A stretch of DNA of 42,281 nucleotides, taken from positions 1 to 42,281 of the forward strand of contig JAENZE010000020.1 of the NCBI GenBank assembly GCA_016841425.1, in the 5' to 3' direction. The DNA is from Syntrophomonas sp. (GTDB lineage: Bacteria > Bacillota > Syntrophomonadia > Syntrophomonadales > Syntrophomonadaceae). Positions 1 to 42,281 of the stretch are shown in pieces. The stretch's first letter is position 1. Every line of letters begins with the position of its first letter. The notes under the pieces are model-generated. The model was not told the origin of the DNA. It ran no database searches and saw only the letters and a program-made list of their open reading frames with translations. A program made the position numbers and the translations under genes.

Positions 1-281
1 CGCCAGTATATTTATACATACCCTGGCGAAGTTTTGGGACTTTTTCAGTGGTCTCAAACCATCCCCATTGAAGGATATATTAAGTAGCTGTAGAATTTAA
101 CAAATAATAACAGAAATCCAGTCACCAATTCATGGCAGCACAACTCCTGCTTAAACAATGTGAAAGAAAGTACTTGAGATGAATGATTGCTTTTTTAGCA
201 TCTTTCACGGGATAATAGTAACATACATAAGAACGGAGCAGGAACAAGTTAGTAATGAACAATGGAAAAGGGGTGAAGACT
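1..281. other. Left-edge intergenic region with two short inverted repeats
   Basis: No gene is supported here. Bases 1-28 contain the arms CGCCAG and CTGGCG. Immediately after, TTTGGGAC and GTCTCAAA (about 34-57) can form an 8-bp stem with one G.T pair. This could be the terminator or the end of something lying left of the window, or the edge of a mobile element, but only one end is visible. The rest is AT-rich leader for the PAS gene. I see no convincing -35/-10 pair. Confidence 0.35.
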
Positions 282-2186
282 ATGCCAGGGGAAAATACTG
301 AGTATAAACTTTTGTTGGACAGTATTGAGAATCCGGTAATAGCCATGCAGGAGGACCTAAAGGTTATATATTGCAATCCTGCTTACGCGAAACAGGCAGG
401 AAAGCAGGCAGATGAAATAGAAGGGCATTACCTGTTGGAAACATTTCCAGACAACACAGGAAACGCCACTCATCTTGCCTATCTGGAAGTACTTGAAACG
501 GGCCAGTCCACAACTGCTGAAGGTAAAATAGGAAATGAATATTTTAGTGAGCGGATATTTAGAACCCCGGAAGGGATACTATCTCTGGCTGATAATGTGA
601 ACAATCTTAAACGCTGGGAGGCATCCGTTGAATCTCTTACTATTGATCAGCGTGCAGTGTTCGATGAAATCAATGATGCTGTTATTATGCATGATGTAAA
701 TGATAATAGAATTACAGATGTTAATAAAGCTGCCTGTGATATTTTTGGCTATGAACGTGAGGAAATGCTGCAGTTGTCCATGGGGGACTTAACCGCGGAT
801 GAACCACCCTACAACCAGGATGATTTTTTACGCTGGCTGAAAAAGCCGCCTGAATTAAAAATAAAACGTATGGAATGGAAAGCCAGGGATAAATCTGGTC
901 GTACCTTTTGGATTGAATTGACATCCAAGCGGATGAAAATAGGGGATGAAATACGCGTGGTTGCTGTGATTCAGGATGTAACCCGTCGCAAGTATACGGA
1001 AAAAGAACTGCGGGATTTGTACGAGCGCTATGAGGGTCTATTCGAAAATCCGGCTGACATGGTCTTTATCCATGACCTGGCTGGTAATTTCATATCGGTT
1101 AACCAGGCTGCAGAAAGGATAACCGGTTACTGGGGAGAAGATCTGGTTAAAATGAACATCCAGCAGCTGGCCAGTGACGACAGTCTGAAATTATTGCGGG
1201 GATTTCAATACCAGAGGATGCCTCAAAACCAGAGCAGTAATTATGAGTTGGAGATTGCCACCAAATACGATACCCGGGTATATCTGGATGTTAACCTTAG
1301 TCCGATTTATAAGGGCGGGAAAGCCGCTGCAGTGCTGGGTATTGCCCGTGATATAACTCAGCGAAAGATGAAGGAAGCTGCTTATATTGAGACGGCAGAG
1401 AATTTGGCTAATTTCGTTGATTACCTGCCAGATGCAACTATGGCCATTGATATGGAGGGTAAGGTAGTAGTTTGGAATAAGGCTATGGAAGAATTAACTG
1501 AAATTAAGGCTGAAGACATGCTGGGTAAAGGTGACTATGAATATGGTCTGGCATTTTACAATAAGAGAAGACCTATCATGGTTGATCTGGTATTAAGGCC
1601 GGAAGAGGTCAAACAATATTACTCGATTATAGAAGTAGAACGGTACACGATGATCAGTGAATTTGATACCCCTAATTTAAGAGGGGAAGGCCACTATCTG
1701 TGGGGCCAGGCTATGCCATGGTATGATAAAAAGGGAAATCTGATTGGTGCCATTGAGTCCCTGCGTGACATTACAGAACGTTATAAAAGCAGGCAGGCCC
1801 TCCAGGAGGCTGAAGAAAAAGTTAGGCGGGATCGCAAATGCTTATTTACCCTGATTGATAATCTGGAAGGTGCAATCCTTACCTGTAATCTGCGGGGAAG
1901 GATAAGAATGGCTAATATTAAATTCAGCCAGCTGCTGGGATATGGAGTGGAAGAACTTCCGGGCAGGAATATTGCAGAAATTATCGAAGATAGTAATAGC
2001 CAAATTGTGGGGGCAAAATTGCTGGATACCCTTCAGCTCGATGGCCCTAAAATTTATGAAGCTACATTAATTGCCAAGGATGGTATTCGTTCAGCGGCCA
2101 AGATAAAAATCAGGCCAGTATGGGATGAGGGAAAAATTACCGGATGTATTATGAAGGTTGAAGAAGCAGGTGGTTTAACGCAATAA
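282..2186 (+). CDS. Multi-PAS sensory protein without recognisable output domain
   Basis: The product is about 634 aa and appears to consist of five tandem PAS folds, at roughly residues 12-110, 125-235, 245-365, 375-510 and 520-630. Visible PAS/PAC hallmarks are repeated 'NKAACDIFGYEREEM', 'NQAAERITGYWGEDL' and 'IKFSQLLGYGVEEL' type segments, and 'xxDxTxRK/ERxK' exits that start short coiled-coil linkers. There is no HisKA/HATPase, GGDEF, EAL, sigma-54 AAA+ or HTH region, and no membrane segment, so it should be a soluble cytoplasmic ligand or redox sensor acting through a partner. I chose ATG 282 because GGGGTGA lies 5-11 bases upstream; ATG 255 is in frame but has a poorer site. The partner is unknown; the nearest kinase encoded here is about 6 kb away. 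Confidence 0.85.
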   Translation: MPGENTEYKLLLDSIENPVIAMQEDLKVIYCNPAYAKQAGKQADEIEGHYLLETFPDNTGNATHLAYLEVLETGQSTTAEGKIGNEYFSERIFRTPEGILSLADNVNNLKRWEASVESLTIDQRAVFDEINDAVIMHDVNDNRITDVNKAACDIFGYEREEMLQLSMGDLTADEPPYNQDDFLRWLKKPPELKIKRMEWKARDKSGRTFWIELTSKRMKIGDEIRVVAVIQDVTRRKYTEKELRDLYERYEGLFENPADMVFIHDLAGNFISVNQAAERITGYWGEDLVKMNIQQLASDDSLKLLRGFQYQRMPQNQSSNYELEIATKYDTRVYLDVNLSPIYKGGKAAAVLGIARDITQRKMKEAAYIETAENLANFVDYLPDATMAIDMEGKVVVWNKAMEELTEIKAEDMLGKGDYEYGLAFYNKRRPIMVDLVLRPEEVKQYYSIIEVERYTMISEFDTPNLRGEGHYLWGQAMPWYDKKGNLIGAIESLRDITERYKSRQALQEAEEKVRRDRKCLFTLIDNLEGAILTCNLRGRIRMANIKFSQLLGYGVEELPGRNIAEIIEDSNSQIVGAKLLDTLQLDGPKIYEATLIAKDGIRSAAKIKIRPVWDEGKITGCIMKVEEAGGLTQ

Positions 2187-2262
2187 CTGGACAATTCTTT
2201 AAGAATGTATCCAGCAATAGCCACATTCAATTATTATTGTTAAAAATTGTAATAAGTATATA

Positions 2263-2308
2263 GAGAGGCTGTTTAGTAAGTCCGAAGGCGGATGAAGAGC
2301 AGTCTCTC
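2263..2308 (+). terminator. Nested double hairpin after the PAS gene (element E1)
   Basis: The outer arms GAGAGGCTG (2263-2271) and CAGTCTCTC (2300-2308) pair with one G.U. Inside them GTCCG (2280-2284) and CGGAT (2289-2293) form a second stem with an AAGG loop. A U-rich run (TTATTTATTTTA) follows, so it can act as a terminator for the PAS gene. The architecture is shared with the element at 2708-2751. Confidence 0.6.
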
Positions 2309-2504
2309 TTATTTATTTTAATTAATCCAGGTGTGATATAAAGGGCAACCTGCAGCAATTCTAACCTGGTGTGGAATTAAACAGTCAGCTGTTTAAACTA
2401 ATCATTTTGCGAGCATGTTTTAAAACTTGCCAGGAAAAATCAATAATAATTAGTATTAAATGGAATATATATTTAGTATTAGAGGAGAGAGGAGGGAGAT
2501 CATT

Positions 2505-2678
2505 ATGAAAATACTGTATAATACAGTAATTGCTATAGAAACGATTCAAAGATTGGAGCAATATATTGAAAGAGCCCTGGTATCAGCAGAGCCAGCTGGC
2601 AAACAATATATAGATAAAAATCATATTACGGAACAGGCTCTCAATCAATTTCTGGAACGGGTGGAGAAGGAACTGTAA
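2505..2678 (+). CDS. Small hypothetical protein (57 aa)
   Basis: I do not recognise the family. The start at ATG 2505 is chosen because GGAGGGAG lies just upstream; an in-frame ATG at 2460 has no such site. The product begins MKILYNTVIAIETIQRLEQY and is mostly predicted helix, with heptad-like leucine/isoleucine spacing and a charged C-terminus (FLERVEKEL). It has no signal peptide and no cysteines. It sits alone between two look-alike nested hairpins (2263-2308 and 2708-2751), so it is probably a monocistronic unit. Coding is supported by the strong ribosome binding site and clean termination, not by homology. Confidence 0.55.
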   Translation: MKILYNTVIAIETIQRLEQYIERALVSAEPAGKQYIDKNHITEQALNQFLERVEKEL

Positions 2679-2707
2679 AAGTACTGCTCAGATAATGAAT
2701 AGGATAA

Positions 2708-2751
2708 AAGAGGCTGCACCGAAGTCCAAAGCGGACAGAGGGCAGCCTCTT
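2708..2751 (+). terminator. Nested double hairpin after the 57-aa gene (element E2)
   Basis: AAGAGGCTGC (2708-2717) and GCAGCCTCTT (2742-2751) are perfectly complementary over 10 bp. GTCC (2724-2727) and GGAC (2733-2736) form an inner stem. The tail CTTGTTTAAAA is U-rich. It matches E1 in stem order, loop sizes and several bases, with compensating changes. Confidence 0.65.
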
Positions 2752-2997
2752 CTTGTTTAAAAATAATAGGGAGGAGGAGTTCATGAGCTGGCATTAGAGA
2801 CTGGATGAAATGCTGGTTTATTGCGTCTATTATATCTAGTATGATTAATATACTGGGACGGATTATTAAAGATGCAGAAGTCATATATACTGCCAGGACA
2901 TTAGAAATCAGACTGACCGGTGTAATAATATGGTTTCGATCCATCGGGTATAATATTTAACATCTGAGGTGTATTTTTGTAGAAGAGGTACTAGTCT
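2752..2997 (+). other. Intergenic stretch with an abortive start and a weak 51-codon frame
   Basis: A very strong ribosome binding site (GGGAGGAGGAG, about 2769-2779) precedes ATG 2783, but that frame stops after four codons (MSWH). A second frame, ATG 2805 to stop 2960 (51 codons, hydrophobic centre), has no ribosome binding site of its own. This may be a broken small gene or a leader for the RMD1-family gene at 2998. I cannot support a product. Confidence 0.25.
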
Positions 2998-4065
2998 ATG
3001 TATGCCATGCATTTTTATCGGATATATGAAACTTCCGGGTCATTTGATTTGAATCAACTGGAAATCAGTCTGCCCGGGAGTGGACATAGTTACTCCAGGA
3101 CTGGATTATCCAGGGTGAAAACCAAGTCTATACAGATGGAAGTTCTGCCCCTGCTTCTCAAGTTGGGGACTGGATCTGTAGAAAAAGGCGGATACCACCT
3201 GGAGATGGACGTACAGGCCAGAATTTATGATATTGGTGCTATTAGTATTTGTCTGAGCTATTTCAGTTCTGCCGATGATAAGTTGAATCTCGAAGAACTG
3301 GCATTGATTTTTGCGGGGCAGGAAGGAATGGACACCTTATTTGAGGAAAAGCTCGGGATCATACATTCTATTCTGAAGATATGTGTTAAAGATCTGATAA
3401 TGGACAAAAATTACTACGAAGACTACACCATCTACTATATTAGCAAGCCCTCAGAGATTGAAGATCCTGTATCACTGCTGATGGGAGAAAAAGCAGATTT
3501 CAGTCCTCTAATCAAAGAGCAGGTTTTAAGTAACCGTCTAAGTTACAGTATTGAGGATTATGTGATAATAACCTGGGATACAGCTCTAATTTGTGATCCG
3601 GAATCAGCCAGTGACCTGAGAGATTTAATAGAGTTTGCCAATGTCCAGCTGCTTGAACTGAGGTACTATGATACTGAACTGAGCAAGCATATGGATAAGA
3701 TGTACGATGATATTGAGATTGCTGACAAGAAGAGCCGATTCTGGCGATTTAGACACTATCAAAATATTATGACTGCATTGATGGAACTCATAGCAGACCT
3801 GACTGAGGTTACAGAGAAGATAGGAAATCTCATTAAAATCACCGAAGATGTCTATTATGCCCGGGTATATCAGACCGCCTTAAAGGTTCTGCGCACTGCA
3901 CAGTGGAACGACAGCGTAGAACGAAAGCTGCAGGTAATACAGCGAAATTATACTCTGCTGAGTAACGAAGTAAATGTACGGCATTCTAACTTCTTGGAAT
4001 GGATTATCATCATTCTTATAGCCCTTGAGTTTGGATTTGCTATTCTGGAAGCTGTTCTGAGATAG
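2998..4065 (+). CDS. RMD1/DUF155 family protein with C-terminal membrane anchor
   Basis: The 355-aa product fits the RMD1/RMND1/Sif2 family (DUF155, COG1723). The central block around residues 190-230 (EDYVIITWDTALICDPES followed by DLIEFANVQLLELRYYD) and the C-terminal NVRHSNFLEW segment followed by one hydrophobic helix (about 333-351) are typical. Eukaryotic members are anchored in mitochondrial or other organelle membranes; the bacterial function is not established. The N-terminal 150 residues are soluble and variable. An AGAGG site lies upstream of ATG 2998, and ATG 3007 is an alternative. There is no close downstream partner: a 607-bp gap follows. Confidence 0.75.
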   Translation: MYAMHFYRIYETSGSFDLNQLEISLPGSGHSYSRTGLSRVKTKSIQMEVLPLLLKLGTGSVEKGGYHLEMDVQARIYDIGAISICLSYFSSADDKLNLEELALIFAGQEGMDTLFEEKLGIIHSILKICVKDLIMDKNYYEDYTIYYISKPSEIEDPVSLLMGEKADFSPLIKEQVLSNRLSYSIEDYVIITWDTALICDPESASDLRDLIEFANVQLLELRYYDTELSKHMDKMYDDIEIADKKSRFWRFRHYQNIMTALMELIADLTEVTEKIGNLIKITEDVYYARVYQTALKVLRTAQWNDSVERKLQVIQRNYTLLSNEVNVRHSNFLEWIIIILIALEFGFAILEAVLR

Positions 4066-4534
4066 ATGGAAGCGACTCACATACTCGCAGACAATGGTAT
4101 ATCCCTTCGACCTTGCCGGACACCATAGCAGGTACTCTTCCCCTTCCTGCAGAGCCCGGAATTACTAGAGGGTTAAATTGCATGTAATACCTTGACTGTT
4201 TAAAAAGCCTCTTATTGCTGCCATATAAAATAGCACTCGTTCTCATACTAGCCAGAATTCAATTTTCCTGATACATATACCAGGTATTTCGTCATACTTT
4301 CACCCTAAGATAAACGGGGCCCGAGTTTTGATCCAGGGACCAGGAGATATCAAAACTTATCTGCTCATATTTCATTTTATTGCATTTAACTGTGCAAAAA
4401 ATGTGACACTGAATCTGCAGACCGGGTGGTAATAACAGCAGAATAGACAATTACTGCATAGCAAAAGCCGCAAAAGGGATAATTCCGGAGAGAGACCAGA
4501 GCCATTATAGTGTATCTTTAGATCCCAAACTCCA
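4066..4534 (+). other. Long upstream region of the acyl-CoA operon
   Basis: I find no gene: the open frames on both strands lack ribosome binding sites and protein-like composition. This is where activator sites for the sigma-54 promoter at 4535 would be expected. CTGC/GCAG arms and TGCA repeats are present between about 4390 and 4480, but none forms a convincing pair of identical palindromes, so I do not assign an enhancer. Confidence 0.4.
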
Positions 4535-4550
4535 TGGCACGAATTTTGCA
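4535..4550 (+). promoter_or_regulatory. Sigma-54 (-24/-12) promoter of the acyl-CoA operon
   Basis: TGGCACGAATTTTGCA matches the sigma-54 consensus TGGCAC-N5-TTGCA exactly. The invariant GG and GC lie 12 bases apart on the correct strand. Transcription should begin near 4561, leaving about 110 nt of leader before the CoA-transferase start at 4673. The same gene set encodes a sigma-54 activator (9594-10967), which supports function. Confidence 0.85.
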
Positions 4551-4672
4551 CTAATATAAACATAGATTAATGAAGCTGGGGAGGTGGGAATTTGTCGCGG
4601 GTAGGCTATCCGTAGTATGTGCTTATATGTTCTGGAGTCAATCAGATAGACTATAAGTAAGGAGAGTGCTGT

Positions 4673-5983
4673 ATGATAAGATGGCAAGATATGTATAAAG
4701 GAAAACTTAAAACCCCACAGGAAGCCGTGCAGCTTATTAATAACGGTGATAGAATAGTAGCTCCGCTGGGAAATGGAGCTCCCCGGGTGATAGGGGCAGC
4801 TCTGGGTGAAATGATTAAACAGGGTAGTTACCCTCAACTGCGTTACCTGTGTGGACTAAATCTTAATTGTCCTGGTTTAGCCAAACCTGAGGTAACCGCC
4901 AATTTTCATTACGAAGACGGTTACCTTACACCATTTTCTAGAAGTGTTATTGCAGACGCGGTGGGAGAATATCAGCCTATGAAACTATCTGACCTGCCCC
5001 GCACTATTGGAGAGGAAAGAGACTTCAACGTAGTTATTTGCACAGTAGCCCCTATGGATCAGCATGGATTTTTCAGTACAGGAATATTTCCGGACTACGC
5101 CTTTCCCATTGCTATGCAGGATAGTCCCAAGAAGATAATAGTAGAGGTTAACGATAAATATCCTCGTACTTATGGTTATAATCACATACATATATCAGAG
5201 GTGGATGCCATTGTTGAAAGCAGTTGGAATCTTATTGCTCTGCCTCCTGACCAGCCCAGTGAGCAGGATAAGTTAATTGCCGAATATATAGCCGAACAGA
5301 TCCCTGATGGAGCTTGCCTGCAGTTGGGGATAGGAGGGATTCCTAATGCAGTTGGACAGCTGCTGGAGAATAAATGTGATCTTGCTGTACATTCAGAAAT
5401 GATTTGTGAAGCTATGATGGACCTTTATTATAAAGGAGTAATTACCAGCAAAAAGAAATCTTTTATGCCTGGCAAGTGGGTAGCTACTTTTGTATTAGGA
5501 AGTCAGCAGCTTTATGATTTTGTAGCCGAGAATCCCATGATAGAAATGCATCCTACCGACTTTGTTAATAATCCCAGGATAGCTGGTCTAAATGATAAAT
5601 TGATGTCCATCAATACCATTATGGAAGTTGATCTGGGCGGACAGTGTATATCTGAATCGATAGGATATAGTCCCTACTCTGGATTGGGTGGTCAGGAGGA
5701 TTTCCTGCAGGCCTCATGGTATTCTAAAGGTGGCAAAGCTTTTCTTGCTACTTATTCAACTTATACCGATAAGGAAGGGAAACTACATTCCAAGATAGTT
5801 CCGACCGTAAATGGATTCGTTGCCATAAGTCGATGGAATACCCAGTATGTTGTCACAGAACATGGAATTGCCTACCTAAAGGGGAAGACCATGAAGGACC
5901 GGGTAAGGGAAATGATAAATATTGCCCATCCTGATTTCAGAGACTGGTTAAAGTCAGAGGCAGTACGTTTAAAATTTATTTAA
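4673..5983 (+). CDS. Acetyl-CoA hydrolase/CoA-transferase family protein (butyrate/4-hydroxybutyrate type)
   Basis: The 436-aa product is a family I CoA-transferase of the acetyl-CoA hydrolase / 4-hydroxybutyrate CoA-transferase / butyryl-CoA:acetate CoA-transferase group. Such enzymes move CoA between acetyl-CoA and a carboxylic acid through a glutamyl-CoA intermediate. The predicted catalytic residue is Glu242 in 'VHSEM'. The glycine-rich CoA-binding segment 'LQLGIGGIPNAV' (about 217-227) and 'GGQEDF' near residue 340 are present. Length is normal. Start ATG 4673 follows TAAGGAGAGTG. It is the first gene after the sigma-54 promoter and lies 23 bp before an acyl-CoA dehydrogenase. The likely role is activation of a fatty acid entering beta-oxidation; the exact acid cannot be read from sequence. 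Confidence 0.85.
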   Translation: MIRWQDMYKGKLKTPQEAVQLINNGDRIVAPLGNGAPRVIGAALGEMIKQGSYPQLRYLCGLNLNCPGLAKPEVTANFHYEDGYLTPFSRSVIADAVGEYQPMKLSDLPRTIGEERDFNVVICTVAPMDQHGFFSTGIFPDYAFPIAMQDSPKKIIVEVNDKYPRTYGYNHIHISEVDAIVESSWNLIALPPDQPSEQDKLIAEYIAEQIPDGACLQLGIGGIPNAVGQLLENKCDLAVHSEMICEAMMDLYYKGVITSKKKSFMPGKWVATFVLGSQQLYDFVAENPMIEMHPTDFVNNPRIAGLNDKLMSINTIMEVDLGGQCISESIGYSPYSGLGGQEDFLQASWYSKGGKAFLATYSTYTDKEGKLHSKIVPTVNGFVAISRWNTQYVVTEHGIAYLKGKTMKDRVREMINIAHPDFRDWLKSEAVRLKFI

Positions 5984-6006
5984 AGACATAAACAGGAGGT
6001 AATAAG

Positions 6007-7173
6007 ATGGATTTCAAATTCAGCGAAGAACAACAAATGCTTCATGATACCATATATAAATTCACCAAAAAGGAATGGGAACCCAGAACCATTGAGATTG
6101 ATGAGTCCAACCGTTTTCCTATGTGGCTGTGGGATAAACTCCGGGAAATGGGATGGTGCGGTCTAATGGTGCCGGTTGAATATGGAGGAGCTGGATTAGG
6201 GCTTATGGAAGCCTGCATTGCCTTTGAAGCAGCTACTCATGCCGGCGGGGATACTGGTTCTACCCTGGGCTGGGCTACTCACTGCTCAATAGGCACCCTG
6301 CCTATTGTTTTGTGCGGAAGCGAAGAGCAAAAGAAGAAATACCTGCCTAAATTGGCCAGCGGGGAATGGATCAGCTGCTTTGCCCTTACCGAGCCTAATG
6401 TAGGTTCTGATGCAGCCGGGGTGGAATGCACTGCAGTGCAAGAAGGAGACTATTACATTCTTAACGGCAGCAAGACTTTCATAACCAATGCCAGGATAGC
6501 CAATATCGGACTGGTTATGGCTTCTACTGATAAAAGCAAAGGAGCGGCCGGCTTAACTGTTTTTATCGTGGATATGGATTCGCCAGGGGTTACCGTAGGC
6601 GAGCCATTTGATAAGATTGGCAATCGAGGCTCAGAACAATCGGAAGTTCATTTTGATAATGTAAAGGTTCCAGTTGAGAACAGAATTCTGGGCGAAGGGG
6701 ACGGCTTTAAAAAAGTTGGGGTACAGAATCTGGAATATGAGAGAACTGCTTTAACCGCTATATGGACTGGTGTTCTTGGATACAACATCGAATTATCAGT
6801 AAATTATGCCCGGCAGAGGCAGCAGTTTGGGCATCCTATTGCTCAGTATGGACAGATACGAGAAAAAATAGCCCAGATGCAGCTGGATTATGATATAGCT
6901 AAATTATTGATGTATAAGTCGGCCTGGCTTAAAGATAATGGCATTCCTGGAGCCATGGAATCAACCGAATACAAAGTATTTATTGGACAGGCTAACATGC
7001 GCAGCGCAGCTGAGGCCATTCAGATATTCGGTGGTTACGGCTTGTTAAAAGAATTCAAAATTGAGCGTTCGCTTAGGGATGCCAAACTGGCACAAATAGG
7101 TGCTGGTACCGAACAGGTTCTGCTGGAAGTTATAGCCAGAATGATAACCGGGATAAGATCACTTACTATGTAA
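6007..7173 (+). CDS. Acyl-CoA dehydrogenase, isovaleryl-CoA/long-chain-type active site
   Basis: This is a 388-aa FAD-dependent acyl-CoA dehydrogenase of normal length, with the FAD/substrate motif 'CFALTEPNVGSDAAG' (about 124-138), the central beta domain and the C-terminal helical domain. The usual short-chain base (Glu in 'YEGT') is replaced by Ala366 in 'IGAGTEQ'. A glutamate is instead present in the helix-G motif 'LEYERTAL' (Glu245), the arrangement known in isovaleryl-CoA and long-chain dehydrogenases. A branched or bulkier substrate is therefore plausible. AGGAGG lies 7 bases before ATG 6007. It is the second gene of the sigma-54 operon. Electrons would go to an electron-transfer flavoprotein not encoded here. 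Confidence 0.9.
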   Translation: MDFKFSEEQQMLHDTIYKFTKKEWEPRTIEIDESNRFPMWLWDKLREMGWCGLMVPVEYGGAGLGLMEACIAFEAATHAGGDTGSTLGWATHCSIGTLPIVLCGSEEQKKKYLPKLASGEWISCFALTEPNVGSDAAGVECTAVQEGDYYILNGSKTFITNARIANIGLVMASTDKSKGAAGLTVFIVDMDSPGVTVGEPFDKIGNRGSEQSEVHFDNVKVPVENRILGEGDGFKKVGVQNLEYERTALTAIWTGVLGYNIELSVNYARQRQQFGHPIAQYGQIREKIAQMQLDYDIAKLLMYKSAWLKDNGIPGAMESTEYKVFIGQANMRSAAEAIQIFGGYGLLKEFKIERSLRDAKLAQIGAGTEQVLLEVIARMITGIRSLTM

Positions 7174-7222
7174 GCCAGATTATACACTCGACACTACAGG
7201 AATCAAGAAAGCGAGGTATATT

Positions 7223-8362
7223 ATGTACAGCTTTACTAAAGAACAGGAGTTAATTCAGAAAGCCGCAAGAGAATATGCAGATAGAGTGATCGAACCCGCC
7301 GGAGCCAAAATAGACCAGGAAAACCTAATACCATCTGAAATTCTGCGAGGGTTAGGTGCCCTGGGGATGTATGGAATACCCTTTCCAGAAGCATATGGAG
7401 GGGGAGAAGCAGGCTTCCTGAGCTATTTGCTGGCAGTAGAACAGCTATGCAAAGCATCCCTGGGCGTTGGCATGATAATATCAGTCAATGCAGTGGGTTT
7501 GTCGGTTGTTAATGCTTTTGGAACTGAGCAGCAAAAAAAGCAATACATGCCCGATGGTATAAACGGCAAAACAATATTCTCCTTTGCTTTTACCGAACCC
7601 GGCACCGGGTCGGACCCTAAACAATTAAGTACCACAGCTGCCCGAGACGGGGATAGCTATATTTTAAATGGAACCAAACGATTTATAAGTAACTCTGGTT
7701 ATGAAGGGCCGATAGTCGTAATCTGCAAGGAAAGTGAAAGCGGCCAGGCAACCGCTTTTATCGTAGACAAATTCTGCTCAGGTTATTCCATATCAGAACC
7801 CTGGGAAAAAATTGGGGCTCATGGGGGACCACTGTATGACGTGTATTTAAAAGATGTTAAGGTGCCGGCTGAAAATATGCTGGGAGGAATTGGGGACGGT
7901 ATGTGGGTTCTGAAGGTAGCCATGATATACGGCAAAATCGGTTTGGTTGGGCTATTCCTAGGATCAGCACTGGCTGCCTATGAAGAGGCGGTAAAGTACG
8001 CCCGAGGTAAAACCCATCGGGGTACTCCAATAGCGGATAAGTTTCAGCATATACAGATGTCTATTGCAGACATGGCCATGAAATATGAGGCCTGTAAATG
8101 GTATGGATATCATCTGGGCTATGTAGCCGATACGGTTAAAGATCAAAACATATTAATCAAAGAAGCTGCCCTTACCAAAATATTCATAAGCGAAACAGCA
8201 ATAGACATTGCCCGTATAGCCATGAGTATCCATGGATCTTATGGGCTGATGAAGGATTATAAGATATCCAGGGTATGGGGGGATGTCATTTTTGGGCCAC
8301 AGGTAGAAGGGACTGCTCCAACCCTGAAAGTACTGGCAGCAGGGGTCATACTCAACAGCTAA
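7223..8362 (+). CDS. Acyl-CoA dehydrogenase, short-chain-type active site
   Basis: The 379-aa product is a second FAD acyl-CoA dehydrogenase. 'FAFTEPGTGSDP' marks the FAD/substrate region, and 'VEGTAP' near the C-terminus carries Glu362 at the position of the short-chain dehydrogenase catalytic base. The helix-G Glu of the preceding gene is absent here ('KVAMIYGKIGLVG'), so the paralogues use the two alternative base positions. They may act on different acyl-CoAs or as different steps of one pathway. It lies 49 bp downstream of the first dehydrogenase, with a GCGAGG site before ATG 7223. A strong hairpin follows. Confidence 0.88.
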   Translation: MYSFTKEQELIQKAAREYADRVIEPAGAKIDQENLIPSEILRGLGALGMYGIPFPEAYGGGEAGFLSYLLAVEQLCKASLGVGMIISVNAVGLSVVNAFGTEQQKKQYMPDGINGKTIFSFAFTEPGTGSDPKQLSTTAARDGDSYILNGTKRFISNSGYEGPIVVICKESESGQATAFIVDKFCSGYSISEPWEKIGAHGGPLYDVYLKDVKVPAENMLGGIGDGMWVLKVAMIYGKIGLVGLFLGSALAAYEEAVKYARGKTHRGTPIADKFQHIQMSIADMAMKYEACKWYGYHLGYVADTVKDQNILIKEAALTKIFISETAIDIARIAMSIHGSYGLMKDYKISRVWGDVIFGPQVEGTAPTLKVLAAGVILNS

Positions 8363-8379
8363 ATGCTTATAAGATTTAT

Positions 8380-8406
8380 GCCGGTAAGTTCTTCGCTTAC
8401 CGGCAT
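8380..8406 (+). terminator. Hairpin between dehydrogenase and kinase genes
   Basis: ATGCCGGTAAG and CTTACCGGCAT form an 11-bp perfect stem with a short loop. Only a weak U run follows, so it may partly stop or process the transcript rather than end it, leaving reduced read-through into the kinase/activator pair. Confidence 0.6.
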
Positions 8407-8466
8407 AATGTATTTAAGCGCTTTTAGAAACCGAGACGAATACTGTGATATACTGGAGGTAACTTT

Positions 8467-9597
8467 ATGCACCTGGACAATGAACGCCAGTCAGGGAGTG
8501 GTGTTATGGATATTAAAACAGAGGATAGTTCACCTCGGAGAACCTTTCATGAACTGGTAATGGAAAGCATTCATGTCGGCATTATGGCGGCTGATTATGA
8601 TGGAAAACTATTGGCCATAAACAAAGCAGCCGAAGAGATGTGGGAATATCCTCGCCAGGAAGCCATGGGAGCATCCTTTTTGCTGGCTCTGGCCGAACAC
8701 GACCGGAGCAGAATGAAAAAGACCTTTGACTATGTTATCAGAACCGGGCGAACTGTTAGTGCCACAGATATTGTCTTTGAAAACAGGGCCGGCAAAATTC
8801 TGCATATTAATGCTTATGCATCTCCAGTAAGTTATTCACCTGATCAGGGAGTCGGAGTAGCAATGTGGACCGAAGATATTACCGAAGAAAGAAAACTGAG
8901 ATTGGAAGTGCAGCGGGCTGATAAGCTGGCCGCGTTGGGACAGCTTGCTTTAGGATTATCTCATGAGGTTAGAACACCGTTGGGAACCATAAAAGCCCTC
9001 GCCGGTCTAATACAAATAAATATTAACGATAGTGAACAGGTGAAAAAGTATTTAAAAGTACTTAATAATGAAGTCAGCAGACTGGATAAGCTAAGCCGGG
9101 AATTGTTGGATTTTGGAGGCCAAAGGAAACTTAACATGGAAAGCATAAACATTAACAATCTTATTAATAAGCTGCTGTACCTGGGAAAATTAAACCGTCC
9201 GAACAGCCAGGTGAATATTAAAGAGAACTTACAGGCAGATTTGCCAGAGATATATTGCGACCGGGAAGATTTACTGCATGCTTTAATGAACCTGGTAATT
9301 AATGCTTATGATGCGGTTGGTGACAAGGGAACTATCTGGGTTGAAACAGAGCAGCAGGGAAGCTGGATTGCTATTCGGATAAAGGATAACGGAATTGGTA
9401 TCCAAGCAGATTGCATAAACAAAATATTTGACCCCTTTTATACCACTAAAGAAAATGGAACCGGGTTGGGCTTGTCTATAGTTCATACCATGATAAACGA
9501 CCACGGTGGGCATCTGGAAGTAGTTTCTCAGCCTGGACAGGGGACCATATTTACAGTGAAACTGCCATCTGAACAGGGAAGGGCAGGAATATTATGA
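8467..9597 (+). CDS. PAS-containing NtrB-type sensor histidine kinase
   Basis: The 376-aa soluble kinase has one PAS domain (about 28-140, ending 'TEDITEERK'), a HisKA segment with phospho-acceptor His166 in 'GLSHEVRTPLG', and a C-terminal HATPase with an N-box ('NLVINAYDAV'), 'DNGIGI' and 'GTGLGLSI'. There is no transmembrane helix, so it should sense a cytoplasmic signal. TGGAGGT lies 7 bases before ATG 8467. Its stop overlaps the start of the response regulator (ATGA), a classic coupled pair. From context the pair should control the upstream acyl-CoA genes in response to a fatty acid, its CoA ester or redox state; this is inference. Confidence 0.9.
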   Translation: MHLDNERQSGSGVMDIKTEDSSPRRTFHELVMESIHVGIMAADYDGKLLAINKAAEEMWEYPRQEAMGASFLLALAEHDRSRMKKTFDYVIRTGRTVSATDIVFENRAGKILHINAYASPVSYSPDQGVGVAMWTEDITEERKLRLEVQRADKLAALGQLALGLSHEVRTPLGTIKALAGLIQININDSEQVKKYLKVLNNEVSRLDKLSRELLDFGGQRKLNMESININNLINKLLYLGKLNRPNSQVNIKENLQADLPEIYCDREDLLHALMNLVINAYDAVGDKGTIWVETEQQGSWIAIRIKDNGIGIQADCINKIFDPFYTTKENGTGLGLSIVHTMINDHGGHLEVVSQPGQGTIFTVKLPSEQGRAGIL

Positions 9598-10967
9598 GTA
9601 AACCCCTAATACTAATAGTTGAAGATGATGCCAGTATGGCTTATGTCCTGGCCGAGTGCCTTAAAACAGAGGATTATAACATTTTGCTGGCTGCCCAGGG
9701 AGAACAGGCAATCGAATTATTTGAGAAGAATACCCCGGACCTGGTTTTGTTGGATCTGAAGATACCACGGCTTAATGGGCTGGAGGTACTCAAGCACATA
9801 AAAAGCATCAGCTCTGAAACTCTGGTTATTATGCTTACCGGGCATGCCACAATCAGTACAGCAGTCGAAGCCATGAAAGAAGGAGCTTATGACTTTATCT
9901 CCAAGCCATTTGAATTGGATGAACTGATGCATACTGTGAAAGGTGCTATGAAGAAGATATTGATCATTAAGGAAAACCAGGATGCTCGTAACAATGCTTT
10001 CCAATCGGGTGCAGATGTCTATCGCTCTTCCATTTCTCCGGTTACGATGAAAGTTGATGATATGATTGCCAGTGTAGCTGAAAGTGATTATACGGTTTTA
10101 ATTGAGGGTGAAAGCGGGACAGGAAAAAGCCTGGTGGCAAAAGAAATTCATAATCTCAGCAGCAGAAAAAACCAACCTTTTATCCGGGTTGACTGTGCTG
10201 CCCTGCATTCTAATTTGGTTGAAAGTGAATTATTTGGATTTGAAAAAGGTTCGTTTACTGGAGCGGTAAACAGGAAAATGGGCAAACTGGAGCGGGCAAA
10301 TAAAGGAACTCTTTTCCTGGACGAGATAAGCACCCTGGATTTAAATGGTCAGGCTTCTCTGCTCAGTGTTATTCAGAATCAGGAATTCGAAAGAATAGGA
10401 AGCTCCAGACCTCAGGTTCTAGATATTAGGATAATAGCAGCTACCAACCAAAACCTAAAACAAATGGTAAAAGAAAAAACCTTTCGTCATGATCTGTACT
10501 ACCGGCTCAATGTTTTCACTGTTTATATGCCTTCTTTGAGGGAAAGACAGGAAGACATAATTCCTTTGACCTATTTTTTTATAAGGAAATACCGACAGGG
10601 AGGTGGAATGGAACTTTCACCGGAGGCTGCCATGAAGCTGAAAAGCTATGATTGGCCAGGAAACATCCGAGAGTTGGAAAACGCTGTAAAACATGCTCTT
10701 ATTCTAGTAAAAGGGGAAAACATCATTCACAGCAGTCACCTGCCTCTGGAACTAAACCAGGGTTATTGGGCTTTTCGTGATAAGAACCTGGGGTTGAAAG
10801 ATATATTGGCAGCTACAGAAAAAAACATCATCGAACAGGCGCTGCTGGAAAATGATCTTAATGTGGAAAAATGTGCTCAATCACTTAAGCTGTCCAGACG
10901 CACTTTGTATTATAGAATGAGTAAACTGGATGTTAATCTGTTTCGGGATGAAAGTGGCCTTAGTTAG
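9594..10967 (+). CDS. Sigma-54-dependent response regulator (NtrC family)
   Basis: The 457-aa product has a receiver domain with phospho-acceptor Asp54 ('LVLLDLKIP') and a AAA+ domain with Walker A 'GESGTGK' (172-178). Its sigma-54 contact loop reads 'GSFTGA' (219-224), a Ser variant of GAFTGA, and 'GTLFLDEI' marks Walker B. A Fis-type helix-turn-helix lies at the C-terminus ('NVEKCAQSLKLSRRTLYYRM'). It starts at ATG 9594, overlapping the kinase stop by 4 nt. This is the expected activator for the TGGCAC-N5-TTGCA promoter at 4535. No other gene in the window has a comparable -24/-12 site that I can see. Confidence 0.92.
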   Translation: MSKPLILIVEDDASMAYVLAECLKTEDYNILLAAQGEQAIELFEKNTPDLVLLDLKIPRLNGLEVLKHIKSISSETLVIMLTGHATISTAVEAMKEGAYDFISKPFELDELMHTVKGAMKKILIIKENQDARNNAFQSGADVYRSSISPVTMKVDDMIASVAESDYTVLIEGESGTGKSLVAKEIHNLSSRKNQPFIRVDCAALHSNLVESELFGFEKGSFTGAVNRKMGKLERANKGTLFLDEISTLDLNGQASLLSVIQNQEFERIGSSRPQVLDIRIIAATNQNLKQMVKEKTFRHDLYYRLNVFTVYMPSLRERQEDIIPLTYFFIRKYRQGGGMELSPEAAMKLKSYDWPGNIRELENAVKHALILVKGENIIHSSHLPLELNQGYWAFRDKNLGLKDILAATEKNIIEQALLENDLNVEKCAQSLKLSRRTLYYRMSKLDVNLFRDESGLS

Positions 10968-11007
10968 TTTGATACCAACATTTATGCCTGATGCACCAAA
11001 TATTTAT

Positions 11008-11039
11008 TTGACCACCACATAGGATTAATATGGTATAAT
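11008..11039 (+). promoter_or_regulatory. Extended -10 promoter for the exported protein gene
   Basis: TGGTATAAT (11031-11039) is an extended -10 (TG-N-TATAAT). TTGACC (11008-11013) lies 20 bp upstream, too far for ideal spacing, but the extended -10 can compensate. Confidence 0.5.
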
Positions 11040-11100
11040 TGCTAATTGTAGGGATTAATTATTATTTCTAGATATATTGAAACAAAAGGGGGAGGGTCAA

Positions 11101-12753
11101 TTGAGAAAAGCTATTAGTTGTTTTTTGAGCCTGGCGATTTTACTATTGGCTATGCCGTTTAATGCACTGGCCAGTGATGGGGCAAGGCAGGATTTTATAC
11201 AAAATTTCCTGCACATAATGGATAACACTCTGGATATGCAGAATGTTTATATGGAGGATATGCAGCGTAATACGATAAAATTGGAATTTAACGGAGAACT
11301 GACTGAAAGCAGCTATCAAGGCGCTGACGGAGCCAATATGAGTGATGTACCCTGCAATGGCAGCATTGAAATTATCGGTAATCAAAAGAATGGACAGTGC
11401 CAGGTGAATTTTGGAGGACAGGTATTAGAATATGACTTGGATGGTACGTTATATCTTAGCAAGGATGGTATCATCATACCGAAGGAGACTATCGAGTCCC
11501 TGGTCAAAATAGATACTGCAGGATTGTCAGGAATGGATGACCTGGAAGATATACCGGCATATGTGGTGATTCAATCATTTCTAAGTGATGAAGAGTGGGC
11601 TCTTCTACAAGATTCATTTACCTATAACATAGAAATGTACAGCAAGAAAAATGAAATTAAGGCTTTTTATCGGGGATTACTTAATACTGTCCCAGCCAGC
11701 TGCTTCTATTACAAAGATGGGTATTCGGTTCTTGATCTACAGCCGTCAATACTGGCATCGGCAGTATTTATAAATAACTTAAAAGATAACAGCCAGGACC
11801 TGGCAGAAAAGTTTACTGCCATTATGACCAAACCCCCATATGTCAGTGAAGAGGAATTTTTAGATATGAAGGAAGAAATAGAATCCGGAATTGTGGAAGG
11901 TATTGGTGCGCTGCAGATAATTGACCTGGCAGATTTGGAGGAATTGCCTTTCACTGTAGAGGAACTAAAAATCTCTTCGAAATACGATTCGTTTGCGACT
12001 TCTATCCATATCAGCAGTGATATGGAAGGAAACGCATTCGATTTTGCTTTAACGGCCAACCATGTTCTGGCAGAAGGCAAAAGTACCGGTGATATAAACC
12101 TGGATTTACTGGTCGATACACCGGAGATGTTTATGGATCTGACTATTGAGGGTAAAGAAAAAGACTATTCACATAATAGCAACCTGGATTTAGTTATCGG
12201 GGGTGAAATACGATCTGGAGAAGAGTTTGTGAGCGGCGAAATAGTTATGGAAGCTGCTCTGGATTTTGACAGCGATTACAGGATAAACATACCGGAGATA
12301 AACGACAGCAACAGCATGGTGTTAGACATGGCTGAGTTTATGCCCGATCAGCCAGAGTGGGATACGAAATATGAAGCGGAATATTATGACGATGGAAAAC
12401 TAAAAGTATTTCTTTACGGGTACAAGATGGATTTTGAGGAGGCTGAGCCGCTTATAATTAACTCCTGTACTATGGTCCCAGTGAGGGAAATAGGTGAAAA
12501 TCTTTACTGTGAAGTCAGCTGGCAGCCGCCCGATACAGTCATCTTTAGCGATGAATATAGCGAGGAGGACCTCACCCTGAAGATTAATTCCACTACCTAT
12601 TACCTGGGCTATCAATCCTATACTATGGGCACAGCACCGATAATTATTAAAGGACATACTTATGTGCCGTTAAGGGTTGTTGCTGATTATCTTGGTTATA
12701 CCCTGGAATGGGATGCGGCCAGTAAATCTGTTTACATGGACTTTGATTTTTAG
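11101..12753 (+). CDS. Exported protein with C-terminal copper-amine-oxidase-N-like domain
   Basis: The start is set at TTG 11101, since GGGGGAGGG lies 5-6 bases upstream; an in-frame TTG at 11077 has no site. The product (about 550 aa) opens with a Sec signal peptide (RKAISCFLSLAILLLAMPFNALAS). The long central region (about 30-420) is rich in acidic residues and beta-strand-like repeats and is not recognised. The last ~120 residues ('INSCTMVPVREIGE...', then 'KGHTYVPLRVVADYLGYTLEWD') match the 'stalk' copper amine oxidase N-terminal domain common in Clostridia surface proteins, usually without catalytic activity. It is likely a secreted or wall-associated structural protein. Confidence 0.75.
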   Translation: MRKAISCFLSLAILLLAMPFNALASDGARQDFIQNFLHIMDNTLDMQNVYMEDMQRNTIKLEFNGELTESSYQGADGANMSDVPCNGSIEIIGNQKNGQCQVNFGGQVLEYDLDGTLYLSKDGIIIPKETIESLVKIDTAGLSGMDDLEDIPAYVVIQSFLSDEEWALLQDSFTYNIEMYSKKNEIKAFYRGLLNTVPASCFYYKDGYSVLDLQPSILASAVFINNLKDNSQDLAEKFTAIMTKPPYVSEEEFLDMKEEIESGIVEGIGALQIIDLADLEELPFTVEELKISSKYDSFATSIHISSDMEGNAFDFALTANHVLAEGKSTGDINLDLLVDTPEMFMDLTIEGKEKDYSHNSNLDLVIGGEIRSGEEFVSGEIVMEAALDFDSDYRINIPEINDSNSMVLDMAEFMPDQPEWDTKYEAEYYDDGKLKVFLYGYKMDFEEAEPLIINSCTMVPVREIGENLYCEVSWQPPDTVIFSDEYSEEDLTLKINSTTYYLGYQSYTMGTAPIIIKGHTYVPLRVVADYLGYTLEWDAASKSVYMDFDF

Positions 12754-12804
12754 ACTATCCAGTTGATTAACTTGTAGGCCCAAGACAATGTGCCTATGAA
12801 TCAG

Positions 12805-12837
12805 CAGGGGGAGCCAGGATGGCACCCCCTGTTTTTT
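12805..12837 (+). terminator. Rho-independent terminator
   Basis: CAGGGGG and CCCCCTG enclose an inner GCC/GGC stem and are followed directly by TTTTTT. It terminates the exported protein gene ending at 12753. Confidence 0.85.
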
Positions 12838-12970
12838 GTTATGTTTTGTTCAATACGCCCTTATGAATTACTGAGCATTGGCACTCTGCACAGTCAGTAG
12901 CATTAACGAAACAACGGAGCTTAAGATGGACTTCAAACTGTAATCCTGTAAAGGGCTTTTGTTATCGGTC

Positions 12971-13000
12971 TGAAAGGCCCCTGAAAATCAGGGACCTTTC
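12971..13000 (-). terminator. Hairpin downstream of the rubrerythrin gene
   Basis: GAAAGG-C-CCCTG and CAGGG-A-CCTTTC form an 11-bp stem with one mismatch and an A-rich loop, just past the leftward rubrerythrin stop. The U tract is poor on either strand, so efficiency is uncertain. Confidence 0.5.
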
Positions 13001-13013
13001 ATGTTGTTGCTAT

Positions 13014-13553
13014 TTAATAGTTTTCCGCCAGCTCTTCGTAATAAGCCTGGGGGTGTGCACAAGCCGGACATACCTCGGGGGCTTCGGCTCCTTCGTGAAC
13101 GTAGCCGCAGTTGCGGCACCGCCACTTGATAGGGGCCGATCTTTTAAATACCGCACCTTCCTTCAGGTTGCTAAGCAGCTTTCGGTATCTTTTTTCGTGT
13201 TCCTCTTCTACTTCAGCTATTTCCCTAAAATAGTCGGCTATTTCATCAAACCCTTCTTCCCGGGCTATTTTCTCAAACTCGGGATACATACTGGTATGTT
13301 CCTCATTTTCTCCTTCTGCAGCAGCAAGCAGATTCTCTTCCGTACTATGAATCGCTCCTCCCATTAGGAACTTGAAAAACAATTTGGCATGTTCCTTTTC
13401 ATTAAGAGCAGTTTCTGCAAAAAAACCTGAAATTTGTTCAAAACCTTCCTTTTTAGCCTGGCTGGCATAGTAATCATACTTATTCCTGGCCTGTGATTCA
13501 CCGGCAAAAGCTGCCCAGAGATTCTGTTCAGTTTTTGATCCTTTTAGTTCCAT
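13014..13553 (-). CDS. Rubrerythrin
   Basis: The 179-aa product has the two-domain rubrerythrin layout. An N-terminal ferritin-like di-iron four-helix bundle carries Glu and ExxH ligands ('[15 protein letters not shown]', 'LNEKEHAK', '[11 protein letters not shown]'). A C-terminal rubredoxin-like domain has two Cys pairs ('[10 protein letters not shown]' and 'CPACAHPQ'). These proteins reduce hydrogen peroxide in the cytoplasm of anaerobes. I start at the second ATG (13553) because TAAGGAGG ends 6-7 bases before it; the first ATG (13559) directly abuts the Shine-Dalgarno. The gene is monocistronic and points away from the hexokinase. Confidence 0.95.
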
Positions 13554-13880
13554 GTTCATTCCTCCTTACAAACAATAAACTAGGTTTTGTTTATTAAATA
13601 TAGCTTATACTAATCCTTGAGTAAACATTTCTTTTATAAACAAAAAGAAAAAAAGGACTAACCAAAACAGGGATATTTGAGTCTGGGAGAAAATTACAGC
13701 CTTTTCTCTAGTTAAATGAGTAAGAGGGGTAGGTTCTATGACTCATTCTGTCAAACCTAATATGACAGTAAGTAATGCTATAATAAGTTAAGGAAACGAT
13801 TCTCTGACTCATTCCTATTAATCCGAATATGTACAGCTGGTAGGAGCTCTTAAAACAATCATTATAAGAGGTGAACGGCT
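13554..13880. other. Divergent intergenic region with a 30-bp direct repeat
   Basis: The region holds the promoters of rubrerythrin (left) and hexokinase (right). A TATAAT at 13779-13784 is the best -10 for the hexokinase gene, without a good -35. Two imperfect copies of a ~30-bp sequence, TGACTCATTC...AATATG(t)ACAG, lie at 13739-13768 and 13805-13836, 66 bp apart. They straddle the putative start, as expected of a regulator that binds twice. No gene is seen. Confidence 0.45.
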
Positions 13881-15185
13881 ATGACAGCCAAAAAAATAAT
13901 TGAACAAACCTGCGGCTTATACCGGGTGGATTTAAGTTCAGTAAAAAAAATCGCCGCCGAATTTAATGGAGAGTTGGATCGTGCCCTGGCTGGAGAAAAG
14001 AGCTCCCTGCAAATTATACCATCGTTTTTATCTGCACCTTCGGGCCAGGAAAAGGGCCGTTATATTGCGGTTGATTTTGGAGGCAGCAACCTGAGGGTGA
14101 TGTTAGTAGAACTAAGGGGACAGGGATGTTATGAGATAATCAAACTGGTCAGCCAGCCCCTAAAAGATCCACAAGGTAGATACGATTACACGACAGCTGA
14201 TACCAGTGGTCATGAGGTCTTTGCTTTTGTCGCTGATCTGGTGTCAGAAATATGGGCAGAGGCATCCTCATGCAAGCTGGGTCTGACTTTTTCTTATCCC
14301 ATGCTGCAGAATAGTATTTGCTCAGCGCGCTTACTTCGCTGGACAAAAGAACTTAAACCCAGACAGACTGAAGGTCGGGATATTGGCCAAATGCTGAGCA
14401 AAGCTTTGATAGATATAGGAATTGACATAAAACCGGCGGCTATAATTAATGATACGGTAGGAGTATTTATGGCTGGCTGTTACCATGATTCTGCAGTATG
14501 TGCAGGTTCTATCTGTGGAACGGGATATAATAACTGTCTTCTGGAACCAGGACGCATGACCGCTTCTGAGCAGGTTATGATCGTAAATACCGAGGCCGGT
14601 AATTTCTCGTCCCTGCCATTTAATTATTATGATCAAATATTAGATCAGGCCACTGATGATCCTGGACAGCAAAAGATGGAAAAAATGGTATCTGGGAAAT
14701 ATCTGGGAGAACTTATGCGTATCACCCTGAGAGATCTGGGTGAAAAAGGGTATCTTCCTGGTTATGATCGATCCGAAAGGATTTGGAACCAACCCTATTC
14801 CCTGCCTACAGAAGTGTTGAGCTGGCTGCAGTCAAAGAGAAGCGAAGAAATAGAGCAGTTTGCTTATTGGATCGAGGTGAATGGTTTTTATACTAACCAG
14901 GATGGGCTTGCCTGGCTAAATCTGATAAGCGCTGCTATTCTGGAGCGGGCGATGATATTGATAGCAGCAACTTATACTGCGATTTTGGAACGAAATCGTC
15001 AGCTCAATAACGAAAAGCAGGTTATTGCGGTAGATGGTGCACTATTTAAGTATATGCCTGGTTTTTTGACCGGTATTGAAAGCATACTTAGGAGTGAATT
15101 GCCGGATCGTTCTGTCGCTTTAATGTATACATCAGATGGGTCTAATGTTGGTGCCGCAGTAGCAGCAGCTATGACAGAAAGATAA
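13881..15185 (+). CDS. Hexokinase, eukaryotic-type fold
   Basis: The 434-aa product belongs to the hexokinase family rather than to bacterial ROK or glk kinases. The phosphate-1 motif 'AVDFGGSNLRVMLVEL' (about 63-78), 'LTFSYP' (about 135-140), 'INDTVGVFMAG' with the likely catalytic Asp, 'CGTGYNNC' and 'VNTEAGNF' are all present in the family order, as is the adenosine-site 'AVDGALFKYMPGF' near residue 380. It should phosphorylate glucose or related hexoses with ATP in the cytosol. Length matches a single hexokinase unit. ATG 13881 has AGAGGTG 6 bases upstream. No sugar transporter or other glycolytic gene is nearby. Confidence 0.85.
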   Translation: MTAKKIIEQTCGLYRVDLSSVKKIAAEFNGELDRALAGEKSSLQIIPSFLSAPSGQEKGRYIAVDFGGSNLRVMLVELRGQGCYEIIKLVSQPLKDPQGRYDYTTADTSGHEVFAFVADLVSEIWAEASSCKLGLTFSYPMLQNSICSARLLRWTKELKPRQTEGRDIGQMLSKALIDIGIDIKPAAIINDTVGVFMAGCYHDSAVCAGSICGTGYNNCLLEPGRMTASEQVMIVNTEAGNFSSLPFNYYDQILDQATDDPGQQKMEKMVSGKYLGELMRITLRDLGEKGYLPGYDRSERIWNQPYSLPTEVLSWLQSKRSEEIEQFAYWIEVNGFYTNQDGLAWLNLISAAILERAMILIAATYTAILERNRQLNNEKQVIAVDGALFKYMPGFLTGIESILRSELPDRSVALMYTSDGSNVGAAVAAAMTER

Positions 15186-15233
15186 GATATGTGCTAATAC
15201 TTAATGTAAAGAAAGTAAACCAGAGTCGTATGA

Positions 15234-15276
15234 GCTGCCAGGCCAGGGCTGGGAGACAAGGCAGCCAATCTTTTTT
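15234..15276 (+). terminator. Terminator of the hexokinase gene
   Basis: GCTGCC (15234-15239) and GGCAGC (15260-15265) enclose a GC-rich inner stem and are followed by a six-T run at 15271-15276. The next promoter starts two bases later. Confidence 0.75.
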
Positions 15277-15277
15277 A

Positions 15278-15321
15278 TTGACAAATGACCCAAATGATAA
15301 TAATATAAGCATATACTTATA
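15278..15321 (+). promoter_or_regulatory. Sigma-A promoter with ArsR-type operator over the -10
   Basis: TTGACA (15278-15283) and TAATAT (15301-15306) are separated by exactly 17 bp. An inverted repeat TATAAG-CATATA-CTTATA (15304-15321) overlaps the -10 and start site. AT-rich 6-bp arms of this kind are usual for ArsR/SmtB repressors, and an ArsR gene follows the permease. Confidence 0.75.
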
Positions 15322-15332
15322 AAAGAAAGAAG

Positions 15333-16307
15333 ATGAGATGTATGCTGCAGAAAATTGCCGATCTGGTCACTTATCAGTGGTTTAACATAAAAGAAGGAAC
15401 ACATCTAGCAGATGCGGTAGACTTTTTTATTTATGACACTTTAAAGATATTCATTATGCTATCAGTCATTATTTTTATCGTCGCCATGATCCGAAGCTTT
15501 TTTCCTCCGGAAAAGACTCGTAAAATACTGACTTACCGGCATCAATATACCGGTAATATCGTAGCTGCTCTGCTGGGAATAGTAACCCCTTTTTGTTCAT
15601 GTTCGGCGGTACCGGTTTTTATAGGTTTTGTGGAAGCGGGTATTCCTCTGGGCATTACCTTTTCCTTTTTGATCTCTTCGCCTATGGTAAATGAGGTTGC
15701 CCTGGTATTGCTATGGGGGATGTTTGGATCCAAAATAGCCATTACTTATATTGCGGCCGGCTTGACTGTAGCCATTATAGGAGGATTAATTATCGGAAAG
15801 CTCCAAATGGAAAAGTATGTGGAAGGTTATGTCTATGAAGTTGCTCAGGATATTAAGGGTATCGAAATGGTGACCGCGGAACAGACCTGGAGTGATCGCC
15901 TGTTATATGCTCGGGATTATGTCAGGGATATTTTAAGAAGAGTCTGGCCATATGTACTGGTTGGCATCGGGGTTGGCGCATGGATCCATGGTTATGTTCC
16001 TACTGACTTTTTAGCCAGCTATGCGGGAAAAGACAATCTGCTGGCGGTACCAATAGCAGTAATCATGGGTGTACCACTTTATTCTAACGCAGCCGGAGTA
16101 GTTCCTCTGGTGGCAGCACTTCAGGAGAAGGGTATGGCCATGGGTACAGTGCTCGCTTTTATGATGTCGGTCACCGCTCTCTCTCTGCCGGAAATGATTA
16201 TTTTGCGTAATGTATTAAAACCGCGTTTAATAGGGATATTTGTGAGTATCCTGGCAGTCTCTATAATACTGATAGGCTATCTATTCAATGCATTAATTCC
16301 CGGGTAA
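15333..16307 (+). CDS. ArsP/DUF318-type membrane permease
   Basis: The 324-aa protein has about eight membrane helices and belongs to the permease family PF03773 (ArsP / SO_0444). The signature 'TPFCSCSAVPVFIGF' (about 85-99, with Cys88 and Cys90) and the mirrored 'GVPLYSNAAGVVPLV' in the second half are visible, with a charged loop at about 165-200 between the halves. Family members export trivalent methyl- or aryl-arsenicals, or have unknown metal/metalloid roles. The start may be ATG 15333 or 15342; neither has a strong ribosome binding site. It sits behind an ArsR-type operator and is followed by arsR and two thiol-redox proteins, which supports a thiol-reactive metalloid substrate. Confidence 0.85.
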   Translation: MRCMLQKIADLVTYQWFNIKEGTHLADAVDFFIYDTLKIFIMLSVIIFIVAMIRSFFPPEKTRKILTYRHQYTGNIVAALLGIVTPFCSCSAVPVFIGFVEAGIPLGITFSFLISSPMVNEVALVLLWGMFGSKIAITYIAAGLTVAIIGGLIIGKLQMEKYVEGYVYEVAQDIKGIEMVTAEQTWSDRLLYARDYVRDILRRVWPYVLVGIGVGAWIHGYVPTDFLASYAGKDNLLAVPIAVIMGVPLYSNAAGVVPLVAALQEKGMAMGTVLAFMMSVTALSLPEMIILRNVLKPRLIGIFVSILAVSIILIGYLFNALIPG

Positions 16308-16325
16308 TAGTTAGCGGAGTGCCAC

Positions 16326-16354
16326 TTGACAGGATAATAACAATGCTCATTGTT
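16326..16354 (+). promoter_or_regulatory. Candidate promoter and palindromic operator before arsR
   Basis: TTGACA (16326-16331) is followed by the perfect palindrome AACAATG-CT-CATTGTT (16339-16354), which covers the expected -10 region. The -10 itself is weak. The palindrome is not obviously the same sequence as the one before the permease. Confidence 0.5.
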
Positions 16355-16383
16355 CAAAATAAGACCAGATTAGGAGTGAAAAT

Positions 16384-16743
16384 ATGTTCGAAACCCTATT
16401 TAAGGCATTGGGTGAACCAACCCGGTTAAAGATTCTTAAACTTCTGGCGGTTAAAGACTTGTGCGTTTGCGATCTGGAAGAAATAATGCAGGCAAGTCAA
16501 CCGCGTATCTCCCAGCATCTTAAGGTATTAAAACATGCCCAACTGGTTAATGAACGCAGGGAGGGACAGCGCAGGGTTTGTTGTTTGAATAGAGAACTAC
16601 TGCTTAATAATATAAAAGAGTTTGTGGAATATATGGATGAACCGCTTGACAAAAATCCTGAATATTCTGAAGAACTATTACGCCTGCTGTCTATGGACGG
16701 TCAGGCATGTGCAAGGAAATACGGTGAAAATAGCGGGCAGTAA
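16384..16743 (+). CDS. arsR: ArsR-family metalloregulatory repressor
   Basis: The 119-aa winged-helix protein has the ArsR layout: 'LKALGEPTRLKILKLL' at the start, then 'DLCVCDLEEIM' with Cys27 and Cys29 forming the CVC metal(loid) site of the first recognition-region helix. The DNA-reading helix 'ASQPRISQHLKVLKHAQLV' and the wing 'RREGQRRVCCLN' (two more cysteines) follow. It should release DNA on binding As(III), Sb(III) or a soft metal. TAGGAGTG precedes ATG 16384. It probably autoregulates and represses the permease operon. Confidence 0.92.
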   Translation: MFETLFKALGEPTRLKILKLLAVKDLCVCDLEEIMQASQPRISQHLKVLKHAQLVNERREGQRRVCCLNRELLLNNIKEFVEYMDEPLDKNPEYSEELLRLLSMDGQACARKYGENSGQ

Positions 16744-16779
16744 CGCAGCTGTGTGATCACGGAAAGAGGAGGTTATTGA

Positions 16780-17019
16780 ATGAAGATTGAAGTGTTAGGT
16801 ACTGGTTGTTCAAGGTGTCAGCAGTTAGAGAAGGATGTTTATAATGCCCTGGCAGCCCTGGATATAGCAGCTGATGTGTCCAAGGTGCAGGACATCAAAA
16901 AGATAATGGAGTACAAGGTGATGAGCACTCCTGCTCTAGTAGTTGATGGTCAGGTGAAAATTGCGGGCAGAATACCCCGTAAAGAAGAACTATACAGCAT
17001 ATTAGAGAGCTCTAAATAG
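16780..17019 (+). CDS. Small thioredoxin-fold redox-active disulfide protein
   Basis: The 79-aa protein matches the TM0996/MTH895 'redox-active disulfide protein 2' family. It has a beta-strand start (MKIEVLGTG) and a CxxC at Cys10-Cys13 ('GCSRC'). The cis-Pro segment 'VMSTPALVVDGQVKIAG' is typical of thioredoxin folds. It is found next to ArsP/DUF318 permeases and ArsR regulators in many anaerobes, where it may reduce or relay the metalloid or reduce permease cysteines. AGAGGAGG lies 7 bases before ATG 16780. It is 36 bp after arsR. Confidence 0.88.
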   Translation: MKIEVLGTGCSRCQQLEKDVYNALAALDIAADVSKVQDIKKIMEYKVMSTPALVVDGQVKIAGRIPRKEELYSILESSK

Positions 17020-17084
17020 AGCTGGCATTCTGATAAGGCAGATATCTTATAGAAAGATTGAAATTGAATTAGAGGAGGAAAAGC

Positions 17085-17414
17085 ATGGATAACATAACAA
17101 TTGAAGTATATGGCGGAATTAATACTGCCGGTGGAGGCTGCAGCTGCGGGTGCAGTAGTTGTACTCCTGCTGATGCCAGAGTTGAATTTGAAGCGGTACA
17201 GGATGCTCTGGTGAAGAAATATGGGGAAGGGGTACTGGACTTCCAATTTATAGATACGGGAGATAAACTCCGGGATTATCCTCAGATACAACAGATAATT
17301 CAGGCTGGATATTCTTTCCCGGTTATAGTTGTGGATGGAAATCCCCGCTTAGCCGGGGGCATGCCCCTAGATGCTATGATACAGATAATAAGTGAAATCC
17401 AGGCCGCTCAATAA
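17085..17414 (+). CDS. YuzD-like thioredoxin-fold protein with Cys-rich N-terminus
   Basis: The 109-aa protein resembles YuzD/DUF1462 disulfide proteins: 'IEVYGG' start, a helix with 'EAVQDALVKKYG', 'FQFIDTGD', and the end 'YSFPVIVVDGNPRLAGGMPLDAM'. The unusual part is residues 18-26, 'GCSCGCSSC', with four cysteines in place of one CxxC. That could be a metal-binding site or a polysulfide/disulfide relay. GAGGAGG lies 8 bases before ATG 17085. It is the last gene of the ArsP-ArsR-redox set and is immediately followed by a long self-complementary sequence. Confidence 0.7.
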   Translation: MDNITIEVYGGINTAGGGCSCGCSSCTPADARVEFEAVQDALVKKYGEGVLDFQFIDTGDKLRDYPQIQQIIQAGYSFPVIVVDGNPRLAGGMPLDAMIQIISEIQAAQ

Positions 17415-17418
17415 GAAT

Positions 17419-17645
17419 GGGGAAAGGCTGTCTAAAAAGTCGGCACCCTGCCAGAACGAGCAAAAAAAGGTTAAGAGCAAGGCAACTGGAAAGCCCGTGA
17501 TTGAAGCGAGTAAGGTGTGGGGACACACTTCAAAGAGGAATGTCCCCGTAATAAGTACGTCGATTGAACGGACTTTCCAAGTTAAAGCAGCTATTAACCT
17601 TTTTTGATGGCCGAAAAGGACCGGGACGCCGGTCCTTTCCCAATT
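17419..17645 (+). ncRNA. Candidate structured RNA or MITE-like element with nested inverted repeats
   Basis: Four sets of arms nest in order. GGGAAAGG (17420-17427) pairs with CCTTTCCC (17634-17641). AAAAAAGGTTAA (17463-17474) pairs perfectly with TTAACCTTTTTT (17594-17605) and extends by AGC/GCT after one mismatch. ACT-GGAAAG-x-CCGT (17485-17498) pairs with 17568-17582. TGTGGGGACACA forms the apical hairpin. A small GGCA-CCC-TGCC hairpin (17442-17452) sits at the 5' side. At the 3' end AAAGGACCGG-GACG-CCGGTCCTTT is a terminator-like hairpin whose 3' arm overlaps the outermost arm, so the two folds exclude each other. It starts 5 bp after a stop codon. A 71-aa open frame crossing it looks incidental. 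Confidence 0.5.
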
Positions 17646-17756
17646 TGGAGTATTCAAGCGCCACAGTATTGCAATAAAATGCTGCTAACCTTTACAAAAA
17701 CCGTTCCCCAGTCCCATTATCAGATTCCAACTTCCAGATAAAATCAGACAGGGTAA
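17646..17756. other. Short gap with no recognised content
   Basis: Between the folded element and the next promoter I see no gene and no further repeat. Confidence 0.4.
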
Positions 17757-17807
17757 TTGACACTTGCTTAGATAGTTGATATATTAGAGGCATAATGAAC
17801 ATATGCC
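17757..17807 (+). promoter_or_regulatory. Sigma-A promoter and operator-like repeat of the NifX/MinD cluster
   Basis: TTGACA (17757-17762), a 17-bp spacer and TATATT (17780-17785) form a near-consensus promoter. GGCATA-ATGAACA-TATGCC (17789-17807), an inverted repeat with 6-bp arms, lies at the predicted start of transcription and could be a repressor site. Confidence 0.7.
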
Positions 17808-17870
17808 CAAATACGATGAATTGGCCTTATAAAATTCGGAAAGTGGGGTATTCGAAAGGAGGTTTAGTTT

Positions 17871-18062
17871 ATGCCGCGTGGAGATAGAACTGGACCGCAG
17901 GGTAAAGGACCTGGCTCAGGCAGAGGCCTGGGTAAGTGCAAAAAGACTAAAAACCAGGAGGACAGCAATATAGATAGAGGGTCTCCTCCAGCTGGTAGCG
18001 GAGGCCTTGGTTTGGGTAGAGCAGGAAGAGGTATGCAGGATAAGGGTAAAGGAAATAAATAG
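17871..18062 (+). CDS. DUF5320 small glycine-rich protein
   Basis: The 63-aa protein begins 'MPRGDRTGPQGKGPGSGRGLGKC', the hallmark of DUF5320. The family is recurrent beside NifX-like proteins and MinD/ferredoxin ATPases in strict anaerobes and has no established function. It is very rich in Gly, Lys and Arg, has one Cys and is probably disordered. AAAGGAGG lies 9 bases before ATG 17871. It is first in a four-gene set. Confidence 0.85.
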   Translation: MPRGDRTGPQGKGPGSGRGLGKCKKTKNQEDSNIDRGSPPAGSGGLGLGRAGRGMQDKGKGNK

Positions 18063-18099
18063 TACTAAACGACAATAATTTGATAGAGAGGTATTGAAT

Positions 18100-18450
18100 A
18101 TGGATAGTATAGCAATATGTTCCAGCGATGATAAACCTACAGCTATGGTAGATGGACGTTTCGGCCGCTGCCCTTACTTTATGGTGTGGAGTCCCGATTC
18201 TTCTGAATTTAAGAGTCTTAAGAACAACGGTATTGATGCCGCTCATGGTGCAGGTACCGGAGCTGCCCAGGTACTGTTACAGAATAAGGTGGGTGCAATT
18301 TTAACTACTCGTATTGGTCCCAAGGCCTTTCAAGTTTTAAACACAGCTGGTATTAAGATTTACCAGGGTCAGGAGAATATTAGCGTTCAAGAATTGTTGG
18401 ATAAATACCTGAGCCAGCAGTTGCAGGAATTAAAACAGCCTAATAATTAG
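18100..18450 (+). CDS. NifX/NifB-type dinitrogenase iron-molybdenum cofactor-binding-like protein
   Basis: The 116-aa product has the NifX-like fold (PF02579) seen in orange protein (ORP) and cofactor carriers: 'AICSSDDKPTAMVDGRFGRCPYFMVW', then 'GAAQVLLQNKVGAILTTRIGPKAFQVLNTAGIKIY'. These bind metal clusters transiently. No other nitrogen-fixation gene is present, so a role in nitrogenase is unlikely. I use ATG 18100 because AGAGAGG sits 8 bases upstream; TTG 18094 is too close to that site. The next gene follows within 45 bp. Confidence 0.88.
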   Translation: MDSIAICSSDDKPTAMVDGRFGRCPYFMVWSPDSSEFKSLKNNGIDAAHGAGTGAAQVLLQNKVGAILTTRIGPKAFQVLNTAGIKIYQGQENISVQELLDKYLSQQLQELKQPNN

Positions 18451-18493
18451 CTGTTGAATGGGATTATCTTTACCAGGAAAAGGAGAAGCAAAA

Positions 18494-19339
18494 ATGGAAA
18501 TAGCTGTTGCAAGCGGCAAGGGAGGTACGGGCAAGACCCTGGTGGCGACCTGTCTGGCCAGGGTTCTTGCTGACTATAATCCGGTATTAGTCGATGCCGA
18601 TGTAGAAGAACCCAACGCCGGGCTGGTTATATCTCATCAACCTGTAAATATCCGGCCAGCCTTTCGTCCGGTACCATCAATTGACATGAAGAGCTGTACT
18701 CTGTGCGGCAAATGTGCCGAGTTATGCCGTTTTAATGCACTGGTGGTACTTCCTGGCGAAGTGATGGTCTTCACTGAATTGTGCCATTCTTGTGGACTTT
18801 GCGCTTACATTTGCCCAGAAAATGCCATTAACGAAGCAAACCATAAAATAGGAGTCATAGAAGAATCTGCTTTGCTCAGCGGAGGACATTTAATTACTGG
18901 CAGGCTATTAGTGGGCGAAGTCCAGAGTCCTCCTTTGATCAAAACAGCCCGGGAGAGCAAGAGGCAGGACAGTGAATACCGGGTGGTAGACTGCCCGCCG
19001 GGAACCACCTGTCCCGCCATAGAATCTATACGGGATAGTGATTTTTGCCTGCTGGTGACCGAGCCATCTTTGTTTGGTGCACATGACCTGGAACTATCTA
19101 TCTCTGCAACCAAATTGCTAGGTGTTCGTACGGGCATAATTATTAACCGCTGGCAAGGGGATGATGGAGATATAGGAATCCTAGCCCGTGCAGAGGATAT
19201 TCCCATCCTGGAGCGCATACCCTACAGCATGGAACTGGCTAAATCCTATGCCCGAGGAGGAAACCCCCTGGATGCTATGCCGGAGCTGCACGGGATACTG
19301 GAAAAAATAATTGAAGAAGTGAAGGAGAGGGTAGTGTGA
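18494..19339 (+). CDS. MinD-superfamily ATPase with inserted 2x[4Fe-4S] ferredoxin domain (first)
   Basis: The 281-aa product has a deviant Walker A 'SGKGGTGKT' (7-15). An inserted bacterial-ferredoxin domain carries Cys68/71/74/78 and Cys97/100/103/107, and 'VVDCPPGTTCPAI' marks the switch region. This is the COG1149 ATPase found in pairs in the ORP complex of sulfate reducers and in many anaerobes. Members probably load or use Fe-S or mixed-metal clusters with ATP. ATG 18494 has AAGGAGAAG upstream; an in-frame extension to 18458 has no good site. Its last codons overlap the second ATPase. Confidence 0.9.
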   Translation: MEIAVASGKGGTGKTLVATCLARVLADYNPVLVDADVEEPNAGLVISHQPVNIRPAFRPVPSIDMKSCTLCGKCAELCRFNALVVLPGEVMVFTELCHSCGLCAYICPENAINEANHKIGVIEESALLSGGHLITGRLLVGEVQSPPLIKTARESKRQDSEYRVVDCPPGTTCPAIESIRDSDFCLLVTEPSLFGAHDLELSISATKLLGVRTGIIINRWQGDDGDIGILARAEDIPILERIPYSMELAKSYARGGNPLDAMPELHGILEKIIEEVKERVV

Positions 19340-20211
19340 AAGAGCTTTTGGTTCTCAGTGGTAAGGGAGGAACCGGGAAAACTTCTCTCACTGCTTCATT
19401 TGTATACCTGGCCGATAAGTGCATCGCCTGTGATTATGATGTTGATGCACCTAATCTGCCCATTCTTCTTAAGCCTGATGCTTCTGAGGGACACGAGTTC
19501 AGTTCCGGTTTAACTGCCGATTTAAATAAGGATATCTGTATAGATTGTGGGTTGTGCCGTGATATCTGTCGTTTTGAAGCGATTAGCAACGAATACGAGA
19601 TTTCAACCTTATCCTGTGAAGGCTGCGGCTTTTGCGCTGAGGTCTGCCCGGTGGAAGCCATAGCAATGCAGGAAAGACCATCAGGTAGGTGGTTCGCGAG
19701 CAACTCTGGTACCAATGGGAAAATGATTCCCCTGTTTCATGCTGAATTGCGACCAGGTGAGGAAAACTCGGGCAAACTAGTAGCACAGGTCAAAAGTGCT
19801 GCCCGCCAGAAAGCTCAAGAAGAAGGGTATCCATTATTAATATCAGATGGTTCGCCGGGGATTGGCTGTCCGGTTATATCTTCCCTGGTTGAAACAACTC
19901 TGGTTGTTATAGTGACTGAGCCCAGTGTTTCCGGATATCATGACTTAAAACGGGTACAGGAATTACTTGATTTAAGAGGAGTTAAAAGTATACTGCTTAT
20001 CAACAAGGCGGATATTGATTCGAAAGCGGCAGAAAATATGGAACAATGGGCCCGGGAAAACGGTATACCCTGCGCGGGCAAGCTGCCTTACAGTCCCGAG
20101 TTGGCGGCTGCGGTATCGGTGGGCGAAGTACCGGTGAGCAGGAAAGAACTGCATGACCTGATTTTGCCGGTATGGCAAAAGATTATGCAAACCATGGAGG
20201 TGCTGGAATAA
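19336..20211 (+). CDS. MinD-superfamily ATPase with inserted 2x[4Fe-4S] ferredoxin domain (second)
   Basis: The 291-aa paralogue of the preceding protein starts at GTG 19336, overlapping the previous stop by 4 nt, with AAGGAGAGG just upstream. Walker A 'SGKGGTGKT' is at residues 8-16, and the ferredoxin insert has Cys68/71/74/78 and Cys94/97/100/104, nearly the same spacing as its partner. 'ISDGSPGIGCPVI' matches the switch region. Such tandem pairs are thought to work as heterodimers. A ~50-residue block after the ferredoxin domain ('RPSGRWFASNSGTNGKMIPLFHAEL') is conserved in form between the two copies, probably the client-facing surface. Confidence 0.9.
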   Translation: MKELLVLSGKGGTGKTSLTASFVYLADKCIACDYDVDAPNLPILLKPDASEGHEFSSGLTADLNKDICIDCGLCRDICRFEAISNEYEISTLSCEGCGFCAEVCPVEAIAMQERPSGRWFASNSGTNGKMIPLFHAELRPGEENSGKLVAQVKSAARQKAQEEGYPLLISDGSPGIGCPVISSLVETTLVVIVTEPSVSGYHDLKRVQELLDLRGVKSILLINKADIDSKAAENMEQWARENGIPCAGKLPYSPELAAAVSVGEVPVSRKELHDLILPVWQKIMQTMEVLE

Positions 20212-20359
20212 AGGACTCAGGGCAGCAGGTGATTGTGTTAAGCACACGTCTGCTTGCCTTTATAGGTCCTACTCGAAGAAGAAATCGTCTGGCAGATGGC
20301 ACTGTTTAGTAACCCTTTAAATACAATGATAATAGCAAATTGTTGACAGGGGTGTGTTT

Positions 20360-22231
20360 ATGAGGAGAGCCTTAATCCGATTTGAAGATGTAGGGCCCGG
20401 CGGCCATTATGATTCAGCAGAAGCTCTGCAAAAGCTTCGGGTCATTGCTGATTATCTGGCTTCAGAAGGGGTTCCCTTTCATATATCCATCATTCCCCGT
20501 TTTATTAATCCTTCCATCGGGTACGATAAGTCTATCGCTATGACCCACGATCCTTATGTAAGGCGGTTTATTGAAACTATACAATACTGTTGCAGGAACA
20601 ATGCGGCTCTGGGTATGCATGGTTATACTCATCAACATGCTGAATCAGTTAGCGCTGATGGTTGGGAATTTGCATTCCCCTTCTGCAGCAGTTGTCCACC
20701 GGATGATGTGGAGGAAGCATGCAATCAGCCGGAGGCTTTTATTAACTCTTATGCCTATAACCGTCTGAAACAGGGGTTTACTGCCTTTGCTAAATCCAAA
20801 TTAAGAATTGATTGGGGATTTTCTACTCCGCACTATACTGCCTCACCAGTGCACCGCTGCATTATCGAGGCGTGCTCAGGCCTTTGTTTTGAAAATTCTC
20901 CCTGTGGTTCTAATCCCCGGCGGGCTGCCCTGTATGATAAGGACCATGAATTTTATCGCGGGGTCATATATGTTCCCACCCCGTTATTTTATGTAATGCC
21001 AGACCGGTCTGATCAAGATGTGCAAAGGATCTGCCGGGAAATAAAAGATTATCAGGTTGATGAGCTGGCCGCCTTTTTCTTTCATCCCTACCTGGACTTT
21101 CCCTTTATTGCAATCAATAAGGCGGGGAAAGTGTCTTATAATGAAAATTCCTACTTGAAACAATTGATAAGGTGCTTCAAAAAGGAAGGTTTCACTTTTG
21201 TACCGATATTGAGCCTGTTTGATTTTGTTCCTGCATCGCGCAGGATCAGGTTCTATCCTGGTAAAGAAAATATTATATTTACTGGCCGTATTGATAATAG
21301 CGGTAAAACTGGCCTCATAATCTGGCAGCCGGCCAGCGGAAGCTGGTTCCTGGAGCCATGTCCTCTGGAGAATTTTCCCTGCCGGCAGAACCAATTAAAA
21401 GAGGCTGGCAAAGGAAACCGTGTCCTGGAAAATTGGGCCCGGGGCGAGGATTGGAAACCATTGATAGGGGATTTTAACGGGGATGGTATAGATGATGTAG
21501 TGGTATGGAATCATTTAACCGGCGATTGGCAGGTAGCTATTAATGATGGCAGGAATCTTATACCTGATCATGGGCGCGGCGATTTCAGCTGGCTAAAACC
21601 ATGGGCACGTAGTCAGCAATGGGTTCCATTAACAGGTGATTTCAACGGTGATGGTAAAGACGATATTCTAGTCTGGTATCCCCCCGATGGTATATGGCAG
21701 GCAGCTTTAAGTGACGGTAAGCAGTTTATCCCCGGCCCGGGCAGAGGTGACTATATCTGGTTGGAAGGCTGGGCTAAGAACAGCTGCTTGATTCCATTGA
21801 CAGGTGATTTTAATGGAGATGGGAAAAGCGATATAGCGGTTTGGAATCCCGAGAATGGCGAATGGAAAGTTGCTTTAAGTAATGGCCAGCAGTTTATTGC
21901 TGATGCAGAACCCTGGTTGTCTCCATGGGCCCTGGGTTACGAATGGAAGGCTCTGGTAGGGGATTTTAATGGAGACGGGTATGACGACATTTTGGTAGTA
22001 AATCCTGGCCGGGGAGAATGGCAGGTCGCCCTGAGCAGCGGAACATCGTTCTGCCCTACTGGAAACTCATTTCAACCCTGGGCGGCTGACCCTGATATGC
22101 AGCCTTATACAGGAGATTTCAATGGAGATGGAACCAGCGCAATAATGGCCCGGCTTCCTTACCTGAGAGATGGCACTTTGGATGTTGCGGTATCGGTATT
22201 ACGTTATACTGAAAATGGTAGGGTAGGTTAG
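20360..22231 (+). CDS. DUF2334 deacetylase-like domain fused to five FG-GAP-type repeats
   Basis: The 623-aa protein has two parts. Residues ~1-300 resemble DUF2334, polysaccharide-deacetylase-like proteins: 'LIRFEDVGPGG', 'PFHISIIPRF', 'ALGMHGYTHQHAES' with a His cluster, 'WGFSTPHYTA' and 'AFFFHPYLDFPF'. Residues ~320-620 hold five repeats centred on 'GDFNGDG', at about 370, 426, 482, 534 and 585, a calcium-binding DxNxDG loop as in FG-GAP/VCBS beta-propellers. No signal peptide, membrane helix or sorting signal is visible, which is odd for a glycan-active propeller protein. ATG 20360 is chosen because AGGGGTG lies 5 bases upstream; GTG 20354 overlaps it. Substrate is unknown. The gene is monocistronic. 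Confidence 0.75.
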   Translation: MRRALIRFEDVGPGGHYDSAEALQKLRVIADYLASEGVPFHISIIPRFINPSIGYDKSIAMTHDPYVRRFIETIQYCCRNNAALGMHGYTHQHAESVSADGWEFAFPFCSSCPPDDVEEACNQPEAFINSYAYNRLKQGFTAFAKSKLRIDWGFSTPHYTASPVHRCIIEACSGLCFENSPCGSNPRRAALYDKDHEFYRGVIYVPTPLFYVMPDRSDQDVQRICREIKDYQVDELAAFFFHPYLDFPFIAINKAGKVSYNENSYLKQLIRCFKKEGFTFVPILSLFDFVPASRRIRFYPGKENIIFTGRIDNSGKTGLIIWQPASGSWFLEPCPLENFPCRQNQLKEAGKGNRVLENWARGEDWKPLIGDFNGDGIDDVVVWNHLTGDWQVAINDGRNLIPDHGRGDFSWLKPWARSQQWVPLTGDFNGDGKDDILVWYPPDGIWQAALSDGKQFIPGPGRGDYIWLEGWAKNSCLIPLTGDFNGDGKSDIAVWNPENGEWKVALSNGQQFIADAEPWLSPWALGYEWKALVGDFNGDGYDDILVVNPGRGEWQVALSSGTSFCPTGNSFQPWAADPDMQPYTGDFNGDGTSAIMARLPYLRDGTLDVAVSVLRYTENGRVG

Positions 22232-22249
22232 AATAAACGCATATTAGAT

Positions 22250-22287
22250 GAACTGAGAACAGCCGGTAGACCCGGCTGTTTAAGTTC
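22250..22287. terminator. Bidirectional terminator between convergent genes
   Basis: GAACT...AACAGCCGG and CCGGCTGTT..AGTTC form a long stem with a short loop, between the DUF2334 gene (rightward) and the aminomutase gene (leftward). Confidence 0.7.
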
Positions 22288-22333
22288 AAACGTATATTTT
22301 ATAAAGAGTTAAAAAGTTATAATCTTGCGTTAA

Positions 22334-23614
22334 CTACTTGCCAGTGGCAGCAAGATTCTTATCATCCTGTTGGTCAGGCGAGTTGTCACATTTGATAATC
22401 CGGTTTTCCCAGGTGCGGATCGTAAGTTCCTCATCATCCAGAGCTAGAATATAATCAGGAAGCAGAGGTGTTTTCCCATAACCCTGCGGTGCATTGATAA
22501 TATAAGTGGGGATGGCTAATCCAGAGGTATAACCCCTCAAGTTTTCCATAATGTCCAAACCCGTATCAATACTGGTCATAAAGTGAGCCGTACCCTTCAC
22601 CTGCTTGGCATGGAAAATATAATAGGGACGAACTCTTATCTTGAGCAGTTCCTGGTTCATTTTCTTCATAATATGGGGTTGGTCATTAATTTCCTTCAAT
22701 AGCACCGCCTGGTTACCCAGAACTACTCCTGCCTTTATCAAACGATCACAAGCTTTTTTTGCTTCCGGGGTGACTTCCAGGGGAGAATTAAACTGGGTAT
22801 TGATATACAGCGGCTCATGTCGGGCAAAAACCGCACACAACTCCTGGGTGATCCTCTGAGGCAGGGTAACTGGAGTTCTAGTTCCCAGTCTTTTAATTTC
22901 AACGTGCTCCATATTGTCCAACTCACTGAGCAGCCAATCCAAGACCGAGTTGCTCAACATCAAGGCATCTCCGCCGGTTATCAACACATCCCGAATTTCC
23001 TTATTATTTCTGATATAATCTAGTGCCAGTACAAGATTTGCCATGCTGGCATGGGTATCCTTTTGCTCGAAATTACGGCGTCTCTGGCAGTGCCGGCAGT
23101 ACATACCACACTGATTGGTCACGTTAATAATCAAGCGGTCTGGATATCTCCTGGTTATGGTAGGTGCTGGACAGGTATCAGCTTCTCCCATGGGATCTTC
23201 ATAACCACTATCGTCTTGCAGTTCCCTGATATCTGGCACTGATTGTTTATATATAGGGGAATTTTTATAATCAGCAATATCAATTAGACTTAAATAATAA
23301 GGGGAAATAGCCCAACGAAAATGCCGGGATATCTCTGCTATTTCCTCGATTTCGAAATCCTTTAAAGGAATCAGATCTTTAAGCGTTTGCACATCACTTA
23401 TCCGGTGCTTCATCTGCCATCCCCAATTATTCCAATCAGATTCCTTAGCATTGAAATATTTCATGATATTATCTTTGTTTTTCCAGCTGCGTTCTTTCGC
23501 TCTAAAGCCAGTCTCTATGCTCGCTTCAATGTCTAAATAATCCTGGATGCGAGATTTTAATTCCCCGGCCCTCTCCAAGCCAGCTGCATGTTCTAAGCTG
23601 TAGTTTTTTGGCAT
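22334..23614 (-). CDS. eam: Glutamate 2,3-aminomutase (radical SAM, PLP)
   Basis: The 426-aa product is in the lysine 2,3-aminomutase family. The radical-SAM cluster motif is 'CGMYCRHC' (Cys169, Cys173, Cys176) and the PLP lysine is Lys381 in 'GYGKTP'. Two residues that separate the families favour glutamate: the lysine-binding Asp pair of lysine aminomutase is replaced by Lys337 ('YIFHAK') and Asn374 ('YIINAPQG'), as described for clostridial glutamate 2,3-aminomutase. The product would be beta-glutamate, a compatible solute. No beta-lysine acetyltransferase gene is adjacent, which also argues against lysine. AAGGAGG lies 10 bases before the start. A c-di-AMP riboswitch occupies its leader. 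Confidence 0.88.
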   Translation of the reverse strand: MPKNYSLEHAAGLERAGELKSRIQDYLDIEASIETGFRAKERSWKNKDNIMKYFNAKESDWNNWGWQMKHRISDVQTLKDLIPLKDFEIEEIAEISRHFRWAISPYYLSLIDIADYKNSPIYKQSVPDIRELQDDSGYEDPMGEADTCPAPTITRRYPDRLIINVTNQCGMYCRHCQRRRNFEQKDTHASMANLVLALDYIRNNKEIRDVLITGGDALMLSNSVLDWLLSELDNMEHVEIKRLGTRTPVTLPQRITQELCAVFARHEPLYINTQFNSPLEVTPEAKKACDRLIKAGVVLGNQAVLLKEINDQPHIMKKMNQELLKIRVRPYYIFHAKQVKGTAHFMTSIDTGLDIMENLRGYTSGLAIPTYIINAPQGYGKTPLLPDYILALDDEELTIRTWENRIIKCDNSPDQQDDKNLAATGK

Positions 23615-23865
23615 AGTAAAAGTCCTCCTTCGATAAGATTTGGCATCAAGTCCAGCTTTCTTGAAAACTGAAATTAATTTTAATTGATATAATATTAATT
23701 TCTTTACCTTTAGAGATTGCTCACAATTGACTTTCCATCAGACGCAGGGACAGAAACAAGATTATAGGTGCTTATAATGAAGCCATGTATTATCCTGCAC
23801 AGGTAAAGCAAAATATACCGTATCAAAATGTACATCCAATATATACCAACTAATGTATGGAATAA

Positions 23866-23920
23866 GAAAAGCTTGAGATGATTGTTCTGGAATAAATATT
23901 AACTACTCATCCAACTTTTC
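23866..23920 (-). promoter_or_regulatory. Possible expression-platform hairpin after the riboswitch aptamer
   Basis: Read leftward, GAAAAG-TTG-GATG (from 23920) can pair with CATC-CAA-CTTTTC (to 23866), 13 bp with two single-base bulges and a ~27-nt loop, followed by a U-rich CTTTTCTTATT. It begins almost directly after the aptamer, where a terminator would lie. The stem is AT-rich, so the assignment is tentative. Confidence 0.35.
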
Positions 23921-23921
23921 C

Positions 23922-24040
23922 TGTACTGCCTACGAGGTTAGCTGACGGATTCGGACCAGGAAGCCCTACCAGTAACCTGGATTCACCCCATAAAATGGTT
24001 CCCCCGTTTGCTCCATCGGGCGACGCAGCAATTCGGCACA
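23922..24040 (-). promoter_or_regulatory. c-di-AMP riboswitch (ydaO/yuaA class) upstream of eam
   Basis: Read on the minus strand, the conserved ydaO blocks occur in order: GGGGGAACC, GGGGTGAATCC, AGGGCTTCC, CCGAATCCGTCAGCTAACC, then TCGTAGGC closing against TGTGCC at the 5' end. These match the c-di-AMP aptamer consensus closely, including the nearly invariant CCGTCAGCTAACCTCGTAGGC-type 3' segment. The only leftward gene is eam, whose start is 307 nt further on. ydaO RNAs usually switch expression off when c-di-AMP is high, and their targets are typically potassium and osmolyte genes. Confidence 0.93.
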
Positions 24041-24083
24041 AATTGAAAAATAATACTGTTAAATATTATTCGCTTGTATATAT

Positions 24084-24113
24084 ATTATAATAGTTTACCG
24101 CTGATTGTGTCAA
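24084..24113 (-). promoter_or_regulatory. Sigma-A promoter for the riboswitch-eam transcript
   Basis: On the minus strand TTGACA (24108-24113) and TATAAT (24084-24089) are spaced 18 bp. Both hexamers are consensus. Transcription would start near 24077, about 37 nt before the aptamer. Confidence 0.8.
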
Positions 24114-24330
24114 AGATCGTATAAACCCTGATATGGAATAAGCCATACTATATACCTGATACTGGGTTTAAAACTGTAATAGCTATGTTCCATATAATAA
24201 CAATAACATAAATAACAAAAAAAGGAAAATAATTGTATTGACTCAGATTTACGATGGCCTCTTATTGTTTGCTAATTCCTTCATTGCCCGATATAAGAAG
24301 TTATAAAATCTGTCATATAAGCGAGGTGTC
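24114..24330. other. Intergenic region upstream of hsp20
   Basis: AAACCC (about 24124) and GGGTTT (about 24171) flank an inner TATGG-AATAAG-CCATA hairpin; its role is unknown. TTGACT near 24238 is a possible -35 for hsp20, but the -10 is poor. I find no CIRCE-type repeat (TTAGCACTC-N9-GAGTGCTAA). Confidence 0.35.
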
Positions 24331-24438
24331 ATGTATGTATCAGGTGGATTAGCAGCACTTACCAGTCATGAAATAGGAATGAATAAAATGTGGGATAAAA
24401 AACAACAATATAAAAAAAATATTGAGGTGATGAAATGA
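24331..24438 (+). CDS. Possible 35-aa upstream ORF coupled to hsp20
   Basis: ATG 24331 has GAGGTG 2-4 bases upstream (a short spacing) and reads 35 codons, ending at TGA 24436-24438. That stop overlaps the hsp20 start in an ATGA arrangement. The peptide begins MYVSGGLAALTSHEIGMNKMW and ends lysine-rich. The overlap suggests translational coupling or a leader peptide, but the composition is not distinctive and the frame could be chance. Confidence 0.3.
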   Translation: MYVSGGLAALTSHEIGMNKMWDKKQQYKKNIEVMK

Positions 24439-24869
24439 CATTAGTACCATATGACAATCCTTTTAGGCAGTTAGAACATCTGCGCCATGGTATGAACAAT
24501 CTGTTCAATGAAGGGTTCTTTAACTATTCTCAAGCCATGCAGAATCCCAGAGTAGACATTTACGATTCCGGCAGCGAAGTAATTGCTTCGTGTGAGATAC
24601 CGGGGCTGGAAAAGAAGGATGATGTGAGGATCGAAATTCGTGATGATATCTTAACCATCAGCGGTACCATAAACCGGAAAGAAGAAATACGAGATGAACA
24701 GATGCACCGACAAGAACGTTTTATTGGACGCTTTCAGCGTTCAGTTCGGCTTCCGCATACTGTATCACCGGATAAAGCCAGCGCATCCTATCAAAATGGT
24801 ATTCTGGAAATAAAGATGCCTAGGGTTACTGCAGGCAACCAGAAGACTATCGATGTGAGTTTTAACTGA
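24435..24869 (+). CDS. Small heat shock protein (Hsp20/alpha-crystallin)
   Basis: The 144-aa protein has a short N-terminal arm and an alpha-crystallin domain (about 38-140): 'PRVDIYDSGSEVIASCEIPGLEKKDDVRIEIRDDILTISG', then 'RFQRSVRLPHTVSPDKASASYQNGILEIKMPR'. The C-terminal 'KTIDVSF' lacks a clear IxI tail. It is an ATP-independent holdase that keeps unfolded proteins soluble. GAGGTGAT precedes ATG 24435. It is terminated by a 12-bp hairpin. Confidence 0.93.
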   Translation: MTLVPYDNPFRQLEHLRHGMNNLFNEGFFNYSQAMQNPRVDIYDSGSEVIASCEIPGLEKKDDVRIEIRDDILTISGTINRKEEIRDEQMHRQERFIGRFQRSVRLPHTVSPDKASASYQNGILEIKMPRVTAGNQKTIDVSFN

Positions 24870-24884
24870 AATCTGGATAAAGCA

Positions 24885-24914
24885 TATAGCCGTGAGTCTT
24901 TGCTCACGGCTATA
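24885..24914. terminator. Bidirectional terminator between hsp20 and cytochrome b
   Basis: TATAGCCGTGAG and CTCACGGCTATA form a perfect 12-bp stem with a TCTTTG loop, followed by an AT-rich tail on both sides. It lies between convergent genes. Confidence 0.8.
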
Positions 24915-24963
24915 TTATTGTGGACTATTTACATTATAATCATTCCTATTTTTGTACAGAGTA

Positions 24964-25617
24964 CTACTTATCTTTTTCTATTCGAGTGATCCATAACGAA
25001 TGGCGGTGTCTAGCATAATCAAGTGAAATTTTACCGTTGAACATGCTTGGAAACAAAGGTCGATTATCCTTGATTAGAAAAGCCAGTAAATGTACTACTA
25101 TAGAAATTAACAGTATTACGGTAAGAATGTTATGCACCTGGGTAGCCCAAAAACTAATCTGCAGGGGGATATGAGCATCAGGCAGGTTCTTCAAAATCTT
25201 GATTAAGCCTGTAATAATCAGACCTGCAATGGATAGTCCGGTAACGGCAAAGGCCATTCTTTGCTCTGCCAGATACTTATCATTTTCCGGTTCTTTGGCC
25301 AATCCTAATAAGGAGGCAAATATTATCAGTGATTCTTTAAAATCTCCCTTTCGAGGAAGGATATCGGTTTTTTTGCTTAAAAGCAGATAACCTGCATAAA
25401 AGAAACTGATAAAAATTAACACCATTGCTGCATAATAGTGAACATTAAGCGTAACCAGGTAATTGCTGGACCATTCCAAACCAGGTACTTGATCAATAAA
25501 ATATCTTTTGTAAATTGGCATCTGACCAAAACCAGTAAAAAATAGTGCAAAAATTGAAAGGGCAGTAATCCAGTGAGTAAAACGTACTTGGACACTATGC
25601 CTCGGAATTCTCATCAT
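24964..25617 (-). CDS. Membrane cytochrome b subunit (formate dehydrogenase gamma-like)
   Basis: The 217-aa protein has four to five membrane helices and resembles the di-heme cytochrome b561/FdnI-like subunits of membrane oxidoreductases. Candidate heme ligands are His in 'RFTHWITALS' (about residue 15), 'NVHYYAAM', 'TQVHNIL' and 'SIVVHLLAF'. I start at ATG 25617 (AGGAG 6 bases before); a TTG six bases upstream is the longer option. It overlaps the end of the Fe-S gene by 23 nt, so the two are co-translated. It should pass electrons between the Fe-S subunit and the quinone pool. Confidence 0.82.
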   Translation of the reverse strand: MMRIPRHSVQVRFTHWITALSIFALFFTGFGQMPIYKRYFIDQVPGLEWSSNYLVTLNVHYYAAMVLIFISFFYAGYLLLSKKTDILPRKGDFKESLIIFASLLGLAKEPENDKYLAEQRMAFAVTGLSIAGLIITGLIKILKNLPDAHIPLQISFWATQVHNILTVILLISIVVHLLAFLIKDNRPLFPSMFNGKISLDYARHRHSLWITRIEKDK

Positions 25618-26602
25618 TATCAACTCCTGTCATGGTTTTATATACGCTCAGTCCCGCGGCTAATAAACCAGCGAAGGGAGCGATCAACATGCTTCTGGCC
25701 ATACCTGCTGGTTTGTCCAAAATGTTAGCAACTCCAACTGGCATGCCAGGTTTGCCAGGCTTTCCGTCAACCTCCTGCTCAATGATAGCATCATGAATAG
25801 CATTAAAGGGTATCAGCGATAAATAATAGGTAGAGGTACCGCCATTTTCAAGATCTCCATAAAGGTATCCACCCTTATCCTTAACCCAGTTTTTTGCATA
25901 GGACTGCATATCCTTTTTAGGTCCGAAGCTAATCGCATTATTAGGGCAGGCAGAAATACAGGCGGGTTCCTGGCCTTTTTGAACTAGATCGTAACACAGG
26001 TCACATTTATACATTACTCCACCGCCAGCATACTTTGGTACCACTTCCTGGTACAGTCCAATGCCTGCCTGCCGCTGTGGTATCTGCCACGGACACACAT
26101 CTCGGCACTTGGCACCGCCAAAACATCCATCCGGGTTGATTACAACCGGGCCTTCCGGCATTTTCTCATTTACTCCAAAGGGACAGAGTGAAGAACAGGG
26201 GGGATTATCACAATGTAAACACCTTCGCGGTACATGTACTTGATGTATATTACCCTCGTGTTCCACCTGAAGGTGCTGAACATAAGTCCAGTTATAGGGG
26301 GTTAGACGGTTGATTAAGTTCTGCTTATCTGACCAGTCTTCATGTTTGGGCTGCGGCCAGTAGTCCATGATAGGTTTTTCTGGTTGGGGAAATTTATCTT
26401 GATTCTTTTTTCTGCAGGCAGATACACACCGGGGAGTGTCCAGACCATGACACCCATCACACTTGGTTACATCTATAATGGTGGCATATTCATCTGTGGT
26501 ATTAAATGCAGCTGCCGTCTTATTAACACCGCTCAGTACTGCGGTGGCAGCAATACCAGAATAGGCAGCTCGCTTTATAAAATTTCTTCTGGAAATAGAC
26601 AT
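25595..26602 (-). CDS. Tat-signal four-cluster Fe-S electron-transfer subunit
   Basis: The 335-aa protein starts with a Tat signal (SRRNFIK at 4-10, then a hydrophobic stretch to ~32), so it is exported folded. It then carries four ferredoxin-like cysteine groups: 'CDGCHGLDTPRCVSAC' from Cys48, 'CLHCDNPPCSSLCP', 'CFGGAKCRDVCP' and 'CDLCYDLVQKGQEPACISACP', as in HybA/FdnH/DmsB-type subunits. A C-terminal hydrophobic helix (about 305-325) anchors it. AAAGGAGG precedes the start. With the overlapping cytochrome b it would form an electron-transfer module on the outer face of the membrane. No molybdopterin or other catalytic subunit is encoded in the window. Confidence 0.88.
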   Translation of the reverse strand: MSISRRNFIKRAAYSGIAATAVLSGVNKTAAAFNTTDEYATIIDVTKCDGCHGLDTPRCVSACRKKNQDKFPQPEKPIMDYWPQPKHEDWSDKQNLINRLTPYNWTYVQHLQVEHEGNIHQVHVPRRCLHCDNPPCSSLCPFGVNEKMPEGPVVINPDGCFGGAKCRDVCPWQIPQRQAGIGLYQEVVPKYAGGGVMYKCDLCYDLVQKGQEPACISACPNNAISFGPKKDMQSYAKNWVKDKGGYLYGDLENGGTSTYYLSLIPFNAIHDAIIEQEVDGKPGKPGMPVGVANILDKPAGMARSMLIAPFAGLLAAGLSVYKTMTGVDNDENSEA

Positions 26603-26642
26603 ATATTAATTCCTCCTTTATTATCTATAGTTGCTACACTGT

Positions 26643-26671
26643 ATAATAAACGAATGATCGTTTATAGTCAA
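26643..26671 (-). promoter_or_regulatory. Promoter of the Fe-S/cytochrome b operon with TetR operator in its spacer
   Basis: On the minus strand TTGACT (26666-26671) and TATTAT (26643-26648) are spaced 17 bp. The spacer and -10 edge are filled by a perfect inverted repeat, ATAAACGA-ATGA-TCGTTTAT (26646-26665). A bound repressor would exclude polymerase. Confidence 0.82.
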
Positions 26672-26712
26672 TAGTTTTAGCCATAACTTGCTTCAGTTAA
26701 CAAGGGACTGGC

Positions 26713-26741
26713 TTGACTATAAATGAATGGTTATTTATTAT
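26713..26741 (+). promoter_or_regulatory. Promoter of the tetR gene with a second operator in its spacer
   Basis: TTGACT (26713-26718), a 17-bp spacer and TATTAT (26736-26741) repeat the layout of the divergent promoter. The spacer contains ATAAATGA-ATGG-TTATTTAT (26719-26738), one mismatch from a perfect palindrome and close to the first operator. Confidence 0.82.
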
Positions 26742-26758
26742 TGAGTTGAGGTGATTTA

Positions 26759-27322
26759 ATGCGCAGGAAAAATGAAGAGAAAAAGCAGAAAATAAAACAA
26801 GCAGTAATTAAGCTGATTCTAGACGAAGGATTTCATGGCGCATCGATTTCCAAGATTGCTCGGGAGGCTGGTATATCCCCCGCAACCGTATATATTTATT
26901 ACAACAGCAAAGATGAAATGCTGCGTGAGATATATCAAGAATATGCTGATCAGGTATATTCATATTTACTTGACCAAATTGATGAAAACATGAGTGGAAA
27001 ACTATTGATAGAGACTATCATAAAGACTTACTATTCTTATATTAATGAGCAGGAAAAAGTGTTTTACTTTGTAGAGCAGTTTTCCAGCTGTCCTTCTTTA
27101 GTAGATAAGTGCCGGGACACGGAGGGCTGCTCTAAGATATTCTCAATGTTTGATGAATTAAAAGAGAAAACAGTTATAAGAAACATAGATAATGTAATAA
27201 TATTCTCTATGTTATTTTATCCTGTTAAATGTATTGCAACGAGGTATTTTGACCAGGAAAGAGAGGCTGATTCAGCTTTGCACGAGTTAATAGAATTGAT
27301 ACAGGAAACCTTACTTGTGTAA
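26759..27322 (+). CDS. TetR-family transcriptional regulator
   Basis: The 187-aa protein has the TetR N-terminal helix-turn-helix: 'IKQAVIKLILDEGFHGASISKIAREAGISPATVYIYYNSKDEMLREIY' (about 11-58). An unrelated ligand-binding domain follows, with cysteines at 'SSCPSLVDKCRDTEGC' (about 110-125), which could sense thiols or a metal. GAGGTGA lies 7 bases before ATG 26759. It is divergent from the Fe-S/cytochrome b operon, and both promoters carry a matching 20-bp palindrome, so autoregulation and repression of the operon are likely. The inducer is unknown. Confidence 0.92.
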   Translation: MRRKNEEKKQKIKQAVIKLILDEGFHGASISKIAREAGISPATVYIYYNSKDEMLREIYQEYADQVYSYLLDQIDENMSGKLLIETIIKTYYSYINEQEKVFYFVEQFSSCPSLVDKCRDTEGCSKIFSMFDELKEKTVIRNIDNVIIFSMLFYPVKCIATRYFDQEREADSALHELIELIQETLLV

Positions 27323-27326
27323 GGTT
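27307..27326 (+). terminator. Small hairpin over the tetR stop codon
   Basis: AACCTTAC-TTGT-GTAAGGTT is a perfect 8-bp stem-loop spanning the last codons and the stop. It lacks a U tract, so it may be a weak terminator or chance. Confidence 0.4.
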
Positions 27327-27544
27327 AAGATACAAAGCCATTTTCACCCCCTAATTACAGAGGAGGCAGGGTCATAAAATAACTGAAATATCGAAAGGCA
27401 TGACAAATTACCGGATGAAAGAGGCGCCAATATAAACACCAATGCTTCATAAATAATACCTACATACTTTTCTGACTTGCTTTAAGGCAGACAAAAGCAG
27501 GCCAGCCGAAAAACTAACTTCGAGCCTTATAAATAAAGAAACAA
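27327..27544. other. Gap with no recognised content
   Basis: I see no ribosome binding site plus reading frame, promoter pair or notable repeat in this stretch. Confidence 0.4.
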
Positions 27545-27661
27545 TTATTGAGGGTTGTCTACTATCTTCGCATCATAATAGGTGACGATTGGTATATATG
27601 TATTCTTACGTTTATACCCCTTTATCAGCGTTCCCTTTTTCAGATTGAACAGTTCAATCAT
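27545..27661 (-). CDS. Possible 38-aa protein coupled to the XRE regulator
   Basis: Leftward ATG 27661 overlaps the XRE stop by 8 nt. It has GGGAAGG 7 bases upstream (inside the XRE gene) and reads 38 codons to TAA 27545. The peptide MIELFNLKKGTLIKGYKRKN continues with a beta-rich, basic sequence and looks like coding DNA rather than noise. The overlap implies translational coupling. No family is recognised. Confidence 0.45.
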   Translation of the reverse strand: MIELFNLKKGTLIKGYKRKNTYIPIVTYYDAKIVDNPQ

Positions 27662-27998
27662 TAGGGATCCTTCCCTTTAAGTATCTGGCATAGTTTAAAA
27701 GTTCTTTTTTGCCATCGTCCGGCAACGATAAAAACAATTCGGTTATTATATTAGTTTCTTGGACATAGCGGTTATCGGTGAATCCAATCAGATAGCTAAA
27801 ACCTACATTCAAGGCCTCGGCTATAGCCGTCGCATGGATCAGTTTGGGAGGATGACTAGCTGCCTCGTATTTTGATATAGTGGCCTTTGATAACCCTGCC
27901 ATCCTGCCTACGTCCTCCTGAGATAATCCCCTTTCTTCTCTTATTTCCTTTAAACGTTGGGCGAATACTTCTCTTAGCTGTTTTGCATCTGTATTCAT
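27654..27998 (-). CDS. XRE-family helix-turn-helix regulator (repressor-like)
   Basis: The 114-aa protein has an N-terminal Cro/CI HTH: 'VFAQRLKEIREERGLSQEDVGRMAGLSKATISKYEAASHPPKL' (about 10-52). A short C-terminal helical part follows ('ITELFLSLPDDGKKELLNYARYLKGR'), typical of small Firmicutes repressors. I start at ATG 27998 with GAGGGTGG upstream; a longer in-frame extension to 28094 has no site and crosses promoter-like DNA. It is divergent from a second XRE gene, in a CI/Cro-like layout. Confidence 0.85.
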   Translation of the reverse strand: MNTDAKQLREVFAQRLKEIREERGLSQEDVGRMAGLSKATISKYEAASHPPKLIHATAIAEALNVGFSYLIGFTDNRYVQETNIITELFLSLPDDGKKELLNYARYLKGRIPND

Positions 27999-28075
27999 TA
28001 TTACCACCCTCTTAAATATTCTATTTAAATGTATAACATAAATTAACTTAATGCGCAAGAAACATTGCTTTTTGT

Positions 28076-28129
28076 TAACAAAAGTTATTGACAAATATTA
28101 TTGTATCTGATAACTTATAATTACAAGTT
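28076..28129. promoter_or_regulatory. Divergent XRE operator/promoter region
   Basis: TTGACA near 28088 is a -35 for rightward transcription. Two inverted repeats lie here: TAAC-AAAA-GTTA (28076-28087) and AACTT-N8-AAGTT (28112-28129). Further GTTAAC hexamers occur near 28136 and 28400. These are plausible sites for one or both XRE proteins. Confidence 0.4.
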
Positions 28130-28161
28130 GCAAAAAGTTAACAGGTGGAGGGGTGACACTA

Positions 28162-28368
28162 ATGACTTTTTCTATCGAACGTAATATTCGTGCTGAAAGA
28201 GTGAGGTGCGGATTTACTCAGCTAGAAATGGCAAAGAAGTTGGGACTTTCGGCAACTGGATACAATCAGAAGGAAAACGGGAAAAGGCAATTTACCCTGG
28301 AAGAATTCATTTTAATATGTAAAATACTGGGTACTAACCCGGAATCTTTGATCAATAAGTCCTATTAG
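28162..28368 (+). CDS. Small XRE-family HTH protein (Cro-like)
   Basis: The 68-aa protein is almost only a helix-turn-helix: 'NIRAERVRCGFTQLEMAKKLGLSATGYNQKENGKRQFTLEEFILICKILG'. ATG 28162 is chosen because GGAGGGG lies 8 bases upstream; the longer GTG 28153 sits on that site. It probably competes with the divergent XRE regulator at the shared operators. It is followed by two very small membrane-protein genes, a composition seen in prophage remnants and small integrative elements. Confidence 0.82.
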   Translation: MTFSIERNIRAERVRCGFTQLEMAKKLGLSATGYNQKENGKRQFTLEEFILICKILGTNPESLINKSY

Positions 28369-28486
28369 AAGGGTTTTTTGCGCCTCGATGTTTCGAAAAG
28401 TTAACAAATGCGGCGGAGCATGGGGAAAAAGCCAGGGATAATTTATGGCTGCTGTGTTTTGAGCAAGCAGGAAAGGGGGTGAACCC

Positions 28487-28585
28487 GTGAAAGGGGCAAT
28501 AGTGGCACTTGCAATTATGGCTTCACTAATATCTGGAATGGTAAGTGTCTTATACGTTTTTAAGAAGATGTACCTGGGAACATAG
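28487..28585 (+). CDS. Tiny single-helix membrane protein (32 aa)
   Basis: GTG 28487 has AGGGGGTGA 5 bases upstream, one of the strongest ribosome binding sites in the window, and reads 32 codons to TAG 28583. The peptide has one hydrophobic helix (GAIVALAIMASLISGMVSVLYV) followed by a basic tail (FKKMYLGT), so it should be an inner-membrane miniprotein. Its function is unknown; small holin-like or toxin-like peptides have this shape. Confidence 0.55.
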   Translation: MKGAIVALAIMASLISGMVSVLYVFKKMYLGT

Positions 28586-28654
28586 CAGCAATTGATAAGT
28601 GTTTTGTCGAGGCAAGATGGAGGGTTGAAAAAGTAAATGGGAGGAGGGTAAAAA

Positions 28655-28957
28655 ATGACTGAATTACAAAAAATGTTTTTATTCGGTGTTTTCATTTATT
28701 ACGTATTTAAAGGTTCCTTGTATGTGGTTTTGTATGTAGCATTGATAATTGCGGAAAAGCATGCCAGGCTGCGGCATAAACAAATAAAGAATATGTTAAG
28801 GAAAAAAAGAGCTGATGAAAAGGAAAGATGGAAAGTGGCATATAGTTTATTGGAAAAACAAGAAGATGCTCCAAGCTCCAAGCCATTAGATTTGTCCCAA
28901 TTAGTAAATAATCCAAATTCATTTACCGCATATTCCAATGCCAAACATTGTTTCTAG
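28655..28957 (+). CDS. Small membrane-anchored hypothetical protein (100 aa)
   Basis: ATG 28655 has GGAGGAGGG 6 bases upstream. Residues ~7-33 form one hydrophobic segment ('FLFGVFIYYVFKGSLYVVLYVALIIA'). A strongly basic helix (KHARLRHKQIKNMLRKKRADEKERWK) and a polar tail follow. The topology is probably N-out with a cytoplasmic basic domain. I do not recognise the family. It belongs with the 32-aa gene and the XRE pair. Confidence 0.6.
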   Translation: MTELQKMFLFGVFIYYVFKGSLYVVLYVALIIAEKHARLRHKQIKNMLRKKRADEKERWKVAYSLLEKQEDAPSSKPLDLSQLVNNPNSFTAYSNAKHCF

Positions 28958-29144
28958 TCTTGTCTTGACACCAGATTTAAACTTGAATAATCGTACTAAC
29001 CCTTTATTCCAGGTCGGGCATATTATAACCTTTTAGCATCGGCAGGCCATGCGCAGCGAAAAAATTCAATCACCCTGCTTAACCAAGTACTTTAAAGCGG
29101 GTTAATTAAATATAACAAGATAGCAAAAATGATAAGGCCCAAGG
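28958..29144. other. Gap after the small membrane protein genes
   Basis: No gene, promoter or repeat stands out here; transcription from the left is likely stopped by the hairpin at 29145-29170. Confidence 0.4.
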
Positions 29145-29170
29145 TTGGCACCAGCTAAAGTTGGTGTCAA
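29145..29170 (+). terminator. Terminator for the XRE/small-protein unit
   Basis: TTGGCACCA and TGGTGTCAA form a stem with one G.U and a short loop, followed by TTTCTTTA on the + strand. Confidence 0.65.
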
Positions 29171-29205
29171 TTTCTTTATGACGATTTGTTCCCGGCCTTA
29201 AAAAG

Positions 29206-29240
29206 AACGACCCCTGATCCAAGCTGGACATGGGGTCGTT
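29206..29240 (-). terminator. Terminator of prfC
   Basis: AACGACCCC and GGGGTCGTT are perfectly complementary. Read leftward the hairpin is followed by CTTTTT, fitting the leftward release-factor gene. Confidence 0.8.
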
Positions 29241-29267
29241 TCTGTTACCATCACGGAACTTATTGTC

Positions 29268-30890
29268 TTATAATATCTGCATTTGCCCTTGAAGATCATC
29301 CTCATAGGGATTAGGATGGAAAGTAAGGGAAGGATTTTGTCGTTGCAGCAGGTTTAAGGTTGATTCATATTCGCACAAGACAACTATTCGCTGGTTTTGA
29401 TCAGTGACCCCTAGACTGCTGAGAGTACACAGCCGGCTGGAGTCGATGGGCAATTCAGACTTAACCCAGCGGGCAAGATGATAGGGAAGGCGTTCCAGCT
29501 TAATGTCGGCTCCGTACTCGCTTTTTAAGCGATAGCTGAATACTTCGAATTGTAATTCACCTACTACACCCAATATTAATTCTTCGGTTCGATTTACAGA
29601 GCGAAAGGTCTGTACCGTTCCTTCTTCCACTAATTGGGCTACTCCCTTCTGGAACTGTTTGTACTTCATAGCATTCATATTAACTGCTCGGGCAAAATGT
29701 TCTGGCGGAAATTGAGGAAGTGGTTCAAATTCAAAGCTGTTATGCACACACAAAGTATCTCCGATGCGAAAGCTGCCGGTGTCATGAAGCCCGATGATGT
29801 CACCCGGATAGGCTTCTTCAATAATGTCACGATCCTGGGCTAGGAACTGCTGAGGCTGAGCTAGTTTTATTCTTTTCCCGCTGCGCACATGATTGACGGT
29901 CATACCCCGCTCAAATTTTCCTGAACAGACTCGAAGGAAAGCAATTCGGTCGCGGTGAGCCGGATTCATATTGGCCTGAATCTTGAAAACAAATCCTGAA
30001 AACCCGGAACTACATGTATCCACTACACCTACATTACTATTATGAGCCTGTGGCGATGGAGCTAACTGCACGAAATTATCTAAAAAAGTCTGCACCCCAA
30101 ATTTATTAATGGCACTGCCAAAAAAGACCGGTGTTAGAAGGCCTTGCCTAATTTTCTCTTTATCAAAGGAATCTCCTGCAATATCCAGCAGGTCTATTTC
30201 CTCACCTAGTTTATCCAAAAGGAAAGGGGCAATCTGATTCTGGATGGTTTGATCTTTTAATCCCTGGTCGGACAGGGATATAAATTTCCTGTTTTCTTCT
30301 TTCGAATATAGTTCGATCTGCTGGTTATGCCGATCATAGATACCGCAGAATTCGTCTCCCATACCTATCGGCCAGTTCATAGGGCAGGACCGAATACCCA
30401 GTACCTGCTCCAGCTCCTCCAGGAGTTCCAGGGGGTCTTTCCCATACCGGTCCATTTTATTTATGAAGGTAAAAATAGGTATGCCGCGCTGTCGGCATAC
30501 TTTGAACAATTTGATAGTCTGCGCCTCTACTCCTTTGGCAGCATCTATCAGCATGACGGCACTGTCAGCTGCAGTCAAAGTGCGGTAAGTGTCTTCGCTG
30601 AAGTCCTGATGTCCAGGAGTATCCAGGATGTTTATGTGATGTCCCTGGTAATTGAAATGCATGGCGCTTGATGTTACTGATATGCCGCGTTCTTTTTCAA
30701 TCTGCATCCAGTCTGAGGTAGCGAATTTCTTAGCTTTACGTCCTTTTACTTCGCCAGCCAGGCGAATAGCACCCCCAAAGAGCAGCAGCTTTTCTGTCAG
30801 GGTGGTTTTTCCAGCATCAGGATGGGATATAATAGCGAAAGTTCTCCGCTTTTCTACCTGAGACTGGATATCTTCATATAGCATTGCCAC
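29268..30890 (-). CDS. prfC: Peptide chain release factor 3
   Basis: The 540-aa product is a translational GTPase of RF3 length. It shows G1 'SHPDAGKTTLTEKLL' (about 22-36), the switch segment 'ERGISVTSSAMHF', G3 'DTPGHQDFSEDTYRTL' and G4 'NKMDR'. The C-terminal RF3 domains follow ('GVVGELQFEVFSYRLKSEYG'). The insertion pattern separates it from EF-G (shorter, no domain IV). It recycles RF1/RF2 from the ribosome. The GTG start 30890 has AGAGAGG 10 bases upstream; ATG 30884 is a possible alternative. The gene is monocistronic. Confidence 0.95.
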   Translation of the reverse strand: MAMLYEDIQSQVEKRRTFAIISHPDAGKTTLTEKLLLFGGAIRLAGEVKGRKAKKFATSDWMQIEKERGISVTSSAMHFNYQGHHINILDTPGHQDFSEDTYRTLTAADSAVMLIDAAKGVEAQTIKLFKVCRQRGIPIFTFINKMDRYGKDPLELLEELEQVLGIRSCPMNWPIGMGDEFCGIYDRHNQQIELYSKEENRKFISLSDQGLKDQTIQNQIAPFLLDKLGEEIDLLDIAGDSFDKEKIRQGLLTPVFFGSAINKFGVQTFLDNFVQLAPSPQAHNSNVGVVDTCSSGFSGFVFKIQANMNPAHRDRIAFLRVCSGKFERGMTVNHVRSGKRIKLAQPQQFLAQDRDIIEEAYPGDIIGLHDTGSFRIGDTLCVHNSFEFEPLPQFPPEHFARAVNMNAMKYKQFQKGVAQLVEEGTVQTFRSVNRTEELILGVVGELQFEVFSYRLKSEYGADIKLERLPYHLARWVKSELPIDSSRLCTLSSLGVTDQNQRIVVLCEYESTLNLLQRQNPSLTFHPNPYEDDLQGQMQIL

Positions 30891-31149
30891 GGTTAATTTT
30901 CCTCTCTATTCAAAAATACATCAGCTTATTATTCTATCATAAAACGATCCTGTACCAAAATACAAAAAAGCAGCAAAATTTAATTTGATTCAGATGTTAA
31001 GCATAGGTGGTGACGAAAGATAGTTTATTATTGAAAAAGAAAAGTTAGCAGGTAATAATTAAAAGCTTTCAGCTACGTTAATCAGAGGGTTTTATCTATG
31101 TAGGTTTAATTATAGAATAGTATACAATTAGTAAAAGGAGGTGATGCCG

Positions 31150-31836
31150 GTGTCAAAGGAGAGGATTCTGGTAGTGGATGATGACCAGAATATTTGTGAA
31201 CTTATCAACCTTTATTTAAGTAATGAAGGCTACCAGCTGCTTTTTTGCCATGACGGCAGCGATGCTCTTAATATTATGAAATTTGAAGAGATAGATCTTA
31301 TATTATTAGATGTTATGCTTCCGGTGATAAGTGGTTGGGAGGTGTGCCGTATGATCAGACAGACCAGCCAGGTGCCAATAATATATCTTACTGCTAGAGA
31401 TATGGTTGAAGACAAGGTACAGGGTTTTGAACTGGGAGCAGATGATTATATTGTCAAACCGTTTGATCCCCGTGAGCTTCTGGTGCGAATAAAAACGCGA
31501 TTAAAAAGCGGTCGAATGATTTCACCACCGCAGGATCGCGCTGTAAGCCTGGGAAATCTGACTGTGGATATGTTGAGCTACGAAGTGAAGGTTAATGAGC
31601 GGGTAATAGATTTAAAGCCACGGGAAATACAACTGCTGCATTTTCTGCTGTTAAATAAGAATATTGTATTATCCAGAGAAATACTGCTGCATAAGGTCTG
31701 GGATTATAATTATGAAGGAGATACAAGAACAGTTGACGTTCATATCAACCGCCTACGGGAAAGACTGGATGACTGCTGCAATGCATTTATTATTAAAACT
31801 ATCTGGGGTGTGGGATACAAGCTGGAGGTTAAATAA
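31150..31836 (+). CDS. OmpR/PhoB-family response regulator
   Basis: The 228-aa protein has a receiver domain with acidic pocket Asp10-Asp12 and phospho-acceptor Asp54 ('LILLDVMLP'), 'YLTAR' and Lys in 'IVKPF'. A C-terminal winged helix follows ('LKPREIQLLHFLLLN... RTVDVHINRLRERL... TIWGVGYKLE'). I start at GTG 31150, 8 bases after AAGGAGG; upstream GTG/ATG codons overlap that site itself. Its stop overlaps the kinase start (TAATG). A likely target is the lipoprotein gene just downstream, whose promoter has 11-bp-phased repeats. Confidence 0.93.
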   Translation: MSKERILVVDDDQNICELINLYLSNEGYQLLFCHDGSDALNIMKFEEIDLILLDVMLPVISGWEVCRMIRQTSQVPIIYLTARDMVEDKVQGFELGADDYIVKPFDPRELLVRIKTRLKSGRMISPPQDRAVSLGNLTVDMLSYEVKVNERVIDLKPREIQLLHFLLLNKNIVLSREILLHKVWDYNYEGDTRTVDVHINRLRERLDDCCNAFIIKTIWGVGYKLEVK

Positions 31837-33242
31837 TGTTTAAAAGTATATTCATCCGCCTGCTGTCAACCTATCTGATTCTTACGCTGTTGATTACAGG
31901 GAGTTTAGCCATAATTTTATCACTCGGGTTCAATCAATATATTTTTTTGGAGAAGAAACGCATTTTAAGCGCAGCTGCTCTAAAGGTTGAAAACTTGATG
32001 AATGGCTATTACCAGGGGACCCTGCAGCCAGGTGAAATGCAGATTGGACTTGACACTCTGGGAGATATCAGCGATTCAACGGTATACGTATTGAAAGTAG
32101 ACCAAGTCACCTTGGACAATCCCCAGAATATAGAAATGGAGGTCGAGCTGGCCCAGGATTATCTGCTGGATGATTTGAAGCTTATATTAGATGGACAAAA
32201 CGTTTATCGTAAAAAACAATTTTCCCATGCTCTGGACACGGATGTGGTTTTCTTTGGAACACCGCTCAAAGTTGAGGATGAAATAATCGGGGCGGTGCTC
32301 ATCTTTTCCCCCCTTAAAAATATCAACACCTATCTGGCTCAAATTAACGGTGTTATAGCTGTAGCAGCTCTGGCTGCAGTGATCTTTAGTTTCTTCTTTA
32401 TATCCATCACCGCTGCCCGTATATCCAGGCCTATACGAGAAATGGAGATATCTGCTCGGGGGCTGGCAACTGGCGAAAGAGTACCTGACCTGCACATACA
32501 TACCGGTGATGAAATTGAAGGATTGGCGGAGAGTTTTAATTATATGAAAAAACAAGTTGAAGCTACTGAACACATGCGCCGGGAGTTTATAGCAAATGTT
32601 TCCCACGAGTTAAGAACTCCATTAACATCTATTAATGGGTTTATCCAGGGGATATTGGATGGATTGGTTCCGGCTCCGCAATACGGAAAATATTTGCACC
32701 TGGTTCAGGAGGAGACCCAGCGTTTAATCCGTTTAACCGGTGACATTTTAGAGTTGGCAAAAATCCAAGGTGGTAATATCAAATTGGAAAAAAGAACTAT
32801 CGACATACAAGATCTTTTGGGCAGGGTTCTAGTAAATTTCGATATTCCAGTGAATTACCAAGAAGTAAACATTGAAGTTGAATGTCCAGATGGTTTGATG
32901 CTATATGCTGACCCCGATCGACTGCAGCAGATTTTACATAACCTTATAGGGAATGCTTTGAGGTATACTCCAGAGGGAGGTATTATAAAAATCCAGGTCT
33001 ATGACCAGGCTGAATGGATGGAGTTTATGGTTTCTGATACCGGGCCAGGTATCAACCCGGAAGATCTGCCTTATATATTTAACAGATTTTATGGAGACAA
33101 CAAGGGCGTTCAGGGACATAAGGGCACGGGATTGGGACTGAGTATAGTGCAAAAACTGGTGGAAATACATGGGGGATCTATACAGGTAAAGAGCCAGCTG
33201 AAAGAGGGCAGCTGTTTTATTTTTCAACTGCCGAAAGTATAA
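31836..33242 (+). CDS. Membrane sensor histidine kinase
   Basis: The 468-aa protein has a first membrane helix (about 8-32), an extracytoplasmic sensor of ~135 residues and a second helix (about 170-195). A HAMP domain, HisKA with His257 in 'FIANVSHELRTPLTSING', and a HATPase ('NLIGNALRYTPEGG', 'DTGPGI', 'GTGLGLSIV') follow. It resembles PhoR/ResE-type kinases of Firmicutes. The sensor loop is not a recognised fold. It is translationally coupled to the response regulator by a 1-nt overlap. Confidence 0.93.
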   Translation: MFKSIFIRLLSTYLILTLLITGSLAIILSLGFNQYIFLEKKRILSAAALKVENLMNGYYQGTLQPGEMQIGLDTLGDISDSTVYVLKVDQVTLDNPQNIEMEVELAQDYLLDDLKLILDGQNVYRKKQFSHALDTDVVFFGTPLKVEDEIIGAVLIFSPLKNINTYLAQINGVIAVAALAAVIFSFFFISITAARISRPIREMEISARGLATGERVPDLHIHTGDEIEGLAESFNYMKKQVEATEHMRREFIANVSHELRTPLTSINGFIQGILDGLVPAPQYGKYLHLVQEETQRLIRLTGDILELAKIQGGNIKLEKRTIDIQDLLGRVLVNFDIPVNYQEVNIEVECPDGLMLYADPDRLQQILHNLIGNALRYTPEGGIIKIQVYDQAEWMEFMVSDTGPGINPEDLPYIFNRFYGDNKGVQGHKGTGLGLSIVQKLVEIHGGSIQVKSQLKEGSCFIFQLPKV

Positions 33243-33243
33243 A

Positions 33244-33297
33244 TTTACAAACTGTTTACAAATTATCTGGTTTTTGTTTATAAATGGGTTTTATTCT
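33244..33297 (+). promoter_or_regulatory. 11-bp-phased direct repeats in the lipoprotein promoter
   Basis: TTTACAAA occurs at 33244 and 33255 and TTTATAAA at 33277, spacings of 11 and 22 bp. Direct repeats with an 11-bp period are the binding pattern of OmpR/PhoB regulators. A TATTCT -10-like hexamer is at 33292-33297. This lies directly after the OmpR-type two-component genes. Confidence 0.6.
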
Positions 33298-33329
33298 GTA
33301 ATTACACAGAGCATAGAAGGGAGGATGCT

Positions 33330-33710
33330 ATGAAAAGATATGTTGTTTTAATGGCTGCATTGGTCTTCCTGGCTCTAGCAGGCTGTGGTCAGGAAGGTCT
33401 TGAATCAGTGGAATCCAAGCAGACAATAGAACATAGCCTGGAAAAAGAAACAGGAACAGAAGAAGTGATAAATATTGATGATGAAAAGATAAATATTAAG
33501 ACTGAACAAAATAATGATGTCCAGGGGCCTGCAGTTAATGGCAAAAATGACGAAATAGGAGCAGAGATAATTGCTAAATCCAGTAATAGTAACAGCGACC
33601 AGAATAATGATGCAAATATAATAATAGATCAAATAGATCAGGAATTAGATAGAGTGATAGATACCATTAACAGCCTGGATGATGTTTCTGACGAGGATTT
33701 AAATAGCTGA
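33330..33710 (+). CDS. Small acidic lipoprotein
   Basis: The 126-aa protein has a lipoprotein signal peptide with lipobox 'LALAGC' (Cys19). The mature part is low-complexity, rich in Asp, Asn, Glu and Ile ('INIDDEKINIKTEQNND', 'SSNSNSDQNNDANIIIDQIDQELDRVIDTIN'), probably disordered with a short C-terminal coiled coil. GGGAGG lies 6 bases before ATG 33330. No family is recognised. Placement behind the two-component genes and the phased repeats suggests it is part of their regulon. Confidence 0.75.
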   Translation: MKRYVVLMAALVFLALAGCGQEGLESVESKQTIEHSLEKETGTEEVINIDDEKINIKTEQNNDVQGPAVNGKNDEIGAEIIAKSSNSNSDQNNDANIIIDQIDQELDRVIDTINSLDDVSDEDLNS

Positions 33711-33736
33711 TAATTATGTAAAGGAGTGAACAATTA

Positions 33737-34276
33737 ATGAAGAAAATAACTGCATTGATACTAATAACCGTATTTATAATGAGTTTTGGAACCTTTGCCC
33801 ATGCCCAATCAGGCACCAGCAACGGCTCAGGAGGAAATACCTCTGTTGAACAAAGAGTAGGAGACGTGCAGCAAAAAATCCAAGCTGGCCAGGATGTCAA
33901 CAGCCAGTTTGGACCACAGGTCAACTGCATCCGAAACAACCGTAACGAGATATCGGAAATGAGAGGTGAAGCTCAGGAGGCCTATCAGATCGCAGTCAGG
34001 CACATTAACCAGTTGAGACAAAATCAGGACTGTCTAACAGAACAACAGGTTGAAGCGTTGAGATTATGTCTGCAGAATTTACAGCAGAACCGCCTGCAAA
34101 TAAGCGAAACGGTGGGGGATATTCAGACAGAAGGAGTAAAACTCAGACAGGCTCGCAGGCAGCAGAACACCCAACAGATGCAGGAATGCCTGGAGAATAT
34201 AGCTGCTGTCCAGCAAGCCCGGATCAAGATATTGAACGACAGTATTGACGAGATGAACGCTATACTCGAGATATAA
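33737..34276 (+). CDS. Exported glutamine-rich helical protein
   Basis: The 179-aa protein has a Sec signal peptide (KKITALILITVFIMSFGTFAHA-QS), a Gly/Ser linker, then a long Gln/Asn-rich predicted coiled coil. Four cysteines are spread through it ('VNCIRN', 'QDCLTE', 'RLCLQN', 'QECLEN'), which could form two disulfides outside the cell. AAGGAGTG precedes ATG 33737. It lies 26 bp after the lipoprotein, so they form an operon. I do not recognise the family; it may be a periplasmic/wall stress protein under the neighbouring two-component system. Confidence 0.7.
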   Translation: MKKITALILITVFIMSFGTFAHAQSGTSNGSGGNTSVEQRVGDVQQKIQAGQDVNSQFGPQVNCIRNNRNEISEMRGEAQEAYQIAVRHINQLRQNQDCLTEQQVEALRLCLQNLQQNRLQISETVGDIQTEGVKLRQARRQQNTQQMQECLENIAAVQQARIKILNDSIDEMNAILEI

Positions 34277-34673
34277 GATTTATCCCGGCACAAACCACAA
34301 GGCAGAAAGGCGTAGATGAACCTATACCTGAGATAAGAGTGACGGTATAACAGAGTAGAAAGTATTAGCTCTTTATGCAAGCATGATTTTTGATATGAGA
34401 TTCAGATACCAGGGAAATGCATTGATGATGAATCAGCTTCCCTGGTTTTACCATGTCTCAGCTCATTACTCCCGATCAGCCGAAAAACTAGTTTCAGTAC
34501 TACCATGGATGAAGGAGTTTTCTTGTGATAGGATTAGATAAATAAGGCAAAACTTAAGTATAATATAGGAACGCTATATGTATACAGATCCTGCTTATCT
34601 CCTTATACTGAACACAAGGCAGACTGCTGTGAGAATTGAGGCGATTTAAAGCTATATCAGGGAGGACGTCTTA
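34277..34673. other. Intergenic region before asnS with a terminator
   Basis: CCAGGGAA (34409-34416) and TTCCCTGG (34438-34445) followed by TTTTA end the upstream unit. The remaining ~220 bp before asnS contains no T-box (no AGGGTGGNACCGCG-type segment) and no gene that I can see. Confidence 0.55.
34407..34450 (+). terminator. Terminator of the lipoprotein/coiled-coil operon
   Basis: An 8-bp perfect stem CCAGGGAA/TTCCCTGG is followed by TTTTA. Confidence 0.7.
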
Positions 34674-36068
34674 ATGGAAAAAGTAGTGATCAGGCAGCTG
34701 GTCAGGGACAGTGAAAAATATGAAAACCAGGACGTTGAAATAAATGCCTGGATAAGAAGCAACCGGGATCAAAAATCTTTTGGTTTTTTAACTGTGAATG
34801 ATGGGACTCATTTCAACAGTATACAGGTTGTGTATGAGAAAGATTTATTGCTGAATTATTCGGAAGTAGCCAGACTCAGGGTCGGTGCTGCAATCAGCAT
34901 CAGGGGGGTATTGGTGATGACTCCCGGGAGTAAACAATCCTTTGAAATTAAAGCTAAAGAAGTTGTCCTCTCAGGCGATGCCTCGGAAGACTATCCAATT
35001 CAGCCAAAAAGGCACAGCCGGGAGTTCTTAAGGCAGGTAGCCCACCTGCGCCCCCGGACTAACCTGTTCTCCGCTGTTTTCCGGGTAAGGTCACTGTTAG
35101 CCTATGCTATCCATATGTTTTTCCAGGAGCGGGGCTTTGTCTATATCCATACGCCTATTATCACTGCCAGTGATGCAGAAGGAGCCGGGGAAATGTTTCG
35201 GGTAAGCACTATCGACCCCCAGAATCCCCCCCGGGATGGGCAGGGAGAAATAGATTATGCTCAGGATTTCTTTGGCCGCAGGACTAATCTGACGGTAAGC
35301 GGGCAATTGGAAGCGGAAGCATTCGCGTTAGCTTTTAGAGATGTATATACCTTTGGACCAACTTTCAGAGCAGAAAATTCCAACACTGCTCGACACGCAG
35401 CCGAATTTTGGATGATTGAGCCGGAAATTGCGTTCGCCGATCTGCAGGATGACATGAAACTGGCAGAGGATATGGTGAAGTTTTTGATAGCTTATGTTCT
35501 GGAAAAAGCACCCGAAGAGATGGCATTCTTCAATGATTTTGTTGATAAAGGACTTATGGAACGGCTGCAACATGTACTCAATTCAGATTTTGTCCATATT
35601 ACCTATTCCCGGGCTATTGACATCCTTAAAGATTCGGGAGAAGAATTTGAATACCCGGTACAATGGGGTGCTGACCTCCAAAGCGAACATGAACGATGTT
35701 TGACCGAGAAAATATTTAAAAAACCGGTATTTGTAACCGACTACCCCAAAGAAATAAAGGCCTTCTATATGCGGCAGAACGACGATGGAAAAACAGTAGC
35801 AGCCATGGATTTGCTGGTCCCGGGAATAGGGGAAATAATCGGCGGCAGTCAAAGGGAAGAAAGAGCCGAATTCTTGTTAAACAGGATGAAGGAAATGGAT
35901 ATGGCTGAGGAGGATTTATGGTGGTACCTGGAGCTCAGAAAATACGGGGGTGTAAAACACGCTGGTTTTGGACTCGGTTTTGAAAGGCTTATCATGTATG
36001 TGACGGGAGTAAGCAATATAAGAGATGTGATACCATTTCCCCGCACGGTTAAATCCTGTGAATTTTGA
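34674..36068 (+). CDS. asnS: Asparaginyl-tRNA synthetase
   Basis: The 464-aa class II synthetase has an N-terminal OB anticodon-binding domain (about 15-110: '[25 protein letters not shown]'). The catalytic core shows motif 2 '[25 protein letters not shown]' and motif 3 '[27 protein letters not shown]'. 'MFRVSTID' and the ~40-aa insertion are of AsnRS rather than AspRS type, and length is normal for bacterial AsnRS. It charges tRNA-Asn with asparagine directly. GGGAGGA lies 10 bases before ATG 34674. The gene is monocistronic. Confidence 0.96.
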
Positions 36069-36226
36069 GCGGCAGATATACTACTTGTTATCTGGGGTGG
36101 ATATCTTAAATTACAGCCTATTAGGTCTTACCCGACCGATGAAAAACTGATAATATATTAAATACCTTCATAAGATCGTTTCCGTACTTGTGTGGTTCAA
36201 GCCAGACCAAGGAGGTGAAGGTATTT

Positions 36227-37606
36227 ATGAACGGTCCTTTGTACAAGATATCTAAGTCCATCAGAATAATCGAGGGCCCGATAAGGGATATGTTAAACCA
36301 GCATTTGTGGGCCAAAATGCTGTCAGCAATGGTACTGGGAGTCATAGCAGGTTTAATTATCAGCCCCTCAACAGGATGGTTTTCTTACCAGACCGGCTCC
36401 AATGTGGGCAATTGGCTAGCTTTGCCCGGCCGGGTATTTTTAAGTCTCATCCAAATGATGGTAGTTCCCCTGGTTTTTACATCGATTATACGCGGTATAG
36501 CCAGCAATGAAGACATCGAATTTCTAAAGAAGATGGGAATCCGCCTGGTACTGTATTTTGTTATCACCACCACCCTGGCCATTTCTATAGGTATATCCAT
36601 GGCGGTAATGTTAAAACCCGGGCAATACCTGGATCAGCAAATGTTTATTCTGGAACCGGAGGTTTTAAGCACCCAGGTAACAGACCAGCCTTTGCTGGAT
36701 ACCAATATTAACAGTATACCAGAGTATTTTATTAACTTATTACCTGACAATCCCCTTCAAGCTATGGTAGAAACCCAGATGCTGCAGGTGGTTATATTTG
36801 CAGTAATTCTAGGAGTTGCACTGGTAAGTACCGAGGCTAAAAATTCTCGCCCACTGCTTGATTTGATGGATTCCATCCAGGAAGTATGTATGATTGTAGT
36901 TCGATGGGCGATGCTCATCGCTCCATTGGCGGTCTTTGGTCTATTAGCCCAGATTACTATTAAAATGGGCCTAGAAGCCCTGGTGGGCATGGCAGCGTAT
37001 GTGGCTACTGTTCTGCTGGCTTTATTACTTCTATTATGCATGTATTGCAGCATTGTGTTTGTGATAACAAAAATGTCTCCTTTAGTATTTCTAAACAAGA
37101 TTCGCTCAGTCCAATTGCTGGCCTTTTCTACTTCAAGCTCAGCTGCAGTTATGCCTTTATCCATACAGACTGCTGAAGAGGAATTGAAAGTACGTCCGGC
37201 TATATCACAATTTTTAATTCCCCTGGGCACTACCATCAATATGGATGGAACGGCATTATACCAGGGAGTGGCGGCAGTATTTCTAGCTCAAGTATTTGGG
37301 GTAGACCTCAGCCCAACAGCTATGCTGCTGATCCTTCTGACTTCAGTAGCTGCATCAATAGGTTCTCCTGCTACCCCGGGAGTAGGTATCGTAATTTTAT
37401 CTACCATACTAAATAGTGTGGGCATACCAGCCGGTGGAATAGCAATAATACTTGGAGTTGACCGGATTCTGGACATGAGCAGAACGGCACTGAATGTAAC
37501 TGGAGATCTGACTGCTGCATTGGTAATGAACCGCTGGTTGGGAAATCAAGATGAGTTAGGTAATCAAGATGAGTTAGAGAATAAAGATAATACCCTATTG
37601 GAATAA
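36227..37606 (+). CDS. Dicarboxylate/amino acid:cation symporter (DAACS family)
   Basis: The 459-aa membrane protein has the GltP/DctA signature elements: serine-rich re-entrant loop 'AFSTSSSAAVMPLS', 'GTTINMDGTALYQGVAAVFLAQ', 'ASIGSPATPGVGIVILSTIL' and 'DRILDMSRTALNVTGDLTAALVMNR'. It imports glutamate, aspartate or C4-dicarboxylates with Na+ or H+. ATG 36227 is chosen because AAGGAGGTGA lies 8 bases upstream; the in-frame extension to 36188 lacks a site. The extreme C-terminus carries a tandem repeat, 'GNQDEL' twice then 'ENKDN', from an 18-bp DNA repeat. Glutamate uptake could feed beta-glutamate synthesis by the aminomutase encoded elsewhere, but the substrate is not certain. Confidence 0.92.
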   Translation: MNGPLYKISKSIRIIEGPIRDMLNQHLWAKMLSAMVLGVIAGLIISPSTGWFSYQTGSNVGNWLALPGRVFLSLIQMMVVPLVFTSIIRGIASNEDIEFLKKMGIRLVLYFVITTTLAISIGISMAVMLKPGQYLDQQMFILEPEVLSTQVTDQPLLDTNINSIPEYFINLLPDNPLQAMVETQMLQVVIFAVILGVALVSTEAKNSRPLLDLMDSIQEVCMIVVRWAMLIAPLAVFGLLAQITIKMGLEALVGMAAYVATVLLALLLLLCMYCSIVFVITKMSPLVFLNKIRSVQLLAFSTSSSAAVMPLSIQTAEEELKVRPAISQFLIPLGTTINMDGTALYQGVAAVFLAQVFGVDLSPTAMLLILLTSVAASIGSPATPGVGIVILSTILNSVGIPAGGIAIILGVDRILDMSRTALNVTGDLTAALVMNRWLGNQDELGNQDELENKDNTLLE

Positions 37607-37723
37607 GACGAATAATGAATGCCATGATCGGGAGAAGCTAACTGCAAAGTCAGTGATATTTTCTGTCCGTTTTTCCAGAGCTTGAATCAAGTGGATATTT
37701 TCATTTGCTTTATTGTACATCAT
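37595..37723 (-). CDS. Possible 42-aa leftward ORF
   Basis: ATG 37723 has AAGGAAGG 5 bases upstream on the minus strand and reads 42 codons, converging on the symporter and overlapping its 3' end by 12 nt. The peptide MMYNKANENIHLIQALEKRT continues with an amphipathic helix and an aromatic end. Coding is uncertain: it may be a degraded gene fragment. Confidence 0.2.
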   Translation of the reverse strand: MMYNKANENIHLIQALEKRTENITDFAVSFSRSWHSLFVLFQ

Positions 37724-38087
37724 CCAGCCTTCCTTATCTTTGTAAGGGGAATAATTTTAAATAATCTCCCTCGAGTTTACTTAATCGTCAGATTTTGAAT
37801 GCCTACCCACCTTGGTTCTATTCTAAAGGAAAGTTTACCAGTTGTTTATATACTGCAGATATGGTTGTATTATGAAGGGAGCAATAATATGACCGATAGT
37901 TTAAATCCAGCTACAGGAATGACCTATAAAAAATGCCATAGGTCCTAGGGGAAAAATGTGGATTTACAGATACCTGGTAATACTTTATCGTATAAAAAAA
38001 TAAAAAAATACCTGCCTTAACAAGGATTTAGTACAACTTATGTAGAATATTAACCAGGGACAAAAAGAATATAATATATACAATTTT
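37724..38087. other. Long intergenic region before the surface-protein leader
   Basis: Apart from the 19-aa frame at 37889-37948 and a GACCTAT/ATAGGTC hairpin (37921-37944) that overlaps its end, I see only AT-rich DNA. TATAAT at 38070-38075 may be the -10 for the structured leader; its -35 is weak. Confidence 0.4.
37889..37948 (+). CDS. Possible 19-aa peptide resembling a SEC-C end
   Basis: ATG 37889 has AAGGGAG 8 bases upstream and reads MTDSLNPATGMTYKKCHRS before TAG. The 'TGMTYKKCH' part resembles the last half of a SEC-C motif (SGKKYKKCH). It could be a real micro-peptide, a leader peptide whose end overlaps a hairpin, or the remnant of a lost gene. Confidence 0.2.
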   Translation: MTDSLNPATGMTYKKCHRS

Positions 38088-38234
38088 CGAGCCTCAGGAC
38101 CTAATGCCTTAGGTAATGGTCCCTAGGCCGATAGGGTATAGTTGGAAACGGCTGTGCCTCCCAGTGCGGAAAGGAAATTGGCAATTTTTCTACGTATGCG
38201 TCTGGGCTAAACTCTTGTGGGTTTAGCTTTTTTA
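38088..38234 (+). promoter_or_regulatory. Structured leader with terminator, unknown class
   Basis: CG-A-GCCT-CA-GGACC (38088-38101) pairs with GGTCC-CT-AGGC-CG (38118-38130), a long stem with a symmetric internal loop. About 75 nt of further partly paired sequence follows (GCCG/CGGC competes with the first stem), then a terminator GCTAAAC/GTTTAGC with TTTTTT at 38206-38234. Alternative pairings ahead of a terminator suggest an attenuator or riboswitch for the surface-protein genes. I could not match it to a known aptamer. Confidence 0.45.
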
Positions 38235-38243
38235 GTCATATTG

Positions 38244-38278
38244 AAGGTCAGTTGGGTTTTTCCTCTCTGACCTTTTTG
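38244..38278 (+). terminator. Second tandem terminator
   Basis: AAGGTCAG and CTGACCTT form an 8-bp stem followed by TTTG, only ten bases after the first terminator. Two terminators ahead of one gene indicate a strong transcription block or control point. Confidence 0.65.
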
Positions 38279-38470
38279 TTTTTCTACAGCCTTACCCGGG
38301 CTTGAATATGAAAACTATAGATAATAAGCCATGGCTCGTAAGCAAATGAATTATTCAGTATAGGATAAGCAGAGAGGAGGTTGTGAGCGGGTCTGATTAT
38401 CAAGCATAGAGCCTAACGAGCATGCTTAATAGGGATTGTGTGGACTAGTAAAAAGGAGGGTTTTACATTG

Positions 38471-40720
38471 ATGAGGAAAAGAAATGCTAGTATGACTCTA
38501 CATACTTTTATTTTAATAGCATTGGTGATTGCTTTCAGTATGGTGATTGCCCCAGTGTCGGCTGAAGCTGGGGCAGGAGACTTGACTGTCACCTTGACCG
38601 CACCTGCAGCAACCTTTGTCAGTAGTGACGATACACAGGTAGTATACCAGGTGGATGATCTGGTTGATTACCAGAATGTATCTTTGGTATGGAATTTTAG
38701 CAACGGGCTTGATGAGAATCTTGGCAACAACAAGCAGCAGGTGACTCTTAAGACATCAGGCGGAGATGTGATTGATATTAATGAAGATCAGGAACTGGTT
38801 TACACCAAGCAAAATGAACCAGTGGAACTGAGGCAGCTTGCGCTGACCATGGTTGATAACGCACTCCTACAGCCAGATACAGATTATATTGTTGAATTGG
38901 GTGCAGATATCATATCAAATAATGATAACACTCTGGGCAAGGCTTATGCCTGGAGGTTTACTACTACCGCAGAAGAGGACAGCTCTGGAGAGAGCGGACC
39001 TGTTTCCTGGCCGGATGGAAGTCAGATAACAGCGTCTAATATCACTCCCAGTTCGCTTACCCTTACCTGGACAGAGGCAGCCAATGCATCACAGTACAAA
39101 GTTTTCCAGGATGACAGTGAGATTAAGACCCTGTCCAGCAGTGTGTTGTCCTGTGATATAACGGGCCTGGCCGCTAAAACCCCATATGAATTTAAAGTTG
39201 AAGCAGGGGATGCAGCCGATGTATTTACAACTGACGGTCCGGTTGCTGCAGCAACAACCGCCGGGCAGCTTGAAATCACAGCCTATAGTCCTGCTTCTTC
39301 GGAAGTACCTGATATAGCCAAAATAGACTACCAGGTGACCGATCAGCTGGAGCCGGATGAGATTCATTTTGTCTGGGATTTCAGCAAGGGTATGGATAAA
39401 AAATTGGTAAGCAATTTGAGTAAAATTACGTTGAAGAAAAGTGATGGAACCGAGGTCAACATTGACCGGGGTTCGCTGACCCAGGCCGAGATCAGTGGTG
39501 ACATTATTGAATTAGGAGATTTCAAATATACCAAACAGGCTGAATCAGAAGTGCGCAGACTGGAATTGATCCTTACCAGCTGTACTCTGGAAGCCGGCGC
39601 TACCTATAAACTTAAATTGGCCAGTGATATTGAGGCCAATAATGGGGATAAGCTCTGGCTCAATCATCTGTGGACATTTGCTACCGTTGCTGATGTTGGT
39701 AGTTCAAACGGTGGAGACGATGGAGATGAAGGAGACACAGATACCGGGGGAGGTACTGGCACAGATACGAGTGATGCCATGACCGTAGAATTTGACGCAG
39801 TCGATTTATCTCCTGAGCATACCGAACTGTGGTTGGATTTTAGTAAAGGTATTGATGAGAACCTGAGCTCTAATGTGGGCCAGATCAAGATATATGAAGA
39901 AGATTCCGATAAATCCATATCCTATGATTACGAATATGTCAGGGAAGGCAAGACGGAAACCGGAGATAAAGTGCGCAGGTTAGTCTTATATTTAAACGAC
40001 TTGGAACCGCGCACAACTTATGAAATAGAGATCGGCGAGGATGTTACTGCCAATAATGGCAGCACGCTTGATGATGAATATATTTTTGAGTTCACTACCA
40101 AATCATCCAGTACCTCAACAGAGGAAACGGAAGAAGAAGTAATAGAAGAAGTAGTCCCTGAAACCCAATTGCCAGCAAGCCCGGCTTCTGTTAACTTGAA
40201 TGACATCAATGGGCACTGGGCTCAGATGAGTATTGAGCAACTGGTACAACAGGGAGCTATAAGCGGCTATCCAGATGGTACTTTCAAACCTGCTAAGACC
40301 ATTACCCGGGCTGAGTTTGCGTATGTTCTAGTTAAAGCTCTGGCCCTGGAAACAAAGGCTGGAAAAACCTTTGCTGATACTGCTTCTCACTGGGCCAGGG
40401 AGGCTATAGCTACAGCAGAAGGGTACGGAATAGTCAATGGTTATGACGACAACCGGTTTGGCCCGGATGACGTAATCAGCCGGGAACAAATCTGTGTAAT
40501 GCTGCAGAAGGCCTTCCAATTAACAACCGCCGGGGAGCCCAGAGCATTCAGCGACAGCGATTTTATATCCGAATGGGCTGTAAACGCAGTTTATGCTTGC
40601 TCTGCAAACAGTATTGTTTCGGGCTATGAAGATAACAGCTTCAGACCACAAAACAGTGCTACCCGTGCTGAAGCAGTCAGCATGATAGTAAGAGCACTGG
40701 CAGTAAACCCAGTGGAATAA
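38471..40720 (+). CDS. S-layer (SLH) surface protein with Ig-like and FN3 domains
   Basis: The 749-aa protein has a signal peptide (about 1-34, ending 'APVSAEA'). Three SbsA-like (Big_5) Ig domains lie at about 40-170, 275-410 and 440-550, with repeated 'LVWNFSNGLDENL', 'FVWDFSKGMDKKL' and 'ELWLDFSKGIDENL' strands. One fibronectin-type III domain lies at about 185-265, Gly/Asp- and Glu-rich linkers separate the parts, and three SLH domains (about 577-749) bind pyruvylated secondary wall polymer. ATG 38471 is chosen because AAGGAGGG lies 9 bases upstream. It sits behind tandem terminators and ahead of an ABC permease, so it may be the cell-surface part of an uptake system. Confidence 0.88.
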   Translation: MRKRNASMTLHTFILIALVIAFSMVIAPVSAEAGAGDLTVTLTAPAATFVSSDDTQVVYQVDDLVDYQNVSLVWNFSNGLDENLGNNKQQVTLKTSGGDVIDINEDQELVYTKQNEPVELRQLALTMVDNALLQPDTDYIVELGADIISNNDNTLGKAYAWRFTTTAEEDSSGESGPVSWPDGSQITASNITPSSLTLTWTEAANASQYKVFQDDSEIKTLSSSVLSCDITGLAAKTPYEFKVEAGDAADVFTTDGPVAAATTAGQLEITAYSPASSEVPDIAKIDYQVTDQLEPDEIHFVWDFSKGMDKKLVSNLSKITLKKSDGTEVNIDRGSLTQAEISGDIIELGDFKYTKQAESEVRRLELILTSCTLEAGATYKLKLASDIEANNGDKLWLNHLWTFATVADVGSSNGGDDGDEGDTDTGGGTGTDTSDAMTVEFDAVDLSPEHTELWLDFSKGIDENLSSNVGQIKIYEEDSDKSISYDYEYVREGKTETGDKVRRLVLYLNDLEPRTTYEIEIGEDVTANNGSTLDDEYIFEFTTKSSSTSTEETEEEVIEEVVPETQLPASPASVNLNDINGHWAQMSIEQLVQQGAISGYPDGTFKPAKTITRAEFAYVLVKALALETKAGKTFADTASHWAREAIATAEGYGIVNGYDDNRFGPDDVISREQICVMLQKAFQLTTAGEPRAFSDSDFISEWAVNAVYACSANSIVSGYEDNSFRPQNSATRAEAVSMIVRALAVNPVE

Positions 40721-40727
40721 CTAATAC

Positions 40728-40757
40728 GGAAGTATTCCCGGAAACGGGAATACTTCC
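40728..40757 (+). terminator. Perfect 13-bp hairpin with GAAA tetraloop
   Basis: GGAAGTATTCCCG and CGGGAATACTTCC are perfectly complementary around a GAAA loop, 8 bp after the SLH stop. No U tract follows, so it may shield the SLH mRNA 3' end or reduce read-through rather than terminate fully. Confidence 0.6.
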
Positions 40758-40836
40758 TGATGGATAAATGTCTGCTGCAGTTTAAGCTGATTGATGTGAG
40801 TAGAGTCTTATTTTAACTAGCGTGGAGGAAGAGGAA

Positions 40837-41637
40837 ATGAGAAGTAAAAAACTTACAGGTATTACCCTGATCTCGCTGGCTATTATCTGCATCTTTATGG
40901 CTCCGTTGGGTTTAGCCGCAGATGGCGATGGATCAGGGGGAGGTAGTGAAGAAGGTTTGGCCCTGGTAAGTTCTTCACCAGCCAGTGGCCAGAAGGATGT
41001 TTCGACATCAACCAGTATCGATCTGGAATTCACCAAAAATGTGGTTAACATGACGGTTAAGGACAATAACACCCTATGCTTCAGCCTATACCAGGGGCAG
41101 CAGAAGACCGCCATCACAGTCGTTATGGCTGATGATCAGATAGAACCGGAGAAGAAAAGACTGGTATCGATAGTGCCTGAAGAACCACTGCAGCCTGGTA
41201 CGACCTATACCTTAAGAATCTCACCAGCGTTAATTTCCAAAAGCGGGGTTTCCCTGGGCCAGGAAGTTGCAGTATCTTTTACGACAGCCGGGAATGCTGT
41301 TATAAATGACTCTTCATCCGCAAATACCAGCGATGCAACTTCAGTTCAGGAAGATGCGAGTATCAAGCATGATATAAGTAAGGTGTCGGCTGAAGAGGAT
41401 TCAAATCCAGAAGAATCAATATCTATGGAGAAAGACAGCAGCAGCCAGGATCCTGCTGAGGAAAGTGAACCCAATTTGGTTGAGGAAGCGGCCTCACAGT
41501 CCGAAGTACAGGAAGGAAATTCCGAGGCCGAGAATGACGGGGGCGATGCTGATTATATTTGGTTAATCGCTTTGGTAGTGGTAATAGCCTCTTCTGGAAT
41601 TTATCTGTATGTTAGAAAACATTCATCAAAGAGGTAG
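40837..41637 (+). CDS. Membrane-anchored Ig-like (Big_5) surface protein
   Basis: The 266-aa protein has a signal peptide (about 1-27, ending 'GLAA') and a Gly-rich spacer. One SbsA-type Big_5 domain lies at about 40-140 ('LVSSSPASGQKDVSTSTSIDLEFTKNV' to 'AVSFTTAG'). A Ser/Glu/Asp-rich stalk (about 145-230) and a C-terminal membrane helix with basic end ('YIWLIALVVVIASSGIYLYVRKHSSKR') follow. There is no LPxTG, so it should be held by the helix. ATG 40837 has GGAGGAAGAGG upstream. It lies between an SLH protein with the same Ig type and a FecCD permease. It may be a surface receptor or handover protein for the transporter substrate; this is inference. Confidence 0.8.
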   Translation: MRSKKLTGITLISLAIICIFMAPLGLAADGDGSGGGSEEGLALVSSSPASGQKDVSTSTSIDLEFTKNVVNMTVKDNNTLCFSLYQGQQKTAITVVMADDQIEPEKKRLVSIVPEEPLQPGTTYTLRISPALISKSGVSLGQEVAVSFTTAGNAVINDSSSANTSDATSVQEDASIKHDISKVSAEEDSNPEESISMEKDSSSQDPAEESEPNLVEEAASQSEVQEGNSEAENDGGDADYIWLIALVVVIASSGIYLYVRKHSSKR

Positions 41638-41656
41638 AAATAGATTCAGGTAAGGA

Positions 41657-42281
41657 GTGAGCCCAACGAAGAGAAAAGGGATTATCATACTACTAGTTAT
41701 AGCTCCCCTGGCAGTTATAATGTCATCCTTGTTTATCGGGCGCTATCCGGTTACAATTTTCATGGTGCTGAAGGTACTTGCAGCCAAGGTAGTTTCCATG
41801 AATGAAGTTATACCTGATGTATATAATACCCTGATTTGGGAAATCAGGATGCCCCGCGCACTACTGGGAGCAATGGTGGGAGGTTCTTTGGCCATCAGCG
41901 GCGCAGCTTTTCAAGGCCTGTTTAGAAATCCCCTGGTCAGCTCGGGAATTCTAGGGGTTAGTCATGGAGCAGGATTCGGAGCAGCTCTGGCTATACTCCT
42001 TTTTCACAGTTCTAACCTGGCTATTTATGTTTTTGCCTTTGCCTTTGGTATGATTGCGGTTTTATTAAGTTATTTGATAGGCAGGATTTACAAGACAACG
42101 CCTACTATCATGCTGGTATTAGGAGGAGTTATAGTATCCTCAGTCTTCGCAGCTTTAATTTCTTTTGCCAAATATGTTGCTGATCCCTTTGATCAGCTGC
42201 CGGCCATTGTATTCTGGCTGATGGGCAGCCTGGCCTCGGCCAGATATCAGGATATATTAATGGCCGGGATACCAATGATGT
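41657..42281 (+). CDS. FecCD/BtuC-family ABC transporter permease (partial, runs off the window)
   Basis: At least 208 codons are visible, cut by the right edge. The segment 'IWEIRMPRALLGAMVGGSLAISGAAFQGLFRNPLVSSGILGVSHGAGFGAALA' is the classic FecCD/BtuC signature. Several hydrophobic helices follow ('LAIYVFAFAFGMIAVLLSYLIG', 'TIMLVLGGVIVSSVFAALISF', 'IVFWLMGSLASARYQD'). It imports iron-siderophore, heme or cobalamin. The start is unclear: GTG 41657 lies inside AAGGAGTGA, and a later in-frame ATG (41717) is possible. It is 20 bp after the Ig-like gene, so these probably form one operon; the ATPase and solute-binding protein should lie to the right. Confidence 0.88.
   Translation, partial: MSPTKRKGIIILLVIAPLAVIMSSLFIGRYPVTIFMVLKVLAAKVVSMNEVIPDVYNTLIWEIRMPRALLGAMVGGSLAISGAAFQGLFRNPLVSSGILGVSHGAGFGAALAILLFHSSNLAIYVFAFAFGMIAVLLSYLIGRIYKTTPTIMLVLGGVIVSSVFAALISFAKYVADPFDQLPAIVFWLMGSLASARYQDILMAGIPMM

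Follow-up and report, generated by a model that had tools for sequence, protein, structure and literature searches.

Why does a c-di-AMP riboswitch stand in the leader of a gene for a radical-SAM aminomutase, what would it do there, and is the arrangement peculiar to one genome? The window, which is the whole 42,281-nucleotide stretch of Syntrophomonas sp. contig JAENZE010000020.1 that was analysed, raises these questions through a short series of elements on its minus strand. The nearest named relatives of the organism are metagenome genomes labelled Syntrophomonas sp., with protein identities of 87 and 85%. The elements are as follows:

24084 to 24113, minus strand: sigma-70 type promoter, TTGACA-N18-TATAAT
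23912 to 24048, minus strand: c-di-AMP (ydaO/yuaA) riboswitch aptamer, RF00379, covariance-model match
23864 to 23922, minus strand: candidate expression platform, AU-rich bulged hairpin AGGAAAAGUUGGAUGAG...CAUCUCAAGCUUUUCUU, consensus fold from 5 genomes
23615 to 23863, minus strand: remainder of the eam leader, weakly conserved in sequence
22334 to 23614, minus strand: eam, predicted glutamate 2,3-aminomutase of 426 amino acids, TIGR04368 match, single-gene unit

A covariance-model search of the window returned RF00379 at 24048-23912 of the minus strand with a score of 95.3 bits (E = 2.1e-21; gathering cut-off 38 bits). The match covers the full model, positions 1-134 of 134, with no non-standard pairs marked. 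It is the same element as the ydaO-type aptamer that a preliminary description of the sequence had placed at 23922-24040, and the Infernal search proposed there thus bears the assignment out. The consensus promoter claimed above it is likewise present, matching 12 of 12 consensus positions, and its -35 and -10 boxes show little or no variation across four further genomes from the genus. The aptamer lies in the 5′ leader, on the same strand as eam and between the promoter (24113-24084) and the start of the gene (23614). A minus-strand consensus scan from the promoter to eam found no second promoter-like site. The Shine-Dalgarno (SD) sequence of eam, AAGGAGG, occupies 23630-23624. A Na+-I aptamer (RF03071) was not found in this leader, even at a permissive threshold.

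By sequence, the open reading frame at 23614-22334 belongs to the glutamate 2,3-aminomutase family. It scores 687.4 bits against the curated NCBIfam model TIGR04368, the equivalog cut-off of which is 650 bits, and falls below the cut-offs of both the lysine (456.7 against 525.4 bits) and the arginine (357.2 against 600 bits) aminomutase models. The radical SAM motif CGMYCRHC is intact at residue 169. Lys337 and Asn374, the pair named in the preliminary description, are present and align with Asp293 and Asp330 of the solved lysine 2,3-aminomutase (LAM) structure 2a5h; a Lys/Asn pair at these positions, which from work on the C. difficile enzyme we take to be the mark of a glutamate enzyme, recurs in all 49 riboswitch-linked Eam proteins examined. 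Curated model and diagnostic residues therefore agree with the earlier prediction of a glutamate rather than a lysine enzyme. Were it a lysine 2,3-aminomutase after all, the system would simply be the published ablA one. The shared superfamily and the fact that LAM is the only solved relative speak for this, but the score below the LAM cut-off, the replacement of the lysine-binding aspartates and the presence elsewhere in the genome of two further LAM-like paralogues, which keep the Asp pair as read from their sequences, make it highly improbable. No RNA family match was found near either paralogue. Taken on its own, the identity of Eam as a lysine aminomutase was rejected on the model cut-offs and the Lys/Asn replacement.

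The gene is alone in its unit, with a convergent downstream neighbour and a divergent, Hsp20-like upstream neighbour, and inspection of 22 loci by eye found no conserved operon partner. Further along the window, two neighbouring open reading frames at 18458-20211 (plus strand) encode ParA/MinD-like ATPases with ferredoxin-type cluster segments, and an overlapping pair at 24964-26602 (minus strand) resembles a formate-dehydrogenase-type cytochrome b subunit and an iron-sulfur subunit, all scores of this pair being under the curated cut-offs. A Moco (molybdenum/tungsten cofactor) riboswitch, RF01055, is found at 38073-38192 of the plus strand (70.3 bits), upstream of a 760-residue open reading frame at 38438-40720.

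To place the eam riboswitch within its genome, we note that two diadenylate cyclase domains are encoded there and that it is one of four c-di-AMP riboswitches. Of the other three, one precedes a betaine/proline/choline ABC ATPase gene (433.7 bits; cut-off 326.6), and another an amino-acid ABC binding-protein gene with scores below the substrate-specific cut-offs. The last precedes an open reading frame without an NCBIfam match at E = 1e-20, the product of which we read from its sequence as a glycine-betaine-type binding protein. The riboswitches before the ABC ATPase gene and the amino-acid ABC binding-protein gene (L001, G000:C25, and L002, G000:C3) are followed by T-tract hairpins recognized by eye, unlike the eam leader.

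Whether the pairing extends beyond this genome was surveyed by searching whole genomes, one per species, with the Eam and RF00379 models and comparing the coordinates by script; searches over 40 genomes applied more stringent filters at the cost of some weak matches, and the riboswitch counts are accordingly lower bounds. In the class to which the window belongs, at least 36 of 40 eam genes have the aptamer immediately before them, in the same orientation and 48-440 bp away; two of the four exceptions (in G015 and G004) fall at the edge of a contig, where neither presence nor absence can be called. Elsewhere in the phylum sample, the pairing, again on one strand and within that distance, occurs for at least 63 of 133 eam genes, equivalent to 63 of 126 genomes, and about half of the genes in this second group are without a riboswitch. 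These pairings span 22 of 45 families, some of which are complete (13/13, 13/13 and 7/7) and others empty. The named contigs show the same riboswitch-eam pairing. When 82 Eam proteins, a non-random sample, were placed on a quick likelihood tree, riboswitch presence changed a minimum of four times, and such a small number of changes suggests that most cases share one old association. Chance pairing is excluded by the aptamer score together with the repeated co-location. Conservation of the RF00379-eam pairing thus reaches, at the level of sequence, deep into the phylum, and the pairing has the look of a control circuit widespread among anaerobic Firmicutes, not of a local oddity.

No Na+-I aptamer (RF03071) was found in the 63 genomes of the class. 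A locus outside the window, G219:C16 (2651-4296, minus strand), carries a Na+-I aptamer (4239-4296) in tandem with a c-di-AMP aptamer (RF00379, 4031-4182), directly followed by eam (2651-3844); the published two-input gate has this architecture, and in this case eam is the gene behind it.

The candidate platforms were compared in 49 eam leaders with known aptamer ends, for which start codons were picked by a simple SD rule. A terminator-like hairpin, defined as a hairpin with a T tract and an energy no higher than -8, separates aptamer and start codon in 29 of the 49, against 0.75 expected on shuffled leaders that preserve base composition only. The leaders bearing one include all 22 from outside the class and those of two sister families in the order. 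A different arrangement prevails closer to the window: in 11 of 15 other Syntrophomonadaceae leaders (L049, L051-L055, L057, L060, L063, L067 and L076), a pyrimidine strand after the c-di-AMP aptamer is exactly complementary both to a post-aptamer purine strand and to the SD sequence, against 0.76 expected on shuffles of the same composition-preserving kind. This three-strand arrangement is found in 0 of 34 other leaders and, judged from complementarity, points to a switch acting on translation across most of the family. Among these relatives, eam is probably held in its OFF state either through an intrinsic terminator or through a hidden Shine-Dalgarno sequence.

The genus of the window has neither a terminator-like hairpin of this kind nor the three-strand arrangement. 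In the eam leader of the window, neither a canonical GC-rich terminator nor an anti-SD of at least 5 nt was found, and the leader folds no better than its shuffles (z = -0.62). What it does carry, directly after the aptamer, is the AU-rich hairpin at 23922-23864, with 16 to 19 imperfect pairs predicted and a left arm that overlaps the 3′ end of the aptamer match. A consensus fold over five genomes yields 19 pairs, none of them compensatory, and up to two of the five sequences break some of the pairs. The hairpin segment is nevertheless the best conserved part of the leader in these genomes, with a mean pairwise identity of 0.92 compared to 0.88 for the aptamer and 0.56, then 0.37, in the 265 columns that follow, and this conservation supports a function. 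The weakly conserved leader of about 250 nt (23615-23863, minus strand) has a shorter counterpart in most other genera of the family, and no terminator-like or promoter-like site was found on its minus strand. We consider the AU-rich hairpin the likeliest platform in this genus, where it would act perhaps as a weak terminator. The bulged 13-bp hairpin of the preliminary description thus stands as a predicted structure within a conserved segment, and its role as the expression platform is that of a candidate.

Which way would the switch act? It is likely, in our judgement, that the riboswitch lowers eam expression when c-di-AMP is high. Published c-di-AMP riboswitches are OFF switches that work through a terminator (kimA) or through translation (nlpC) (PMC9960051), and in the tandem leader of Dehalobacter ablA, c-di-AMP cuts read-through to under 5% in vitro (PMC9337991). 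The OFF direction for the eam gene of the window is our best guess, by analogy with these switches and with the terminators in most related eam leaders. In such a scheme, c-di-AMP would fall upon an osmotic upshift, the ligand-free eam leader would be read through, and Eam would convert L-glutamate to β-glutamate, a slowly metabolised compatible solute; as turgor and K+ recover, c-di-AMP would rise again and eam would be shut. That c-di-AMP switches the synthesis of an osmolyte, β-glutamate, had been predicted from the window. The c-di-AMP link is now backed by the pairing in many families and by the riboswitch on a betaine-type transporter, while the osmolyte role is what we infer for the product.

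Three other readings of the control have to be weighed against this one. The ligand-bound leader might hide the eam SD, so that the riboswitch acts on translation as proposed for the sister genera. The matching pyrimidine strands of the 11 related leaders favour such a mechanism, as does the translational c-di-AMP switch known from C. glutamicum nlpC, but the corresponding pyrimidine strand of the genus, CUUUUCUU, has no exact pairing of 5 nt or more to the SD, which lies about 230 nt downstream, and we therefore regard translational control in the window as rather unlikely. Still less probable is that c-di-AMP turns eam ON. A stabilised P1 could let an outer helix with the 5′ flank tie up the purine strand at the start of the hairpin; the UUUUC and GAAAA strands are invariant in the genus, and the complementarity of the two flanks exceeds that of swapped flanks by a small margin (p = 0.006, 29 hand-drawn clusters). 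Against dinucleotide shuffles, however, the flanks give no signal for an outer helix as a general platform strand, which leaves this helix a hint only, and both the description of published c-di-AMP riboswitches as OFF and the ordinary terminators after the aptamer in related eam leaders speak against an ON switch.

The remaining alternative concerns the enzyme's purpose: Eam might serve amino-acid catabolism or supply a cell-wall or peptide precursor, with c-di-AMP tuning the balance of glutamate and nitrogen. We hold this to be unlikely, if somewhat less so than either alternative mechanism. It draws on the link of c-di-AMP to potassium and glutamate homeostasis in B. subtilis (PMC7857571) and on the osmolyte role of β-glutamate being documented mainly in methanogens, but no conserved catabolic gene was seen downstream of eam, which forms a unit of its own, and one riboswitch class is common to eam and a betaine-type transporter gene in the same genome. 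Our preferred reading remains an OFF switch on the synthesis of a compatible solute.

The best-known role of c-di-AMP is to limit the uptake of K+ and osmolytes. If the preferred reading is true, direct control by this messenger extends to compatible-solute synthesis by radical-SAM chemistry, in a large set of anaerobes the home-made osmolytes of which are little documented. The riboswitch on eam would also offer a one-gene, one-metabolite prediction and a genetic handle on β-glutamate. This compound has been reported in few bacteria (PMC1224877), has a single described reaction in KEGG and is reported at elevated levels in the gut in Parkinson's disease (PMC12502400). Control of eam by c-di-AMP was not found in the open literature, the key 2010 and 2013 surveys being outside that scope. 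Already published are the riboswitch class, the osmolyte regulon, c-di-AMP control of ablA, the sister of eam, and Na+ riboswitches associated with eam itself, and the ablA and eam precedents make the c-di-AMP-eam association less isolated than it first appeared. Aptamer class, enzyme and type of target are thus known, and it is the widespread pairing of c-di-AMP with eam that is apparently unreported. More tentatively, and with slightly less than even confidence, we suggest that c-di-AMP control of β-glutamate synthesis is an ancient means of osmoadaptation in anaerobic Firmicutes, a circuit that has gone largely unreported. β-glutamate would in that case be a main home-made solute, and the platform would have been rebuilt as terminator, SD switch or AU-rich hairpin while the aptamer was kept.

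Among known systems, the RF00379 class of B. subtilis (kimA/ydaO, ktrAB) shares with the locus a full-length aptamer, a regulon of osmotic and ion homeostasis and the expected OFF control. The target here, in contrast, is a solute-synthesising aminomutase, and the platform in the genus of the window is an AU-rich hairpin missed by terminator scans. C. glutamicum nlpC (PMC9960051) offers a precedent for the translational control that the sister genera appear to use, but its target is an actinobacterial cell-wall gene, and the leader of the window is without exact SD pairing. Both ablA and dapB are known to carry tandems of a Na+-I and a c-di-AMP aptamer (PMC9337991). The ablA tandem of Dehalobacter sp. 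CF (PMC9337991) resembles our locus in placing a c-di-AMP aptamer before a radical-SAM aminomutase whose product is a β-amino acid osmolyte or the precursor of one; it differs in its Na+ aptamer, which was found neither in the leader described here nor in the 63 class genomes, and in its enzyme, which acts on lysine where the one described here is predicted to act on glutamate. Finally, the Na+-I targets listed in PMC9337991 include eam, with β-glutamate, and these riboswitches share with the one described here the target gene and the osmotic reading, while ligand and aptamer are different.
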